A DNA stretch of 64,000 nt from NCBI GenBank assembly GCA_016872775.1, contig VGZA01000005.1, positions 1-64,000 on the forward strand. The letters run 5' to 3'. This document shows, in pieces, positions 1 to 64,000 of the stretch. Under the pieces are notes generated by a model. The model was not told the origin of the DNA, searched no databases, and saw only the letters and a list, made by a program, of their open reading frames with translations. This DNA is from Planctomycetota bacterium. Its GTDB lineage: Bacteria > Planctomycetota > Planctomycetia > Pirellulales > Pirellulaceae. The position numbers and the translations under genes were made by a program. Positions within the stretch are counted from its first letter, which is position 1. Each line of letters opens with the position of its first letter.

Positions 1-50
1 GGCGGGAGGCGGGATACGATCGGCAAAGTCTAGCAGAAACGGGGCGGCAT

Positions 51-79
51 TTGAACGATTTCCCGGCGTGTGGTAGGCT
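51..79 (+). promoter_or_regulatory. possible sigma-70-like promoter
   Basis: TTGAAC at 51-56 is followed after 17 bases by TAGGCT at 74-79. The -35 half is good and the -10 half is weak. It lies about 105 bases upstream of the first gene of the DUF1501 operon. This is pattern matching only. Confidence 0.2.
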
Positions 80-185
80 CGTAACGCTGGAAAATTTCGG
101 ATTCGGAAGCGACGGGGCAGGCCTCCGCCGCTTTCGGCCCGCTTGAGGAACCGCATCCTTCCGCCGAAAAGCGAGGACTCGCGAC

Positions 186-1574
186 ATGCTACGTATTACC
201 GATCATGGCACGGCACACACCTGCGATGGCATTCATCGGCGGGATTTTCTGGAAATCGGCAGCCTCGGCGCCCTTGGGCTAACGCTGCCGCAGCTGCTCG
301 CGGCGAAGGCCAGGGCCGCCGATTCGACCTCGCAACCCGATGACGGCCGGTCGGCCATAATGATCTTTAACCTTGGCGCGCCTAGTCAAATCGACACGTT
401 TGATCCGAAACCCGAAGCTGCCGCGGAGATTCGCGGCCCCTTCCAGCCGATCTCGACCCGCTCCGCCGATATCCGACTTACCGAAATCCTCCCGCACCAC
501 GCCCGCCACGCAGACAAGTTTTCGCTGGTGCGCAGCTGTTTCCACACGGCCGCCGCCGTGCACGACACCGGGCACCAGATGCTGCAGACAGGACGGTTGT
601 TTACCGGCGGACTGAATACCCCGCATGTCGGCTGCGCGTTGGCCTATCTCAAAGGTCGCCGGTCCGATTTGCCGCCGCACGTCATCCTTCCCGAACCGAT
701 GGGGCGCACCGGCGGCAACCTGCCGCATGGCCAGGACGCCGGTTTCCTCGGAAAGGCCTTCGACCCGCTGGCACTGATGGCCGACCCCTCGAAACCGAAT
801 TTCAAAGTCCCCGACCTGTTGCCCCCGGAACAGATTGGCGATGTGCGCCTGGACCGCCGCCGGAAGCTGAAATCGCTGGTCGAGGAGTCGATGCAGCGTT
901 TCGAGTCAAGTCAGAATGCGAAGTTGTTGGAGAGTAATTTCGAAACGGCTTACCGCATCATGACCAGCCCCCAGGCGCGCGACGCATTCGACTTGTCGAA
1001 GGAGCCAACGGCAGTTCGCGAAAAATACGGGATGAATCGGTTTGGCCAATGCTGTTTGCTGGCGCGGAGGCTGATCGAAGCCGGGGTGCGATTCGTGACG
1101 ATCAATACATTCATCACCGTCTTTGACGAAATCACCTGGGACATTCACGGCTCGAAACCGTTCACCTCGATCGAAGGAATGAAGAACATCGTCGCGCCGA
1201 TGTACGATCAGGCCTATGGTGCTCTGCTGGAAGAACTGCACGAACGGGGAATGCTGGAGAAAACTCTGGTCTGCAATCTGGCGGAGTTTGGTCGCACTCC
1301 GCGGGTCAATCCGGCCGGCGGACGCGATCATTGGCCACAGTGTTTTACCTGCTACTTTGCCGGCGGCGGCGTCCAGGGTGGTCGGGTGGTCGGCCGCAGC
1401 GACCCGATCGGCGGCTATCCCGCGGAGCGGCCCGTCGATCCGGCCGAAGTCGTCGCCACAATCTACCACGCACTCGGCATCGACCTGGAGACAACGTTGT
1501 CCGGTCCCGCGGGGCGCCCCTTCCCCGTCGTCGATTTTGGCAAACACGAAATCAAGGAACTGTTCCAGGCATGA
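186..1574 (+). CDS. DUF1501 family exported protein
   Basis: A 462-residue DUF1501 protein, a family abundant in planctomycetes and related to the alkaline phosphatase/sulfatase fold; its biochemical role is not established. The N-terminus has a twin-arginine-type motif (RRDFLEIG, residues 18-25) followed by a hydrophobic stretch ending AAKARAA, so Tat export is likely. Family hallmarks seen are FNLGAPSQIDTFDPKP near residue 60, the LARRLIEAGVRFV block near 295, and EFGRTPRVNPAGGRDHW near 380. GAGGA about 10 bases before the ATG serves as ribosome binding site. The stop overlaps the ATG of the next gene (ATGA), so the two are translationally coupled. DUF1501 genes are commonly paired with DUF1549/DUF1553 cytochrome-like genes, as here. 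Confidence 0.9.
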   Translation: MLRITDHGTAHTCDGIHRRDFLEIGSLGALGLTLPQLLAAKARAADSTSQPDDGRSAIMIFNLGAPSQIDTFDPKPEAAAEIRGPFQPISTRSADIRLTEILPHHARHADKFSLVRSCFHTAAAVHDTGHQMLQTGRLFTGGLNTPHVGCALAYLKGRRSDLPPHVILPEPMGRTGGNLPHGQDAGFLGKAFDPLALMADPSKPNFKVPDLLPPEQIGDVRLDRRRKLKSLVEESMQRFESSQNAKLLESNFETAYRIMTSPQARDAFDLSKEPTAVREKYGMNRFGQCCLLARRLIEAGVRFVTINTFITVFDEITWDIHGSKPFTSIEGMKNIVAPMYDQAYGALLEELHERGMLEKTLVCNLAEFGRTPRVNPAGGRDHWPQCFTCYFAGGGVQGGRVVGRSDPIGGYPAERPVDPAEVVATIYHALGIDLETTLSGPAGRPFPVVDFGKHEIKELFQA

Positions 1575-4105
1575 CTCCTCGAAAATTTTCCGCGCCGCCA
1601 GCGCCTGTTTGGACCGCTGCTCTACGAGTTGTCTTGACAGCGATCGCAACGCTCGCTGCCTGCGACTTGACCGGAACCGGATTCGCCGCCGCGCCGAATG
1701 ACGGCTTGCGCATTCTCCCCGGCGATTTTGCGCTCGCGCATCCCGAAGCCCGGCAGCGAATCGTTGTCGAGCAATTACGAGGAGAACAGTATGCCGGCGA
1801 GATCCGTGAAGGTTGCCAGATCCAGAGCAGCGATGAACGGGTCGTCAAGGTTGAATCCCGCGTGGCGATTCCCGTGGGCAATGGAACGGCCACGATTGTC
1901 GCGCGCGAAGGACAGCGGCAAGCCTCGGTTACAGTTACCGTCTCCGGGCAGGAGAACGAACATTTTTGGAGTTTTCGCAATCATGTCGAATCGGTTCTTT
2001 CGAAATGTGGCTGCAACAGCGGCGCATGCCATGGAGCCCGGGCGGGCAAAAACGGGTTTCGATTGACCTTGTTTGGATTCGATCTGGACGCCGATTACTC
2101 GTACCTCACGCGGCAAGCGATCGGGCGCCGGATCGTTCCTGATGACCCCGGCCGAAGCCTGCTGCTGACCAAACCGACCGGCACCATCCCGCACAAGGGC
2201 GGAATCCGCTTCGAACCCGATTCGCTCGAGTACCGTGTCTTGGCGGAATGGATCGCCTCCGGCGCGCCAGGACCACGCCCGGATGACCGCGTGATCGAAC
2301 GGCTTGAGGTTTTTCCCAAATACTCACAACAGCAACCCGGCGGGCGGCAGCAGTTGCTCGTTCAAGCCCATTTCAGCGATGGCTACGTCGAGGACGTGAC
2401 GCGCTGGGTGAAGTACACCACCGTCAACAGTTCCGTGGCTTCGGTCAGCGATGCGGGAGAAGTTCAGATCACCGGCTCGGGCGAAGGGGGCGTCAAAGTC
2501 TGGTACTTGAACTTGAGCGAGCTGGCCTTTCTCAGCGTGCCTTACCCGGGGACGGTGCCCTCGGAGACCTATTCGCGGGCCGACCGCAGTACGTTTCTTG
2601 ATGAACATGTGGTGCGAAAACTGCAGAGTCTGAACCTGCCGCCCGCGGCCCGCGCGGACGACGCGACATTCCTACGCCGAGCGTTCCTGGATACGGCCGG
2701 AATCCTGCCGACCGTTGAGGAAACGGTGCGCTTTCTGAACGATAACGATCCGGATAAGCGCGAACGGCTCGTCGAGTCGCTGTTGGCGCGGCCGGAGTTC
2801 GTCGACTACTGGACCTACCGCTGGTCCGATCTGTTGCTGATCACCGGCGACCGACTCCGTCCCAAGGCGGTCGAGACTTATTATCAGTGGTTGCGGGCAA
2901 AAGTCGCGGCCAACACTCCCTGGGACCAGTTGGTGCGGGAAATTATCACCGCCAACGGCAGCACCCATGAATACGGCCCCGCGAACTTCTTCGCGCTGCA
3001 TCAGGATCCGGAGACGATGGCGGAGACCACCGCACAGGCCTTCCTGGGACTCTCGATCAATTGTGCCCGCTGTCACAACCATCCTTTAGAAAAATGGACC
3101 AACGATCAGTATTACGGATTCGCCAATCTCTTCTCGCGCGTACGCAGCAAAGGCTGGGGCGGCGATTATCGATCTGGCGACGGACTGCGCGTCGTCTTCG
3201 CGGATACGCAAGGTGAACTGCTGCAACCGAGCAAGGGCAAACCCCAATCCCCTCGACCGCTCGACGGTCAGCCGATTCCGTTCGAACGCACCTCGGATCG
3301 CCGGATCGAACTCGCGGATTGGTTGACATCGCCCTCCAACCCGTATTTTGCTCGATCGATCGCCAACCGCATCTGGGCGAACTTCTTCGGAGTTGGACTC
3401 GTCGAGAAAGTCGATGACATGCGCGTTACCAACCCCGCAAGCAACGAAGAACTGTTGGCGGCGGCCAGTCGGTACCTGATCGACCATCAATTCGATCTGA
3501 AGGAACTGATGCGCGCGATTCTCAACTCGGCGACCTATCAGCGGTCCAGCGAAGCGCTGCCAGGAAATGCCTCCGACGATCGTTTCTACTCGCGATACTA
3601 CCCTCGCCGACTGAAAGCGGAGATTCTGCTGGACGCGATGAGCGCGGCGACGGGCGTGCCAACCGAATTCAAGAACTCCGAGAACAAACCGTTCAGCGCC
3701 GAAACGCGAGCCTTGCAATTGCCGGATGCCAGTGTCGACTCGTACTTCCTCAAAACCTTCGGACGTCCGGAACGACTGATCACCTGCGACTGCGAACGGA
3801 GCGACGAACCGAGCATGCCGCAGGTGTTGCATCTGTTGAACGGGTCGACGCTGAACAACAAACTCCAGGCGCCGACGGGTCGCATCCCCACATGGCTCGA
3901 GTCCGCGGCCGGTCCGGAATCGATCGTCAAAGATCTCTACCTGGCGGCGTTGTCCCGATATCCAACGCCCGAAGAGGAGACGCGACTGACGAGCGTCCTG
4001 TCCAGCGTCTCGACAGACCCTGCCCATGCCAACGATCGACGACAGTTGCTCGAGGATCTGGTCTGGAGCGTGCTCAGCAGCCGTGAATTCCTGTTCAATC
4101 ATTGA
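1571..4105 (+). CDS. exported DUF1549/DUF1553 protein with Ig-like domains and heme-c-like motifs
   Basis: An 844-residue protein of the planctomycete PSCyt2/PSD1 type. The start at 1571 overlaps the previous stop (ATGA); the open frame runs further upstream, but that part lies inside the DUF1501 gene. A hydrophobic N-terminus ending TGFAAA suggests export. In order it shows a bacterial Ig-like segment (about 60-125), a cysteine motif CGCNSGACHGA, a second Ig-like segment (about 290-340), DUF1549 with the c-heme motif CARCHNHPLEKW, and DUF1553 starting at ELADWLTSPSNPYFARSIANR. The first motif is CX4CH rather than CXXCH. Proteins of this class are thought to act in the periplasm with their DUF1501 partner, possibly on polysaccharide or sulfated substrates, but the function is unproven. 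Confidence 0.88.
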   Translation: MTPRKFSAPPAPVWTAALRVVLTAIATLAACDLTGTGFAAAPNDGLRILPGDFALAHPEARQRIVVEQLRGEQYAGEIREGCQIQSSDERVVKVESRVAIPVGNGTATIVAREGQRQASVTVTVSGQENEHFWSFRNHVESVLSKCGCNSGACHGARAGKNGFRLTLFGFDLDADYSYLTRQAIGRRIVPDDPGRSLLLTKPTGTIPHKGGIRFEPDSLEYRVLAEWIASGAPGPRPDDRVIERLEVFPKYSQQQPGGRQQLLVQAHFSDGYVEDVTRWVKYTTVNSSVASVSDAGEVQITGSGEGGVKVWYLNLSELAFLSVPYPGTVPSETYSRADRSTFLDEHVVRKLQSLNLPPAARADDATFLRRAFLDTAGILPTVEETVRFLNDNDPDKRERLVESLLARPEFVDYWTYRWSDLLLITGDRLRPKAVETYYQWLRAKVAANTPWDQLVREIITANGSTHEYGPANFFALHQDPETMAETTAQAFLGLSINCARCHNHPLEKWTNDQYYGFANLFSRVRSKGWGGDYRSGDGLRVVFADTQGELLQPSKGKPQSPRPLDGQPIPFERTSDRRIELADWLTSPSNPYFARSIANRIWANFFGVGLVEKVDDMRVTNPASNEELLAAASRYLIDHQFDLKELMRAILNSATYQRSSEALPGNASDDRFYSRYYPRRLKAEILLDAMSAATGVPTEFKNSENKPFSAETRALQLPDASVDSYFLKTFGRPERLITCDCERSDEPSMPQVLHLLNGSTLNNKLQAPTGRIPTWLESAAGPESIVKDLYLAALSRYPTPEEETRLTSVLSSVSTDPAHANDRRQLLEDLVWSVLSSREFLFNH

Positions 4106-4154
4106 CCGGACTCCGTGGCTGGAACCGCCAATAATCCAAGCGAGGGCATCCGTC

Positions 4155-6983
4155 ATGCGGTATTTTCGAGCGATAATTCTTGCGGTCTTCATGGCGGGAT
4201 TCGCCGCCGCGTCGGTGGCGCAGGAGAAGGTTGCGGTCGACTTTACCAACGACGTCATGCCGATCCTGCGCAAGTACTGCGCAGGGTGCCACAACGACAC
4301 CGATGCCGAGGGACAATTATCGCTGGAGAGCCATCGCTCGCTGAGCCGCGGTGGCAAACGCGGTGCGGCCCTCGTTCCGGGAAGCAGCGTTAACAGCCGC
4401 CTGCTGCGCGTCTTGACCGGAAAGACGGAACCGAAGATGCCGCCCAAGGACAACGAGGCGCCCAGTGAACGGGAGATCGCTGTTCTGGCAGCCTGGATCG
4501 ACGCCGGAGCGGCTGGCCCGACCGGCACGACCGCCGATCCGACTCGATTAATCGTTCCCAAGATCAAACTTCGCGTCCCGGCGCCGCGAGCCGTACGATC
4601 CGCGGCGCTTTCTGGCAACGGAGAATTGCTGGCAGTTGCCTATTTCCATGAAATCGAACTGTTGCGCAACAAGGATAATTCGGTTGCGCATCGATTTGCA
4701 ACCGAACGCGGCAATCTCAATTCGGTGTCGTTCTCCGGCGACGGACGGTTCCTGGTCTCTGCCGGCGGTGAACCGGGCTTGATCGGAGAAGTCCGGATCT
4801 GGGACCTGCGCAGCGGTCAATTGGAACGGGAATTTCTTGGCCATCGCGACAGCTTATATGCGGCGCGACTCAGCCCCGACGGCCGGTTGTTGGCGACCGG
4901 GGGATACGATCAGCGTATCAAGATCTGGGATCGAGCGAGCGGCCAGGAAATGCGTACGCTCGACGGCCACAACGGCCCGGTCTTCGATCTCGCGTTCCAT
5001 CCGCGCGGCGATATTCTTGCCAGCGCCAGCGGCGACCGTACCGTGAAGCTATGGGATCTTTCCAGCGGTGCGAGACTCGACACGCTGAATCAGTCGTTGC
5101 AGGAACTGTACTGCGTTGCTTTCGCGCCGGACGGGCGATCGGTGGCGGCCGGAGGTGTCGACAACAGAATCCGAGTCTGGACCGTCAGTGATTCGGCCAA
5201 GGAAGGCAGCAACCCTCTGCGTTTTTCGCAGTTTGCGCATGAGTTGCCCGTGATTCGTATCGCCTACTCGCGGGACGGCCGCACTCTGGCGTCGTCAGGG
5301 GAAGATCGAATGGTCAAGATCTGGGATGCCGAATCGATGGAAATCCGCGCGACGCTGCCGCCGCAGCCCGACTGGCCGGTCGGGTTGGCTTTAGACCCGT
5401 CCGGTGGCAGTGCATTTGTCGGGCGACTGGACGGTACGGCGGAACAGTACCAGTTTTCGGCGGAACCGCGCGCCGCTTCCGAACAGCCGCTACCTGCTCC
5501 CGAAGTCCCACCCTGTATCGATTACGGCCCCCAGCCGCCGCTGGATCAATTGCCTTCGCTGACGGAATCGGAGCCGAACGATACCGCGGCATCCGCCGGC
5601 GAGATGCCACTTCCCGGGATCGCGCGGGGGAAGATCTGGTCGCGGCAGCCAGGCACGGTCGACGCCGACTGGTATCGATTCCAGGCGCGCCAAGGTGACC
5701 AGTGGATATTCGAAACGAATGCCGCGCAGAAGAAGTCGCCGGTCGATACGAAAATCGAGATTCTCTCCGCGGCGGGCGTTCCCGTTCCGAGGTTGATGTT
5801 GCGCGCGGTGCGAGATTCCGAGGTCGAATTCCGCAGCATGGACTCGAATCAGCGCGGCGTCCGGTTGAAAAACTGGGAGGAGATGTACTTGAACGAATAT
5901 GTGTATATCGAAGGAGAAGTTATCAAGCATTTCCAGCAACGGCGTGGACCGGACGCGGACTCGCAGTTCTATCCGGAAAACGGCAACCGCTTCAGCTTCT
6001 TCGAAACCAGCGCGCGAGCCCACGCATTAGGACACCCCAGTTATGTCGTCGTGCCCTATCCCGTGGGAACAACTCTGCCCAACAACGGCCTGCCGACGTT
6101 CTTATTGAACTACGAAAATGATGATGACGGGCAACGCAAGTTGGGAAAAGACTCGCGAGTGACGTTTGTCGCGCCGGCCGACGGAGTCTATTGCGCTCGC
6201 GTCACAGATGTCCGTGGCGCATCGGGCGAGGATTACGATTATGAACTGATCGCGCGGCGGCCGACACCCGGATTTCGAGTGAGCCTCAATCCGCGCAATC
6301 CCACGATCAACGTCGGTGGCGGAAAATCGTTTACCGTCAAAGCCGACCGCGTCGATAAGTTTATGGGCCCGATTCGCATCGACATCCTTGACCTCCCGCC
6401 CGGCTATACAGTGACTTCACCGATCGTCATTCAGGCCGGACTCTACGAGGCAAAAGGGGTGCTCAGTGCGCTGCCGAGTGCCGCGGCACCGGACGAAGCT
6501 GCGAGCAAGGCCGTCCGCATCGCCGCGACTGCAGATATCGCCGGAAAGCAAATCGCGCAGGAAGTCGAATCACTCGGAACGATCCAACAGGCCGCGCAAG
6601 CGAAGCTGCGTGTCTTCCTGGAAGTCGACCCCGCGAATCCCGACTCCGTTCCCGCAGCGGCGGCCGCAGAACCGCTGGCTGCCCCTCAGCCGGCGCAGGT
6701 GTCGATCGTTCCCGGACGTCGCACCACTTGCAAGATTCGCATTGAACGCTTTGGATTCGAGGACCGCGTGCAGTTGGAGATCGAGAACCTGCCCCATGGT
6801 GTCATCGTGGACGACATCGGATTGAACGGGATCTTGATCCCCGAGGGGCAAACCGAGCGGATTATTTTTCTCAACAGCGAACCTTGGGTTCCGCAGACCT
6901 CGCGGCCGTTCTTCGCCGTCGCCAAGGCCGAAGGCGACCAGGCCTCCCTGCCAATGGTGCTGCATGTCGCGCCAAGGAATTAG
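4155..6983 (+). CDS. exported cytochrome c-like / WD40 / PPC-domain protein
   Basis: A 942-residue protein. The chosen ATG gives a clean signal peptide (MRYFRAIILAVFMAGFAAAS); the frame is open further upstream without one. It is followed by a planctomycete cytochrome c-type domain with CAGCH at residues 42-46 and TEPKMPPK further on. A beta-propeller follows with at least five WD repeats, recognisable by VRIWDLRSG, IKIWDRASG, VKLWDLSSG, IRVWTV and VKIWDAES. The C-terminal half holds a PPC-like segment (SEPNDTAASAGEMPLPG) and further beta-rich sequence ending LPMVLHVAP. It lies 49 bases after the DUF1553 gene on the same strand and probably belongs to that operon. The heme motif suggests redox activity or a structural heme, but no substrate can be read from the sequence. 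Confidence 0.85.
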   Translation: MRYFRAIILAVFMAGFAAASVAQEKVAVDFTNDVMPILRKYCAGCHNDTDAEGQLSLESHRSLSRGGKRGAALVPGSSVNSRLLRVLTGKTEPKMPPKDNEAPSEREIAVLAAWIDAGAAGPTGTTADPTRLIVPKIKLRVPAPRAVRSAALSGNGELLAVAYFHEIELLRNKDNSVAHRFATERGNLNSVSFSGDGRFLVSAGGEPGLIGEVRIWDLRSGQLEREFLGHRDSLYAARLSPDGRLLATGGYDQRIKIWDRASGQEMRTLDGHNGPVFDLAFHPRGDILASASGDRTVKLWDLSSGARLDTLNQSLQELYCVAFAPDGRSVAAGGVDNRIRVWTVSDSAKEGSNPLRFSQFAHELPVIRIAYSRDGRTLASSGEDRMVKIWDAESMEIRATLPPQPDWPVGLALDPSGGSAFVGRLDGTAEQYQFSAEPRAASEQPLPAPEVPPCIDYGPQPPLDQLPSLTESEPNDTAASAGEMPLPGIARGKIWSRQPGTVDADWYRFQARQGDQWIFETNAAQKKSPVDTKIEILSAAGVPVPRLMLRAVRDSEVEFRSMDSNQRGVRLKNWEEMYLNEYVYIEGEVIKHFQQRRGPDADSQFYPENGNRFSFFETSARAHALGHPSYVVVPYPVGTTLPNNGLPTFLLNYENDDDGQRKLGKDSRVTFVAPADGVYCARVTDVRGASGEDYDYELIARRPTPGFRVSLNPRNPTINVGGGKSFTVKADRVDKFMGPIRIDILDLPPGYTVTSPIVIQAGLYEAKGVLSALPSAAAPDEAASKAVRIAATADIAGKQIAQEVESLGTIQQAAQAKLRVFLEVDPANPDSVPAAAAAEPLAAPQPAQVSIVPGRRTTCKIRIERFGFEDRVQLEIENLPHGVIVDDIGLNGILIPEGQTERIIFLNSEPWVPQTSRPFFAVAKAEGDQASLPMVLHVAPRN

Positions 6984-7034
6984 CAGAACCAGTCGCCGTC
7001 GCCCTGCCCGCTACTGATTTCGATGTCCGCACCC

Positions 7035-8180
7035 TTATCGACCGGCGAGAAACTCGCCTACGGCGGGGTTCGATTTGCGGCGCCAGATCGCGCCATCGAG
7101 CAGATAGTGCGTCAACTGCGGCACGGCCAGTAACGGGACGAGCCAAACTCGGAGATCAATCTGCCAGGCGGTGCCGAACAGCCATGGTCTTTCGTGCCAG
7201 ACTCCGCGATCCCAAAGATACTCCTCCGCGTATGCCAGGCACCAGACCGCGGCGAGAAACCAGTACCAATGTGAGAAAAGCGAATGACGTTTGCGGGCGA
7301 TCTTGTCGACAGTTGACGCGGATTCGGCTGCTGCGACACACCGATCGCTTTCTCGCTCGTGAACCTGAAATCGGTGCACAAGCACCATATACGGTATGCC
7401 GTGAATCAGCACGTTGGTGACCATGAATGCGTAGTCGGAGTTCAGCGCCACAATCCCCAGAAACCAGCAGACGGCCGTACTGCCGACGACCAGATCCTTT
7501 CCAGGGTTCCAGCGGCGATGTTGCACGCCAAGTTGCAGGCTGCGAAGCAAGTAGGCGGACAGGAAGCAGGCGTAGAGCGGTGCCGTGAGGGTTCCGACCC
7601 ACCCAGGGAGTGCGACGAAGTCATGCGATCGGAACCACCAGAAGGCGCGCGGCAATTGGCTATGCCACCAGAGCAGTGGCCAGATGGTCGCCGAGTAGAT
7701 GGCGAGCGTGTCGATCCAGCGGGTGGTCGATGTTCGATCGCCACTTCGGGATCGATAGATTGCGACCCAGCCCGCCTGTTGCCGCACGAAGTGGAATACA
7801 GCCAGGTAGGCCATGCAGCGCCAGAAGACCGATTCGCTTTCGGAGTAGACACAGGCGGCCAGCAGCCAGGCGAGAGCCGGCGTCGATCCATACAGCCACG
7901 GTCGGCGTCGCAGTTCACCCGGCGCGAAGTAGACGCGAAATCCGGTGGCCCAGACATGCGCCACATCGACAAGCAGGATCGAGCCGATCCAGGTCCATTC
8001 CGGTGAGTCGCTGTCGAGCCAGCCCGCGATCGCGCCGAGCAAGACCAGGGCCAGCGCAAGCGCCGCGCTGCCGCCGAACGCCCCTAGGTCGACGTTTCGG
8101 GAAAACAGCCAGCGACTTGAAACGATCGGGGCGGAACTGCGCGAAAGAGCGGCGACGGGGCTGGCAGGTGCGTTGGTCAC
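7035..8180 (-). CDS. polytopic membrane protein with conserved-looking histidines, last gene of the SpeD operon
   Basis: I do not recognise a named family. The GTG start at 8180 overlaps the TGA of the FAD oxidoreductase gene by four bases (GTGA), giving a 381-residue product. It has about nine hydrophobic segments, interrupted by histidine-bearing motifs: VAHVWATGFRVYF, FHFVRQQAGW, IHGIPYMVLVHRF and TQLTH-like PQLTHYLLDGAIWRR. Histidines placed at membrane boundaries in this way resemble metal or heme sites of membrane desaturases, hydroxylases and carotenoid oxygenases, but I cannot assign it to one of them. Translational coupling to the oxidoreductase suggests the two proteins work together. 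Confidence 0.75.
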   Translation of the reverse strand: MTNAPASPVAALSRSSAPIVSSRWLFSRNVDLGAFGGSAALALALVLLGAIAGWLDSDSPEWTWIGSILLVDVAHVWATGFRVYFAPGELRRRPWLYGSTPALAWLLAACVYSESESVFWRCMAYLAVFHFVRQQAGWVAIYRSRSGDRTSTTRWIDTLAIYSATIWPLLWWHSQLPRAFWWFRSHDFVALPGWVGTLTAPLYACFLSAYLLRSLQLGVQHRRWNPGKDLVVGSTAVCWFLGIVALNSDYAFMVTNVLIHGIPYMVLVHRFQVHERESDRCVAAAESASTVDKIARKRHSLFSHWYWFLAAVWCLAYAEEYLWDRGVWHERPWLFGTAWQIDLRVWLVPLLAVPQLTHYLLDGAIWRRKSNPAVGEFLAGR

Positions 8181-9886
8181 GGGACGCGCTCCCGCTGCTG
8201 GTCGGCAATCTCGCGCGCGGCCCGGCAGCCATGCGCAAACGCCTCCTCGAACAACGCAATCCCGCTCAGATCGGTATGCGCGAACTGAATATTGCCAAAA
8301 CGCTCCTGGCAGCGCGCGCGCGCCGTGCCAAACCGAAATCCGGGAACCGGCCGGATCATCGCATGTCCCCAATGCATGACGTCCAGCCGAACGATCAGCG
8401 GTCGGAGGTCCGAGTGCGCGATTTCCAGGTCGCGAAGCACGACGTCAACGCAGGCATTCCAGTCGCACGATTCCAGCCATTCCCGACCTTCGCTGGGGGT
8501 AAATTCGCACAACGGCCGATAGTAGGTCAGCACGGTCGGACCATGATCGCGTCCCGACTGATGGGTAGCGACGACGTAACCCAATCCTTGTCCGTCGCGG
8601 ATCACATTGTCCCAGGCAACGGGAAACGAATGTTCCACCGGCCGATCGCGGAGATGCAAGTTTGCGACAAGCCAGGGAGCGTACGTGAACTGGCGCACCG
8701 CGTCTCCCCGCTCGCGGTCGTAATTTTCGATGATGCGGCGGGCGATAAACTGCGGTCCGGCGAAAATCGCATGGCGGGCGCGCCACCCCCGGAGAATTCC
8801 GTCGGCGGCGCTGCGCGCGACCACTTCCACACCGTCGAACGGTCCCTCGGGCATCGATCCAGGCTTCAACGATGCCGCTTCGTCGACGCCGCCTCCATTC
8901 CCGCCGCTTGTTGCTGACTTCGCCGGTCGCATCGCGGTGACGAGCATGCCGGTCCTGGCCCGGTTCCCCAACTGATCTGCGAAAAAGCGTACCAGCCGGC
9001 CGTTTCCCTCGGGCCATGTCAAGAGCGGCTGCGGCGATTCGCCGGGATTCCGGATTCGCGATGCGAAGTAGAACAGCCCGGCCCAGGCGCTCGTCTGATC
9101 CAGGGTTGTGCCGTAGTCGTCGCGACAGGCGTATTCGATCTCCCAGCGGACGAACGGGGAGTGGAATCGACGTTGTTCCATCCACTCGGTCATGCTGATC
9201 GCATCCAATGCCGCGACTTTCGGATCGTCCGAGCCTCGATCGCTGGGCAGAACAAAAGCCCGCCGTCCCTGAGGATCGCGCCAAGCCACCCACGCATCGA
9301 CCTCGATACGAAAGCGATCCCACTCACCTCGCTCCCGGTCGCTCACGTCGGAGGGCAACAGGTCCTCATGCCACTGACCGTCGTAAAACAGTCGCTCCTC
9401 CGGATCGCGGCAGAGTTGTTCTTCCGCATAGACCGCCGAGCCGTCCGCGTCGAACTGTTCGATCGCGCCGGCTTCGTGCAGAAGCCGCAGCAGCTCGATG
9501 TTCTCCGGCATGGGGGTCGGCAGGTAGTGTGCGCCCCAGGGGTAGGCGCTGACGTCGGAACGTCCGCCGCGCGAGGTTCCTCCCAGCGCCTCCTCCAACT
9601 CCAGCAGCACGAAGTCACGCAGGCCCAGCTTGTCGAGTGTCCAGGCGCTGGCCAGTCCCGCCACGCCCCCGCCAACAATGACGACGTCGACGGTGTGCCA
9701 CTCCGCAACCGGTTCGTCCAAACGGCGATCGCCGCGCAGTTCGTGGCCGCGGTCGCGCGCGGCGCCGATGATCGCGCCGGGAAACGAGAACGGTCCGACA
9801 CGAGAACCACATCCCGAGCATGCGGCCGTACCGGCAATGGCCGATGCCTTCAACATCCGGCGGCGTGTCCAACGTTCGGAAGACAT
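8177..9886 (-). CDS. exported FAD-dependent amine-oxidase-like oxidoreductase
   Basis: A 569-residue flavoprotein. The start at 9886 is preceded by a purine-rich AGAGAGAGATG sequence and gives a Tat-like leader (TRRRMLKAS) with a possible lipoprotein cysteine at residue 23 (IAGTAAC). The dinucleotide-binding motif VVIVGGGVAGLASAW lies at about 68-82, followed by an ELEEALGGTSRGG segment. This is the layout of the flavin amine oxidase/protoporphyrinogen oxidase superfamily. Its place downstream of SpeD and a spermidine-synthase-like gene makes a polyamine or a polyamine-derived product a reasonable substrate guess, which is inference. The gap to the upstream gene is 69 bases, the longest in this operon. 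Confidence 0.82.
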   Translation of the reverse strand: MSSERWTRRRMLKASAIAGTAACSGCGSRVGPFSFPGAIIGAARDRGHELRGDRRLDEPVAEWHTVDVVIVGGGVAGLASAWTLDKLGLRDFVLLELEEALGGTSRGGRSDVSAYPWGAHYLPTPMPENIELLRLLHEAGAIEQFDADGSAVYAEEQLCRDPEERLFYDGQWHEDLLPSDVSDRERGEWDRFRIEVDAWVAWRDPQGRRAFVLPSDRGSDDPKVAALDAISMTEWMEQRRFHSPFVRWEIEYACRDDYGTTLDQTSAWAGLFYFASRIRNPGESPQPLLTWPEGNGRLVRFFADQLGNRARTGMLVTAMRPAKSATSGGNGGGVDEAASLKPGSMPEGPFDGVEVVARSAADGILRGWRARHAIFAGPQFIARRIIENYDRERGDAVRQFTYAPWLVANLHLRDRPVEHSFPVAWDNVIRDGQGLGYVVATHQSGRDHGPTVLTYYRPLCEFTPSEGREWLESCDWNACVDVVLRDLEIAHSDLRPLIVRLDVMHWGHAMIRPVPGFRFGTARARCQERFGNIQFAHTDLSGIALFEEAFAHGCRAAREIADQQRERVP

Positions 9887-9955
9887 TACATCTCTCTCTG
9901 CCTGGACTTTGCGCAGCCCCGGTGGCGGCGGGCTCTGCACGAGCGAACCGACGCT

Positions 9956-11551
9956 TTACTTCCAGCGAGCCCACTCCGACTCGTAGTACCGCACCAGGAT
10001 CTGGTTGTTCCAGCGATTCGGTTCGACCTCGAGTCTTCGCATGTCGAGTGGAAGTTCAAAAAGCCCTTGCAGTCCGGAGTTGTCCAGAAATTTCAACTGC
10101 GACGCAACCCGTTCGTCGAGCCGCCAGTTCGATACCGTACCCAAATCCCGGCGTGCGGCCAGCACGAAACCCCATTCGCCGAACGACGGAACACTGGCGC
10201 GGTAGGGCCAGGTATGCAAACCGGCGTTCTCCAGCGTCTTTACGACGCACCAGAACGATCGCGGTGCGCTCAACGGGGATGTGCACTGAACCGCCACCAC
10301 TCCATCCGGAGCAAGGCAACGTAACAGCCGTCGATAGAAGGTCGTGGTATACAACTTGCCGACGGCGAAACTGCTCGGATCGGGGAAGTCAATGATCACC
10401 AGATCGTATTTGCGGTCGACCTGTTCCAGCCAGATCAGCGCATCTTCATGAATCACGCGCAACCGTCGGTCGCCGAACGCGTCGGCATTGAGCGTTCGCA
10501 ACAGCGGCAATCCGCTGCCCAGTTCGGTCATCGCGGGATCGATGTCGACCAGTGTAGCCGACTCGACATCAGGATAGCGAAAGATCTCGCGCAGCGCCAA
10601 TCCGTCTCCACCGCCCAGCACGAGCACATGCCGGCGATCGATCGCCGCGCTGAATGCCGGATGCACCAGTGCCTCGTGATAACGGTACTCGTCGGCCGAA
10701 TGAAACTGCAGATTGCCGTTCAGAAAGAGATGAAAATCGGACTCGCTGCGCGTGACGACAATCCGCTGGTACTGCGACGTTCGCGCGAATACCACGGGAT
10801 TGCCGAACTGCTGTTCCTCGGCGAGGTCGGTGAACAGGTCGGCCTTGATGATCCCGGCGACAAGTAAGCCGATGACCAGAAACGCCCGTCCCTGCAATCC
10901 TCCAACCCGCCGCGGCAGCAGGGGACGCAGCAGGTGGGTACCCCACAAAGCGACAAGCGCATTGAGCAGTCCCACGACGAACGACGTGCGCACGAGCCCC
11001 AGCTGCGGCACGAGGAACAACGGGAATAGCAACGATGCGGCCAGCGCGCCGATATAGTCGAATGCCAGGACGCGCGAGACCAGATCGCGAAAATCGAGGT
11101 GTTCTTTGAGGATCCGCATCAGCAGAGGCAATTCCAATCCCACCAGCGTGCCGATCAAGGTGACCACCGAAAACAGCGCGAAGTGGAAACCGCGCAGATA
11201 TCCGAACGCCAGGAACAGGACGGGTGCCGAGCAACCTCCGACCAGAGCGACCGCCAATTCCACTTCGACAAATACGCGCGCCGGCGATCCGACGATGAAT
11301 CCGGAGAGCCACGCGCCAATACCGAGCGCGAACAGATAGAATCCGATCACCAGCGAAAACTGCGTGACCGAGTCGCCCAGAACATAACTCGCCAGCGTGC
11401 CCGCCAACAGCTCGTAGACCAGTCCGCAGGACGCGATGATCAGCACGTTGATATACAGCAGAAAAAGCGGCGCACGGTCGAGCCTCAATGGCTCACCCTT
11501 GCCCCACCCCGCTTGTTCCAGGGCTGGTTGCACTGGCTGAACGATGGCCAT
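9956..11551 (-). CDS. membrane-embedded spermidine/spermine synthase-like aminopropyltransferase
   Basis: A 531-residue protein with two halves. Residues 28-235 hold about seven transmembrane helices. Residues 255-531 form a spermidine synthase-like domain with the substrate motif DEYRYHE (287-293), the AdoMet-type glycine loop GGGDG (313-317), VDIDP (335-339) and the catalytic region IIDFPDP (386-392) followed by LYTTTFYR. These active-site motifs look intact. The soluble spermidine synthases lack the helices; membrane-linked versions are known next to DUF350 and AdoMet decarboxylase genes. The likely reaction is aminopropyl transfer from decarboxylated AdoMet, made by SpeD of this operon, to an amine acceptor at the membrane. 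The acceptor is unknown. Confidence 0.88.
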
Positions 11552-11560
11552 CTCCCCGCC

Positions 11561-11854
11561 TTATCCTTGGATCGCGGCGGCGATGATGATCGAAATGCCA
11601 ATCAACAGCGCCCCGACAATGATCCCCATCGCCGTGTTCTGGTCTTCGAGGATCTCTTTTCGGAAGGAATAGGGTGAAAATTTGTCGATCACCCAGATGC
11701 AGACCATCAACACCAGAACACCGATCCCTGAGAATACCACCGCCGCGATGATATGCTTCAACAGCGAAACGATCCCCATCAAATCGCCATCTCCGTCCAC
11801 GGCGGCCAATGCGACCATCGCCGACGATAGCGCTTGCTGCACTACGGATCCCAT
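11561..11854 (-). CDS. DUF350 small membrane protein
   Basis: The start at 11854 is preceded by a strong GGAGGAGG ribosome binding site and gives a 97-residue protein. An upstream in-frame ATG at 11887 would lie inside the preceding small gene and is less likely. Two to three hydrophobic segments are visible: a long one containing LLKHIIAAVVFSGIGVLVLM and a C-terminal one (MGIIVGALLIGISIIIAAAI) after an acidic loop with EILEDQNTA. This is the DUF350 pattern (YjfL type). DUF350 proteins have no proven biochemical role but are repeatedly found with spermidine-synthase-like, AdoMet decarboxylase and DUF4178 genes, all present here. The gap to the neighbour on each side is under 10 bases. Confidence 0.85.
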   Translation of the reverse strand: MGSVVQQALSSAMVALAAVDGDGDLMGIVSLLKHIIAAVVFSGIGVLVLMVCIWVIDKFSPYSFRKEILEDQNTAMGIIVGALLIGISIIIAAAIQG

Positions 11855-11855
11855 A

Positions 11856-12029
11856 TTACTTGCCTCCTCCCCAACCCCAGATTCCACTTGAACCCCTCAC
11901 GCCACTGCTGCCGGTACTGCTTTGCGATGATCCCGACGAACCGGTCGAGAATCGCCAGCCACGAGCCAGCGCCGTGCTCAGTCCCAACGCCAGGACCAAT
12001 CCATAGGTCACAAACAATTTCTTGACCAT
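11856..12029 (-). CDS. 57-residue Gly/Ser-rich exported peptide
   Basis: A very short gene between DUF4178 and DUF350. The ATG at 12029 gives a clear signal peptide (MVKKLFVTYGLVLALGLSTA, cleavage probably after ALA). The mature part is about 35 residues, rich in glycine and serine (GSSGSS, TGSSG, RGSSG) and ending IWGWGGGK with three tryptophans. The ribosome binding site GGAG lies within the last codons of DUF4178, and the stop is one base from the DUF350 start, so it is embedded in the translation chain of the operon and is unlikely to be chance. I recognise no family. It may be a secreted substrate, a structural peptide or a small partner of the membrane enzymes. Confidence 0.7.
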   Translation of the reverse strand: MVKKLFVTYGLVLALGLSTALARGWRFSTGSSGSSQSSTGSSGVRGSSGIWGWGGGK

Positions 12030-12037
12030 CACCTTGA

Positions 12038-13606
12038 TTACTCCGCGAATTCGCTGTCGGCCCAACGACTCTGCTCGAACGAACGGGCATGCAGCCAGAG
12101 CGCGCCGGGGAAAAACGAGAGGCAGGCGATCGCGATCACCGTCCACTCGTGTCCGACCGGATGTTTGACAATCAGGCTGATCACCAGGTCAATTGCGATG
12201 AAGATCGCGAGCCACGCCAGCCACAAGAGATACACGGGCCCGTAGGTCGGAGCCGGCTGGTTGGGCGCGACGCCGAAACCTCGCGGTAACCGACCAAGCT
12301 TGAACGCCGCCTCGACCTGTTCGTGCGCCAGATAGGTCCCCAGGGAAGCGATCCGCTCGACAAAGCGAGTCTTTTGCCAGTCATCGGAACCCGAATAGCT
12401 CACTTGTGCCTCAGCTTCCGGCGTATACTCCAGCGTGATCATGCGTGGTGGAGCGATAAAGTCCTCGGCGAGCACCGTCTCGCCCAGCGAGACCTTCCAG
12501 TAGAACTCGCCCAGCACATAGACCACGCGGGCCCAGGCGCGTTGGAAAATGCGGAACCGGGTCCCTTTCCATTTCAGAATGTTCCCCGGCGTAATTTCAT
12601 CGGTGGGAATCGGTTCGACGAAACTCCAATGGCGATCGCTGTGCACCAGCCAGCGGAAGCCGGTGGCCGCCTCGTACAAGAGGAACTCGTCCCAGGTGTA
12701 TTGCTTGTCGAAGTAGACAGATCGTCGCACGAATCCGATCACGACATATTTGACGCCGGACAGCACTCCTTCCGAGCCGATGGGAATGATCGGTTTGATT
12801 TCGGACGAGAGCGTCTTCAGGAACTTCAGGTTGCCTTGTTCGATGTCGAGCAGCGAGGAACAGTAGGGGCAGGTAACCCGTTGTGCGGCGTCAGGTGCCC
12901 TCAGTTCGAGTGCGCCGCCGCACTGCGGGCAGCTTACGCCCGTTCCCGAAATGGCGACCGATTCCCGATCGCGGTCCTCCGCGTCGTCGATACCCAGTTC
13001 CGACAGGGATACCTCGCGTCCGCGGTACAGCGTGACCTCATCACCTTCGTAGACCAGCGTACCGAATCGGTTGTCGGGTCCGGAGAGATCCGCGAATCGG
13101 TGTTCGCAACCTGGGCGTGCGTCGAACGGAATTTCGCCTTCCGCGGCGAGCAGCGCCGCGGTGTTGAACTCGTTGACCGTGAACATGAGGTGATCGCGGA
13201 GTTGCACGGGAGCGCCTACGGAAAGTTCGCTCCAGGTCGGAATCCGCATGTGACTGTTAATTTTCCGTTCTTGGGTCAGGAATCGTTTGCCCTGGGCTTC
13301 CGCAATCCAGCACCATCGGTCGCCTGGAAATGCCGCGTACCACTCGTCCCAGATCCCGCCCGCCGGATGCCGATACTGTACGTGACCGACAATCTCGAAC
13401 GGATGATCGCGATATCGTCCCGTCTTCCCCAATCGCAGCACCGAATCGGTGGCCACGATCGCGGCCACGCGACCATGGTCTTCCAGCTTGCGATCTCCTC
13501 GCGCGACCACGGAACTGCAGGAAGGACAGATCGTGACCAGCGAGGCGCTGACACGGAATTCGACGGGGCTGCCGCAGGATGGGCAGGGCGCTTCAATCGA
13601 TTTCAT
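12038..13606 (-). CDS. DUF4178 protein with two zinc ribbons and C-terminal membrane helices
   Basis: A 522-residue protein starting at 13606, 14 bases inside the end of speD, which indicates coupling. Two CxxC pairs form a first zinc ribbon (C8, C11, C27, C30) and another four cysteines form a second (C225, C228, C245, C248). Each ribbon is followed by a DUF4178-like beta-rich module (for example YTWDEFLLYEAATGFRWLV near residue 300). The C-terminus has two transmembrane helices (YLLWLAWLAIFIAIDLVISL and VIAIACLSFFPGALWL). DUF4178 has no established activity and is known mainly from its association with DUF350 and polyamine genes. The duplicated ribbon-DUF4178 arrangement with a membrane anchor suggests a scaffold or sensor at the cytoplasmic membrane face. 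Confidence 0.85.
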   Translation of the reverse strand: MKSIEAPCPSCGSPVEFRVSASLVTICPSCSSVVARGDRKLEDHGRVAAIVATDSVLRLGKTGRYRDHPFEIVGHVQYRHPAGGIWDEWYAAFPGDRWCWIAEAQGKRFLTQERKINSHMRIPTWSELSVGAPVQLRDHLMFTVNEFNTAALLAAEGEIPFDARPGCEHRFADLSGPDNRFGTLVYEGDEVTLYRGREVSLSELGIDDAEDRDRESVAISGTGVSCPQCGGALELRAPDAAQRVTCPYCSSLLDIEQGNLKFLKTLSSEIKPIIPIGSEGVLSGVKYVVIGFVRRSVYFDKQYTWDEFLLYEAATGFRWLVHSDRHWSFVEPIPTDEITPGNILKWKGTRFRIFQRAWARVVYVLGEFYWKVSLGETVLAEDFIAPPRMITLEYTPEAEAQVSYSGSDDWQKTRFVERIASLGTYLAHEQVEAAFKLGRLPRGFGVAPNQPAPTYGPVYLLWLAWLAIFIAIDLVISLIVKHPVGHEWTVIAIACLSFFPGALWLHARSFEQSRWADSEFAE

Positions 13607-14021
13607 TCCGCATGCTCCCCGGCGGCAAGGACCACAAGTCGTCGTCGCCCACAGCCGCCCCGGTTGCGGATTCGAGCAGCAAACCGCGAGGGACGCGGCG
13701 AACGCGCACCTGCTTCGCACCGAGGCTTTCGGCCAATTCCGCCGACCATTGCCAGCGCGGTCGCGGCCGGCAGCAATAGAGATTGAACGTCGCGAGACGT
13801 AGTTCCGGGAATGTATGGCAAGTCAGATGCGATTCGGTCAGCAGATACAGTCCAGTGACACCGCCCGGAAACGGGAATTGGTGCCACTGCGGCTCGCCGA
13901 CAATCTGAAGGGCGAGCTCTTCGACAATTTTCTTACAGACGGCGCGCACCGACCGCATCTCCGCTAGCAGTTCCGCGCAGCAACCCTCCGCATCGACGAT
14001 CAATTCCTCACCCGCGTACAT
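13593..14021 (-). CDS. speD: S-adenosylmethionine decarboxylase proenzyme (prokaryotic type)
   Basis: A 142-residue protein of the short bacterial/archaeal AdoMet decarboxylase class. The self-cleavage and pyruvoyl motif TESHLTCHTFPE is present, with Glu63-Ser64 as the predicted processing site, His69 as processing residue and Cys84 as likely proton donor; this is one residue offset from the well-studied Thermotoga enzyme (S63, H68, C83). It should make decarboxylated AdoMet, the aminopropyl donor, for the spermidine-synthase-like enzyme at 9956-11551. It is the first gene of the operon. No Shine-Dalgarno sequence is visible, and a candidate promoter ends six bases before the ATG, so the transcript may be leaderless. 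Confidence 0.92.
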   Translation of the reverse strand: MYAGEELIVDAEGCCAELLAEMRSVRAVCKKIVEELALQIVGEPQWHQFPFPGGVTGLYLLTESHLTCHTFPELRLATFNLYCCRPRPRWQWSAELAESLGAKQVRVRRVPRGLLLESATGAAVGDDDLWSLPPGSMRNEID

Positions 14022-14027
14022 GCGAGA

Positions 14028-14056
14028 AGTTTAGCAAACCGGACATCCGCCGCCAA
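14028..14056 (-). promoter_or_regulatory. candidate promoter of the speD operon
   Basis: Read on the minus strand, TTGGCG (14056-14051) and TAAACT (14033-14028) are separated by 17 bases. TAAACT ends six bases before the speD ATG, so transcription would start at or next to the start codon. Confidence 0.4.
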
Positions 14057-14183
14057 TCAACCCGAGCGGGATTCGAGATTCGGAAGAGTCGCGTTGCGGT
14101 GACGCGATGTAGCGACCAGCCTAACCTATCATCGTGGCTGGCGGCGGGAGCCAGACCAACCCATTCCTGCACAGGTCGACCGC

Positions 14184-14804
14184 ATGGATAATTTGTTGGG
14201 GATTCTTTGCGTCTTGAAGATCGTTCTTGTGGTCGTCATGTTTGTCGGCCATCTGCTCTGGTTGTTAATGGCGTCGATCGCGCGGCACCTGACGCTGGCC
14301 GGCAATGCCGCCCTGTGGGTGCTCTTTCATGAATCGGAAACACTACAGTTCGCCAGCCATCCACAATTCTGGTTGATCCCCCCTGCTGTTTCGGTGCTGG
14401 TCGCGGGCCAATTTCATCGCAACCGGCTCTCGCCAACACAACTCGCTGGGATCCGCTACGGCTGCATGATGCTGATCTACCTGTCGTCGACCAGCAAAGT
14501 GTTCTTTGTCAGCGCCGGAAAATCGATCGCGGCACCGATCATACTCGCCCTGCTGTCGCTCGCCGGTGTCGTCACCGGCATCGCGTTGCGCGTGCGAGCC
14601 TTCTTGTATCTCGGGACCGGCTTCGTGTTCCTGTCGGTTTTCAGCATGGTCTGGAATGCCTACCAGAATATCCGGCATGTCGGAATCTGGTGGGCGATTT
14701 GTATCGCGCTGGGGATCGCCATCCTGGCACTGTATGGCATGTTCGAAATGAAGAAGGAGAATATCCGGGCGCTCATCGAACGGCTTCGGCGGTCGGAACA
14801 GTGA
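14184..14804 (+). CDS. uncharacterised polytopic membrane protein
   Basis: A 206-residue protein with about six hydrophobic segments (starting LLGILCVLKIVLVVVMFVGH) and a basic cytoplasmic tail ending ENIRALIERLRRSEQ. I do not recognise a family. It diverges from the speD operon across 162 bases, so the two could share regulation. Its 3' end overlaps the convergent MOSC gene by 32 bases. Confidence 0.7.
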   Translation: MDNLLGILCVLKIVLVVVMFVGHLLWLLMASIARHLTLAGNAALWVLFHESETLQFASHPQFWLIPPAVSVLVAGQFHRNRLSPTQLAGIRYGCMMLIYLSSTSKVFFVSAGKSIAAPIILALLSLAGVVTGIALRVRAFLYLGTGFVFLSVFSMVWNAYQNIRHVGIWWAICIALGIAILALYGMFEMKKENIRALIERLRRSEQ

Positions 14805-15597
14805 CTTCGGCACCCACGGCGATGCTGCCGCTGGAAAGCGGAATCCCATTCTGACCGAAAAGGACTCCGAGCGTGGGGTGCTGGCGATAACGGGCCAGCG
14901 TCGCCAGCGGCTCCTTACCTCGTTCGGTCGTCGTCTGATCCACCGTGGTGATCGTACAACGCGCGCACGGCTTCACCAGCCGAATTTCCAATTCGCCAAC
15001 GCGAATCGCCGGCCAACCGTCTTCGGTATATGCCTCACAACCGTCAATCACGATGTTGGGACGAAAGCGGTCCATCGCCAGGTGACCGCCGATCCGCTGA
15101 TTAAGTTCGTGCAGCGAGGCACGCGTCGTTACCAGAAGCGGAAAACCATCACTGAACGACACGCGATCGGCGGGCGTTACGGCGTACCGTGGGTCCACAC
15201 GACGCGGATGTTCCTCCGCGAACCGCACCAACCGGCAGGGGAGCGACAGGTATTCGGTGAACCACTCGGCGACCGTTCGGCCTTGATCGATCGCCTGGCA
15301 GTTGTCGTCCCAGATCGTGACTTCGAGTTTCTCATTCGCGGCGGATGCGGTGGTTTGCGGCGTGAAGGAAATATCCGACAGGCCGGGTGCGGATAGTGCG
15401 ATCGAATCGCCGGCGATCGTCGGCTGCACGAGGGCGAGCTTGGGGTATTCGCGTTGAGTAAGAAACTGGCCCTGCCAGTCGACAAGCATGAACAGGCGAT
15501 CGTGGATCAGTCCACGAGGCTCGACTTGGCTCGATCGAACTGACGTGCCACGACACGACTTGATCGGGTAGACCGTAAGTTCGGCGATTTGGAGCAT
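14773..15597 (-). CDS. MOSC domain protein (YcbX-like)
   Basis: A 274-residue protein with the MOSC N-terminal beta-barrel domain (starting LTVYPIKSCRGTSV, then GLIHDRLFMLVD and FLTQREYPKLALV) and a C-terminal MOSC domain containing RFRPNIVIDG and the cysteine motif VKPCARC (C211, C214). MOSC proteins bind molybdenum cofactor or act in its sulfuration; YcbX-like members reduce N-hydroxylated compounds with a partner electron donor. No partner gene is adjacent. The gene converges on the membrane protein gene with a 32-base overlap and diverges from the DUF1501 gene at 15690. Confidence 0.88.
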   Translation of the reverse strand: MLQIAELTVYPIKSCRGTSVRSSQVEPRGLIHDRLFMLVDWQGQFLTQREYPKLALVQPTIAGDSIALSAPGLSDISFTPQTTASAANEKLEVTIWDDNCQAIDQGRTVAEWFTEYLSLPCRLVRFAEEHPRRVDPRYAVTPADRVSFSDGFPLLVTTRASLHELNQRIGGHLAMDRFRPNIVIDGCEAYTEDGWPAIRVGELEIRLVKPCARCTITTVDQTTTERGKEPLATLARYRQHPTLGVLFGQNGIPLSSGSIAVGAEVTVPTAEAVR

Positions 15598-15689
15598 TGC
15601 CCTCGACCTTCCATCGTTGACGTCCGATTTCTAGAATACTATCGCACGCGATGCTATCCCGCCAACCGACCATTCACGAGGAATTCAAG

Positions 15690-17030
15690 ATGCTTCACTT
15701 GCCTGGCCAATCGTATCGGCTGTGTGACGGGCGAACCCGCCGCGGTTTTCTGCGGGCAGGATTTCTTGGTCTGAGCGGTCTGACGTTGAGCGACTTGTTG
15801 CGTGTCGAAGCCTCCCCTTCCGCGACGCCCAATGCCTCGCGCCGATCTATCATCCTGATCTGGCAACATGGAGGCCCTTCGCAGCTGGAAACTTTCGACA
15901 TGAAACCGACGGCCCCGATCGAGTATCGTGGTCCGTACGAACCGATCGATTCATCGCTTCCCGGCCTGCAAGTCTCGGAGAAAATGCCGTTTCACGCCCG
16001 GATCATGCATCACACTTCCGTGATCCGCAGCTTCACGCACGGCAACGGCGACCATTGGGCCGCTGCGCATTGGATCTTGACCGGTTACCTCGGCGCGACC
16101 GGTAACGATCGTCCGGCGCGGAAACCGTCGGCATGCGCGATCACTTCGCATCTGCTTGGTCCCACACGCCGTGGCGCTCCGGCATCCGTGAACTTCAACG
16201 ACGGCGGATTTGGCTACCACGGCGCCTCTTACCTCGGAGTCGCACATAATCCGATTCGTGTCGGCGAATTCAGCTACGGCAACGAGGCCGGCCGGATGCC
16301 GACCGCCGAGGCCAGCAGTTTTCAATTGATCGACGGAATGACCAGCGATCGTCTGGGGAACCGGCTAAGCATGACGCGGCAATTTGACGAGTTGCGTCGG
16401 CAGGTCGACGCCTCGGGACAACACGCGGGCATGGATCGAATGAGCCAACAGGCGGTCGATATCCTGCTTTCCGGCCGCACGCGTGAGGCATTCGACGTTT
16501 CCAGCGAGTCGGCCACGACCCGCGACGCGTACGGTCCCGGTTGGGGCGAACAAGCGCTGATGGCGCGTCGGCTCATCGAAGCCGGCGTTCGTTTCGTGAC
16601 TTTAAACACGGGTTACTGGGACGACCACGGCAACATCAAAGGCGCCTTGGACGACAAGTTGCCTCGACACGATCGGGCCGTCGGCGTATTGATCGCGGAC
16701 CTCGCCGAGCGGGGAATGCTCGACGACACCCTCGTTGTCACCGCTGGCGAATTTGGCCGTACGCCGCGGATCAACCCTGGCGCGGGGCGCGACCATTGGC
16801 CGCAGGCACAAAGCGTACTGGTGGCCGGAGGTGGAACTCGACCGGGCCAGGTAATTGGAGCAACCAATGACAAAGCCGAGTATCCGACCGCGAGGCCGAT
16901 TTCCCCCAACGACTTCACCGCCATCATTTACCGCTCGCTGGGCATCTCGCCGGAGCACACCATCAATGACCACTCGGGACGCCCCACGAAACTGTTGCCC
17001 GGGGGAACGGCACCGGCGGAACTTTTTTAG
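15690..17030 (+). CDS. DUF1501 family exported protein
   Basis: A 446-residue DUF1501 protein. The ATG at 15690 is preceded by GAGGAA and is preferred over an ATG 39 bases upstream. A Tat-like motif (TRRGFLRAGFLGLSGLTL) opens the protein. Family marks are IILIWQHGGPSQLETFDMKP, LMARRLIEAGVRFVTL and GEFGRTPRINPGAGRDHWPQ. It is a paralogue of the genes at 186 and 40566 but lacks an adjacent DUF1553 partner; the next gene, an esterase, starts 10 bases downstream, so these two are likely co-transcribed. Confidence 0.88.
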   Translation: MLHLPGQSYRLCDGRTRRGFLRAGFLGLSGLTLSDLLRVEASPSATPNASRRSIILIWQHGGPSQLETFDMKPTAPIEYRGPYEPIDSSLPGLQVSEKMPFHARIMHHTSVIRSFTHGNGDHWAAAHWILTGYLGATGNDRPARKPSACAITSHLLGPTRRGAPASVNFNDGGFGYHGASYLGVAHNPIRVGEFSYGNEAGRMPTAEASSFQLIDGMTSDRLGNRLSMTRQFDELRRQVDASGQHAGMDRMSQQAVDILLSGRTREAFDVSSESATTRDAYGPGWGEQALMARRLIEAGVRFVTLNTGYWDDHGNIKGALDDKLPRHDRAVGVLIADLAERGMLDDTLVVTAGEFGRTPRINPGAGRDHWPQAQSVLVAGGGTRPGQVIGATNDKAEYPTARPISPNDFTAIIYRSLGISPEHTINDHSGRPTKLLPGGTAPAELF

Positions 17031-17040
17031 CCGCCTTGCC

Positions 17041-19050
17041 ATGCGGCGCGGCCGCGGGTCCCGACGGCAACGCTGGCGATCGGCCTGCCTGACGATCGGC
17101 GCCGTGCTGATCGTCGCGATCGGTGCCAGCTGTGCCACGGCTCTCGCCGGCGGCGACGGCGACGACAACGCATCGATCGAACGCATTCTCGATCGCCTTT
17201 CATCGCCAGTCCTTGAGGCATCGGAAGCCGCAAGCATGCTGCCGCGATTCGTGAACGAGAATCTGCCAGAACCGCAGCCCCCCGACTCTTACGAGGTTTG
17301 GTGCCGTGAGCTTCCCGCGCTGCGCCAGAAGGTACGGGAGCATCTCGGCATTGACGATCTGCTTCCCGCCGGTTGGCCGCTGAACCTGCAGCATCGCGGC
17401 ACGCTGCTTCGCGACGGCTATCGCATCGAAAAACTGACGTACGAAAGCTACCCGGGCCAGGCGGTGCCGGCGCTGCTCTATCTTCCTGAGCCATCGCCGG
17501 GCAACAGCACCCCGCGGCGCATGCCGGCCATTGTGTCGATCGCCGGCCATGTCTACGGAGCGGGAAAAAGCGCGGAATTTCTCCAGATCAGAAACGTCAA
17601 CCTCGTCCGACGCGGCTGTGTCGTGCTGGCCTACGACTACATCGACTGCGGCGAACGCAACACCGGCCCCGATGCCCGCAATGGCCAGCCGTACGGCGGA
17701 GGCAACGACCACGGAATCAAACTCTTTTCCTACACGCGGAGGAATCCCACCGGCCTGGAGGTCCTGGATGGGATCCGCGCGATCGACCTGCTCGTCCAGC
17801 GCGACGACGTCGACCCGGAGCGGATCGGTTTCACTGGCGAATCGGGCGGTGGGAATTCGACCTACTGGGTCGCCGCAATCGACCCGCGCGTGCGGCTGGC
17901 GGTACCGGTCAGTTGCCTGACAACTTTTGATTACTGGATTCGAATGAACCGTAACTGGGACTGGCATCAAAGGCCCTGGGGCATCCGCCGCCATACCGAT
18001 ATTGGCGGACTGATGGCGATGCATGCGCCGCGACCACTCGTAGCGATCAGCAGCCTGCGCGGCAGCGACGACGAGGAATTTCCATGGACGGAGGCCGAGA
18101 AATCGGCCGCGTACAGCCGGCGCGTCTACGAATTGGCCGACAGCGGCGCGGCGTTCGTCCACTTGGAATCGACGACCGGACATGGCTACCAGCGCGACAA
18201 ACGAGAGATCCTCTACGAGGCGGTCGAGAAGTGGCTCGATCCCCCCAGCCCGTTGGGACGCGAGGAACGCGGCGTCGATATCGAGTCATTCGACGACCTG
18301 CAATGCCTGGATGGCCGCCCGAATCTGACGCATTTCGAGATTTATCAGGGATGGCTTCGCGATCTGCCCGGGCGATTGCCGGACGACACGGACGATTGGG
18401 AGCGAGCCGCAAGAAGATTTCTCGCCGAACGGCTGGGCGAATCGGCCGGGCCGGAAGGCGCGATTCCCGATGCGCCGCGCCCGATGCGCGTGGAGCAAGT
18501 GCGTCGCGAGACTCACGGAAAGTGGACGATGACCTGGCTGCGTTGCACCCTTGAGGAACCTCTGGTGCTGCCGGCGCTGAGGATCACCTCCGCTGACGCG
18601 CGCCAAGACCTGGTCGTCATACCCGGTCGCGATCCGGCGCGTGTGGCACGCGCGCTGCGGGATCGATGCGACGTCCTGACGTTCGATCCGCGTGGCACCG
18701 GCGAATTGCGCGGCGGCGAGGGGATGTTACGCAACTGGAGTTGGTTCTTCGGACGCCCGCTCGTCGCGCAACAGGCACGGGACCTGCGCGGCATGATCGC
18801 TCAAGCCAGACAGGAACGGCCGGGTGCAAAAGTCCGCGTGTCGGCTTCCGAAACGTTCGCTCTGCCAGCGCTGCTTGCGGCCGCCAGTCAATTCGATGCT
18901 GACCTGGAATTGGATTCACCGCTGGGATACGATTCGTTTCGTGATTTGATCCAGCGGTACGGCGACCGGGCGCTGGCCGACCTGCCGGGTTTGTTCCAAT
19001 TCCTTGATGTGCGAGATTTACAGAGGTTCGCCCGCAGCCGCGGTGGTTGA
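17041..19050 (+). CDS. exported acetylxylan-esterase-like alpha/beta hydrolase, two hydrolase-like domains
   Basis: A 669-residue protein; the ATG at 17041 gives a basic N-terminus and hydrophobic leader (ACLTIGAVLIVAIGASCATALA). The first domain has the alpha/beta hydrolase layout: LPEPSPGNS, PAIVSIAGH, LAYDYIDCGER, the nucleophile motif FTGESGGGNS and APRPLVAISSL. This resembles acetylxylan esterase/AXE-type proteins of planctomycetes. The C-terminal 200 residues (after a FLAERLG segment) look like a second, degenerate hydrolase domain with VLTFDPRGTGELRGGEG but a non-canonical nucleophile region (VRVSASETFALPALL). It follows a DUF1501 gene by 10 bases. The substrate is probably an acetylated polysaccharide, by family analogy only. 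Confidence 0.8.
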   Translation: MRRGRGSRRQRWRSACLTIGAVLIVAIGASCATALAGGDGDDNASIERILDRLSSPVLEASEAASMLPRFVNENLPEPQPPDSYEVWCRELPALRQKVREHLGIDDLLPAGWPLNLQHRGTLLRDGYRIEKLTYESYPGQAVPALLYLPEPSPGNSTPRRMPAIVSIAGHVYGAGKSAEFLQIRNVNLVRRGCVVLAYDYIDCGERNTGPDARNGQPYGGGNDHGIKLFSYTRRNPTGLEVLDGIRAIDLLVQRDDVDPERIGFTGESGGGNSTYWVAAIDPRVRLAVPVSCLTTFDYWIRMNRNWDWHQRPWGIRRHTDIGGLMAMHAPRPLVAISSLRGSDDEEFPWTEAEKSAAYSRRVYELADSGAAFVHLESTTGHGYQRDKREILYEAVEKWLDPPSPLGREERGVDIESFDDLQCLDGRPNLTHFEIYQGWLRDLPGRLPDDTDDWERAARRFLAERLGESAGPEGAIPDAPRPMRVEQVRRETHGKWTMTWLRCTLEEPLVLPALRITSADARQDLVVIPGRDPARVARALRDRCDVLTFDPRGTGELRGGEGMLRNWSWFFGRPLVAQQARDLRGMIAQARQERPGAKVRVSASETFALPALLAAASQFDADLELDSPLGYDSFRDLIQRYGDRALADLPGLFQFLDVRDLQRFARSRGG

Positions 19051-19080
19051 AATTGAACCGGACGGGAGCTTCCTCGAGCC

Positions 19081-19836
19081 ATGCACCTGATCTATCAGTC
19101 GTTGTTCGAAGAGATGCGGCGGATTTATCGCATGCCGCGAGATATGGGGCGATTCCGGGTTTACCTCGCGACCATGACCGATGCGAGCCAGGAAGATCTC
19201 GCCTTCCCACCGTTGGTCCTGATCAACCCGATGGCACGCGAACACCTGCTGGATTACGTCGAGTCACTGATTGCCATGGACGCCGACGAGATCGTGCGAT
19301 CGGCGATCAACGAATCCGCAGCGGACGTGCAGGACGTCCCCGATTCGTTTTCCATGTCGTTGGTGGTCATGGACGACCTCAAGGGAGGCTGGACGAACCG
19401 CTATTCTTACGAGTTGAACGGCCGACGCATGCCCAATCCGCGCAACCTTCCGCCTCGACAAAGGGACCGTTTCTGGGTTACCGGCGTTCTCTGGAGCAGC
19501 GAGCCGCCGCAGGCGGCAGCCGTGCGCCGGGCCGCCCTGCAATCGATCTATCGCACCTATTACGTAGTGAAACATGGTACGGCCCGGACGCTCGGCGAGA
19601 TCCTGCGGCAGGACGGCTGGGTCCTGCGAAAAGCGGACTACGAATTTCCTCGTCTGGATCCCGCCAGCCGCACTCGTACGTGCGAGGTTCTTGAACTCTG
19701 TGCCGACTGCGACGACGTCGGAACACTGATCGAGTGCCTCTTCGGCGCTGAGGCGGCCGCGACGCTCGGCTACTCCGGATGGGGTCTGGCACCTTGGGCC
19801 GGAGTCTCACTGGCAACCGAGAATGCATCCGCCTGA
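19081..19836 (+). CDS. conserved-looking protein of unknown function
   Basis: A 251-residue protein with no signal peptide or membrane segment. I recognise no family. GGGAG lies about 11 bases upstream of the ATG and the gene begins 30 bases after the esterase on the same strand. The composition is ordinary globular, with an EEMRRIYRMPRDMGRFRVYL opening, a SFSMSLVVMDDLKGGWTNRY block and a Cys-containing stretch (CEVLELCADCDD) near 200. Codon use matches the neighbours. Confidence 0.65.
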   Translation: MHLIYQSLFEEMRRIYRMPRDMGRFRVYLATMTDASQEDLAFPPLVLINPMAREHLLDYVESLIAMDADEIVRSAINESAADVQDVPDSFSMSLVVMDDLKGGWTNRYSYELNGRRMPNPRNLPPRQRDRFWVTGVLWSSEPPQAAAVRRAALQSIYRTYYVVKHGTARTLGEILRQDGWVLRKADYEFPRLDPASRTRTCEVLELCADCDDVGTLIECLFGAEAAATLGYSGWGLAPWAGVSLATENASA

Positions 19837-20021
19837 ATTCAGCCTGCGTTCACAGCACTGCCGCTGCCCGCGCCATAGCATTATCATAGGGCGACGCAAC
19901 GACACCTATGTCGGGATTGTCGGCATTGTCCTTCAGCAGCCAGCGCTCTTCGATCTTTTTTGCGTAATATGCTCCGAGGAGGCGATTGATCGATGCGAAA
20001 TGAAGTCAGGAACTACTCGGA

Positions 20022-20990
20022 ATGAGCAGCCTGGTCGTGGGCCGGTTAGCGCCGTCGCCGACGGGGGCGCTGCACCTGGGTAACGCGCGGACGTTTCTGC
20101 TGGCCTGGTTGTCGGTCCGGTCCCGGGCCGGGCGGCTAATCCTGCGAATCGAAGATTTGGACGGACCGCGGGTCAAGCCTGAAGCAACCCGAACACTGAT
20201 ACACGACCTGCGCTGGCTGGGGCTCGATTGGGACGACGGTCCGGACGTCGGGGGACCGAACGGGCCGTATGTTCAGACGGAGCGAACCGAACGGTATCAA
20301 CGGGCGGTCGAGCAACTCAACGCGGCCGGCCAGCTTTACCCTTGTGTCTGCTCGCGTACCGACATCCAAAACGCGGCGTCGGCGCCCCATCCGGGTGAAG
20401 ATGGCCCGCGCTATCCTGGAACCTGCCAGGGTCGATTTGAGGACGGAGCGGCGGCGACGCGGTTCGCCGGTCGGGAACCGGCCTGGCGCGTGCGAGTCCC
20501 TGCCGAGGAGATCACGTTTTGCGACGAGTTGCTCGGGAATGTCTCGATGGATGTCAGCCGGCTGGCGGGTGATTTCGTCGTGCAGAAGAACAATGGCACA
20601 CCCGCGTACCAGCTGGCCGTCGTCGTGGACGATGCGGCGATGGGGGTCAATGAAGTCGTGCGTGGCGACGACCTGTTGTCGTCGACGCCGCGGCAGATCG
20701 TGCTGCAACGGTATCTCGAACTTCCTCGTCCTGCCTACTACCACGTTCCTTTGGTGATCGGCCCCGACGGGCTCCGGCTGGCGAAGCGGCATGGCGACAC
20801 GCGGCTCAGTGCGTTTCGCGACGCGGGTATCGAAGCGCACCGGGTTGTCGGGCTGCTGGCTCACTGGTGCGGCCTGGCCGCACCCGGCGAATCGCTGACG
20901 CCACAGCAGCTGTTGCCGCGTTTCGACTGGCGACGATTGCCGCTTTCACCAGTCGTCTGCGATCGTCAACGGGCATTGGAGCAATTGTAG
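20022..20990 (+). CDS. gluQ: glutamyl-Q tRNA(Asp) synthetase
   Basis: A 322-residue truncated glutamyl-tRNA-synthetase paralogue. It has the catalytic start RLAPSPTGALHLGNA with HLGN at 18-21, IEDLDGPRVKPEA, the zinc-type cysteines CVC...YPGTC, and a KMSKS-equivalent LAKRHGDTRLS near 245. It lacks a C-terminal anticodon-binding domain, which separates it from GluRS. GluQ attaches glutamate to the queuosine base of tRNA(Asp). It stands alone between an unknown gene and a 380-base intergenic region. Confidence 0.9.
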   Translation: MSSLVVGRLAPSPTGALHLGNARTFLLAWLSVRSRAGRLILRIEDLDGPRVKPEATRTLIHDLRWLGLDWDDGPDVGGPNGPYVQTERTERYQRAVEQLNAAGQLYPCVCSRTDIQNAASAPHPGEDGPRYPGTCQGRFEDGAAATRFAGREPAWRVRVPAEEITFCDELLGNVSMDVSRLAGDFVVQKNNGTPAYQLAVVVDDAAMGVNEVVRGDDLLSSTPRQIVLQRYLELPRPAYYHVPLVIGPDGLRLAKRHGDTRLSAFRDAGIEAHRVVGLLAHWCGLAAPGESLTPQQLLPRFDWRRLPLSPVVCDRQRALEQL

Positions 20991-21075
20991 CAGCGCACCG
21001 GCTGACGCCGCCCCCTCCAAGCCGCCGCAGGTTACGGAAGCCGGTGGCCGATTCCGGTGCAAAACGGGCGGGGGT

Positions 21076-21111
21076 GTGGCGGGTGCTTCCAGCGCTGGAA
21101 ACACCAGCCAC
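21076..21111. repeat. palindrome, 18-base arms without loop
   Basis: The left arm 21076-21093 and right arm 21094-21111 are reverse complements with two mismatches. The core GCTTCCAGC/GCTGGAA matches the other hairpins of the region and those flanking the group II intron at 33252-34275. Confidence 0.7.
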
Positions 21112-21133
21112 GCCAGGGTCTAACTCCGACGTT

Positions 21134-21203
21134 GTGGGGGCTTCCAGCCCCCGCAGAATGAACGCTGGATCAAGATTCTCTGGGGCTGGAAGCCCCAGCC
21201 ACG
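21134..21203. repeat. paired hairpins with GGGGCTTCCAGCCCC core
   Basis: Two hairpin units in opposite orientation: GGGGGCTTCCAGCCCCC near 21136-21152 and TGGGGCTGGAAGCCCCA near 21181-21197. Each is itself palindromic. Arranged as a head-to-head pair they resemble BIME/REP-type intergenic elements. Confidence 0.65.
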
Positions 21204-21370
21204 CCGGCAGAGCTGCGGAATGAGGCGATCCGTTACGGTCGAACACGAGGCAATTGGGGTTGGTCTGCCCGTATCCGCTCGATAGAATCCCGCACCGCCA
21301 GGCGGCGGACGAGGGCAGGACCACGCGCGGAGGCGCGCGACGATCGAAGCCAGTGGATCGGGAGTTCGAA

Positions 21371-22666
21371 ATGCGGATATGGCTGGTCACAATCGGCGAG
21401 CCGGTACCGGTTGGCGAGGCCCTCGGGGATCGGCCCCATCGGGCCGGAGCGTTGGCCCGCTATCTATCGGACCAGGGTCATGACGTGACCTGGTGGACGT
21501 CGACATTCGATCATTTTCGCAAGCGGCACTGGAGTCTGCGCGATACGCTCCTGGAGCCTCAGCCGAATCTGCGCATTCGACTGCTCCACGGTGGCGGATA
21601 TTCGCGTAACGTGTCTTGGGCGCGAATCCGCGATCATCAGCGGATTGCGGCCAGGTTCGCGCGGCAATGCCGAACGGTTGCTCGGCCCGATCTGATTGTC
21701 GCTTCACTGCCGTCGCTGGAACTTTGTGACGAATCGGTACGATTCGGACGAGAGACCGATGTTCCGGTTCTCTTGGACATGCGCGACATGTGGCCCGACA
21801 TCTTTCTCGATCTGGCACCCGGTCCCTTGCGACCGCTGGCAGCGCTGGCGCTGGGACATTTTTTCCGATTGGGTCGCAGAGCATGCGCCGGCGCTTCCGC
21901 GATCATGGGTGTCACCGAATCGTTCGTCGAGTGGGGAGTCAATAAGGCGGCTCGGCAACGTACCGCCTGGGATCGCAGCTTTCCGTTTGGTTATCAGCGC
22001 GGCGCCGTTACGGAATCGGCACTGGCTGCCGCGGCACGGACTTGGGACGCGCGCGGGATCGATTCGGTACGCACTCCCTGGGTCGCCTGCTTCTTTGGAA
22101 CGTTTGGCCGGCAGCTCGATCTGACAACCGTTCTGGCCGCCGCGCAGATTCTGCAGAGCAAGAACAGCCCGATCCATTTTGTACTTTGCGGAACCGGTGA
22201 TCGGTGGAACGATTATCGCCGTCAAGCGGAGGGACTTGCCAACGTCACGATGCCGGGCTGGGTCGATGCCGCCGCGATTCAGACGCTGATGGCCCGTTCC
22301 CACGTCGGTCTCGACCCATTGCCGCAACGGTTTGATTTTCTCGGACATATCAACAACAAAGCAGTCGAATACCTCAGCGCCGGACTACCGGTGATTTCAT
22401 CGCCCGATCGCGGCACCCTGGCCGAACTGTTGGCGGAGCACCAGGCAGGCGGAAGCTATCGGTTCGGCGACCCGGGGGCGCTTGTTGCCGTTCTGGAACG
22501 ACTCCAAGCCGATCCCGCACGGCGGAACCGAATGGCCGACAGCGCCTTGCACCTGTTTGAAGAACGATTCGAAGCAAACCGCGTACATGCGGCCATGGAA
22601 AACTATTTCATTGAGCTTGCGTTCAGAACGGGGCAGACGCCGGCGAGGGAATTGAGTTTGACATGA
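21371..22666 (+). CDS. glycosyltransferase, GT4-like
   Basis: A 431-residue protein starting MRIWLVTIGEPVPV; the longer frame upstream lacks family features. The N-terminal Rossmann half contains RAGALARYLSDQGHDVTWWT and PVLLDMRDMWPDI; the C-terminal half contains FFGTFGRQLDL, IHFVLCGTGD and the donor-binding region NNKAVEYLSAGLPVISS. This is the architecture of WbuB-type GT4 enzymes that add a sugar to polysaccharide or lipopolysaccharide precursors. The sugar is not predictable. The stop overlaps the start of the next gene (ATGA). Confidence 0.87.
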   Translation: MRIWLVTIGEPVPVGEALGDRPHRAGALARYLSDQGHDVTWWTSTFDHFRKRHWSLRDTLLEPQPNLRIRLLHGGGYSRNVSWARIRDHQRIAARFARQCRTVARPDLIVASLPSLELCDESVRFGRETDVPVLLDMRDMWPDIFLDLAPGPLRPLAALALGHFFRLGRRACAGASAIMGVTESFVEWGVNKAARQRTAWDRSFPFGYQRGAVTESALAAAARTWDARGIDSVRTPWVACFFGTFGRQLDLTTVLAAAQILQSKNSPIHFVLCGTGDRWNDYRRQAEGLANVTMPGWVDAAAIQTLMARSHVGLDPLPQRFDFLGHINNKAVEYLSAGLPVISSPDRGTLAELLAEHQAGGSYRFGDPGALVAVLERLQADPARRNRMADSALHLFEERFEANRVHAAMENYFIELAFRTGQTPARELSLT

Positions 22667-23679
22667 GCCGACGTTCGTTCGCCTGCATACCGATCCTGTT
22701 TGCTTCGGCCGTTTTCAGCGGCTGCGCGCCCACAGGGGTCTTTCTTGCGACGCGTCCGGCGGATATCGATATCGGGGGCTGGGAACGACTACTGGTCCTG
22801 GAGTTCGACGCGGAACCGCAACCCCAGGCACCGGTCCATTCCGCGGTGGTACAGGCACTTTTTGAAAACGGCCACTACTCGTTGACCGATCCGGCCGATT
22901 TCGCGGCCGTGCGGCGCGATGCACCACAACGGGATCTGCTTTCCGCGGCCCGCATGCTGGAAGTCGACGCGGTGTTGATCGGAAGCGTCGCGGAATGGCG
23001 CGTCGCCGACCGATCGTCCACGGAAGCGGCCCCGTCGTCCTGGGGCGGATGGCTGGGGGGAAATCCGACACGCCGGGACCGTGACGAGTCGATCGTGGGG
23101 ATAACTTACGAATTGCTCGACGTGCAATCGGGCGAGATTCGCGATCGGCGAACGAGCGTCCATCGATATCGGCATCACAACCGGCACGAACCCGCGCCGC
23201 CATCGGACAAAACGATGGACGATCTGACGCGCAGCTGCGCGAGCGACATCGTACGGGCAATCACGCCGCATCGCATTCCGGTGCAGGTGCGACTCGCACG
23301 TCAGTTCTACGGCCAGGGATTGGCGGAGTTGCGCGCCGGCAATGACGCGGCCCGATCCGGTGACTGGGCGGCGGCGGAAGCGTCCTGGGAACGTGCCGTG
23401 CAGCGAAGTCCCCGCAATCACGCGGCCCACTTCAATCTCGCACTCGCCGCCGAGGCCCGCGCAGACTACGCCTCGGCGTCGCGCCATCTCGATCAGGCGA
23501 TCGAGCTCTTCGGCGATAGCCTCTACCAACAGTACCGCCGGCAACTAGTGCAGGACCGCGCTCAACACACGGCGGCGATTGCCCAGTCCCAGTCGCGGAA
23601 TGTGCTGGCTGTCGCTCGACGGCAACTGCGCGAAGCGACACAGAACGTTGGATTTGATGCGCCCTATCCGCCGCCCTGA
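22663..23679 (+). CDS. lipoprotein with C-terminal TPR repeats
   Basis: A 338-residue protein coupled to the glycosyltransferase by a four-base overlap. The leader ends with the lipobox FSGC (cysteine 21). The first 200 residues resemble CsgG/DUF6340-type lipoprotein domains that open with WERLLVLEFDAEP and contain LEVDAVLIGSV. The C-terminal part has TPR-like units (AARSGDWAAAEASWERAVQR, HAAHFNLALAAEARADYASA). An outer-membrane or periplasmic assembly role is plausible. Coupling to a glycosyltransferase hints at an export function, which is inference. Confidence 0.75.
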   Translation: MSRRSFACIPILFASAVFSGCAPTGVFLATRPADIDIGGWERLLVLEFDAEPQPQAPVHSAVVQALFENGHYSLTDPADFAAVRRDAPQRDLLSAARMLEVDAVLIGSVAEWRVADRSSTEAAPSSWGGWLGGNPTRRDRDESIVGITYELLDVQSGEIRDRRTSVHRYRHHNRHEPAPPSDKTMDDLTRSCASDIVRAITPHRIPVQVRLARQFYGQGLAELRAGNDAARSGDWAAAEASWERAVQRSPRNHAAHFNLALAAEARADYASASRHLDQAIELFGDSLYQQYRRQLVQDRAQHTAAIAQSQSRNVLAVARRQLREATQNVGFDAPYPPP

Positions 23680-23748
23680 ATCGTCGCTCGCGAGCAGAAT
23701 TCGATCCCTGCTGGCGGCTCCGCCGGCAAATAGGCTCACGATCGCGGC

Positions 23749-24051
23749 TCAGCTCAGAATCCTGGCAAGCTCGGCACGCATTTCCTGTTCGATCCGACCG
23801 CGGAACACCATTGCCGCGAAAGGTATCTGCGCCTCGATGCGCGCCAGCTCCTGCAGCACGATCAGTTTGCCTTGGACCTGCAGTCCCAGGACCGCAAACG
23901 AATAGTGCAGGCAGTTCTCGATCCACTCGCCGCGAAGATTATCGACCTGCCCCTGGTAACGCTGTTGCACGCCGTCCAAGAACACCTTGAGTTTCTCCAG
24001 GGCTTGCTCCTGACCGAGCAGGTGCCGAACTTCGGTGGTTAATGCCGGCAT
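23749..24051 (-). CDS. polyhydroxyalkanoic acid system family-like protein
   Basis: A 100-residue protein with the pattern of the PHA-granule-region family (PF09650-like): TEVRHLLGQEQALEKLKVFLDGV at the N-terminus, a central NCLHYSFAVLGLQVQGKLIV beta section and ARILS at the end. No PHA synthase gene is nearby, so granule association is only a family inference. It lies five bases after a small conserved gene. Confidence 0.65.
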   Translation of the reverse strand: MPALTTEVRHLLGQEQALEKLKVFLDGVQQRYQGQVDNLRGEWIENCLHYSFAVLGLQVQGKLIVLQELARIEAQIPFAAMVFRGRIEQEMRAELARILS

Positions 24052-24056
24052 GGTAA

Positions 24057-24266
24057 TTAGTCCCGCATCCTGTCGCTGCGTTCATACGAGATACGATCGG
24101 CGGGATGCCACAACGGCAGTCCGGCCTGCACGCGCTGCGCGAGCACATCCAGTTTCTCTGTGGAACCGGGCAGCGCGTCGGTCGCGGAAAACCGCTCGGC
24201 TCGCGCCGCCTCGGGTTCATAAGTCCAAATCCCTTGTCGAATCGCTTCCAGGATCGAATGCGGCAC
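24057..24266 (-). CDS. small protein of unknown function
   Basis: A 69-residue product from a GTG start with AGGGG upstream; a longer frame from 24356 has no ribosome binding site. The sequence opens PHSILEAIRQGIWTYEPE and ends in a charged tail. The pattern SATDALPGSTEKLDVLAQRV with LPLWHPADR suggests a conserved small planctomycete protein, but I cannot name a family. It is the first gene of a pair with 23749-24051. Confidence 0.6.
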   Translation of the reverse strand: MPHSILEAIRQGIWTYEPEAARAERFSATDALPGSTEKLDVLAQRVQAGLPLWHPADRISYERSDRMRD

Positions 24267-24504
24267 GAAATCACCCCTGAGAAATGAACACCGATAATGA
24301 AAGATGAATACCGATTCGTGGTCGAGAGCCGATACGCAGAAGTCATGAAGACGCACCAGTATTAAGTCCGCGCAAGTGGCATGTCAAGCAACCGAGTTCC
24401 AATTGGCGGCGAATTCGCGAGAGTCGACCTCGGGCGTGTATCGATTAGGCGCAGGACCGTGAGTTTGCCGTAGGGGAATGTCGCGAAACGCGCGGAACGG
24501 GTTT

Positions 24505-25227
24505 TCAGTCGGCGCAACCTCGCCACGCCGTAGAAACGGGGGTGATCGAGCGCAGGAATTCGGCGAGATCCGCGACGCGCCGGCTGGAGATCGTCCCGGC
24601 GCGGTCACCGTCGCACGCGGCTCCGCGGACGGCGATCAGGTCGGGGCCAAGTTCCAATGCGCGACCAATTGTCGCGGCCGTCAGTGAGCCAGCCAGCACA
24701 AGCCCGCCGATGCGTCGTCGGATCGCCTCGCACCACTCGATTAGCTCCGCTTCCGACGCCCGATCGAACAAGGTTGCGCCGTTCTTATGGAAGGTGTCGA
24801 TCAGGATCGTGCGAATGGACATGCGTTCCGCCGCGTCGATGATCTGGAGCGGATGCGGTGCCCCGGCAGCGGCCCAATCGGCGTAGATCACCCCGACCAA
24901 CGCAACGTCCGACGGCAATCCGCCGCGGAGCGAGGCCCAGGCGTCGCACCAGTCGGCACGGGACTGGCAACCGGCCAATCCGACTTTGACGAACGCGGCG
25001 CCGGCAAGCGATTTGAGATCGATACCGTCCCTCTGGTGAAGTTCACCCAGCGCCACGCTGACCGGCAGAACTCGCCCGATCTGGCCGATGACGGCGCGCC
25101 AGACGTCGGAATCCGCCGCCCCCAAGGAACCTCGAAGAGGTTCTTTAACGTCGATGACCGCAGCGCCGCCGCGCAGTGCGGCATTGGCCTCGAGCGGACT
25201 GCGAACGCTGACCAACAATCCGGTCAC
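24505..25227 (-). CDS. mfnB: (5-formylfuran-3-yl)methyl phosphate synthase-like protein
   Basis: A 240-residue protein from a GTG start with GGGAGG upstream. The longest frame adds 39 residues without support. The family (former DUF556) makes the furan precursor of methanofuran from two glyceraldehyde 3-phosphates. Marks seen are LLVSVRSPLEANAALRGGAAVIDVKEPLRGSLGAA with the Schiff-base-type lysine and FVKVGLAGC. Planctomycetes carry methanofuran and tetrahydromethanopterin genes for C1 oxidation, and a Fae homologue lies 2.1 kb away. The start overlaps the preceding gene's stop (GTGA). Confidence 0.88.
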   Translation of the reverse strand: MTGLLVSVRSPLEANAALRGGAAVIDVKEPLRGSLGAADSDVWRAVIGQIGRVLPVSVALGELHQRDGIDLKSLAGAAFVKVGLAGCQSRADWCDAWASLRGGLPSDVALVGVIYADWAAAGAPHPLQIIDAAERMSIRTILIDTFHKNGATLFDRASEAELIEWCEAIRRRIGGLVLAGSLTAATIGRALELGPDLIAVRGAACDGDRAGTISSRRVADLAEFLRSITPVSTAWRGCAD

Positions 25228-25778
25228 GACGCCTCCCGTTGTTCGCGATGGACCTGGACAAGACGCTGGTTTATGCGTTGCAGCAGCGGACCGTTGATTG
25301 GCTCGCACCAGGTCCCGCGAATCACAATGTACCCGCCACACCATTGACCGAACGGCGAACGAATGTCCCGATGGTGGAATTCGCGTGCCGATTCCGCCAG
25401 ACGGGTCACAATGTTCGCGGTCTGGGACCGTTTGCCTGCATTCTCTCCAGCCCCCGACGGGATATCGCTATCGCCTTGTCCCAGGAAGAAGCACTCGACA
25501 TGCTCGATCGGAACAGGCTCCGGATGAATCGAATTGAGATAGACCAGCAGTTGACCATCCGCATAGGCCAGCCTGGGCGACCGCGCCAACTGCCAGACCG
25601 TGTACCCCGCGAAAGTCGAGGCAACGGCGATGCCCCCGGCCAGTCCGCTGATTGCCAGCCACCAGCCTCGATGGGGAATCAGTCCAATCACGACGATGCA
25701 CGCCAACGCCAGGATCAGCGTGAGCAGCCCACAGGCCAACATCACGCGACGATTCGGTTTTAGCCAACATTCAGGCAT
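25224..25778 (-). CDS. membrane protein of unknown function upstream of mfnB
   Basis: A 184-residue protein, start chosen at MPECWLKPNRRVM, the first position that keeps the two transmembrane helices (MLACGLLTLILALACIVVIG and WWLAISGLAGGIAVASTFAG) near the N-terminus. The rest is soluble, containing LAYADGQLLVYLNSIHPEPVPIEHVECFFLGQG. It resembles small PH-domain-like membrane proteins, but the match is weak. Its stop overlaps the GTG of mfnB, so the two are co-translated. Confidence 0.7.
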   Translation of the reverse strand: MPECWLKPNRRVMLACGLLTLILALACIVVIGLIPHRGWWLAISGLAGGIAVASTFAGYTVWQLARSPRLAYADGQLLVYLNSIHPEPVPIEHVECFFLGQGDSDIPSGAGENAGKRSQTANIVTRLAESAREFHHRDIRSPFGQWCGGYIVIRGTWCEPINGPLLQRINQRLVQVHREQREAS

Positions 25779-26071
25779 GTGCGCGGGGGGGGATTTGCTA
25801 ATTCTGAACCGTCGACTCGCCCCGATCGGTCGGCGATCGGTCCTGCGAGGTTGACGCCGGTCGGCAAATGCAGACTCCAACTGGGAGAACAGACAACCAG
25901 GCTGACCGGCGTCGACTATCTTAACATGAACCGGACAACCACGGCACCGGACAGCACCGCTCCGACAGCGCCGACCGGCTTTGTTCCTGCCAGGCCGTCG
26001 TCTGGCGTACGAGCCGGCGGATCGATAAGATGCACCCAGTTTGGAATTCAGTCTAGGACCAGTGCGGCGCA

Positions 26072-27268
26072 GTGCATTACGAATATATTGACAGCCAAAC
26101 GGCTTTGCTCCAATTCTGCGACTCACTCGCCGCCGAACCGATGATCGCGTTCGACACCGAGTTCGTGTCGGAGGATACGTATCGCCCCGAATTGTGCCTG
26201 GTGCAGGTCGCCGCCGCGCGACATCTGGCGGTCATCGACCCTTACGCCGTGGAGGACCTCCGTCCTTTCTGGGCACTTCTGGCCCAGGGCCCTCACGAGA
26301 CGATCGTCCACGCCGGCCGCGAGGAATTCCGGTTCTGTCGACTGGCGACGAACCGCCGGCCGCACGCGATGTTCGACGTGCAGATTGCGGCCGCGATTGT
26401 CGGGCTCGAATATCCGGCGTCCTACGGCTCCTTGTTACAACGGATCCTGGGCGAACAGCTGGAAAAAGGCGAGACACGCACCAACTGGCGGCAGCGACCA
26501 CTCTCTGCCCGGCAATTGGAATATGCGCTGCAGGATGTGACCCACTTGTTGCCCCTTCGCCGGCGATTAGGCGAGCAGATGGACCGATCGGGGCGCACCG
26601 ACTGGATGCGCAGCGAAATGGCCGACTGGCAGGAGGACGTGGAGCGCGCGGAGACCGCGGAGCGCTGGCGGCGGGTCTCCGGTATCTCCGGCCTCAGTGT
26701 GCGACAACTGGCGATCGTACGGGAGGTCTGGCACTGGCGGGATCAGACGGCGGCTCACCGCGACTGGCCGCCGAGACGCGTACTTCGGGATGACTTGATT
26801 GTGGAATTGGCGAAGCGGCAAACGGCGGACCCCAAACGGATCCGTGCCGTCCGCGGAATGGAGCGAGGAGATATCCAGCGGATCATGCCGGCACTCGTCG
26901 ACTGCATCCAACGCGCGCTCGATCTGCCCGATCGGGAGTGCCCGGGGAAAGGCATGCGATCGAGCCGGCCGCAGCTGAGCGTCCTGGGTCAATTTCTCTA
27001 TACCGCACTCGGCTGCATCTGCCGCGAAGCGAGTGTCGCGCCCAGCCTGGTCGGCACCGTCGAGGACCTGCGGGATCTGATCGCCTACCGCCTGGGGTTT
27101 GCGACCGACGAATCCGAACCGCCGCGACTGGCGCGTGGGTGGCGTGCCGGTGTGGTCGGAAAATCGATCGACGAATTTCTTGACGGAAAAATGGCGATCC
27201 GCGTCGACGATCCCCGCAACGAAGATCCTCTGAATTTCATCCGCATCGGCGACCACCCTGATTTGTAG
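26072..27268 (+). CDS. rnd: ribonuclease D-like 3'-5' exoribonuclease
   Basis: A 398-residue protein from a GTG start. The DEDDy exonuclease residues are Asp28 and Glu30 (FDTEF), Tyr151 and Asp155 (YALQD). The second motif reads HAGREEFRFC, giving Glu85 where RNase D normally has Asp85. An HRDC domain follows (ISGLSVRQLAIVREVWHWRD and RIRAVRGMERGDIQRIM). RNase D trims tRNA and other 3' ends. It diverges from the membrane protein gene across 293 bases in which I see no clear feature. Confidence 0.88.
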   Translation: MHYEYIDSQTALLQFCDSLAAEPMIAFDTEFVSEDTYRPELCLVQVAAARHLAVIDPYAVEDLRPFWALLAQGPHETIVHAGREEFRFCRLATNRRPHAMFDVQIAAAIVGLEYPASYGSLLQRILGEQLEKGETRTNWRQRPLSARQLEYALQDVTHLLPLRRRLGEQMDRSGRTDWMRSEMADWQEDVERAETAERWRRVSGISGLSVRQLAIVREVWHWRDQTAAHRDWPPRRVLRDDLIVELAKRQTADPKRIRAVRGMERGDIQRIMPALVDCIQRALDLPDRECPGKGMRSSRPQLSVLGQFLYTALGCICREASVAPSLVGTVEDLRDLIAYRLGFATDESEPPRLARGWRAGVVGKSIDEFLDGKMAIRVDDPRNEDPLNFIRIGDHPDL

Positions 27269-27282
27269 GACGGACGCACAAA

Positions 27283-27870
27283 CTACAGCTTCTGGTCCAC
27301 CGCCAGCTTGTGGAAATAGTGCTCGACGTTCTCCTGGTTCTCGAGCAGCCAGTCGATATCCGGGATTCCATGCATCGCTTTGTGAATCGCTTTGGCGGTC
27401 GCGTCGCGATTGGTTTGAAACAGTACCGCAGGGTCGAACTTGGCCTCGACGATGCTTGGGTCGAGCCAGACGGAAACGATGATCCCCAGTTCGTCCGCGC
27501 GTTTCCGGGGAAGATCCCCGGCGCGCACCGCGTCCAGAACGCCATGCGCAATGGCCGCTTGGACCGTTCCCATCAGAATATTGGTGTACTTGTTGCTGTC
27601 GACCGTTACCTTGCTGACCATCAAGGTGGTGGGTCGGATTTGAACGTCGCTGTTAAGAATTGCGAAGACCTTTGTGTGCCCTTTGACTTGATTGCCGAGC
27701 AGATTTGCGATGGCGTAGCCGACGGGCCCGTCAAGTTCGCCGATCACGACTTCCGGTTCCGCGGCCGACCAGGCTTCTTCGGCTTCCACCAGGGCTTCTC
27801 CGGTGCGCATGCCGATCCGTCCCATGAATTTTTCGGTCTTCTTGCTCTTCGACTTTTTCTGTTTTGCCAC
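27283..27870 (-). CDS. formaldehyde-activating enzyme (Fae) homologue lacking the catalytic histidine
   Basis: A 195-residue Fae-family protein (GTG start, GGGAG upstream). The matches to Fae are clear: RTGEALVEAEEA, DGPVGYAIANLLGNQVKGHT and RPTTLMVSKVTV. Fae condenses formaldehyde with tetrahydromethanopterin using a histidine in an NEVAHID-type motif; here the aligned sequence is WSAAEPEVVIGE, with glutamate in place of the histidine. The N-terminus has a lysine-rich extension (KQKKSKSKKTEKF). It may be a divergent paralogue with another substrate or a regulatory role. Its neighbours are an RNase D gene (convergent) and an alcohol dehydrogenase gene on the same strand. Confidence 0.85.
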   Translation of the reverse strand: MAKQKKSKSKKTEKFMGRIGMRTGEALVEAEEAWSAAEPEVVIGELDGPVGYAIANLLGNQVKGHTKVFAILNSDVQIRPTTLMVSKVTVDSNKYTNILMGTVQAAIAHGVLDAVRAGDLPRKRADELGIIVSVWLDPSIVEAKFDPAVLFQTNRDATAKAIHKAMHGIPDIDWLLENQENVEHYFHKLAVDQKL

Positions 27871-27979
27871 GATCGATGCTCCCTTGGATTGGAAAGTTAC
27901 CGCTGCGGAATTGCGGCAATGGACGATAGCGAGACTGAGAATGTAGTAGTTGCCCTGCGGCCGCGCGTCAAGGTGCGGC

Positions 27980-29278
27980 TCACCATAGTTGCAGCGATCG
28001 TTCGAGCAATCGGCAGAGTTCCTGCTCGCCGACGGCGCAAGGCGCTAGTTTCAGCAACCGCTGTTGCAGCAGAGCGCCTTCCGCCAACCTGGACAGGTCC
28101 GACTGGCTGTACCCCAGAGCGGCCAGCCCGTTGGGAAGGTCGTACCGCTTGATCAGAGCAATCAGTTCGTCGCGCAGCGCCTGGCCAAGATCGCGGTCGT
28201 GAACGTCGGGACCGCGGTAGCCGATCCAGCGCAGCACCTGAGCGTGCCGGGCGGTATCGCGCGGAGCCAGAAACTCAAAAACAGCCGGTGCCGTGAGAAT
28301 GACCGAGACACCGTGAGGCACCATCGGATGGTCGACCTGATAATCGCGGGGAAGGTAATCGCGCACCAGACTGGCGATCGGATACGACATGGCGTGGCAA
28401 AGGTGCACACCGGCGTTACCGAATCCAATGCCCGCGTAGGCAGCCGCCAACAACATGTTTTCGCGCGCGGCCTGATCACCGCGATCGGCGACGAGTCTTG
28501 GCAGAAATTCGGTCACCATCTGGATCGACTTCTCCACCCAGACGTCACTGATCGGATTGGTTCCCTGATAATTCGGTCGCTGATCGGGTCGCGCGACCGC
28601 CGGACGGCGGTTATACGGCAACGCCGTGTACGATTCCACTGCGTGACAGAGCACATCCAGTCCCGTCGATGCGGCGACGGTGGCCGGCAGCGTGAGGATA
28701 TTGTCGGGATCGAGGATCCCCAGGGTTGGTTTGAGAAACCGGTGGGCAATCCCCGTCTTCAACTGCCGCTCGGTGAGATCGCAGATGGCGACGCCGGTGG
28801 TTTCACTTCCGGTTCCGGATGTCGTGGGGATTGCGATCAGCGGCTTGAGCGGTCCCGGAACCGGCTGGCCCTCCCCCACAGGCGCGTTGACGTACTTCAG
28901 AAATGGCGCCGGGTAAGTGGCAAACAGGTTGGCCGCTTTCGCCGTGTCGATCGTCGATCCGCCGCCGATGGCGACGAATCCTTGATATGCCCCGCGCCCC
29001 GCCACTTCGATCGCCGCCGCAAACGACTCATAGCTTGGCTCGATGCGAATCGCGTCGAATACGTCGAATGCAACTCGCTCATCTACCAGCGATTGCCTCA
29101 GGCGATCAAATTGGGGTGTCGCCCGCAGCGATTGATCGACAAACACCAGCGCACGTTGGACACCAAGCAGTTTCAGTTCGGCCCCGACCTCGCCAGTCGT
29201 CCCCGGACCGAAGCGCAGTCGCGAGGTGGCAATCTCGAATGCCGTATCGAATGCCGATTCAGGTGCAGCGGCAGCCAT
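27980..29278 (-). CDS. iron-containing alcohol dehydrogenase (hydroxyacid-oxoacid transhydrogenase-like)
   Basis: A 432-residue group III Fe-dependent dehydrogenase. NAD-binding GGGSTIDTAKAAN starts at 105, followed by PTTSGTGSETTGVAI, the metal region GLDVLCHAVESYTA and a second metal pair around HLCHAMSYPI and MVPHGVSV. The length and the LKYVNAPVGEG segment fit the ADHFE1/hydroxyacid-oxoacid transhydrogenase branch better than the butanol dehydrogenase branch. GAGGA lies just upstream. A role in C1 or alcohol metabolism with the Fae homologue is possible but not shown. Confidence 0.85.
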   Translation of the reverse strand: MAAAAPESAFDTAFEIATSRLRFGPGTTGEVGAELKLLGVQRALVFVDQSLRATPQFDRLRQSLVDERVAFDVFDAIRIEPSYESFAAAIEVAGRGAYQGFVAIGGGSTIDTAKAANLFATYPAPFLKYVNAPVGEGQPVPGPLKPLIAIPTTSGTGSETTGVAICDLTERQLKTGIAHRFLKPTLGILDPDNILTLPATVAASTGLDVLCHAVESYTALPYNRRPAVARPDQRPNYQGTNPISDVWVEKSIQMVTEFLPRLVADRGDQAARENMLLAAAYAGIGFGNAGVHLCHAMSYPIASLVRDYLPRDYQVDHPMVPHGVSVILTAPAVFEFLAPRDTARHAQVLRWIGYRGPDVHDRDLGQALRDELIALIKRYDLPNGLAALGYSQSDLSRLAEGALLQQRLLKLAPCAVGEQELCRLLERSLQLW

Positions 29279-29499
29279 AGCGCATCCTCGAGGAATAATG
29301 AGCGTTGATGGGACGACCCGATCGTCAAACCAAAGAGCGAACTATTACCGGACAATTCCAGGGCGTCGTCAACCGTCCCACCACGAAAAGGATCGGAATC
29401 GGCTTGCGTTCCTGGCCCGCAACCACACCCAGCGACTGGCCGGGATGGGCCCCGGAACGACCTTGACGGTATCTGTAGTTGGGACCTATATTTACGCTC

Positions 29500-30411
29500 A
29501 TGAAGACGGAACGAAAACACGAACTGCAGACCAACGTGTTGGCCGACTGGTTGGGGCAGTATATTGAGCAAATTCGGCCCTACGGCAAGAACATCACCTT
29601 CGGAATCGGCTTGGCTCTGGTCGCCTGGATCGCGTTTGCTTTTATCCAGTACCAGCGATCGATCGCATCGGGAGCGACTTGGCGCGACTACTTCGCGGCG
29701 ACGATGGAGCGAAACCCCGATCAGCGCAACAAGAAAATCGACGCTGTGGCGATGATGCATGCCGACCAGATACCGGGCTTGTGGGCCGTTCTGAACGCGG
29801 CGCAAGGAAAACTGTCCGCCGGGTGCGCGCGGCTGTTTACCGATCGCGAAATTGCAAGGAAAGAACTTTCCGACGCCAAAGAAGGGTTTCAGGAAGTTGC
29901 GGACAAGGCAAGCCAGCCCGATCTGCGCGTATTCGCAATGTATGGTATGGCGCAAACCTTGGAAGCGATGGGGGAATTGAAACAAGCGTCGGAGAAATTC
30001 CGGCAAGTCCATTCTGCCGCTCCAGAATCGGCTTTCGGCAAAGCCGCCAAAGTCCGCTCAGAGTTTCTGGTCAGTTCTTCGGTCGAGCAGTTTTACGATT
30101 GGTTCGGCAAACAGACGCCAGCCATCTTGCCGCCGTTCGGTAATCGCGACATCCTCCCGCCGGAATTTGGCGACCTGTCCGATCGCCCCGGTTCGAGGCC
30201 CGGGCTCGACGACCCATTTGGTGGCTTTGGCAAGGGATTGGAACCTCCCGAGGTTAAAGGCAAATCAGACGATAGCACGAAGCCTAAGACCGAGGAACCA
30301 GCTCCGACTGAAGATCCGGAATCGCCGGCGAACGCCGACCCCAAGCCGGACAATCCGCCGGAGCCCAGCAATCAGCCAAACCCGCCAAAAACCGACGCCG
30401 ATCCCGAATAG
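29500..30411 (+). CDS. single-pass membrane protein with TPR-like domain (YfgM-like)
   Basis: A 303-residue protein starting MKTERKHELQTNVLADWL. A cytoplasmic N-terminus of about 37 residues is followed by one helix (ITFGIGLALVAWIAFAFIQY) and a helical domain with TPR-like units (VFAMYGMAQTLEAMGELKQA). The last 80 residues are low-complexity proline, lysine and acidic sequence (PDNPPEPSNQPNPPKTDADPE). The topology matches YfgM-type ancillary proteins of the Sec translocon, but the identity is not firm. It lies 81 bases before the rluA-like gene. Confidence 0.75.
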   Translation: MKTERKHELQTNVLADWLGQYIEQIRPYGKNITFGIGLALVAWIAFAFIQYQRSIASGATWRDYFAATMERNPDQRNKKIDAVAMMHADQIPGLWAVLNAAQGKLSAGCARLFTDREIARKELSDAKEGFQEVADKASQPDLRVFAMYGMAQTLEAMGELKQASEKFRQVHSAAPESAFGKAAKVRSEFLVSSSVEQFYDWFGKQTPAILPPFGNRDILPPEFGDLSDRPGSRPGLDDPFGGFGKGLEPPEVKGKSDDSTKPKTEEPAPTEDPESPANADPKPDNPPEPSNQPNPPKTDADPE

Positions 30412-30492
30412 TCGCAAGCCGTTCGACTGCCGGTGGCGGACTGCGGATCGAATAATGCCCCGCTGCAACGGTACCTCTTCGCTCTTACCGTC

Positions 30493-31491
30493 ATGACTGA
30501 TTCCAGCAACCCTGGCGCGACGACGCATGATCTCGTCGTGCAGTCCGACGAAGCGGGAGCAAGGCTGGACGCGTTTCTCGCGCAGCAATTTCCGCATTAC
30601 AGCCGGGTCTTCCTTCGTAAGGTGATTCATGCCGGCGGTGTCGTCGTGAATGAAATGCAGGTGCGCGCCGCCTTTCGTTTGAAAGCCGGGAATCGAATTC
30701 AGATACGACTGCCTGACTTGCCCGTGGACGGCCCCGAACCGGAGGATATTCCGCTCGAAATCTTGTTCGAGGACGAACATCTTGCGGCGATCAACAAACC
30801 ACCCCATATGGTCGTGCATCCTGCGCGGGGCAATTGGAAAGGGACGTTGACGGCGGCCTTGGCACATCACTTTCAGCAACTGAGTGACGCGGCGGGACCG
30901 GCACGGCCAGGTGTTGTTCATCGGCTCGATCGCGAGACCAGCGGTGTGATTGTGATCGCCAAAACCAATCGTGCCCATTTCGAACTCTCCTCCCAGTTCG
31001 AAAGCCGGGTGACGCAGAAAGAGTATCGGGCGATTGTCTGCGGTCACCCGGACCGCGACCGGGATCTGCTCGATCTGCCGATCGGAATCCATCCGTATCA
31101 GCGCGAAAAGATGGCGATACGAGCGGACCATTCGAGCAGTCGAGAGGCACAGACATTTTATGAGGTGCTTGAGCGGTTCTCCGGTTTTGCGTTCATGCGT
31201 CTGGTGCCTCGGACCGGCCGCACGCATCAGCTCCGCGTTCATCTCGCGCATATTCACTTGCCGGTACTCTGCGACCGGCAGTACGGCGGTCGCTGCGAAA
31301 TCCGGCAAGCCGAACTGCGGGGTGATCGGGACGATACCGTGCTGCTGAGCCGCCAGGCCCTGCATGCCTACTCGCTGCGAATTCAGCACCCGATTACGAA
31401 GCTCCCACTTGAATTCGTCGCTCCGCTGCCGGACGATATGCAGCGTGTGTTGAGTGAATTGAGGCAATTCCGATCTCAAGTCGCGCGTTGA
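30493..31491 (+). CDS. RluA-family pseudouridine synthase
   Basis: A 332-residue protein with an N-terminal S4 RNA-binding domain (ARLDAFLAQQFPHYSRVFLRKVIHAGGVVVN) and a pseudouridine synthase domain with the catalytic aspartate motif VVHRLDRETSGVIV. RTGRTHQLRVH and the C-terminal ALHAYSLRIQHP are also typical. It is probably a RluC/RluD-type 23S rRNA enzyme, but the exact target uridine cannot be read from the sequence. It is followed after 13 bases by the asparaginase gene. Confidence 0.9.
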   Translation: MTDSSNPGATTHDLVVQSDEAGARLDAFLAQQFPHYSRVFLRKVIHAGGVVVNEMQVRAAFRLKAGNRIQIRLPDLPVDGPEPEDIPLEILFEDEHLAAINKPPHMVVHPARGNWKGTLTAALAHHFQQLSDAAGPARPGVVHRLDRETSGVIVIAKTNRAHFELSSQFESRVTQKEYRAIVCGHPDRDRDLLDLPIGIHPYQREKMAIRADHSSSREAQTFYEVLERFSGFAFMRLVPRTGRTHQLRVHLAHIHLPVLCDRQYGGRCEIRQAELRGDRDDTVLLSRQALHAYSLRIQHPITKLPLEFVAPLPDDMQRVLSELRQFRSQVAR

Positions 31492-31504
31492 GGAAAGGAC
31501 GAAC

Positions 31505-32491
31505 ATGGTTGTTCTACGGGCCGGACTGGCAGCGGTTTTGTTCGAGGTTCTACAGCTTGCAGGCACGGCGTTTGTTGCGGCGCAGCCGGCGCAACGGCTG
31601 GAGTACGCGATCGTCCTGCACGGCGGCGCGCTGGACGATCCGGAAACGATGGATCGCGAATTGCGCCGGCAATATGAGGCAGGCCTGGGCCGCGCGTTGG
31701 AAATCGGCAAGCAAGTTCTGGCCACGGGCGGCAGTAGCCTGGATGCCGTTGAACAAGTTATTCGCAGCCTTGAAGATGATCCGACATTCAACGCCGGAAA
31801 GGGCGCGGTCTACAACAGCGAAGGTGGACATGAACTGGATGCTTCCATCATGGATGGATCGAATCGGGCCTGCGGTGCCGTGGCAGGTGTTCGCACGGTG
31901 AAGAACCCAATTTCGCTGGCGCGATTGGTGATGACCCGAACTCGACATGTGCTGCTGGTGGCGGATGGCGCGGAAAAATTCGCCGGTGAAATGGAGGTCC
32001 CGCGGGTGGAGCCTTCCTATTTCGACACCGATCGACAGCATAAAAACTGGCTCGAAGTCCGCGAACGGCAAGCCAAGCAAGGCAAGAAAGGAACCGTCGG
32101 CTGCGTGGCACTCGACAAACGCGGAAATATCGCCGCCGGTACTTCCACGGGAGGACTGACCAACAAGAAATACGGTCGTGTGGGAGATTCACCGATCGTC
32201 GGAGCCGGCACTTACGCCGACAACGCTACCTGCGGCGTGAGTTGCACTGGAACCGGCGAGGAGTTCATTCGCAATGCCGTGGCCCATGATGTCTCGGCGC
32301 GAATGCGGTTTCTTAAGTTGCCGGTCGCCGCGGCGGCCCGGCAGGTCGTTCACGAAGTTCTCAAGCCCGACGACGGCGCCTTGATTGCACTGAGCTCGAC
32401 AGGAGAGATCGCGGCCGAGTTTAATACCGGCGGCCTGGCTCGCGCTGCCGCAAACTCCGCAGGGTTGCTCGAAGTGAAACTGGGAAAATAG
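31505..32491 (+). CDS. exported isoaspartyl peptidase/L-asparaginase (Ntn hydrolase)
   Basis: A 328-residue plant-type asparaginase family protein with a signal peptide (ending GTAFVAAQ). The self-cleavage site is at KKGTVGCVALD, with Thr197 as the new N-terminal nucleophile. IVLHGGA near the N-terminus and GTSTGGLTNKKYGRVGDSPIVGAGTYA are family marks. It degrades isoaspartyl dipeptides or asparagine, in the periplasm if the signal is functional. GAGGAAAGGA precedes the ATG. Confidence 0.9.
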   Translation: MVVLRAGLAAVLFEVLQLAGTAFVAAQPAQRLEYAIVLHGGALDDPETMDRELRRQYEAGLGRALEIGKQVLATGGSSLDAVEQVIRSLEDDPTFNAGKGAVYNSEGGHELDASIMDGSNRACGAVAGVRTVKNPISLARLVMTRTRHVLLVADGAEKFAGEMEVPRVEPSYFDTDRQHKNWLEVRERQAKQGKKGTVGCVALDKRGNIAAGTSTGGLTNKKYGRVGDSPIVGAGTYADNATCGVSCTGTGEEFIRNAVAHDVSARMRFLKLPVAAAARQVVHEVLKPDDGALIALSSTGEIAAEFNTGGLARAAANSAGLLEVKLGK

Positions 32492-32531
32492 TCGTGATCG
32501 CAAGCCCTACCTCGTCCTTGGGCCATGGTCG

Positions 32532-33206
32532 ATGATCGTACTGCTGTTTGATATCGACGGAACGCTGTTGCTGACGGGCGGGGCAGGCCTCGCTTCGTTG
32601 CGGGGCGCAATGCGAGACGAATTTGGCGTCAGCGACCCCTTTCAAGTGGAACTCAGCGGCCGCACCGATCGCGGAATCGCGGCGGAGCTTTTTGCGCGGC
32701 ACGCTATCGAGAACTGCGAGCCCAACTGGCAGCGATTTCGCGACGCTTACCTGCGCCAACTGGCTCTGGAACTCCCGCTGCGTCAGGGGTCGGTCTTGCC
32801 CGGCGTGTTGTCGCTGCTGGGAACATTGTCCGCTCGCCCTGATGTGGCACTTGGACTGCTGACGGGCAATGTGCGCCGAGGCGCCGCGCTGAAGTTGGAA
32901 CATTACCGATTGCACAGCTATTTTGCTTTCGGCGGTTATGGCGACGACCATTCACATCGCGATCTGGTCGCGGCGTCTGCCTTGTATGCGGCGCGGCAGC
33001 ATCTGAACTCACCGCACCGTGATGTCTGGGTGATCGGCGATACTCCACTGGATATTCGCTGCGCGCGAGCCATCGGCGCTCGATCACTCGCCGTCGCCAC
33101 AGGCAGCCACCCGCAAGACGAGCTTCAAGCCTGCGAACCCGACCTGTTACTCCCGACACTGGAATCGGCCGACGATTTCCTGCACCGAATCCACACCATC
33201 CCCTAG
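32532..33206 (+). CDS. HAD-superfamily phosphatase, phosphoglycolate phosphatase-like
   Basis: A 224-residue HAD hydrolase with motif I LLFDIDGTLLLTGG, motif II LGLLTGN, and motif IV VIGDTPLDIRCA. The LDIRCARAIGARSLAVATGSH ending is typical of phosphoglycolate phosphatase relatives. The substrate is unassigned. It lies 40 bases after the asparaginase gene on the same strand and is the last gene before the group II intron remnant. Confidence 0.85.
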   Translation: MIVLLFDIDGTLLLTGGAGLASLRGAMRDEFGVSDPFQVELSGRTDRGIAAELFARHAIENCEPNWQRFRDAYLRQLALELPLRQGSVLPGVLSLLGTLSARPDVALGLLTGNVRRGAALKLEHYRLHSYFAFGGYGDDHSHRDLVAASALYAARQHLNSPHRDVWVIGDTPLDIRCARAIGARSLAVATGSHPQDELQACEPDLLLPTLESADDFLHRIHTIP

Positions 33207-33294
33207 AACCCATCCGCAAAAAGGCCTTCCAGCCCCAGCAAAATCTTATCGATAGGGGTAGGGAGACCCGATTGAGTTCGGGCCCCCTCCCTCC

Positions 33295-33327
33295 GAACCG
33301 TACGAGCGGTTCTCCCGCATACGGCTC
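33295..33327 (-). ncRNA. group II intron domain V
   Basis: A 33-base hairpin, minus strand: GAGCCGTATGC pairs with TCGTACGGTTC around a GGGAGAACCGC loop region. The AGC catalytic triad is retained. Confidence 0.75.
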
Positions 33328-33339
33328 TCCGGTCAGTGG

Positions 33340-33970
33340 TTGCCCTTTGGGGATTGAACAAATCTGGCATGGCTGTTTCCAGACTGGAAAGCCCTCGCCA
33401 GAGAAAGAATCGATTGGGCCATTGTTGGGTTGCGGGTTTTCTTCGCGGATTACGTCGTTGTCGTTTTGCTATCAGGCGTCGGAGCCTGCGGCGCACGAGT
33501 TGATCGTAAGTAGCGAAGATGTTCCAGAAACAGTGACGAAAGTAGTGAACCAACCTCGCAAGACGGAATTCAGTTTTTGGATATAGGAATCCAGTGACTG
33601 GCCAGACTTGCGTGGGGTCAGTTGTCGGATGCGGTCCATGAGTTTCTTGTGGCTCTTTTCCTTTGGAAAGCGAAACCTCCCACGAAAGGAATAGCCCAAG
33701 AATGAAAAAACTCGGTACGCGGATCGTCGGAATACCTAGCGGGCGTTTCTCAGAACCACCCGGTTTCGGAATCCAGGTTCGTCGAACCGCTGACGGACAG
33801 TAGGTACCGTTCCGCAGTTGTTCGTACAGGTGCTGGAGTTCCTCTCGCCCATGGGCGGCGAAGGTTTCGACGGTCTGCCGGTCTACGCCACAGGCGCCTC
33901 CGTTTGTCCACACTTTACGCGCGGAGTCGCCGAGGTTTTCCGGGCCGTATACTTTGTCAATTAACGTGTG
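33340..33970 (-). pseudogene. group II intron reverse transcriptase/maturase, fragment with frameshifts
   Basis: The N-terminal part is recognisable as LIDKVYGPENLGDSARK, then NGGACGVDRQTVETF and PKPGGSEKRPLGIPTIR near 33720-33960. It jumps directly to the C-terminal maturase domain, which reads LGYSFRGRFRFPKEKSHKK and NSVLRGWFTTF in a second frame around 33540-33710, and returns to the first frame for LVRRRLRRLIAKRQRRN and QWPNRFFLWRGLSSLETA. The catalytic palm with the YADD motif is missing entirely. The product cannot be active. The final open frame runs on into domain V because the natural stop is lost. Confidence 0.85.
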
Positions 33971-34275
33971 CCATTTCCCTACGCTCGTATCTGTACGTTA
34001 CTGCACCGGCGTAGGCTGCCGCGTCTATCCCCCGGGCTGACCGATACAAAGGGTCGAAGGGATTGCCGTCGCGCGGTCAAGGGTTCGAGAATTGCCAGGA
34101 CTTTCCCCGACAGGCTTGGCCGAAACGAGTTCACAATTGTTACGGACTGGTTGTTCTCCTCAGGTTGCTCTCCACCTCTCCTCACGGAAACGCAGTTACC
34201 GTATCGGATACAGGCCGGTAACGTTAGCCTGACAGGGACTTTCATCCCGCTGATCAAGCGCCTTCACAGCCGCAC

Positions 34276-34345
34276 TGGCTGGGGCTTCCAGCCGCCAGGG
34301 GGGCCAGTCCTACGCCGTCGATTCGCACTTCTAGCGGGCCGGGAG
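34276..34345. repeat. palindromic GGGGCTTCCAGCC repeat upstream of the intron 5' end
   Basis: TGGCTGGGGCTTCCAGCCGCC starts at 34276, directly abutting the predicted intron 5' end. Further copies of related pieces follow (GGGCCGGGAGGCCC near 34337). The same core is present at 21134-21203 and beyond the 3' end of the intron near 33222-33236. Confidence 0.6.
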
Positions 34346-34378
34346 GCCCATCCTACGCTGGAAGCCCATGCTAAGAAG

Positions 34379-35692
34379 TCAGTTCTGGCCGAAGTATTTG
34401 TCGGCGAATTTCAGGAAGACTTGCCAATCTTCGGGGATCATTGAATGTTTACCGGCTCGGACGAAGTAGCCGAGCCGACCGTCCTGCAATTCACCGACCG
34501 GAGGCGGCATTTTCGCTTTGACGCCGTCAGTGCCCAACAGCCGGTAGACGGGGTCGGCGGCGACCAGTACCGCGAATTGTCCGTCGGGATTTGCCCAGGT
34601 GTCCTCCACCGCATTGGTGAACAGAACCGGACGGGGCGCGACCAGGGCCACCAAGCAATGCTGGTCGAACGGGATTTTTTCCGGCTGGTCATTGAACTGT
34701 TTGAAGACATCGTCGAACCAGTGCGGAAAACGGTCGTTGATCTGTTTCACCGATTCGCCGACCTTGCCCCGGCTGGGAGCCGTACCGCCGCAACCCGCCT
34801 GGTGCGGAATCGCCAGTGCGATCCGCTCGTCGAACGCGGCGGCCAGCAACGCGGTTTTTCCCAATCGAGAATGGCCGACGACGGCGATCCGTTTGCGATC
34901 AAGATCGGAGTCCGCGACAAGATAATCGACGGCCCGATGGATTCCCCAGCTCCAGGCCGCAATCGTTCCCCAGCTGTCGACCGTGCGCGGTCCGGACTGG
35001 AAGTGCGGATGCACCCCATCGCTGAAGTCGTTGCGGTCGGGATCGACGTCGCCGCTGTAGAACGTCGCCACCGCATAACCGCGGTCGATGGTCGCTTCGA
35101 TCGCCCAGGTGTCGATCTGCGTGCCTCGGCTCGCTTCCGTCGCGCGTTCCCCCTGCGTCCCCTGGCAACTGCTGTAGATCCACTGGTCGGGAAGCGGGAT
35201 CTGGGGATCGTTCAACAGCGCGTGATTGCCGCAGAAGTTCATCCCCACGAAGACCGGCGCGGGACCTGACCGGCGGTTTGGTATCACCAGGAGCAGATGG
35301 ATCTTTGGCGCGGCGTCGGGTCCGAACGAGATCGTCACCTGTTTCTTTGTCGCGCGCCCCTGAAAGTAATTGGCGTCCGATAATTCGACTTTGGCGCGCA
35401 GGTTCGCGGGAGCCGGCGGCAGGAAGCCATACATGTAATGCTGAAACAACCTCAGCAACTCCGGACGACGCCGGGCCGTCCAATCGTCAGGCGTCGCGAC
35501 CCGGCTGCCATCGAAGGCGATCAGCGGGTCAGGCAGATCGGGATGTACGGGCAGTCTGGCCACCGGCAAGAACTCTTCGGCGATTCCCATTTCCTGGATT
35601 CCCGTCAGGGACAGAGGCGCGAATACCACGAGGAAAACTCCGAGTCGCAACGAGGCCGGCGCGGATCGCAAGATGGCGGGTAGGATTGACAT
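34379..35692 (-). CDS. exported CE15-like glucuronoyl methylesterase
   Basis: A 437-residue protein from MSILPAILRSAPA, which gives a signal peptide; a longer frame from 35872 overlaps the divergent gene. Bacterial CE15 marks are visible: VFVGMNFCGNH, the nucleophile motif VVGHSRLGKTALLAAAFDERI, AGCGGTAPSRGKVGESVKQIN and PHWFDDVFKQFND, then LVALVAPRPVLFTNAVEDTWANP with a late histidine (AGKHSMIPEDW). CE15 enzymes cleave ester links between glucuronic acid of xylan and lignin. Planctomycetes encode many paralogues. It converges on the intron remnant. Confidence 0.87.
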   Translation of the reverse strand: MSILPAILRSAPASLRLGVFLVVFAPLSLTGIQEMGIAEEFLPVARLPVHPDLPDPLIAFDGSRVATPDDWTARRRPELLRLFQHYMYGFLPPAPANLRAKVELSDANYFQGRATKKQVTISFGPDAAPKIHLLLVIPNRRSGPAPVFVGMNFCGNHALLNDPQIPLPDQWIYSSCQGTQGERATEASRGTQIDTWAIEATIDRGYAVATFYSGDVDPDRNDFSDGVHPHFQSGPRTVDSWGTIAAWSWGIHRAVDYLVADSDLDRKRIAVVGHSRLGKTALLAAAFDERIALAIPHQAGCGGTAPSRGKVGESVKQINDRFPHWFDDVFKQFNDQPEKIPFDQHCLVALVAPRPVLFTNAVEDTWANPDGQFAVLVAADPVYRLLGTDGVKAKMPPPVGELQDGRLGYFVRAGKHSMIPEDWQVFLKFADKYFGQN

Positions 35693-35786
35693 CCGACGGA
35701 CTCCTGGGGAAAACTCCTGGCGCCCGAAATCACCGTCACGCATGATCCGACCCAGCGCCGGGCTCGATTGTAAAAGGAATCCGCCC

Positions 35787-36752
35787 ATGGAACCACTCGG
35801 CAACGACACTGGTCCGCCAGCCGGTTCGCCGATCAACCGACCGGCCAAGCCGCTCACCAAGCCGCTCGCCAACCCACCTGGTGGCCCAGTAAGGAACCCG
35901 AAGGAGAGCCCGTCCGAAAGCCCACCCGTGAGCGCTCCGCGCCTGTTGCTGTTCGGCGCCCATCCGGACGATTGCGAATACCATGCTGGGGGCCTGATTG
36001 CGCGCTACCGGAGCGCGGGCGGACCGGTTCGCATGATCTCGGTTACGGACGGCGGTGCCGGTCACCATTTGCGGCAGCCCGAGGAGCTGCGGCAATTGCG
36101 ACGACTGGAATTCGCTCGATCCGGCCGGCTGGTCGGGGCCGAGGCGATCGTCTGGGACTATCCCGACGGGGAGCTGCAGTGCACGCTGGCTCTGCGACAA
36201 CAGATCATCGCTGAGATCCGCCGCTTCCAGCCCGACCTTGTACTCACCCATCGCGTTAACGACTATCATCCGGACCATCGCGCAGTGGGGCAGGCGGTCC
36301 AAGACGCCTCGTTCATGGTCACCGTGCCGCGGATTGTGCCAGAGGTCACGGCGCTGCGCGTCGATCCGGTCGTCGCTACGATGGTCGACTTGTTCACTGT
36401 TCCCGCCGCTCTGCGACCCGATCTGGTTCTGGACGTCACCCCCGAACTGCCGACGATCCTGGCAATGCTGGAATGCCATGCCTCGCAGGTTTTTGAATGG
36501 CTTCCGTATAACGCGCGAGTCACCCCACCAGTACCGGACGACGAGTCCGAGCGCCGTGACTGGCTGAGAAACTGGTTCCTGCACTGCGTCGCACCACGCC
36601 GCGACCGGTTCCAAGGCGCTTTGCGAGACCGTCTCGGCATCGAGCGGCTCGACGATGTCCTTTGCTGCGAAGCGTACGAAATCAGCGAGTACGCAGCACA
36701 ACCCGACCCAGCGTCGCTGTCCCGCCTTTTCCCGTCGGCATCCTGCCGCTAG
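35787..36752 (+). CDS. PIG-L family deacetylase with proline-rich N-terminus
   Basis: A 321-residue protein; AAAAGGA lies upstream of the chosen ATG. The zinc/active-site motif GAHPDDCEYHAGG is followed by TDGGAGHH, a PDLVLTHRVNDYHPDHRAVGQAV block and a C-terminal ERLDDVLCCEAYE segment. PIG-L enzymes remove acetyl groups from N-acetylglucosaminyl or related compounds. The first 50 residues are a low-complexity Pro/Gly/Ser stretch with repeated NRPAKPL, TKPLANPP and KESPSESPP units, unusual for the family. It diverges from the CE15-like gene across 94 bases. Confidence 0.87.
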   Translation: MEPLGNDTGPPAGSPINRPAKPLTKPLANPPGGPVRNPKESPSESPPVSAPRLLLFGAHPDDCEYHAGGLIARYRSAGGPVRMISVTDGGAGHHLRQPEELRQLRRLEFARSGRLVGAEAIVWDYPDGELQCTLALRQQIIAEIRRFQPDLVLTHRVNDYHPDHRAVGQAVQDASFMVTVPRIVPEVTALRVDPVVATMVDLFTVPAALRPDLVLDVTPELPTILAMLECHASQVFEWLPYNARVTPPVPDDESERRDWLRNWFLHCVAPRRDRFQGALRDRLGIERLDDVLCCEAYEISEYAAQPDPASLSRLFPSASCR

Positions 36753-36809
36753 TAGGACCGACATCTTGTCCGTCCAAAAAGATTCCGACGGACAAGATGT
36801 CCGTCCTAC
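36752..36809. repeat. double-hairpin inverted repeat, copy 1
   Basis: Arms 36752-36774 and 36787-36809 are reverse complements with one mismatch, separated by 12 bases. Each arm also contains the near-palindrome GACGGACATCTTGTCCGTC. It begins on the last base of the PIG-L stop codon and lies 22 bases from the end of the convergent gene. The same unit recurs at 62297-62354. Confidence 0.85.
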
Positions 36810-36830
36810 AGTTTTCATTTCGGACAGGCG

Positions 36831-39800
36831 CTAAGGCAACGGCTGCGTCGCGCGAAGATAAGCAAACAGATCGCGGACCTGCTGGTCGGAAAACGGCTTC
36901 AACAGCTCCTCGGGCATCAGCGACGTCGGTTGCACACGCATTTCCTCGATCTCCGTACGAGGAACAACGACCGATTGTCCGTCGATGCCTTTCAGCACCA
37001 CCACCTGGCTATCCTGATCGGTAACGAAACCTGTGAGTGCCTTCCCGTCCTCCGTGCGAACGAGGTAGTTCTCGAACCCTTCGCGGATTTCCGCGCTGGG
37101 ATTCACCACATTCAGCAGCATGCGTTTCAGGTCATCTCGTTTATAGGCGGTCAGGTCGGGGCCGATTCGGCCGCCGTCCTCGAAGAGAATGTGGCATTTT
37201 CCGCAACTAGCGCGATAAACCTGGCGTCCGGCGTAAGGGTTGCCGGACCCCGTGCCGATGATCTGGGTGTAGCGTTCGACCAGTTCGAGCATCTTTCGGG
37301 TTGTGGTGCCCTGGATGTCGCCGAAGTTCTTTTTCACCAGACTTTCGATTTCCGGATCGGTGTGAAGCAGGAGCTTTTTCAGCATCGGCGTGCCGACGCT
37401 GTCCTTGGCAAGTTGTCCGGAGTCGACGGCGGCCAGGAGCTGGCGGCTCCACGGGCGTCGGCTGGCGAGCACCGATTGGGCGACCAACCGGGTGTCGGCG
37501 GACATTGCGGGCAGCGCTTTAATGATCGCAGCGGCGAGATCATCGCCATCGTAGCCAAGCAGCGCGCTGAGTGCCGCTGCGCGGACGGTGTCGTTGCCCT
37601 TATCGGTCGCGATGCGCATTAGGGTCGCGCGCGCTGCGGGGAGCTGCATCTGGCCCAGGGTATCGACGAGCTGCACTTTCAGCCCGGCGTCGGTGGCCGC
37701 GTCCTCCAGTTTAGCCAGCGCTTCCGCGATCGCTTGTTCCTCGCCTTGCCGCACGCGCAACGGCAGGGACGCTCCGCCGGCTCGGGCGATCGCTTGTGCA
37801 AGTTCGACGGGAATTTCGCGCAACGATCGCCCTTGAAAAGCCTCTTCAAATCCCGCCATTGCCAGCCGAGCCGAATCCGGGTCGGGGGCCAGGGCAAGCA
37901 ACTCCGCGCAGGTCAGAAGGTCGCCGCGCGAACCGGCCTGAGCGAACCTCCGCAATTGGCGGGCGATCAGATGCTGGCGGGCGATCGGCAACCGCCAGAG
38001 CTGCGGCTCTTTCCAGAAATCGACGACGGCCGGTCGGGCTCGATCTGCATTTGCCTCCAGGCACCACCATAACAGTAGCGGAATCAGCGGGTCGTTTTGA
38101 TCCTCGTCGCGCGCCGCCAGCGGACGTACCAGAGCCAGGCCCTGCTCCGCCGGGAGCCGCCGCGCAGAACAGGCAAGCTGGCAGCGGACTTCGACGTTCG
38201 GATCGCGGTACGCCAGGTCCCGCAGCTGGCTCAGCAAGTCGGCGGAGATCTCGCCCTCGTCACATGCCAACCGCACCGCCCAGACGCGCACCTGGGCATC
38301 GGTGTGAGCGAGCGCCAGTTTCAGCAAATCCTCGCGTAATCGGCCGCGGCCGTGCAGTGCCCAAAGCGCTTCCAGGCTCCCCGTTTGCGTGGAATTGGCG
38401 AGCAACGGCGGCAATTGTTGATCGAGCGCCGCGTCGTCGCGGACCGCCAGCTGCCGCGCGGCCGTCTGGCGCACCCACGGATTACGCTCGGCCAACGCCC
38501 GAATCAACTGCCCTGAATCGGCCTTGGTCCAATCCGTGGCCGGTACTGGCCGGGCGCCTTTGGCCTGCAAGCGGTAAACACGCCCGGACGCTTTGTCGAC
38601 TCGGCCCTGATAGTGACTTGCGTGGTCGATCCGCTGTTCGTAGAGATCGGCGACGTAGATCGCCCCTTCCGGACCGACCTTGATATCCACGGGCCGGCAC
38701 CAGGTGTCGGCAGTGGAAATCGCCAATCCCACATCTTTCGACTTGAACGTCGAACGATCCGGCATGAAGTCACTCATCACCACATGGCTTTGCAGCGGCC
38801 CGACGCCAAACAGCCGCCCGGCATACTGCGCCGGCAATGCATCCGCCTGGTAGATCACGAAGTTGTGCGTGAAGCGTTGCACTGCATGATGGGACATCGG
38901 CGCGAAGTAACCGAACGCGAAAGGGTTCGAGAGCGGTCCGTGCTTGCCGAACCCCTTCTGTGAGTAGCCGCCCTGCACATAGTGAAAACCGCGAGTATCT
39001 CCGCCATTGTGGCCCGAAAAGCAGCGGCCCTTGTCGTCGATCTCGACACCAAAAGTGTTGCCGCCTCCTTCCGCGAAGATCTCGTAGCGCCGCAGCCGTG
39101 GATGGTACCGCCAGATCAACTGCCCCATCGAATGCACGACGTTGCGCCGATCGTCGGGACGCCGGATTTCAGCGCTGACCGTACTGCCCTGCGCCGCGTA
39201 TAACCAGCCATCCGGACCCCAGCGAAGACTGTTGGCTATCGAATGAGAGTCCTCGATCCCAAACCCTTCCAGATGGACCTCCGGATCGCCGTCCGGCCGA
39301 TCGTCGTGGTCACGATCAGGATAGAACAGGAGGTAGGGGGGGTTCAAAACCCATGCGCCGTCATGGTCGACCGCCACCGACGTCGCCAGGCTCAAACGAT
39401 CGACAAACGTCGTGTGCCTATCGTAAATACCGTCGTGATCGGTATCCTCGTGGATGGTCACACGATCGTCGCCCGGAAAATGGTTGGGGGGAGCCGGCGG
39501 AACCTTGTCATAAACGGTTCGCAGAAACTTGTCGCGGCTGACCATTTTTAATCCGGCCGGATTGGGATACTGTCGGTATTCCACCAGCCACATTCGGCCG
39601 CGCGCATCAAATGTCATGAACAACGGCTGGCTGATCTGCGGTTCCGACAGCACCAGTTGCAGTTCGAGGTCATCGGGAACCTGCATTCGCGCGAGTGCGT
39701 CGCGAGGCGCGAGCGGGCCGACTTCATCGGCCAGTTTTTTCAGGGATCGTCGCAGGTCGGCGGCGGGTGCCGTTCCCGTCCGGATCAAATCACGGGCCGG

Positions 39801-40319
39801 CTCGCCGGCACCACGCGCCGCTCCCCAGTCGGCTTGATCGCCGACCAGCAGTTGCCAATCGCCCTGGAAGCGGATGCCATACGAGCCGCCGAACAGCGCG
39901 GGCGGCGCGACGTTGAAGCCCGTGCGGCAATCGCGATCGTAGTAGACGCGAATGGCAAGCAGATGCCGGCTGCCGCGGCGCAGGAGTCCGGCGGGCAGCG
40001 CAAAGAACTCGTTGTCTCCCAGCCCGCTCCGATACGCGGGCGGAAACTGGCCGATCGCGGCGACCCGTTCACCATCAATGTACGCCTCGCGAGCGTCATC
40101 AACCGCCTCGAGAAATAACTCTGTCGAATCGACAGGCCAATCGGCCGGCAACTCGAACCAGCATCGATACCAGGCGTATCCACGCCCCGTATCCAGCACC
40201 CCGTCGGGGATCCCGCGCCAAACGTCCGGGATCTTCACCCCTTTTTCGGCCGATGCGACGGGGCGGGCCACCCCGAGCAGGACGATCGCCAGACTTATCG
40301 CATTCAACAGTCGTACCAC
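36831..40319 (-). CDS. exported PVC-type propeller / HEAT-repeat / cytochrome c protein
   Basis: A 1162-residue protein from a GTG start preceded by AAGGACC; residues 1-24 form a signal peptide (VRLLNAISLAIVLLGVARPVASA). The N-terminal part has a jelly-roll-like domain (WYRCWFELPADWP). Then comes a membrane-bound-dehydrogenase-type beta-propeller (DDLELQLVLSEPQIS, RVTIHEDTDHDGIYD, IKVGPEGAIYVADLYEQRI), a long HEAT-repeat region, and a C-terminal cytochrome c domain with CGKCH followed by ILFEDGGRIGPDLT. This architecture is specific to the Planctomycetes-Verrucomicrobia group. The electron-transfer partner and substrate are unknown. A longer frame starts at 40442 but lacks a signal peptide. 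Confidence 0.85.
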   Translation of the reverse strand: MVRLLNAISLAIVLLGVARPVASAEKGVKIPDVWRGIPDGVLDTGRGYAWYRCWFELPADWPVDSTELFLEAVDDAREAYIDGERVAAIGQFPPAYRSGLGDNEFFALPAGLLRRGSRHLLAIRVYYDRDCRTGFNVAPPALFGGSYGIRFQGDWQLLVGDQADWGAARGAGEPARDLIRTGTAPAADLRRSLKKLADEVGPLAPRDALARMQVPDDLELQLVLSEPQISQPLFMTFDARGRMWLVEYRQYPNPAGLKMVSRDKFLRTVYDKVPPAPPNHFPGDDRVTIHEDTDHDGIYDRHTTFVDRLSLATSVAVDHDGAWVLNPPYLLFYPDRDHDDRPDGDPEVHLEGFGIEDSHSIANSLRWGPDGWLYAAQGSTVSAEIRRPDDRRNVVHSMGQLIWRYHPRLRRYEIFAEGGGNTFGVEIDDKGRCFSGHNGGDTRGFHYVQGGYSQKGFGKHGPLSNPFAFGYFAPMSHHAVQRFTHNFVIYQADALPAQYAGRLFGVGPLQSHVVMSDFMPDRSTFKSKDVGLAISTADTWCRPVDIKVGPEGAIYVADLYEQRIDHASHYQGRVDKASGRVYRLQAKGARPVPATDWTKADSGQLIRALAERNPWVRQTAARQLAVRDDAALDQQLPPLLANSTQTGSLEALWALHGRGRLREDLLKLALAHTDAQVRVWAVRLACDEGEISADLLSQLRDLAYRDPNVEVRCQLACSARRLPAEQGLALVRPLAARDEDQNDPLIPLLLWWCLEANADRARPAVVDFWKEPQLWRLPIARQHLIARQLRRFAQAGSRGDLLTCAELLALAPDPDSARLAMAGFEEAFQGRSLREIPVELAQAIARAGGASLPLRVRQGEEQAIAEALAKLEDAATDAGLKVQLVDTLGQMQLPAARATLMRIATDKGNDTVRAAALSALLGYDGDDLAAAIIKALPAMSADTRLVAQSVLASRRPWSRQLLAAVDSGQLAKDSVGTPMLKKLLLHTDPEIESLVKKNFGDIQGTTTRKMLELVERYTQIIGTGSGNPYAGRQVYRASCGKCHILFEDGGRIGPDLTAYKRDDLKRMLLNVVNPSAEIREGFENYLVRTEDGKALTGFVTDQDSQVVVLKGIDGQSVVVPRTEIEEMRVQPTSLMPEELLKPFSDQQVRDLFAYLRATQPLP

Positions 40320-40565
40320 GGCAGGGTCCTTGGCGGGTGGAGTTGCAGGCAGTTCGCTGATTGTCGCAGACAGCTCCGCCCGTTTCAAGAATCCGTTGTC
40401 CCTGGGGCACGACACATGAGCCGGCTCCACGTCATCGACCACGGCTTAAGTTGATCTGCCACGGGTGCCATCGTGTGGCCATCTATCGGGAGCGGGGAAT
40501 TGGGCGGGCGGGCCAAGGCCCATCGCAGTGGCCATCTGTGCGATAGAGCGCAGCGCCCAGCGTCG

Positions 40566-41795
40566 TCAGCCGATGTTGCTGTTCAGAAAATCGACCGGTT
40601 CGTAGTGTTGGCCGAGGATCTCCCCGGCGGGTTGCTGGAACCAGCGCGCGAGGATCGTGGCGTAGACGCGGCGGAAATCGGTATGGAATTTCGGGTCGCC
40701 GTCGTCCAGATCGTCCAGACGCGGGTGGTGACCGATCAGTCCCGTGCGGACCCGGCTTCCGGCAACGAACATCGGCGCGGCAGCGCCATGATCGGTCCCC
40801 TGGCTGGCGTTTTCCGCGACGCGTCGCCCGAATTCGCTGAACGCCATCAACAGGACGCGATCGAGGTGCTGATGGGCGTGCAGATCGTTCAGGAAGGCCG
40901 ATACGGCGCCGCTGAGTTGTTCGAGCAACCCCGCGTGGGCGGCCGCCTGCGTCGCGTGGGTATCGAAACCATCCAGCGAGACGTAGAAGATTCGGGTGTT
41001 GAAACCGGCGTCGATCAGTTGTGCGATCCGCTGGAGTTTCTCCGCCAGACCGCTTTTGGGATAGTCGACGGCAGCGCGATAACTCTTGACTGCGGCATCG
41101 ACACGTTCGCTCGCCGCTAAGGCGTTGATCGTGCTGGCCTGCACAAACGACAACAGGTCGTTGGAAGAACCGCGGTCGGATTCGGCCGACTCCTGGATCG
41201 CGCGTCGCAGCGCGGCGCGGCCGCCCACGTCAAGCCGGAACCGTTCCAGCGAACCGACCGACGAGACCGGCGTGCGCAGTGTCGCCAGAGCCAGCGGCTG
41301 CGTCTCGTCACCGAAGTGTAGAGCCGGGGCGTCGCCGCTGTCTGGTGGTAACTCGTCCAGCATGCGGCCAAGCCAGCCGAGCGACCGAGAGGAGTGGTTG
41401 GTGCGCGCGGAGTGCCAGATATCCATCGATTCAAAGTGGGATCGATTCGGGTTGGCGTAGCCAACGCCCTGAATCAGACTCAAACGGCCTTGCTCCAGTT
41501 GATCGGCGAAACCCCGCATCGCGGGATGAAAACCAAGCTCGCCGTCAATTTTCAGCACTTGATCGGCGCCGATCGCCAGGCTGGGCCGCGCGCGCCGATA
41601 GATCTCGTTGCGATACGGCACGATCGTGTTCAACCCGTCATTGCCTCCCGAGAGCTGTACGACCACCAACACCCGCCCGGCGTTGGACGCCGCGCTGGCG
41701 GCCGCCGCACGCATCAGAAACGCGGGCGTCGATTCCGCAAAGGAAAGCAAGGCCAGCGAACTCGATGCGGTCAGAAATCCCCGACGTGTTTTCAT
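40566..41795 (-). CDS. DUF1501 family exported protein (DUF1800 partner)
   Basis: A 409-residue DUF1501 protein with a Tat-like opening MKTRRGFLTASSSLALLSF. Marks are VVVQLSGGNDGLNTIVPY near residue 45, SMDIWHSARTN and LLMAFSEFGRRVAENASQGTDHG near the C-terminus. This subfamily is the one found with DUF1800, which lies 51 bases upstream in the same direction. The pair is widespread in bacteria, yet its function remains unproven. It is less similar to the two DUF1501 genes at 186 and 15690 than they are to each other. Confidence 0.9.
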   Translation of the reverse strand: MKTRRGFLTASSSLALLSFAESTPAFLMRAAAASAASNAGRVLVVVQLSGGNDGLNTIVPYRNEIYRRARPSLAIGADQVLKIDGELGFHPAMRGFADQLEQGRLSLIQGVGYANPNRSHFESMDIWHSARTNHSSRSLGWLGRMLDELPPDSGDAPALHFGDETQPLALATLRTPVSSVGSLERFRLDVGGRAALRRAIQESAESDRGSSNDLLSFVQASTINALAASERVDAAVKSYRAAVDYPKSGLAEKLQRIAQLIDAGFNTRIFYVSLDGFDTHATQAAAHAGLLEQLSGAVSAFLNDLHAHQHLDRVLLMAFSEFGRRVAENASQGTDHGAAAPMFVAGSRVRTGLIGHHPRLDDLDDGDPKFHTDFRRVYATILARWFQQPAGEILGQHYEPVDFLNSNIG

Positions 41796-41846
41796 GGCCC
41801 TGATTCCCGCTCTGGATTTACCCCACAAGAACAACGATCACGCCCG

Positions 41847-43196
41847 TCAGCTTAACTGAAATTCCGGCAACACCGCCATCGCATGCAGCACGTCGGCCCA
41901 GGCATCGCCCCGCTGCGCCAATTCCAGCAGCCGCGCGTGGCTCGACTCCGGAATCGGGATCGCGATGAACTGTTCCAACAGCCAATTCAAACCGGCCTCC
42001 GGCTCCACGACGCCTTGCCCCGCGAGGTACTCGGGCAGCTTGCGGCCGCCGAAACGCGTCTCCGAATTCGTCACCAACCGCCGCGCCAGGTTGCCGCGGC
42101 CCAGAATCGTGGCAGAATTGATCCAGCTCTTTCCACCATCCCAGCCCTTGACGTTGGGCGGGAAGATAAGCGACTGGCCCAAGGCACCCAGTTCCTCGGC
42201 CAGCATGTTCAGATTGACGGTGGCGTCGAGTCCGCGCAGCAGTCCGATCCCGAACTCCACTGGCGAACGGACTTTCCGGCCCGCCACCCGGTCGGAATAG
42301 AAGAGTTCGCTGCCGAGAATCGTCCGAATGACACCGGCAAGCTGCAGTCCGTCGGCGCGGAACTGCGCGGCGAGCGGTTCGATAAGCGGGTCCGGGAAAT
42401 CACCGTCGGCGACAAAGAATCGCAGGAGCTTGCGGACGAGGAAGCGACTCGTGGCCGGTTGCTCCAAGACCACCCGAACCCCGTCTTCGCCGGTGAAGTT
42501 GCCGCGCTTGCCGAAAATCGATTTGACGCCGAAGTCGGCCTGAAAGCGGTTGAAGCGGAATTCACCCTGATTGACTTCCCACCCGGTAAAACAACGGGCC
42601 AATTCCTGAATGTCGCGCTCGGTGTAGGCTCCCAATCCGAGGCAGAACAGCTCGAGCAGTTCCCGGGCAAAGTTCTCGTTCGGATGGGATTTACGATTGG
42701 TCGCTGAATCGAGATAGAGCAGCATGGCCGGGTCACGGGCAATGGCCAGCACCAGCTGTCCGAAGTCGCCGATCGCGTGTCGCCGCAACAGTTCGTTTTG
42801 GTTCAGCAGCAGCTCCGCTTTTTCGACCTTCGCGCCGCTGGTGGCAAAATGGCCATGCCAGAACAGCGTCATCTTTTCGTGCAAAGGATTTGGCGTATAC
42901 CGCATCCTGTACAGCCAGCCCGATGCGAGATTTCGAGGATTGTTGCCGGCTGCCAGCGTCCGCATCATCTGGTTCATCTGGTCGGTGAAGTCCGGCGCGT
43001 CGACGCCAACGACGAGTCTCTCGATCAGTTCGCCGGGCGAGCCGGAGATCGCTTCGTTTAACGCCGCCGCGTCCGCGCCGAAGCCAGCGCGGCGGAACAA
43101 ATGGGCGGCCCGTCGCTTGTTCCACGGCGACTCCGGGCCCGGCTCGTACCGGCGCCACGCCCAACTCGGATCAATCTCCTGGAAGCGGCTGTTCAC
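41847..43196 (-). CDS. DUF1800 family protein
   Basis: A 449-residue DUF1800 protein from a GTG start. RRAAHLFRRAGFGADAAALNEA, MTLFWHGHFATSGAKV, NENFARELLELFCLGLGAYTERDI and the C-terminal PPNVKGWDGGKSWINSATILGRGNLARRL are characteristic. No signal peptide is visible, although partner DUF1501 proteins carry one. It is followed by its DUF1501 partner and preceded after 13 bases by an exported unknown. Confidence 0.9.
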   Translation of the reverse strand: MNSRFQEIDPSWAWRRYEPGPESPWNKRRAAHLFRRAGFGADAAALNEAISGSPGELIERLVVGVDAPDFTDQMNQMMRTLAAGNNPRNLASGWLYRMRYTPNPLHEKMTLFWHGHFATSGAKVEKAELLLNQNELLRRHAIGDFGQLVLAIARDPAMLLYLDSATNRKSHPNENFARELLELFCLGLGAYTERDIQELARCFTGWEVNQGEFRFNRFQADFGVKSIFGKRGNFTGEDGVRVVLEQPATSRFLVRKLLRFFVADGDFPDPLIEPLAAQFRADGLQLAGVIRTILGSELFYSDRVAGRKVRSPVEFGIGLLRGLDATVNLNMLAEELGALGQSLIFPPNVKGWDGGKSWINSATILGRGNLARRLVTNSETRFGGRKLPEYLAGQGVVEPEAGLNWLLEQFIAIPIPESSHARLLELAQRGDAWADVLHAMAVLPEFQLS

Positions 43197-43209
43197 GCAG
43201 ATTACCCGT

Positions 43210-44970
43210 CTACGGTTCGAATTGCAGATCGAGGCTCAATTGAAGCTGCTCGTCCCGCCGCTCCAAACGTGCCCCGAATCCCTTACCGGCGTTCAGAATC
43301 TCCAGCAAAGTCCCGATCTCTTTCTCCGCATCCTTGCGGGCATGGCCTTTCTCAATCATGTTCTGCGAAACCAGATACTGCCGGTTGTCCTCCAGCACCT
43401 GCTTCAGCATCGAAAAATCGACCTGCAGGCGCGTGTTCGCCTGCTCCGTGGCCGCCGCGCCATTCGCCGCGATCCCACGCGCCGAGCGGGCCAGTTCCTG
43501 CGCCAGCTGCCGCGTGGAGGAGACGATAAACAGGTCCTTGATAAAGCAGACCGAAGGCGACGCATTGAAATTGATAGGGACCGGTACGCTTTCCTTGGAT
43601 TCCTTGGGCACATACGCCGCGGTAACGAACTGCACGCCATCGACCGTTTCCATGTTGAGTTCAAGCGGCGGCTGGCCGTTCATCGCTCCGACCACGTTCA
43701 GAAATCCGATGAGACTCTGAAATGTGACTTTCCATTGACGCAGCATCTTCTCCGGGTCCTTCAACCGAAACACCATCGCCAGCGACGGCAGTTTTATTTC
43801 CGGCGTCAGCGCCGGCGATTCGAACGTCTGGCGAGCAATCACGAGCTGCATTTCCGGGCGGAACGAGGCCAGCACATCCAGACCAAAGTCGCGTCCAGCG
43901 AAAAGCGTCGTCAATTGGCTGTTGGCCTGAGCGATCGTGGCGTTCACGTCGGCTTCAAACAGATCCGCGGAAGAGTTCCAAAGTCCGCTCAGGTCCCGGT
44001 AAGTCGAAAGGCTGAGAATGCTCGACGGTGTCGCCAGCCCCAGCGAAGCAGTGCCTTCGCCCGTCGGCCCCAGATAGAAATGCCGCGACTCCGGAACCCA
44101 TCCCGGTTCGTAGGGAAGGTCCAAGGTCCAACGAACCCGATCGCGCGAGCCGTACACGGCACTGCTGGCATAGGGAGCTTTGCGCAGCGTCGACATGATA
44201 CCGCCGACGAGTAGTTCGGCTAACGGGTTATCGGTCTTGCCTCGGAAAATTTCTTTCGCGATTCCCGCATCCCGCAGTTTCTGCAGCCGCACAAACGCCC
44301 AGAACAACGGCGCGTCGCCGGATGCGGTCGAACCGCGCGAGGCCTTGAACTCGGGGTCGGCGGACAACGGATCCTTGGCGCCATCCAGCAAGGCATCGAG
44401 GATCGATTTGCCAAGGTCATCTTTGTTGGTAACAATCAGCCAGGAGCCTACCACGGCGAATCGCGATTCTTGAATACGATAGGCTTGCACTCCGCGATAT
44501 TCGCCAGAGCGAATCGGGTCCGACTCGCCTTTCCTCGACGCATCTTCCCGGACCAGCCGCAACAGCGTTTCCTTGGCTTTTTCCAGTACTGCCGGGTGCC
44601 TGGCCTTGGCAAGCATCACCGTCCCCAGCGTCGGACCATCGATTGCAATATGCACGCCACCTTCGGTCAGCCCGACGAGTGCCTCGCGCCACTTCATCCC
44701 CAATTGCTGCTCGACCATCGACAGGCCGAACTGGAATTGGGCGTACTGGGGTGTTTCGAACGCCTTCTTGTATTCGTCGAGCGCCTCGAGGCGGCGGCGG
44801 ATAGGGTGGTCCAGCACCAGTTCAAGCAAGCGCGGCGGTGTCGCCAGTTCCGAGTAAATCACCGTGGTCGACGGCAACAGATCCGCCGCTTTTCGTTCTT
44901 CCCCCAAGGCAGCCGCCAATGTGGCCAGGATTCCCAGCAACGGGACCCCGCATACGAGCAATCGCGACAT
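43210..44970 (-). CDS. exported protein of unknown function
   Basis: A 586-residue protein; GGGGGAAATT lies before the ATG and the N-terminus is a signal peptide (MSRLLVCGVPLLGILATLAAALG). The sequence alternates PSTTVIYSELATPPRLLELV, QQLGMKWREALVGLTEGGVHIAI, and a late CFIKDLFIVSSTRQLAQELA region. It resembles the DUF3352-like exported proteins of planctomycetes but I am not sure of the family. It is the first gene of the DUF1800/DUF1501 operon, 13 bases before DUF1800. Confidence 0.7.
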   Translation of the reverse strand: MSRLLVCGVPLLGILATLAAALGEERKAADLLPSTTVIYSELATPPRLLELVLDHPIRRRLEALDEYKKAFETPQYAQFQFGLSMVEQQLGMKWREALVGLTEGGVHIAIDGPTLGTVMLAKARHPAVLEKAKETLLRLVREDASRKGESDPIRSGEYRGVQAYRIQESRFAVVGSWLIVTNKDDLGKSILDALLDGAKDPLSADPEFKASRGSTASGDAPLFWAFVRLQKLRDAGIAKEIFRGKTDNPLAELLVGGIMSTLRKAPYASSAVYGSRDRVRWTLDLPYEPGWVPESRHFYLGPTGEGTASLGLATPSSILSLSTYRDLSGLWNSSADLFEADVNATIAQANSQLTTLFAGRDFGLDVLASFRPEMQLVIARQTFESPALTPEIKLPSLAMVFRLKDPEKMLRQWKVTFQSLIGFLNVVGAMNGQPPLELNMETVDGVQFVTAAYVPKESKESVPVPINFNASPSVCFIKDLFIVSSTRQLAQELARSARGIAANGAAATEQANTRLQVDFSMLKQVLEDNRQYLVSQNMIEKGHARKDAEKEIGTLLEILNAGKGFGARLERRDEQLQLSLDLQFEP

Positions 44971-45255
44971 AATTTCCCCCGAAAATCGATCGATACAACT
45001 ACTTGCCGTGGTCGACGACGGCAAGACGCTCTGAAATAGAACCCGTCTGGCAATCGCCTGGTCGGAGCGACGCACTCCCTAAATACCCTGGCCACTGCCC
45101 GGACGTTTCGGTGAAAACCCGGCCCGGGTCGGGTTGGCGGCTGGCGGGTGGTGTCGTCGCCCGGTTGTCGGCCGCCGGTTGGCTCGTAGTGCCCAAAGGC
45201 CGGTTACGGTAGATTCGTAGAAGTGGTGCAAGGAGGGCAAACAAGCTACAAGGTG

Positions 45256-46518
45256 ATGTGGAAGTTCCTTCACGCGGCTGACATCCACCTGGACAGCCCG
45301 CTACGACGGTTAAGCCGCTGCGAAAACGGCCCGATTTCGGTGCTGCGCGAAGCTACGCGCCGGGCACTCGTCAACCTGGTCGATCTGGCGATCGAGGAAC
45401 AGGTAGCGTTCGTGATCGTGGCCGGCGATCTGTACGACGGGGACTGGGACGATGCCCGAACCGGGCTGTTCATGGTGTCGCAGATTGCTCGGCTGCGCGA
45501 AGCCAATATTCAACTGTTCGCCATCGCCGGGAACCATGACGCCGCGAACCGCATGACCCGCAATATTCGGCTGCCCGAAAACGCCCAATACCTCTCCCAT
45601 CGCCGACCACAGACGATCGTACTGGACACGATCGGCGCCGCAATCCACGGCCAGGGTTTTGAGAACCAGGCCGTGACCGAAAACTTGGCGCGAGGTTACC
45701 CGGCGCGGAGGCCCGACTGTTTCAACATCGGCGTGTTGCACACCAGCATCGACGGTCGCGAGGGTCACGACAATTATGCGCCTTGCACCCTGGCCGACCT
45801 GGTCAACAAGGAATATGACTACTGGGCACTGGGGCATATCCACGCTCGAGAACTGCTCTGCTCCGACCCGATCATCGCGTTTTCCGGCAACCTGCAGGGC
45901 CGCCACATCCGCGAGTCGGGACCGAAAGGCGCTTACCTGGTCACGGTCAACGGCCACCGAGCGACGGCGGAGTTCCGCGCCTTGGATGCGGTGCGCTGGG
46001 CAACCGTCGAGATCGACATCTCGAGCCTGCGCCATACCGACGAGGTGCTGTCCACGCTGCAGACACAAATCGCGCTCACAACGCCGCGATGCGATGGACG
46101 GCCACTGGTGGTGCGCGTGGAATTGACGGGCAGCGGACCGCTCCACCACTCCCTCGCCGGACGCCCGGACCGATGGGACGACCAGTTCCGCGCGATTGTG
46201 TCCGACCAGGGAGCCGCGGATGTCTGGCTGGAACAGGTCAAGTTTCTTACGCGCGCCCCACAATCGCAAACACGCGAACGGGCTTTGGAAGGGCCCTGGG
46301 GCGAGGTCGATCGGATCATGGAACGGGCCATGACGGACGATGCGGTGCTGGACGAACTCGCCAGGGAATTGCGCGACCTGCGCGCCAGGCTGCCCGACGA
46401 TTTGACGTCGAGCAACGACGGCATTCGCGTGGACGATCCGGTATGGCTGCGCGCAACGCTGGCATCGGTCGCGTCTCTTCTGCATGAACGGCTTCGAGCG
46501 GGAGCGGACAGCCCATGA
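45256..46518 (+). CDS. YhaO/SbcD-like metallophosphoesterase (DNA nuclease subunit)
   Basis: A 420-residue calcineurin-like phosphoesterase starting MWKFLHAADIHLDSPL. The metal motifs are DIHLD (9-13), GDLYDGD, GNHDA, HTS and GHIHAREL, all intact. The following gene encodes a Rad50-like ATPase overlapping by four bases (ATGA), so the pair matches YhaO/YhaN, a relative of SbcD/SbcC and Mre11/Rad50 that processes DNA ends. A 285-base gap separates it from the divergent exported protein gene; I see no clear structure in that gap beyond possible promoters. Confidence 0.88.
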   Translation: MWKFLHAADIHLDSPLRRLSRCENGPISVLREATRRALVNLVDLAIEEQVAFVIVAGDLYDGDWDDARTGLFMVSQIARLREANIQLFAIAGNHDAANRMTRNIRLPENAQYLSHRRPQTIVLDTIGAAIHGQGFENQAVTENLARGYPARRPDCFNIGVLHTSIDGREGHDNYAPCTLADLVNKEYDYWALGHIHARELLCSDPIIAFSGNLQGRHIRESGPKGAYLVTVNGHRATAEFRALDAVRWATVEIDISSLRHTDEVLSTLQTQIALTTPRCDGRPLVVRVELTGSGPLHHSLAGRPDRWDDQFRAIVSDQGAADVWLEQVKFLTRAPQSQTRERALEGPWGEVDRIMERAMTDDAVLDELARELRDLRARLPDDLTSSNDGIRVDDPVWLRATLASVASLLHERLRAGADSP

Positions 46519-49500
46519 GAATCGAGTCGCTCGAACTGACTGCTTTTGGACCATTCACCGACCGGCGACTCGATTTCCAAGAGGGAACCTGCGGCCTGCA
46601 CCTGGTCTACGGCGCGAACGAAGCAGGCAAGAGCTCGGCGCTGCGGGCGCTGCGGGATGCGCTTTTCGGCATCCTCGACCGTTCGACCGACAATTTTCTG
46701 CACCGGCACCCCGACTTGCGAATCGGCATGAAGTTCCGCTCGCGAGACGGCGTCGTGAAACAGTTCACGCGACGCAAAGGCCGCGCGAACACACTGCTCG
46801 ATCCAACCTCCGACACACCGCTGCCCGACGATTTTCTCTCCCCGGTTCTCGGTTCCATCGACCGCCCGTTGTTCGAATCGATGTTCGGCATCGATTACGA
46901 TCAACTGGTCGCTGGCGGCAAAGAAATCACGCAGCTGGAAGGAAGCGTCGGCCAGACGTTGTTCTCCGCCGCCAGTGGCCTCGCCAGCCTGCGCGACACG
47001 CAACGCGAGTTGGAGCAGCAGGCGGAAAAACTGTTCAAGTCGGCGGGAACCAAGCCTCTTCTGAATTCCCTGCTGCGCGAGTACAAGGATGTCATCAAGA
47101 AAACGAGAGGCGAAAACAAGGGTAGCCGTGAACTGGCTCAGCTCGAAGCCGACATCGAACAAGCCGCGAAAAAAGTCTCGCAGCTGTCGGAATCGCAGCT
47201 TCAAGCCAAGCGGGAGGCCGAGCGGCACCAACGCATACTCGATGCCATCGAGCCATTGTCGCAACGCCGGGAAATGCGCGAGAGACTCGAGAGCCTCCGC
47301 GGTGTACCGCTGCTGCGCGACGACTTCCAGCGCGACTATCGAGCCGCGGCCGAACAACGCGCTGGAGCGGTCATGCGCAAGCAGCAGGCGGAACAGGAAC
47401 AGACAACCCTGCGGCAAGAACGGAACGACTGCTCCGTTCCGCCGGAATTGCTTGAAAACCACACCGCGATTCCGTCGCTCCGCGACCAGCTCGGCGGCCA
47501 CCGCAAAGCCCACAGCGATTTGCCGGAGCTGACGCGCGCCTTGCAGGTATGCCGCACCGAGGCCCAAGACCTGCTTGCCGATTTGAACCACGAATATGCC
47601 AGCCTCGACGACGCGCAGCTGCGACCGCTGTTCGGAACGCTGGGACGACGGATCAAAACCCGGCGGCTGGGCGATACCTTGCGTGACTTGGAGCGAAGTC
47701 TGGAACGGATCGAACGCGGCATACGGGAGCGGAAGCAGCCGCTTCGGGACAAACAGACCAGCCTCGCGGAACTCTCCAGGCATCCCGACGTCGAACAGTG
47801 GAGACAATTGCTGCTGGAACTCCAGGCCAAGGCACCGTGCGAAAATAGCCTCGCGGAACGCCGGCGGGAACTGGCGGAGGTCGATTCGCACATCGCGTCA
47901 CTGCTGGCGCAGTTACCGGGCTGGGCCGGAAACTGCGAGGAACTCACCCGATTCGCGGGGCCCTGCGAGGAGCGGATCGCCGAGTACGAAGGCCGGCGGA
48001 ATGCGATCGCGTCGCGCCGCATGTCGGCGCAGTCGCAGTTGGAGGAACTGCATACGGAGTTGCAGCGCGAACAGGCGGCGCGCCATCGTATCGAAAAGGG
48101 CGGAACATCCGTCGTGAGCGAGGATGCGCTGCTTGAGGCCAGGGCCGCGCGCGACCAGACCTGGCAGATCATCCGTTCTTTGCTCGAAAACCCAGAGCAT
48201 GACACCGCGCAACCCACCGAACCTGGACGCTTACAGACGCTGCGATCGGAATACGAAAAACGGGTGGCTGACGCCGATGCGATTGCCGATCGGTTGCGGC
48301 GCGAATCGGACAGGGTCAGCGAATTCGCGCGATGTTCCGCCGAAATCGAGCGGCTCGAAAAGGCGATCGTCCGAACCCAATCCGCACTGGAAGATCTGCG
48401 AAACGAGGAATCGAATCTAGCCCGGCAATGGCGAGACGACTGGACGCCGTTGCGGGAGGTGGCCGAACATCCCGGCGAGATGCGAGCCTGGCTTCGACGC
48501 CGCAATGAAGTGCTGCTGCAGATTCAAAGACGGGACGACTTGCGGCGACAGATTGACGACTATCAAACGGCGCTGGCTGCCACGCGGCGAAGCGTCGAGG
48601 AGCGATGCCGTGCGGACGGGATCGCTGCCCCCATGGAATCCGAGTCGATCCAGACTCGTGCGATGCTGACCCAGAAACTCCTCGATCGCTGGCAAAAGGA
48701 GGAGGCCACGCGGCGCGAACTGGAACGCGACCTGGAACGCTTACGGGAACAGATGGACGCCGACGAGGGAGAACGGGCGCGCTTAACGAACGAACTGGAC
48801 GGTGTTCGAAATGCGTGGCGCGAGGCGCTGGTGCCGTTCGGCCTGCCCGCCGAAGCCACTCCTGAGCATCTGGACGATGCGCTGAACCGGATCGACCAGG
48901 CAAAGAAGAAAATGCACGAGGCCTTCGGCCCCAACGGTCTGCACGATCGCATCGCAGGTATTCAACACGATACGCAAGCATTCACCCAGCGCGTACGCGA
49001 ACTCGCAATGCGATCGGGCATCCCTTTGAATTCCGCCGACCCGGCCGACGATGCCGAACGGTTACTCGACAGGCTGACCGACGCAAAACAGAGGCACGAT
49101 CGGGGCATCGGCATCGATCAGCAACTGGAGGCATTGGGCGAGAAAATCCGTAGATCAGACGAGGCAATCGAGGTCGCCGGCAGGCGCCTCCAGGTATTCT
49201 GCGATGAGGCCGGCTGCGAGTCGGCCGAACATCTGGATGCCCGCCATCATCAGTCGATGGAACGCCGTACGTTAGAGGACCAGTTGCGGATCGTAGAAAG
49301 AGAGCTCCTGCGCTGCGCGGCGGCAAGCCCGATCGACGATCTCGAGGCACAAGTGCGGTCCTGCAATGAGCGCGAAGTCCAGCAGGCAGTCCACGACGCC
49401 AGCCAGCAGGAACAGCAACTCAGCAGCGAGTTAGCGGAGGCTCGCGAGGAATTGGGCGGACTGCGACAGCAACGCAAGGCCTTCGATACGGGAACAGAGG

Positions 49501-50051
49501 CGATCGACGCCAGCGCGCGCGTCCAGGCCATCCTGGCGGAGATCGAACGCTGCGCCACCGATTACGTCCGCACCGCGCTTGCGGCGGCGACGTTGCGACG
49601 AGCGATCGACACTTTTAACGAGCGTTACCAGGGCCCGATGCTGCAGCGGGCAAGCGGCTACTTCCGTCAATTGACCGCTCAGGCATTTACGGGAGTCCGC
49701 ATTGGTCACGACGACAACGATCGTCCCATCGTGGTCGGCTCAAAGCGATCCCCCGACGGCCGGGAACAGACGGTCCCGGCGGTCGCCATGAGCGACGGGA
49801 GTGCCGATCAACTTTACTTTGCCCTGCGACTGGCCTACCTTGCCGAATGGCTCGAACGCAACGAAGCCTTGCCGCTGATCGTCGATGATATTCTGATCAA
49901 GTTTGACGACACGCGGGCACTGGCAACGTTGGAAGTACTGGCCGAATTCTCCCGCAAAACACAGGTCATCGTTTTCACCCACCACCAGCACCTGCTCGAT
50001 CTGGCCCGCTCCACAATCGCAGATCAGACGCTGTTCGTACACCACCTTTGA
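46515..50051 (+). CDS. YhaN/SbcC-like SMC-type ATPase
   Basis: A 1178-residue protein. The N-terminal AAA part has a Walker A motif GANEAGKSS with the YhaN-type ELTAFGPFTDRRLDF opening. The middle is coiled coil with heavy Glu/Arg/Gln content, split by a hinge-like region. The C-terminal part carries the signature-like VAMSDGSADQLYFALRLAYL, Walker B PLIVDDILIKFDD and switch region VIVFTHHQHLLDL. The signature reads SDGSADQ rather than the usual SGGxxxQ. It is translationally coupled to the nuclease gene. The complex is expected to cut or tether double-strand DNA ends in an ATP-dependent manner. Confidence 0.87.
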   Translation: MRIESLELTAFGPFTDRRLDFQEGTCGLHLVYGANEAGKSSALRALRDALFGILDRSTDNFLHRHPDLRIGMKFRSRDGVVKQFTRRKGRANTLLDPTSDTPLPDDFLSPVLGSIDRPLFESMFGIDYDQLVAGGKEITQLEGSVGQTLFSAASGLASLRDTQRELEQQAEKLFKSAGTKPLLNSLLREYKDVIKKTRGENKGSRELAQLEADIEQAAKKVSQLSESQLQAKREAERHQRILDAIEPLSQRREMRERLESLRGVPLLRDDFQRDYRAAAEQRAGAVMRKQQAEQEQTTLRQERNDCSVPPELLENHTAIPSLRDQLGGHRKAHSDLPELTRALQVCRTEAQDLLADLNHEYASLDDAQLRPLFGTLGRRIKTRRLGDTLRDLERSLERIERGIRERKQPLRDKQTSLAELSRHPDVEQWRQLLLELQAKAPCENSLAERRRELAEVDSHIASLLAQLPGWAGNCEELTRFAGPCEERIAEYEGRRNAIASRRMSAQSQLEELHTELQREQAARHRIEKGGTSVVSEDALLEARAARDQTWQIIRSLLENPEHDTAQPTEPGRLQTLRSEYEKRVADADAIADRLRRESDRVSEFARCSAEIERLEKAIVRTQSALEDLRNEESNLARQWRDDWTPLREVAEHPGEMRAWLRRRNEVLLQIQRRDDLRRQIDDYQTALAATRRSVEERCRADGIAAPMESESIQTRAMLTQKLLDRWQKEEATRRELERDLERLREQMDADEGERARLTNELDGVRNAWREALVPFGLPAEATPEHLDDALNRIDQAKKKMHEAFGPNGLHDRIAGIQHDTQAFTQRVRELAMRSGIPLNSADPADDAERLLDRLTDAKQRHDRGIGIDQQLEALGEKIRRSDEAIEVAGRRLQVFCDEAGCESAEHLDARHHQSMERRTLEDQLRIVERELLRCAAASPIDDLEAQVRSCNEREVQQAVHDASQQEQQLSSELAEAREELGGLRQQRKAFDTGTEAIDASARVQAILAEIERCATDYVRTALAAATLRRAIDTFNERYQGPMLQRASGYFRQLTAQAFTGVRIGHDDNDRPIVVGSKRSPDGREQTVPAVAMSDGSADQLYFALRLAYLAEWLERNEALPLIVDDILIKFDDTRALATLEVLAEFSRKTQVIVFTHHQHLLDLARSTIADQTLFVHHL

Positions 50052-50068
50052 CGTGAAATCGCGGGGTA

Positions 50069-50181
50069 GCTCGTAGCTCAAAACTTGTTTTGAGCAGTGC
50101 GGCCCGCACTGACGAAGAAGGCTACGATCAAAAAAGCGTGACGCAATCGCGGGCTGCTCGAAAAAAGTTCGAGCTACGAGC
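50069..50181. repeat. 113-base element with perfect 11-base inverted ends
   Basis: GCTCGTAGCTC at 50069-50079 is the exact reverse complement of GAGCTACGAGC at 50171-50181. Inside are hairpins 50076-50095 (nine-base arms) and 50156-50174 (seven-base arms, GCTCGAA/TTCGAGC). It sits between the convergent YhaN-like and IlvE-like genes and overlaps the last codons of the latter. It may serve as a two-way terminator or be a miniature element. Confidence 0.75.
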
Positions 50182-51031
50182 GCGCCAATTCATGAAACCG
50201 GCGCATCAGGTCGCGTGTGACCGGCCCGGGTGTGCCTTGGCCGATCGGCCGATTATCGACTTTGACGACGGGGATCACTTCGGCAGCGCTGCCCGTGAGA
50301 AAACACTCGTCGGCGACATAGACGTCGTGTCGGGACAGCGACAGTTCGCGGACGAGGATCCCCGCGCCGGTTGCCAGTTCCATCACCGCCGCGCGGGTGA
50401 TCCCTTCCAGGATTCCCGCATCGGTGGGCGGAGTCAGTAACTGACCGCCGCGAACCAGGAAGATATTATCGCCCGTACACTCGGCCACTTCTCCCTTGTG
50501 GTTGAGCATCAGGGCTTCGATGCATCCGGCCTTCATTCCCTCGAGTTTGGCCAGGATGTTGTTCAAGTAGTTCAGCGATTTGATCCGCGGGTTCAGCGCC
50601 GCGGGGTGATTGCGGGTGGTGCTGGCGGTGACGATTTCCAGACCTTGTTCGTAGAACTCGCGCGGGTAGAGGGAGACATGGTCCGTAATGATGATCACCT
50701 GCGGGTTGCTGGTGCGGTTCGGATCAAGGCCCAGCGTTCCCGCACCGCGGGTGACGACCAGGCGAATGTAGCCATCGCGGATGCCGTTGACCTGGAGTGT
50801 ATCGTTCACCGCCTGGGCCATGGCGGCTTGGGTGATGGGAATTGCAAGCGCGATTGCCTTGGCAGAATCCCAGAGTCGATCGAGGTGTTGTTGCAGCCGG
50901 AAGACCTTTCCCGAGTAGCTGCGCATGCCCTCGAAAACGCCGTCTCCGTACAGCAATCCATGGTCGTAGACGCTGATCTTGGCGTTTTCTTTGTCGTAGA
51001 GTTGGCCGTCGATGTAGACCTGGAGCGCCAT
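50174..51031 (-). CDS. ilvE: branched-chain amino acid aminotransferase-like (PLP class IV)
   Basis: A 285-residue class IV aminotransferase with the DHGLLYGDGVFEGMRSYSGKV opening, the PLP-lysine motif RIKSLNYLNNILA (Lys151), GEVAECTGDNIFLV and TGSAAEVIPVVKVDNRPIG. These point to branched-chain aminotransferase; D-amino acid aminotransferase is the alternative within the same fold. AAGGA lies upstream. It runs in the same direction as the LolD-like gene upstream, with a 96-base gap. Confidence 0.87.
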   Translation of the reverse strand: MALQVYIDGQLYDKENAKISVYDHGLLYGDGVFEGMRSYSGKVFRLQQHLDRLWDSAKAIALAIPITQAAMAQAVNDTLQVNGIRDGYIRLVVTRGAGTLGLDPNRTSNPQVIIITDHVSLYPREFYEQGLEIVTASTTRNHPAALNPRIKSLNYLNNILAKLEGMKAGCIEALMLNHKGEVAECTGDNIFLVRGGQLLTPPTDAGILEGITRAAVMELATGAGILVRELSLSRHDVYVADECFLTGSAAEVIPVVKVDNRPIGQGTPGPVTRDLMRRFHELARS

Positions 51032-51127
51032 GGGCTGATCCTTGTTTCACAGTTATCCCGGACTTGGCAACCTGTCGGCCAGTCACGGTGTGCCGGATGT
51101 TGCAGGCGCGCGTCACGAACGGGAACG

Positions 51128-51898
51128 CTAAAGCTGGACGACCCGGCCTTCCACCAGTCGCACGATGCGATCGGCCTGGGCCGCGATCGCATTGTCGTGC
51201 GTGACCATGACTATAGTGAGCCCTTCCTGCCGGTTCAAGGTTCGCAGGATTTCCAAAATTTCCTGCCCCGTTTCCTGATCAAGGTTCCCGGTCGGCTCGT
51301 CCGCCAGAAGTACCTTGGGGCTGGAAATCAGCGCACGAGCGATCGCGGCCCGCTGCATTTCTCCCCCCGACAATTCTCGGGGCCGGTGTGTCAACCGGTG
51401 ACCGAGTCCGACGAGTTTTAACAGCCGAGTCGCTTGTTCCCTGTTCCGTCGCCAGGCCCAGACATATTGCCAGACACGTTGGGAGATCATCAACGGCGCC
51501 AGCACATTTTCCAAGGTGCTCAATTCGGGCAGCAGGTGGTAGAACTGAAAAATCATTCCGAAATCGCGATTGCGCAGCAGCTCCCGGCTGGTCGAGCGCA
51601 GATGGTCGATCCGGTTTCCTTCGAATCGGACTTCTCCCTGATCGGGAGCGTCGAGTGTCCCAAGCAGGTGCAGCAGGGTACTTTTCCCCGACCCGCTTTG
51701 TCCGACAATGGCGACGAATTCGCCCGAGCGCACGTCGAAATCGACACCTTTCAGGACGGGAACAACATGGTTTCCCTTGCGGTAGCTCTTGAAGAGGCCC
51801 TGGGCGCCGAGCAGGGTCGGGGCGGAGCCGAGAAACTTGCCGGTGGCGTCCGGATCGCGGCGTCGAGTTGTCGCGTGCTGATGGAGTTGACTGGACAT
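51128..51898 (-). CDS. lolD: LolD-like ABC transporter ATP-binding protein
   Basis: A 256-residue ATPase of the MacB/LolD class with Walker A IVGQSGSGKSTLLHLLGTLD, Q-loop FQFYHLLPELSTLENVL, signature RELSGGEMQRAAIARAL, Walker B LLADEPTGNLD and switch histidine VTHD. The N-terminus carries a 25-residue extension. GGGAGG precedes the ATG. Just upstream on the same strand is a LolC/E-type permease, so the two likely form one lipoprotein-release or related exporter, supported by the LptE and lipoprotein genes nearby. Confidence 0.88.
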   Translation of the reverse strand: MSSQLHQHATTRRRDPDATGKFLGSAPTLLGAQGLFKSYRKGNHVVPVLKGVDFDVRSGEFVAIVGQSGSGKSTLLHLLGTLDAPDQGEVRFEGNRIDHLRSTSRELLRNRDFGMIFQFYHLLPELSTLENVLAPLMISQRVWQYVWAWRRNREQATRLLKLVGLGHRLTHRPRELSGGEMQRAAIARALISSPKVLLADEPTGNLDQETGQEILEILRTLNRQEGLTIVMVTHDNAIAAQADRIVRLVEGRVVQL

Positions 51899-51983
51899 GA
51901 TTCACCCTCCCTGGTCGATGGATGTTCGCTGGATTCGCGCCTGACCCTCGTCGCCTGGCAGCCGCCACGGTTCCAAGCCCGGA

Positions 51984-53777
51984 TTATTCGTAACGCAAGG
52001 CTTCCACAGGATGCAGCCGCGCCGCGCGCAGTGACGGAAGCACACTGGCGCCGACCGCGATCAGGATCGCGCCCGATACGACCCAGAACAGCATCGAGGG
52101 GTTGATGATCGTCGGAATCTGCTGGAAGTAATAGACGGTGGGGTCGAAGATCTCTTGTCCCAGAATCTTCTCCACGACCGCCGCGATCTGATTGATGAAC
52201 GTCACGAACAGCAGGCCCAGGACCAGGCCCATCCCGGACCCCACGACACCGAGCGACAATCCGTAGTTCAGGAAGATGCTCATCACCCCGCTGCTGGGCG
52301 CGCCGAGCGCTTTCAATACGCCAATGTCGCGCGTTTTCTCCACGACGATCATGAAGAACGTGGCGAGGATACCGAAGCCCGCCACGGCGATGATCAGAAA
52401 CAGCAGGATGTTCAGAATCGTGGTTTCCATCTGGACGGCGGCGAGCAGCGGACCTTGCAGATCGCGCCAGGTGTCGATGCGGTATGCGAATCGATCGGCG
52501 GGAAAGTGCGCGCGCAGTTTGTCGCGGGCCTCGGCCAGGCTGACACCGTCGCGGAGCCGCAGTTGTATCGACGTCACACTGGGGATTCCAGTTGTCGGAT
52601 CGATCATCCCGCGCATTTCCTGAATCTTCTCGATCGGCATGAACGCGAACATGGAGTCGTATTCGCTCATCTTGCTCTGATAGAGATCGACAATGGTGAA
52701 CTTGGCGGTAACCGCTTTCGGCGGCTGTCCGGATGTCGGGAAGGTGATTTGGACGTCGTCGCCCGGTCGAGCCAGAAAGTAGCTCTGCACGGAATTGTCG
52801 GGGTCCCGATGCCGCAGGCTGGTGATGGCGATGCCGAGTACCAGTCCCGTGTGCTGTTCACTCATTTCATCGAATACCTGGGACGCATCTCTTTCGTCTT
52901 CCGCAGTGCTTCCGCGTTGGAACGGATCCAGGACCGAGTTCTCGGCAAGGGGCGCGGCCCGTTTTCCCAGCGGCAATCGGGCCGGAAGTCCTCCCTCCGC
53001 TGGCGCTTCACGGGCAGGATCGTCATCCCTGCGTTCATCGCCGTCGGCAACATCGATGTTGCCTTGGCGATCGTTGGCGGCATCATCCCACGATTCGTTG
53101 CCCAATCGTCCCTCGCTGTCCGGCCCTTCCCGATCGGACGCGACGGCACCTTCCACGGCCTCGTCACCGACGACGTCATACTCCGTGCTGGCGGCTCGCA
53201 CCGCGCCATCGGAATCGCGCTGAAAGCGCGACTGGCGGCTCTGTTCCGCCTTGTGCAGCTGTTCGCGGTAGGCCCGCTCGAACCCAACCCGCAGTCGGCG
53301 ATGCTGCCAGCCGGAAGTCGGCAGCGGCGCGTCGTATCCGTTCTCGCGCAGCAGGAAGCTCAGTTGGTCGCGATTCGACGGATGGAGCAGGAATTTACTG
53401 AAGTCGGACACTTCCGCGTAGGAAGTTTCGTCGATCCCGATCACCATCACCTGCTGCGTTACCCATTCGCCGCGGACGCGAAAGTTGAGCATCGCCGGAA
53501 CGCGGACGGCGGCCGTCATTCCGACAACGTCGTCACCAAGGACTTTTCGGATCTCCGCCTGATGCCAGGCCGGGTCGGGAATTCCCGACATGCTGTGACT
53601 TTCCACGACCACGTCGGAGAGAATGCCATGCAGCCGGTTGTACATCTCGGCGGTGAACCCATCCATCACCGCGTTGACGATGATCATGGTCGCCACGCCG
53701 AGAGTTACGCTGATGACGGACGCCAGGGCGATCCAGCGCGTTCGCAGGTAGCGCCAGGAGAGCAGCAGTTTGTACAT
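51984..53777 (-). CDS. LolC/LolE-like ABC transporter permease with an acidic periplasmic insert
   Basis: A 597-residue FtsX-type permease. The first helix (WIALASVISVTLGVATMIIVNAVMDG) precedes a large periplasmic domain, and three helices close the protein, ending in the FtsX-like LRAARLHPVEALRYE. Compared with LolC/E, residues about 175-305 form an extra, strongly charged segment (for example DEAVEGAVASDREG and DGDERRDDDPAREA). It is unlikely to be a folded domain. The periplasmic part otherwise resembles MacB. It is upstream of the LolD-like ATPase gene and downstream of lysS. Confidence 0.85.
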   Translation of the reverse strand: MYKLLLSWRYLRTRWIALASVISVTLGVATMIIVNAVMDGFTAEMYNRLHGILSDVVVESHSMSGIPDPAWHQAEIRKVLGDDVVGMTAAVRVPAMLNFRVRGEWVTQQVMVIGIDETSYAEVSDFSKFLLHPSNRDQLSFLLRENGYDAPLPTSGWQHRRLRVGFERAYREQLHKAEQSRQSRFQRDSDGAVRAASTEYDVVGDEAVEGAVASDREGPDSEGRLGNESWDDAANDRQGNIDVADGDERRDDDPAREAPAEGGLPARLPLGKRAAPLAENSVLDPFQRGSTAEDERDASQVFDEMSEQHTGLVLGIAITSLRHRDPDNSVQSYFLARPGDDVQITFPTSGQPPKAVTAKFTIVDLYQSKMSEYDSMFAFMPIEKIQEMRGMIDPTTGIPSVTSIQLRLRDGVSLAEARDKLRAHFPADRFAYRIDTWRDLQGPLLAAVQMETTILNILLFLIIAVAGFGILATFFMIVVEKTRDIGVLKALGAPSSGVMSIFLNYGLSLGVVGSGMGLVLGLLFVTFINQIAAVVEKILGQEIFDPTVYYFQQIPTIINPSMLFWVVSGAILIAVGASVLPSLRAARLHPVEALRYE

Positions 53778-53807
53778 GGCCAGTCCTTTGGCTCGCAGGG
53801 AACCGCG

Positions 53808-55403
53808 TCACTCCGGACGCAGCAGAGGGAACAGGATTACTTCTCGGATTGATTGTGCGTTGGTCAGGAGCATGACGAGCCGATCGATGCCGACGCCCAG
53901 TCCGCCGGCTGGCGGCATTCCATGCCGCAGCGCGCGGATGAAATCATGGTCCATCTTTGCCATGGAATCTTCCTCCGCCATGCCTGCCAGTTGCGTACGA
54001 AACAGTTCTTCCTGCAGGTCGGGGTCGTTCAATTCGGTGTAGGCGTTGGCGATCTCCATGCCCTGGATGAACAGTTCGAAGCGTTCGGCGACGTTAGGAT
54101 CATCCTTACGCCGTTTGGTCAGCGGGCAGATGCTGGCGGGATAATCGGTAACGAAGACCGGCCCTTCCAGGGAGTCCTCGACACGCTCCTCAAACACTAG
54201 ACTCTTGACCACGTCGGGATGTTTTCCCTTCACGTCGAAACCGATTTCCGAGGCATAGTCGGCGACGGCGTCGGCGTGGCGGGGATCGATGCCGGTGTGG
54301 ATCTTGAACAGTTCGTCGTAGGTGAACCGCCGGAAGGGTGGCGTGAAGTCGATGGTGTTTTGCCCCCAGGGCAATTCAAACCCTTGCCCGGTTGCGTGGA
54401 TGGCATCGACGATCAACTGCTCGGTAAGGTCCATCATCGATTCGTAGTTGCCATACGCCTGGTAGACTTCGAGCATCGTGAATTCGGGGTTATGCCTCGG
54501 GCTGATTCCCTCGTTGCGGTAGACGCGGCCGAGCTCGAACACGCGTTCCATTCCGCCGACCATCAGCCGTTTGAGGTGCAATTCGAGCGCGATGCGCAGG
54601 AACAGCTGGATATTCAGGGCGTTGTGGTGCGTGGTGAACGGGCGTGCCGCGGCGCCGCCGGCGATGGCGTGCAACGTGGGCCCTTCGATTTCGCAGAAGC
54701 CGCGCGCGGCGAGCGTCGAACGGATCGACTGCACAATCCGCGTGCGCTTGAGAAAACGGTCGAGCACTCCCTCACCGTGGATCAGATCGACGTAGCGCAT
54801 CCGTTGGCGCAGCTCGGGGTCGGCCAGTCCCTTGTGTTTTTCCGGTGGTGGGGTGACCGCTTTGCAATGGAAGTGCAACCGCGAGGCGAAGATAGTCAGT
54901 TCCCCGGTGCGCGTGCGACGCAGCTCGCCGTCGACACCGATGAGGTCACCGAGATCAAGGCATTGCGCCAAGTCCCAGTCTCCCGCCGCGACCTGGGCTT
55001 TGCCGACGAAGAGTTGAATCCTGCCGGTCCAATCCTGGATGTCGATGAAGAAGAGTTTTCCCGTGTCACGAATCAGCATGATGCGGCCGGCGGCTCGGAC
55101 CGGCGGGCCGTGCAATTCGCCGGTCCCCTGTTGCGACACCCATTCGCGGAACCGGTTTCCATCACCGACAAGTTCGACCGGCAGGTCAAGCAGGGAACCA
55201 TCCGCCCGGCGGAATTTGATCGCATCGGCTTGCGCCCGGATCGCGCCGATATCGTGGCGATCGTCGAATCGCCCGCCCCAGGGATCAATTCCCAGGTCGC
55301 GGATCCGCTGCAATTTCGCCCGACGGGAAGATTCATGAATACCCAAATCGGAAGCGGCGTCCGGCGAATCGTCTGGGGATGATGTCGGGGCTGGATCGGC
55401 CAT
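53808..55403 (-). CDS. lysS: lysyl-tRNA synthetase, class II
   Basis: A 531-residue class II synthetase. An OB-fold anticodon domain is followed by the catalytic core with motif 2 (VYRNEGISPRHNPEFTMLEV) and motif 3 (GLGVGIDRLVMLLTNAQSIR). VDLIHGEGVLDRFLKRTRIV marks the lysine enzyme. The first 30 residues are a low-complexity acidic and serine-rich tail. It charges tRNA(Lys). It lies 30 bases upstream of the permease gene. Confidence 0.92.
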   Translation of the reverse strand: MADPAPTSSPDDSPDAASDLGIHESSRRAKLQRIRDLGIDPWGGRFDDRHDIGAIRAQADAIKFRRADGSLLDLPVELVGDGNRFREWVSQQGTGELHGPPVRAAGRIMLIRDTGKLFFIDIQDWTGRIQLFVGKAQVAAGDWDLAQCLDLGDLIGVDGELRRTRTGELTIFASRLHFHCKAVTPPPEKHKGLADPELRQRMRYVDLIHGEGVLDRFLKRTRIVQSIRSTLAARGFCEIEGPTLHAIAGGAAARPFTTHHNALNIQLFLRIALELHLKRLMVGGMERVFELGRVYRNEGISPRHNPEFTMLEVYQAYGNYESMMDLTEQLIVDAIHATGQGFELPWGQNTIDFTPPFRRFTYDELFKIHTGIDPRHADAVADYASEIGFDVKGKHPDVVKSLVFEERVEDSLEGPVFVTDYPASICPLTKRRKDDPNVAERFELFIQGMEIANAYTELNDPDLQEELFRTQLAGMAEEDSMAKMDHDFIRALRHGMPPAGGLGVGIDRLVMLLTNAQSIREVILFPLLRPE

Positions 55404-55482
55404 GGTGGTGCGAAAATGCGTCGGTTACTGGGACAAACGGCCGCATTATCGTAGTGGATGACCGGCGGGGGTCAATGTCAGA

Positions 55483-56046
55483 TCACCACCAAAGCTGCAT
55501 GGCGATGCGGATTTGGCGAGCTAATCGTTCCATCGATTCCTGCTGGGCCGTGACGACCGACTGGCCCGCCTCGGGAACAAAACTCGTCTCTTGCGCCACT
55601 GCCAGAGCCGCGCCGGGCACAGGATATTGCGACCGCTGCATCAACGGCTGGCCCTGCCGATCGACCCAGGACACATCGACCGAAGTGCCCCACTCCAGAC
55701 TTCGGGGCTCGTCGGTTCGCGTTTCCACCAGCAGCCGCTTGCGGTCATCCTGGAGCCGGCACTGGAGCGTACTGTCGGCATCCGGCGTTGCCACGACCTT
55801 GTACGGCGTATTCAGTTCAATGTCCCGGATCAATGCCTCCGTGAGCCGCTCGCCGAGATTCCGTCGCAAGCTGTCGGATTCGATGACCGGCAAGTAGACG
55901 GTACGGATGTCGGACCGGTAGAGGCTGCGGTTGCCGAGCTGGTACCCTGCGCAGCCCTGCAGATTGGTGGCGCAGAGCAGCAGCAGCAGGCCCGCACCCG
56001 AGAAAAGTTGATCGCCGGCCGCGCGGCGGGTGTGGCTGGTTCTCAT
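55483..56046 (-). CDS. lptE: LptE-like LPS-assembly lipoprotein
   Basis: A 187-residue lipoprotein with lipobox LQGC (cysteine 32) followed by GYQLGNRSLYRSDIRTVYLP and the RRNLGERLTEALIRDIE block. This is the LptE layout: a lipoprotein plug of the LPS-transport outer membrane complex. Its start overlaps the stop of the BamD-like gene (ATGA). It supports an LPS-type outer membrane. Confidence 0.82.
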   Translation of the reverse strand: MRTSHTRRAAGDQLFSGAGLLLLLCATNLQGCAGYQLGNRSLYRSDIRTVYLPVIESDSLRRNLGERLTEALIRDIELNTPYKVVATPDADSTLQCRLQDDRKRLLVETRTDEPRSLEWGTSVDVSWVDRQGQPLMQRSQYPVPGAALAVAQETSFVPEAGQSVVTAQQESMERLARQIRIAMQLWW

Positions 56047-57404
56047 CGTTGCTTCGACGACTTCACGGGCGCCTCGTCGCTGTGGAAGATTGGTTTCGCG
56101 GAACTGCGGGCCGGGAACAGGTTGGCCAGCCAGGGCACCGGCTGGGGTGGGGTCGGCGGTTTACCGACGAAATTTGGAATGCGGCCAGCCGCGTCCTTCG
56201 CAAACGGCGTATCGCCATAGTCTTGCTGGAGTTGATTGAAGTAGATCGTGGCGGCACGATACTCGCGTTTCAGTTCGTAGTAGCGGCCAAGGCTCCACAG
56301 TCGCTCGGCTTTCTTGAAATGCACCTCGGCGGCTGCCCGGGCCAGGAACTCCTTTTCCTTTTCCGCCTGCTGCGGAAATTGGCGGTGCGTCTGCTTGACC
56401 AGATTCTCCGCCTGATCGAGTGGTTCGCTCGAATAATCCCAGCCCAGGTAGGTCAAGAGCTTGGTCTTGAGTCCAAGGAAATGGGCTTCAAATTGATGCT
56501 CGCTGCTCGGAAATGCCTTGCGCAGATCGGCGTAGAGATCGTCGGCTTTCTGGTAATCACCGGACTGGAAATGGGCATTGGCGGCTGCCATGGTGGCGTC
56601 GTCGGCGAGCCTGCCGGTGGGATCATCGTTGCGGATCCGATCGAAGACCCGAAATGCGTGCCCGTCGGTATCGTACCAGGGCCGCGCCGGATTCGTGAAA
56701 TTGACAAGATAGAACGGCTGGGGAGCGGCTCGATCAATCTCGAGCCAGTACCGGGCGATCGCAAATCGGCGCAGATCGACGGTTTCCATGTAGCGCGAAT
56801 TGGTGTGGTGCTTGATCAGTCGGGCGTAATACTCCTCGGCTTTGGGATAATGATCACTGAAGAACGCCGCTTCGCCGGCCATGAACAAGGCGTCCTCCTC
56901 CAAAGCCGATTCGGGCCAGCGATCGGCCGCCTCGGCATACTTCGCCGACGCCTCGCCCAGCAATCGCAGTCGTTCCTCACCCTGCGCCGCCAGCGCCCGA
57001 TCGTAAATCGCTTCCGCCTCCGCCATTAAATTCCGGGCGATCCCAGGATTCCGGCCGTACCCGGTCAATTGCTTGATTCCGGATTTGACATTTGCCGGCG
57101 CAAGAGCATCCAAGGCCGTGGGCTTCTTTCGTCGACTCGGCTCGCCGTCGTCCCGGTACATTTCTTCGATTTGAGCACGCCGGGCATCGTTGAGAGACTC
57201 TTGATGCGACACGGTGGCCACGGTGGCACTCGACGCCGCCGTCCCCGTCGCCGCCGAACTGCCAGCCCGGGGGCCGGTGGACGCGCTCGTCAAATTGAAG
57301 AGCGACGGCAATCGCGGCACGGCACAGCCCGACACCACCACGATCAGAGCACCCAGCCACCCGATCGCGCACGCTACAAAATTTCCATCCCGCCGAACTT
57401 GCAT
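56043..57404 (-). CDS. TPR lipoprotein, BamD-like outer-membrane assembly factor
   Basis: A 453-residue protein; the start is chosen where the leader (CAIGWLGALIVVVSGC) gives a lipobox VSGC at residue 25. After a low-complexity Ser/Thr/Ala stretch it has tetratricopeptide units of the BamD type: YAEAADRWPESALEEDALFMAGEAAFFSDHYPKAEEYYARLIKHH and ANAHFQSGDYQKADDLYADLRKAFPSSEHQFEAHFL. It may help fold outer-membrane proteins; here it is coupled to LptE by a four-base overlap rather than to a bamA gene. The C-terminus is rich in proline. Confidence 0.75.
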   Translation of the reverse strand: MQVRRDGNFVACAIGWLGALIVVVSGCAVPRLPSLFNLTSASTGPRAGSSAATGTAASSATVATVSHQESLNDARRAQIEEMYRDDGEPSRRKKPTALDALAPANVKSGIKQLTGYGRNPGIARNLMAEAEAIYDRALAAQGEERLRLLGEASAKYAEAADRWPESALEEDALFMAGEAAFFSDHYPKAEEYYARLIKHHTNSRYMETVDLRRFAIARYWLEIDRAAPQPFYLVNFTNPARPWYDTDGHAFRVFDRIRNDDPTGRLADDATMAAANAHFQSGDYQKADDLYADLRKAFPSSEHQFEAHFLGLKTKLLTYLGWDYSSEPLDQAENLVKQTHRQFPQQAEKEKEFLARAAAEVHFKKAERLWSLGRYYELKREYRAATIYFNQLQQDYGDTPFAKDAAGRIPNFVGKPPTPPQPVPWLANLFPARSSAKPIFHSDEAPVKSSKQR

Positions 57405-57456
57405 AGGCCCTCGGTCCATCCTTGTCCGATCTTGCCTGAACTCCCTTGAACTCCGA

Positions 57457-58296
57457 TTACGGCGTCGACGACGGTCTGGAATTACCACCGCCGCGCGCCG
57501 ATGTTTCTCCCGGAACCTGCACCGCGCCTGTCCGGATGGCTGTCCGGATGGCAGCTGTGGCCACGTAACTGTGCATCCGAGGCCGGTGCCCCAACAGGTG
57601 CGCGATGTAGTGTTGCATCAGGCCGCGTGACTCTCCTCGCACGGCGTCCGGCAGTCCTGGCGGGCCGTGCTCCAATGAAGTTTCGTTGAATTTTCGCAGT
57701 ACACACAGAGCCTCCCGACTCACGCTGATGATCTGTCGCTGTCCTTCGCGGCATCGCTGGCAGAGCGTACCGCCGGCCACCTGGCCGAACGCGATCCGTT
57801 CCAGGTCCGGCAAGGCCCCGCCACACTCGGCGCAATCGTCCAATCGCGGCGCGTGCCCCAGGATCCGCAGCGCCGCGAACTCGAACCAGAGCACGATCGG
57901 CGCCAGGTCGGCTCCATGGTCAATCGCCGCCAGACTGTGATCGGCCAGGTCGAACAAGTCGGGATGCGGGTCACCTTGGTGGGTCAGCTCCCGCAGCAGT
58001 TCCAACAGGTAATAGCCGCAGTACAGCCGCCCCAGGTCCCGCGACGCCGATCGAAAACGGCGCTCCAGCTTGGCCTCCGTCAACAGGTCCAGTCCATCGG
58101 ACGATTTGCGCAAGAACACTATGCGACAGACCGCCAACAGGTCAAGAGCAGCCTCGAAGGGACTCTTGGGACGGCGGGCTCCTTTTGCCAGAACGCCTAT
58201 CTTTCCAAAGTCACGGCTGAACAGCGTGACCACGCAACTGGTCTCGCTGAACTCGACGACGCGCAGCACGATCGCCAGCGACTTTTCACTCGCCAT
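57457..58296 (-). CDS. recO: DNA repair protein RecO
   Basis: A 279-residue RecO protein: N-terminal OB fold (AIVLRVVEFSETSCVVTLFSRDFGKIGVLAKGARRPKS), helical domain (YYLLELLRELT) and a zinc ribbon with CAEC and CQRC. It loads RecA at gaps with RecR. The start overlaps the 3' end of ybeY by 11 bases. The tail of about 30 residues is disordered. Confidence 0.88.
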   Translation of the reverse strand: MASEKSLAIVLRVVEFSETSCVVTLFSRDFGKIGVLAKGARRPKSPFEAALDLLAVCRIVFLRKSSDGLDLLTEAKLERRFRSASRDLGRLYCGYYLLELLRELTHQGDPHPDLFDLADHSLAAIDHGADLAPIVLWFEFAALRILGHAPRLDDCAECGGALPDLERIAFGQVAGGTLCQRCREGQRQIISVSREALCVLRKFNETSLEHGPPGLPDAVRGESRGLMQHYIAHLLGHRPRMHSYVATAAIRTAIRTGAVQVPGETSARGGGNSRPSSTP

Positions 58297-58741
58297 AAGC
58301 TTCGTCCGTGTCGTAGCGGTGTTCGAGCTGAAAGGAGGCCAGATAGCGGCGTTCCTGATCGCGCATCACGCGTCGATCGCTTGCGTCGAGATCGTCGTAT
58401 CCGGCCAGATGCAGGGCGCCATGGATCACGTACAGCAGCAATTCGGCCGCTGGTTCCCAACCGTAGCGGCTTGCTTCGCGTTCGGCGGTCTCGTAGCTGG
58501 CGACGATCTCGCCCGCCAGTGTCGTTTCCGACTTGTCCAGGACGAAGCTGATCACGTCGGTCGGCTGGTCATGCTGCAAAAATCGCCGATTGACTTCGTG
58601 GATTTCCGCGTCGGAGACGATCGCCAGACTGATCTCCGCCGTTTTGATTCCCTCGTTCTCGAACACGCGATGGATGGCCACAATCAGTGGCTGCGGGTCG
58701 ATCGGCATCCGCTGGCGATTGGTGAACTCGACAGAGATCAT
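58286..58741 (-). CDS. ybeY: endoribonuclease YbeY
   Basis: A 151-residue YbeY (UPF0054) protein: HDQPTDVISFVLD at 58-70 and the metal motif HGALHLAGYDDLD. The family motif has three histidines (HGxxHLxGYDH); here His107 and His111 are kept, but the third is Asp117. YbeY matures rRNA 3' ends. It lies between pgpH-like and recO genes in one operon. Confidence 0.87.
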   Translation of the reverse strand: MISVEFTNRQRMPIDPQPLIVAIHRVFENEGIKTAEISLAIVSDAEIHEVNRRFLQHDQPTDVISFVLDKSETTLAGEIVASYETAEREASRYGWEPAAELLLYVIHGALHLAGYDDLDASDRRVMRDQERRYLASFQLEHRYDTDEAYGE

Positions 58742-58795
58742 TGGCGGCGTCCGAAACGGGAAGGAGCGAGCGGCGGCGAGGGGCAGGGGAGGCCC

Positions 58796-61153
58796 CTACG
58801 CCGACTGCTGGTCCGGGTATTTCACGCGCCCATGATAGACGGCGGTTAGAGATTTGACGAGGCTTTCCTCGATCGTGTGCAGTTGCTGCAGGGTCAGACC
58901 GCATTCCTCGTACTGGCCGTCGAGCAATCGTTTCATGGCGATTTCATGGACCAGGTTTTCGATCCGCGCCGGTGTCGGATCGACCAAGGTTCGGCTGGCG
59001 CCTTCGACCGCATCGGCCAGCATCAGCACGCCCGCTTCCTTGGTCTGCGGTTTAGGACCCGGGTATCGGAAGCTCGCCTCGTCCACTTCGGCGCCGTCCG
59101 GATCAGCTTCGCTTTGACGGGTCGCCTGCCGATAGAAATACTCGACCAGAGTTGTTCCGTGGTGCTGTTCGATGAAATCGACGATCGATTGCGGCAGTCT
59201 GTGTTGGCGAGCGAGATTGGCGCCGTCCTTGACGTGCGCAATGATGACCAGCGTGCTCATGGCGGGAACCAGCGAAGAATGTCGATTGCCATCTTGGCCC
59301 TGGTTCTCGATGAAGTAGTTCGGTTTGAGCATTTTTCCGATGTCGTGGAAATAGGCTCCGACGCGGACCAGCAGGCCGTTGGCGCCGATCGCTTCGGCCG
59401 CCGCTTCGCCCATCGAGGCGACGTTGATCGAGTGGTTGTAGGTGCCTGGGGCTCGCCGGACAAGTTCCTGCAGCAGTGGATGGGCAGCGTCGCCTAGTTC
59501 CAGCAGTTTGATGTCGGTCTGGATGTCAAACAGCCGCTCGATGAAAGGCAGCAGCGCGGTCATCAACAGTCCTGCCATGACGCCGCACGTGCCTTCCCAG
59601 GCGGCGCCGGCGAACAGGCTGCTGATGAACTGGGTATACGGCACTTCGGTGGAGTAGGGTGTGGGGCTGGCGAGTATCGTGGGGGAACCGAACGCTTGCC
59701 CCACGAGCGTGCAGACGCCCACCGAGGTGAGGAAGCTGACGAGACCGACAAGGGTGCCGATGTGGATCAGTCGGGTTCGGCTGCGGATGCGTCCCAGCAG
59801 CAGGATGGCAGCCGCCATCGACGCGGAATAAACGACGAAATTTGCCAGCCCGAATCCGAAGGCCAGCGTCATCGCCAGTGCGGTGGCGGCCGAGAGCAGC
59901 AGTGCGAGTTCCTGCCGGTGCACGATCGTGATCGTCATCGCGAACAGAATCAACGGGACCAGCTCGGCGCGCCAGTTGTCGATGGCGAACATGCGACCGG
60001 CGGCGACCGTGGTCAGGATCGCTAACAGCAGCATGACGAACTGGCGCAGATCGACCAGCAGCCGGCTTTTGCGGACGGCGACGTAGTAGCCGCACAGCAC
60101 AAACATCGCCATGAACAGGCCGAACGTCGCGAGCGAATAGAGCACGGTGGGCAAGAGCGGGGTCTGTGCCATCAGCGCTTCGTGCTCGGAGCGCAACAGT
60201 TCCAGTTCCTTTGTATCGAGCGGTCGGCGGCCGCGGGCCAGCACCGACTTGCCGGGCTCATAGGTGATCAGCTCCGGATTGGCGGCCACTTTGGCTTCCA
60301 CCTCTTCGCGCGCCTTGACCGAAAACGATTCGTCGTAGGTCAACGTCGGCTTCAGCCGACGGCGTACGTAATCGGCGATCCAGCGGGCAGCGTACGTGGA
60401 GCCGGGATCGCCGTCCATCTTCGATTCACGCCAATCGTCGATCAATCGTCGTTCCATCAGCGGCAGGATGCGGGACAGCCGCACCGAATCGACTTCGACG
60501 CGCGTTACGAGTTCCGGTTTCCCGTCGGGATAAACGCGGATTTCGGTCTGGCTGCCCTTCTCGGGCGTGTGGCGGTCATCGAGCCGGTCCAGGATGCCGT
60601 TATGTTCCCAGTCAGTGAACAGCCGGGTTAGTATCGCTTCCAGCCGCGTCATGCCGTCGACGGTCCCCAAAGCGGCCTTCAGCGCCGCGAACGCGGCCGC
60701 GGGCTCCTGGCGGGGGCTGGATTCGATTAACCCCAGTTCGGCCCGCGCATCGGCGGGTAACTGCTCAAACGACTCGATCTGCATCAGTTCGCTGATGCGG
60801 CTCCTGGTCGTCTCGCGCAATTCAACCAACGCTTGGGCGTCATTGCGATAGAACAAGGGCGTTTCGCGGATACGTTGCTCGCGTGTCCGCGCCGTGCGTT
60901 CCTCATCGATGACACTGAATTTCACGCGGGCCACGAGGTCCCGAGGGCGGACTTCGCCGCGCCGATAGGAAAACGGCTGCCGCCAGCCGGAGGCTACAAG
61001 CCAGAGCAACAGGATGCTCAGCATGCAAAGCGCGATGCGCAACATCGTGCCTGGCTGTCGGACGGTGTCCCAGGCGCGGGCCGCACCACCCGGTCGAGCT
61101 CCCAAGGCTGCCAGCCGTTCCGATCGTGAGCGACGAATGCGCGAAGTCGACAT
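58796..61153 (-). CDS. PgpH-like membrane HD-domain phosphodiesterase
   Basis: A 785-residue protein with a cytoplasmic/extracellular N-terminal domain of about 300 residues after one helix (LRIALCMLSILLLWLVASGW), seven transmembrane helices (for example TPLLPTVLYSLATFGLFMAMFVLCGYYVA) and a C-terminal HD domain with YNHSINVASMGE and GAYFHDIGKM. This is the 7TMR-HD layout of PgpH, a cyclic di-AMP hydrolase. Its neighbours phoH, ybeY and recO are also found with PgpH in other bacteria. The gap to phoH is five bases. Confidence 0.9.
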   Translation of the reverse strand: MSTSRIRRSRSERLAALGARPGGAARAWDTVRQPGTMLRIALCMLSILLLWLVASGWRQPFSYRRGEVRPRDLVARVKFSVIDEERTARTREQRIRETPLFYRNDAQALVELRETTRSRISELMQIESFEQLPADARAELGLIESSPRQEPAAAFAALKAALGTVDGMTRLEAILTRLFTDWEHNGILDRLDDRHTPEKGSQTEIRVYPDGKPELVTRVEVDSVRLSRILPLMERRLIDDWRESKMDGDPGSTYAARWIADYVRRRLKPTLTYDESFSVKAREEVEAKVAANPELITYEPGKSVLARGRRPLDTKELELLRSEHEALMAQTPLLPTVLYSLATFGLFMAMFVLCGYYVAVRKSRLLVDLRQFVMLLLAILTTVAAGRMFAIDNWRAELVPLILFAMTITIVHRQELALLLSAATALAMTLAFGFGLANFVVYSASMAAAILLLGRIRSRTRLIHIGTLVGLVSFLTSVGVCTLVGQAFGSPTILASPTPYSTEVPYTQFISSLFAGAAWEGTCGVMAGLLMTALLPFIERLFDIQTDIKLLELGDAAHPLLQELVRRAPGTYNHSINVASMGEAAAEAIGANGLLVRVGAYFHDIGKMLKPNYFIENQGQDGNRHSSLVPAMSTLVIIAHVKDGANLARQHRLPQSIVDFIEQHHGTTLVEYFYRQATRQSEADPDGAEVDEASFRYPGPKPQTKEAGVLMLADAVEGASRTLVDPTPARIENLVHEIAMKRLLDGQYEECGLTLQQLHTIEESLVKSLTAVYHGRVKYPDQQSA

Positions 61154-61158
61154 TGCGA

Positions 61159-62106
61159 TCAGTGCCGATTACGAGCGGTAGGGTAGGTCCGGGCCGGCTC
61201 GTCGTAGGCTCGAACGATCTCTTGAACCAGCCGATGGCGAACAATATCGGCTTTCGTGAGCTGCACGATCCCGACACCCTCGATCCCGCGCAGTCGTGAG
61301 AGCGCGTCGGTCAACCCGCTGCGAGCGTGCTGAGGCAGATCGACCTGAGTCGTATCGCCCGAGACCACAATCTTGGAACCCGAACCCATCCGGGTGAGAA
61401 ACATCTTCATCTGCGCGACCGTCGTGTTCTGACCCTCGTCCAGAATGATGAACGCCTCGTTCAACGTTCGGCCTCGCATGTACGCCAACGGAACGACCTC
61501 AATAATGTCCTGCTCCATGAATCGCTTGATCTGGTCGAATTCCATCATCTCGTGTAGGGCGTCCAGCAGCGGCCGGAGGTACGGATTGATTTTCGCGCGC
61601 AGATCGCCCGGCAGGTAGCCCAGGCTCTCGCCTGCCTCGACCGCCGGCCGTACAAGACAGATTTTTCGAGTCAGCCGGTTCTTGAGGGCTTCCACGGCCA
61701 GCGCCACTGCGAGGTACGTCTTTCCGGTTCCCGCCGGGCCGATGGCAAACACAAGATCGTTCTTGCGCATCGCCTGCACGTATTGCACCTGACCAGGGGT
61801 CCGTGGTTTGACCCGCTTCACGGCATGACTGATGTCGATTGCCGGCGCCTCTTGGCCGAGGTTCAAAATCTGCGAAACGTCCTCGACTGCCGGGCTGCCG
61901 CCGCGTTCGGCAATCGCTTTCAGTTGCTCGAGGACTTCGGTCGCGCGCGCCACCGAATGGTCGTCCCCAGTAACGTGGATCACGCTGTCACGATGCGTGA
62001 TCGTCACTCCCAGGCTGTCGCGAATCAAGCGCACGTTCTGGTCTCGAGCACCAAACAGCGGCAGCACCAGCTTCGGATCGACCAACGAAATTGTCGCTTC
62101 GGTCAT
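61159..62106 (-). CDS. PhoH-like ATPase
   Basis: A 315-residue PhoH/YbeZ-family protein. The N-terminal KH-like part has GVTITHRDSVIHVTGDD and the ATPase has Walker A GPAGTGKT at 123-130, then NEAFIILDEGQNTT as Walker B. It is an RNA-linked ATPase that acts with YbeY in ribosome maturation in other bacteria. It is the first gene of the PhoH-PgpH-YbeY-RecO operon. Confidence 0.9.
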   Translation of the reverse strand: MTEATISLVDPKLVLPLFGARDQNVRLIRDSLGVTITHRDSVIHVTGDDHSVARATEVLEQLKAIAERGGSPAVEDVSQILNLGQEAPAIDISHAVKRVKPRTPGQVQYVQAMRKNDLVFAIGPAGTGKTYLAVALAVEALKNRLTRKICLVRPAVEAGESLGYLPGDLRAKINPYLRPLLDALHEMMEFDQIKRFMEQDIIEVVPLAYMRGRTLNEAFIILDEGQNTTVAQMKMFLTRMGSGSKIVVSGDTTQVDLPQHARSGLTDALSRLRGIEGVGIVQLTKADIVRHRLVQEIVRAYDEPARTYPTARNRH

Positions 62107-62296
62107 TCAAAAAGGTCGCCTTTGCCGGCCACCCCACGCGCTTCAGAACTGTCAAACGCAATAAGCAACTATAGCTAATCCCTCCGGCGAGAGGAAAGCC
62201 TTTGGCGAATCAACAGCCAACAACTCGCGTATTTGCAGGCATTTACGGCAATCGCCTTTCTGTCCGGATTCGCCGGTCACAGCGATTTTGTCAGCC

Positions 62297-62354
62297 GTAG
62301 CACGGACATCTTGTCCGTCAGAACATTCTTGGACGGACAAGATGTCCGTCCTAC
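62297..62354. repeat. double-hairpin inverted repeat, copy 2
   Basis: Arms 62297-62319 and 62332-62354 are reverse complements with one mismatch and a 12-base spacer. The units match those at 36752-36809 in sequence and spacing. It lies four bases before the end of the rhomboid gene (62359) and 190 bases upstream of the phoH start. Confidence 0.85.
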
Positions 62355-62358
62355 AGGC

Positions 62359-63246
62359 TCAGTCCCGCCCGCTCCGCCGCCGCAGCTTCTCGCGGGTCCG
62401 TCGACTGTACTCTTCAAGCACCCGCCGTTCCCGATCGGTCAAACTGGAATCGCCGCTGGCGTTCAGTTTCGCCAGGACGCGGTCGCCCTCGATTTCCAGA
62501 TCGGAATCGTCGTCGTCCAAGGCCGGGGCGTGGACCTTAAGCCGCGAACGTGATGTCCGCCACTTCCGTCGCAGGTTCGCCAGCCATGAACCGCCCGGCA
62601 TCCGCCTCGTCAGTCGAATTCCCAGCCAAAAATAGACCGCACTGAACGCCAGCCCACAGAGATGGATATCAAACGCCGTTTGACGCGCGCCGAACCCTAA
62701 CAAGTTCATCGCGACCACAACGATCCCGAGGACCCATGCAGGCATCGGCACAATAAAGATCAACGTCCGCTGCGGATGGTTCAGGATGAACAGCAACAAC
62801 GTCGCCGCACAGGCTCCGGACGCTCCAAGAGCATCTCTTCCCGTAAAACCATATCGAATCAGGACGACCTGCTCCAAGGCAAACCACAATCCACCGACCA
62901 ACAGCGAGACCAGATAAAACGCCAGGAACTCACGCTTGCCGTAACGATCTTCCAACTCTCGCCCAAAGATCCAGAGTGTAAACATGTTCAGGGCGAGGTG
63001 CAGCAGATCGGCATGCGCAAACCCGTAGCTGACCAGTTGCCAAATCTGAACGGGGTTGGTGATCGACTGGCTGGAAACGCGCATGCCGTGCTGGAACCAA
63101 TTAGGCCGGCCAGTGTCTTCGAGCACCAGGCCCGCCAGAAAAAAGAGTCCATTCAGCACGATCAGACCAGTGACCACACTTCGATTCGAGGAAACGAACG
63201 ATTCCCCTTCGTCGCCTCGGTAGTAATCTCGATCGTGAATTCCCAT
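62359..63246 (-). CDS. rhomboid intramembrane serine protease
   Basis: A 295-residue rhomboid protein with six helices expected. The residues HLALNM (His83, Asn87) form the oxyanion-type pair, GASGA holds the serine (Ser143) and DIHLCGLAFS the histidine (His195). The C-terminal tail has a DUF6576-like helix (SLTDRERRVLEEYSRRTREKL). It is a membrane protease of unknown substrate. The stop lies within a few bases of a double-hairpin repeat. Confidence 0.9.
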   Translation of the reverse strand: MGIHDRDYYRGDEGESFVSSNRSVVTGLIVLNGLFFLAGLVLEDTGRPNWFQHGMRVSSQSITNPVQIWQLVSYGFAHADLLHLALNMFTLWIFGRELEDRYGKREFLAFYLVSLLVGGLWFALEQVVLIRYGFTGRDALGASGACAATLLLFILNHPQRTLIFIVPMPAWVLGIVVVAMNLLGFGARQTAFDIHLCGLAFSAVYFWLGIRLTRRMPGGSWLANLRRKWRTSRSRLKVHAPALDDDDSDLEIEGDRVLAKLNASGDSSLTDRERRVLEEYSRRTREKLRRRSGRD

Positions 63247-63425
63247 CGCGGAGCGCCCTTATCGCAGCAGCAACTCTACGTTGCCTGCGCAAATCGAGCA
63301 AGCGTCATTCCGCCATCGACCCCTTCAGGAATAGGAAACGCTCGCCGGCGGGGCCGTGCGAAATGCGTCGTCAAGAAAGGGGCCGTCCTGCGACGCCGCG
63401 GTTCCAAACAGGCTACTCAGACAAG

Positions 63426-64000
63426 CTATTTGGCGGCGCGTTCGTTGGCCGCCTGCTGTGTATTCCTGATGATCTCGTCCGCCATCTGGGACTGCAGCAG
63501 CGCGATATCGTCGAACAGTTTCTGGTTCGATTCCTCGAAACCGGCAATGCGGTTGCGAACCGTTTCCAATTCGGTCCGAATTCGCTCCTCATATTCGGTT
63601 ATCGCGGCCAGATCGGCCTTGTGTCCCACGAGATCCTGCTGCAAGCGCATTAACTCTCGGGTACGGTAGTCGACTTGGGCCTGAAGTTTTTTCTGGATTT
63701 GATCGGTGTCGGATATCAAACGGGAGAGGAATTCAATCCGGATATCCATGTCGACAAGGCGACTGAAAATCTCATGGTAATGGAACTTGAAATCCTGCAA
63801 CGGACGGCGATAAACCGTTTCGAGCTTTTCACAAATGTCCTCGTTCGTCAGTTGATCGGCCGCTTGTAACGGAAGCAGTGCCAGGTCTCCGGCAACGAAC
63901 TTCGCTTTTTCCGAACGGCGCAGGTCGGACTGGACCGCCAGACCACTCAAATCAAAATACTCGGAATCGAGCCGCTGTTCCTTATTGGGGCTGTCGACCT
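63426..64000 (-). CDS. coiled-coil protein, 5' end beyond the window
   Basis: Translation from the window edge reads NKEQRLDSEYFDLSGLAVQS and continues for about 190 residues to a stop at 63426, so the N-terminus is outside. The sequence is helical with heptad-like LQAQVDYRTRELMRLQQDLV and ESNQKLFDDIALLQSQMADE. I recognise no family. It lies 179 bases upstream of the rhomboid gene on the same strand; that gap shows no clear feature. Confidence 0.7.
   Translation of the reverse strand, partial: VDSPNKEQRLDSEYFDLSGLAVQSDLRRSEKAKFVAGDLALLPLQAADQLTNEDICEKLETVYRRPLQDFKFHYHEIFSRLVDMDIRIEFLSRLISDTDQIQKKLQAQVDYRTRELMRLQQDLVGHKADLAAITEYEERIRTELETVRNRIAGFEESNQKLFDDIALLQSQMADEIIRNTQQAANERAAK

Follow-up and report, generated by a model that had tools for sequence, protein, structure and literature searches.

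The most constant feature of a seven-gene operon in a planctomycete of the family Pirellulaceae is a tail that ends in lysine, and the lysine-tailed membrane peptide that bears it is the main new result of this analysis. The operon lies in the window, that is, the whole 64,000-nucleotide stretch of contig VGZA01000005.1 that was analysed. On the evidence of sequence and gene context, it is probably a system that attaches polyamine to a membrane-anchored peptide, in which mSpeE, a membrane protein with a spermidine-synthase-type domain, would aminopropylate the C-terminal lysine of that peptide.

Organization and distribution of the operon

All seven genes were confirmed on the minus strand, running from position 14021 to 7035 in the order SpeD, DUF4178, peptide, DUF350, mSpeE, FADox and memH (Table 1). 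They are as closely packed as had been predicted, with overlaps of 14 and 4 nt and gaps of 1, 8, 9 and 69 nt between neighbours. Pfam families were assigned to five of the seven proteins (AdoMet_dc, DUF4178, DUF350, Spermine_synth and Amino_oxidase), and none of the seven gave a PspA or CesT/Tir Pfam match. PspA-family genes adjoin the set in a few relatives.

Table 1. Genes of the operon and their positions in the window
Feature	Position	Strand	Length and description
SpeD	13593..14021	-	142 aa; class 1b S-adenosylmethionine decarboxylase-like; motif YCCRPR around catalytic Cys84
DUF4178 protein	12038..13606	-	522 aa; CxxC zinc-ribbon-like stretches, hydrophobic C-terminal part
Lysine-tailed membrane peptide	11856..12029	-	57 aa from ATG; N-terminal hydrophobic segment, Gly/Ser-rich tail, C-terminus ...WGWGGGK
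DUF350 (YjfL-like) small membrane protein	11561..11854	-	97 aa from ATG; Pfam DUF350 1.2e-13; position conserved in relatives
mSpeE	9956..11551	-	531 aa; about seven membrane helices and a spermidine-synthase-type aminopropyltransferase domain, residues ~242-527
FADox	8177..9886	-	569 aa; flavin amine-oxidase-type; twin-arginine and lipobox-like N-terminus (RRRMLK...CSGC)
memH	7035..8180	-	381 aa, GTG start; membrane protein, optional member

The order SpeD, DUF4178, small peptide, DUF350, mSpeE and FADox, with or without memH, is kept in distant planctomycetes and in other phyla. Corallococcus and Geothrix are among the cultured bacteria with the operon. Between the window set and the sets in other planctomycete families, identity is about 30-60%, depending on the gene. 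This recurrence in other families and other phyla indicates that the seven-gene set is more than a chance arrangement. A comparison of gene order with other planctomycetes had been suggested as a check: the order is conserved in distant relatives. FADox (E <= 1e-20) or mSpeE (E <= 1e-80) was found in none of eight genomes of the same family and in none of three of the same order. The operon is therefore not essential, since it lacks a counterpart in the nearest relatives searched.

Among planctomycete genomes with FADox, 24 of 25 also contain mSpeE (Fisher p 7e-30, kinship not corrected for). Of 80 named loci, 64 have a flavin-enzyme match (55 when a long domain match is required) and 23 have memH. 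FADox, the peptide and memH had been placed outside the usual description of such neighbourhoods; given these counts and the constancy of the lysine tail, the first two are not local extras, and memH is an optional member.

The lysine-ended tail

The peptide reading frame was picked by hydropathy and coding score, and its end played no part in the choice. From a first set of 105 loci, 27 without mSpeE, DUF4178 or DUF350 in the stretch examined were left out, and 78 were counted. Of these, 75 have a free peptide copy, and in the remaining three the tail is fused to DUF4178. After two repeated peptides had been merged, lysine was the last residue in all 73 distinct free copies (64 ending in -GK and nine in -HK), compared with 31 of 327 neighbouring genes; the 73-of-73 figure takes no account of how closely the loci are related. 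The tail itself is a short stretch with many Gly, Ser, Tyr, Arg and His residues. It was also seen in some loci with a gene missing from the stretch examined, for example L053, L066, L112 and L118.

Two later sets of loci gave similar figures. The first comprised 18 planctomycete loci, three of which (L209, L212 and L226) were cut by contig ends and left out; all 15 readable loci have the lysine tail. In the second set, it was found in 29 of 32 Pseudomonadota loci and in all 28 of those with DUF4178 or DUF350 in the stretch. No tail was seen in L277, L287 and L306, where DUF4178 and DUF350 are both missing from the stretch. These later sets were not fully blind, as 13 Pseudomonadota tails were picked up by looking for -GK or -HK ends, five tails were supplied by second-ranked candidates (L216, L222, L225, L300 and L302), and those of L218, L304, L305, L307 and L308 were recognized only on inspection. 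The coding-score filter applied to the Pseudomonadota loci missed Ser/Arg-rich tails, which were later found by inspection. The search for -GK or -HK ends also gave two chance-looking short reading frames (L298 and L308). In five Pseudomonadota loci, Val or Ile precedes the lysine, with ends including -GRVK and -GRIK; therefore, the lysine alone is general.

Four kinds of carrier were distinguished, grouped by type and not by kinship: the free peptide, the C-terminus of DUF4178, a longer lipoprotein and a zinc-ribbon protein. DUF4178 bears the tail itself in L037, L137, L138, L221 and several Pseudomonadota loci. Where the free peptide is missing, loss of the tail was rejected, since it is fused to DUF4178 in these loci. 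Similarly, loss was rejected for the ten genomes in which mSpeE stands apart; the tail lies beside DUF4178 elsewhere in seven of them, and the other three were unreadable.

Enzymes and proposed reaction

SpeD matches Pfam AdoMet_dc (PF02675; 7.8e-24, 84.5 bits, cut-off 25), aligns by profile to the solved enzyme 1tlu (2.4e-18) and is the sole PF02675 match in its genome. It scores under the cut-off of the NCBIfam equivalog TIGR03330 (68.8 versus 75.65 bits). Its processing residues Ser64, His69 and Cys84 are intact, as the original prediction held, and are invariant across ten aligned SpeD sequences, the window's included.

mSpeE matches Pfam Spermine_synth (6.4e-33) and NCBIfam NF002956, polyamine aminopropyltransferase (639.4 bits, cut-off 472). 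The GGGDG and DxPDP residues, which presumably play their usual roles in aminopropyl transfer, are invariant in 39 sequences, and seven hydrophobic segments lie N-terminal to the catalytic domain; the expected union of intact transferase motifs with about seven membrane helices was thus borne out. In the AlphaFold model (pLDDT 89.7), the catalytic domain superimposes on 1uir with Z 36.0 and rmsd 2.2 over 279 residues at 30% identity, and 3anx is an equally good match (Z 35.8).

FADox matches Pfam Amino_oxidase (PF01593; 1e-7, 32.1 bits, cut-off 19.8). Of its 166 PDB profile matches, the 60 listed belong mainly to flavin amine oxidases and for the most part cover the FAD-binding region (best 1.1e-12), and a crude pattern for the RR motif was found in 67 of 78 homologues. 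The DUF4178 protein matches its Pfam family over two stretches (2.3e-29); in the literature searched, DUF4178 is named in a single paper. In memH, residues D72, H75, H130, H260, E319, E320, H358 and D362 are invariant in a 27-row alignment. No Pfam match, no NCBIfam match over cut-off and no match to viral contigs was found for memH. Its model (pLDDT 87.2) consists mostly of helices, and no solved fold stands out among its Foldseek matches (best E 0.23). A likeness to sensory rhodopsin (best VIA Z 7.3, 169 residues) was discarded as within the range of helical-bundle arrangement alone.

In the proposed reaction, SpeD would, judging by its family and residues, supply decarboxylated AdoMet, and mSpeE would transfer one or more 3-aminopropyl groups onto the side-chain amine of the peptide's C-terminal lysine. 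The tail lysine is the candidate acceptor because carrier proteins of several kinds that are tied to mSpeE almost always end in lysine; its side chain chemically resembles putrescine or cadaverine. GGK with an added aminopropyl group would correspond to a Gly-Gly-spermidine amide bearing an alpha-carboxyl group. FADox, putatively Tat-exported, would oxidize the amine so formed on the outer side of the membrane, either trimming it or producing a reactive aldehyde for cross-linking, a step suggested by its enzyme family, export signal and co-occurrence. DUF350 and DUF4178 may hold or present the tail, DUF4178 at times bearing it as well. A role in envelope stability or stress is likely because of the PspA-family genes beside the set in a few relatives.

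Positive-inside counts, with helix borders set by hand, put the catalytic domain of mSpeE outside, so that exported decarboxylated AdoMet would be needed; to our knowledge, no carrier for it has been reported. If the domain were inside, the tail would be modified before export. A bolder version, offered tentatively, is that this is a new protein modification, in which the C-terminal lysine is aminopropylated, perhaps repeatedly, at the outer face by a transporter-transferase fusion that also carries decarboxylated AdoMet across, and a Tat-exported amine oxidase trims or activates the product. The DUF350-linked -GGK system and an ATP-grasp -GG system (described below) would then independently reach near-identical membrane-tethered polyamine tails.

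Related systems and alternative explanations

Clusters of an AdoMet decarboxylase, a membrane spermidine-synthase fusion and DUF350 have reportedly been described before, with the acceptor left open. The fusions are said not to replace spermidine synthase, giving neither spermidine nor complementation, and are reported to have been proposed to use a substrate other than putrescine. Thousands of AdoMet decarboxylase homologues are also said to yield a product that bypasses spermidine. Those clusters reportedly share SpeD, the membrane fusion and DUF350 with the present set; unlike in them, a candidate acceptor is named here and an amine oxidase travels with the set, and a lysine-tailed peptide is not known to have been described in them. 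Hypusine and silaffins show that peptides or protein lysines can bear aminopropyl or polyamine groups; they and microcin C differ from the present set in having other enzymes and other targets, and are not known to be membrane-linked. Aminopropylated microcin C provides a precedent for an aminopropyl group on a peptide, according to the available part of that report (Kulikovsky et al., 2025).

The PspA-CesT/Tir operon group contains a 7TM-spermidine synthase, DUF350, a lipoprotein (Ctha_1186) and DUF4178, and in the accessible portion of its description has the mSpeE, DUF350 and DUF4178 types in common with the window set (Ravi et al., PMC11237479). The window set differs from the group as there described in having no PspA or CesT among its seven genes and in having SpeD, FADox and the 57-aa peptide. 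The C-terminal lysine goes unmentioned in the available sections of that description (PMC11237479). By eye, L304, L307 and L308 resemble this group, and -GK is the end of the longer proteins that precede DUF350 there.

A further parallel is offered by YgiC and YjfC of Escherichia coli, described in the available text as peptide-spermidine ligases (Pederick et al., 2023). In that system, too, polyamine is joined to a peptide, and YjfC is likewise linked to DUF350 (YjfL). The partner proteins have Gly-rich tails, YgiB ending in ...SMGG and YjfM in ...HWGG. In contrast, these enzymes are ATP-grasp amide ligases with a C-terminal glycine as the inferred target, whereas aminopropyl transfer to a C-terminal lysine is proposed here. 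Among the best 30 of 42 matches to DUF1190 proteins, the partners of such ligases, 26 end in -GG and none in lysine (the -YV end of the L252 gene may be a misreading), and a YgiC/YjfC match was found at 26 of these 30 loci. The window peptide, unlike the DUF1190 partners, ends in GGGK. None of the 154 loci searched, of which 144 contain mSpeE, has a YgiC/YjfC homologue; this search was first run on 122 loci, including ten with FADox but without mSpeE, and repeated on the 154.

The terminal lysine could also act unmodified, for charge or recognition. It may direct sorting or docking, perhaps as a charge recognized by DUF350 or DUF4178, in which case the aminopropyl groups would go to another acceptor, for instance an amine of a lipid, of LPS or of peptidoglycan. 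The short Gly/Ser/Tyr/Arg/His-rich tail does resemble possible docking tails, and DUF350 and DUF4178 stand alongside it in the 78 loci counted, where both were required for counting. However, the last residue follows the enzyme type, lysine with mSpeE and -GG with the ATP-grasp ligase; as DUF350 is common to both systems, this difference points to the enzyme and not to DUF350, and a docking signal seems unlikely.

It is improbable that the operon makes spermidine or an analogue as a free polyamine at the membrane, with the peptide merely a small structural subunit. SpeD and the aminopropyltransferase domain do form the classical spermidine pair with residues intact, and the NCBIfam name of mSpeE is that of a polyamine enzyme. 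A free product is nevertheless less likely because the genome has separate polyamine-type genes elsewhere, namely one PF01916 match (deoxyhypusine/homospermidine synthase family) and three PF02784 decarboxylase matches, and because the membrane fusions are said not to substitute for spermidine synthase. It also leaves unexplained why carriers of several kinds almost always end in lysine. The original prediction of a polyamine-type molecule made at the membrane and used by an exported flavoprotein thus holds for membrane-linked polyamine-type chemistry with a predicted exported amine-oxidase-like flavoprotein, and less so for a free product.

There is little to recommend SpeD as a neofunctionalized ornithine or arginine decarboxylase, with putrescine or agmatine as the product of the set. 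The score under the NCBIfam AdoMet decarboxylase cut-off and the unusual YCCR motif are in its favour, and activity changes are known in the family, as stated in the available part of one report (PMC10407285). Set against it, the HTxPE proline, possibly the diagnostic proline of that report, is retained, SpeD adjoins an aminopropyltransferase, which requires decarboxylated AdoMet, and the genome already has PF02784 matches. Finally, the GGK end can hardly be merely the in-frame Shine-Dalgarno site of the next gene: a GAGG-like site lies in the last codons before DUF350 in 48 of 75 copies, and the window's copy has GGAGGAGGCAAGTAATATG at this position, but the 27 of 75 copies without such a site still end in Gly- or His-Lys, which refutes a pure artefact as the full explanation, and the lysine is kept in the -GRVK and -GRIK ends and in tails that precede mSpeE instead of DUF350. 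A Shine-Dalgarno effect may strengthen the tendency for GG to precede the lysine.

Such a lysine tail was not described in the titles and abstract openings, among the matches listed, on membrane aminopropyltransferases, peptide or lysine substrates, or aminopropylation. The lysine-ended tail, found on several kinds of carrier, is a concrete candidate substrate. If mSpeE does act on the tail lysine, the question of what the membrane aminopropyltransferase acts on, reportedly raised by earlier work, would be answered. A hypusine-like modification of lysine would be added to bacterial envelopes, and two DUF350 systems would come under one theme, that of membrane peptides with polyamine ends.

The operon and its conservation

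The seven minus-strand genes lie where the original prediction had placed them, closely packed: adjacent genes overlap by up to 14 nt or are separated by up to 69 nt. A Pfam scan of the seven proteins identified the domains AdoMet_dc, DUF4178, DUF350, Spermine_synth and Amino_oxidase, the last two in the membrane aminopropyltransferase fusion (mSpeE) and the flavin amine-oxidase-type enzyme (FADox), but assigned no family to the small peptide or to the His-bearing membrane protein (memH).

Positions of selected operon genes in the window
Gene	Start or span	Strand	Length
Small peptide	ATG at 12029	minus	57 residues
DUF350	11854	minus	
SpeD	13593-14021	minus	

Conservation of gene order, on which the prediction depended, was borne out: planctomycete loci with enough sequence retain SpeD, DUF4178, (peptide), DUF350, mSpeE, FADox and (memH) in that order, with identities of about 30–60% that vary by gene. 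Of 392 planctomycete genomes, 25 have FADox (E <= 1e-20) and 33 have mSpeE (E <= 1e-80); at these thresholds both were absent from the eight same-family genomes listed and from three same-order genomes. mSpeE is present in 24 of the 25 FADox genomes, even where the two genes are distant (Fisher p 7e-30, kinship ignored), and 10 of the 24 planctomycete loci fetched contain FADox but not mSpeE. FADox is separate from the operon in six loci of one planctomycete family (L041, L042, L043, L044, L048 and L055); in five of these genomes mSpeE is on a different contig, and in some, FADox adjoins small secreted proteins, as judged by eye.

When species genomes were scanned with an alignment of mSpeE, at least 587 loci emerged. 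The best 80 of these came from Planctomycetota, Acidobacteriota, Myxococcota, Gemmatimonadota, Pseudomonadota, Bacteroidota, Verrucomicrobiota, Nitrospirota and Nitrospinota, with gene order mostly unchanged. Many of these pieces were incomplete; of the 80, 69 contain DUF350, 66 DUF4178, 64 FADox, 55 SpeD and 23 memH.

A lysine-ended tail

Except at its end, the small ORF that separates DUF4178 from DUF350 varies greatly. The GGK ends were first spotted by eye, and ORF choice was then redone with hydropathy and coding score only. Counting the 78 of 105 loci with mSpeE, DUF4178 and DUF350 all on one strand, a free peptide of 46–120 residues was called in 75. All 73 distinct peptides end in lysine, 64 as -GK and nine as -HK; among 327 other flanking genes, 31 end in lysine and four in -GK or -HK. 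In 48 of the 75 copies the final codons coincide with a GAGG-like ribosome-binding site; the remaining 27 retain the end without it. The -HK type is clustered on the mSpeE tree (five changes versus 10.6 in shuffles). In L037, L137 and L138, which leave little space for a separate peptide, the DUF4178 protein itself bears the tail, as a hydrophobic segment followed by ...SFSFGGK or ...SSGGGHK. Where the peptide is a separate gene, in contrast, the DUF4178 C-terminus is often a run of Asp (L152, L153, L156, L161 and L162).

Eighteen further planctomycete mSpeE loci were then considered, three of them cut by contig ends. The tail is present in all 15 others: as the top-ranked call in 10, as the second-ranked in L216, L222 and L225, fused to DUF4178 in L221 (...GGGFSSGK), and, on inspection, on a zinc-ribbon protein behind mSpeE in L218 (...SGFGGK). 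In ten genomes with a standalone mSpeE, DUF4178 is located elsewhere; the tail was read adjoining it in seven and was unreadable in three.

Of 32 Pseudomonadota loci, 29 carry a tail ending in lysine, among them every one of the 28 whose stretch contains DUF4178 or DUF350; no such tail was found in the stretches of L277, L287 and L306. This set was not blind, because searching for -GK/-HK ends supplied 13 of the 29 tails. Five tails finish in -GRVK or -GRIK; thus, what holds generally is the C-terminal lysine, usually with Gly or His before it. In four loci the carrier is a longer protein ahead of DUF350, ending ...RRGK (L304), ...RSGK (L305) or ...RFGGK (L307 and L308); judged by eye, all but the L305 protein begin like lipoproteins. 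L307 and L308 are similar to the PspA-CesT group described in PMC11237479. PspA-family genes occur near mSpeE in L225 (11026-11742, minus strand, by Pfam) and L307 (about 3155-3859, by eye), in line with a link to envelope stress.

The enzymes and the genome's polyamine genes

SpeD retains the processing and catalytic residues Ser64, His69 and Cys84 named in the prediction, in an alignment of 10 sequences including its own, and scores below the NCBIfam equivalog cut-off. Its YCCR motif is common to most of the 10; around the catalytic Cys, the window protein and its relatives read YCCRPR, in contrast to FTCG in the T. maritima enzyme. This difference may mark a separate sub-family.

The AlphaFold model of mSpeE (pLDDT 89.7) fits the roughly seven membrane helices predicted, with residues 154-207, one continuous helix in the model, counted as two crossings. 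Its catalytic domain matches the T. thermophilus aminopropyltransferase 1uir (Z 36.0 over 279 residues, 30% identity), tied with 3anx, and the GGGDG and DxPDP residues do not vary across 39 sequences. With helix borders placed by hand, loops 2, 4 and 6 have a mean Lys+Arg count of about 2.1, versus 0.0–0.6 for loops 1, 3 and 5; this charge pattern alone predicts an inside N-terminus and an outside catalytic domain. A twin-arginine motif was found in 67 of 78 FADox homologues with a crude pattern. Of 166 PDB matches to the FADox profile, the 60 listed, mostly covering the FAD-binding part, include L-amino acid oxidase, monoamine oxidase, protoporphyrinogen oxidase, spermidine dehydrogenase, polyamine oxidase and LSD1.

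The genome that carries the window has a single SpeD match and four Spermine_synth matches, three in long ORFs. Apart from mSpeE, three long ORFs of this genome with a spermidine-synthase domain (747–873 aa; contigs C20, C8 and C64, loci L003, L004 and L005) are perhaps further membrane fusions. Because one PF01916 and three PF02784 matches are present as well, the genome probably has a housekeeping polyamine route that does not depend on the operon.

The tail lysine as a candidate acceptor

The E. coli proteins YgiB and YjfM end in -GG, and their partner ligases YgiC and YjfC are named peptide--spermidine ligases in RefSeq. Among 30 Pseudomonadota DUF1190 genes, the best 30 of 42 matches, 26 have a -GG end, none has a terminal lysine, and 26 adjoin a YgiC/YjfC homologue. 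No such homologue was found in the 154 loci studied here, 144 of which contain mSpeE. The last residue therefore tracks the enzyme type: lysine with mSpeE, -GG with YgiC/YjfC.

Li et al. (2019) reportedly proposed that the substrate of the fusion is not putrescine. PMC11237479 cites Li et al. (2019) for aminopropylation of other substrates. In the literature searched, a single paper mentions DUF4178.

For a C-terminal lysine that persists on several carrier types and is tied to one transferase, the simplest account is that this lysine is the aminopropyl acceptor of mSpeE, which we consider fairly probable. Gene content, linkage, the tail and motif conservation are observed, whereas aminopropyl transfer, the site and membrane face at which it would take place, and the oxidation are inferred; the fuller model, with modification at the outer face, is decidedly tentative. 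By our chemical reasoning, Gly-Gly-Lys bearing an aminopropyl group would resemble a Gly-Gly–spermidine conjugate with an additional carboxylate.
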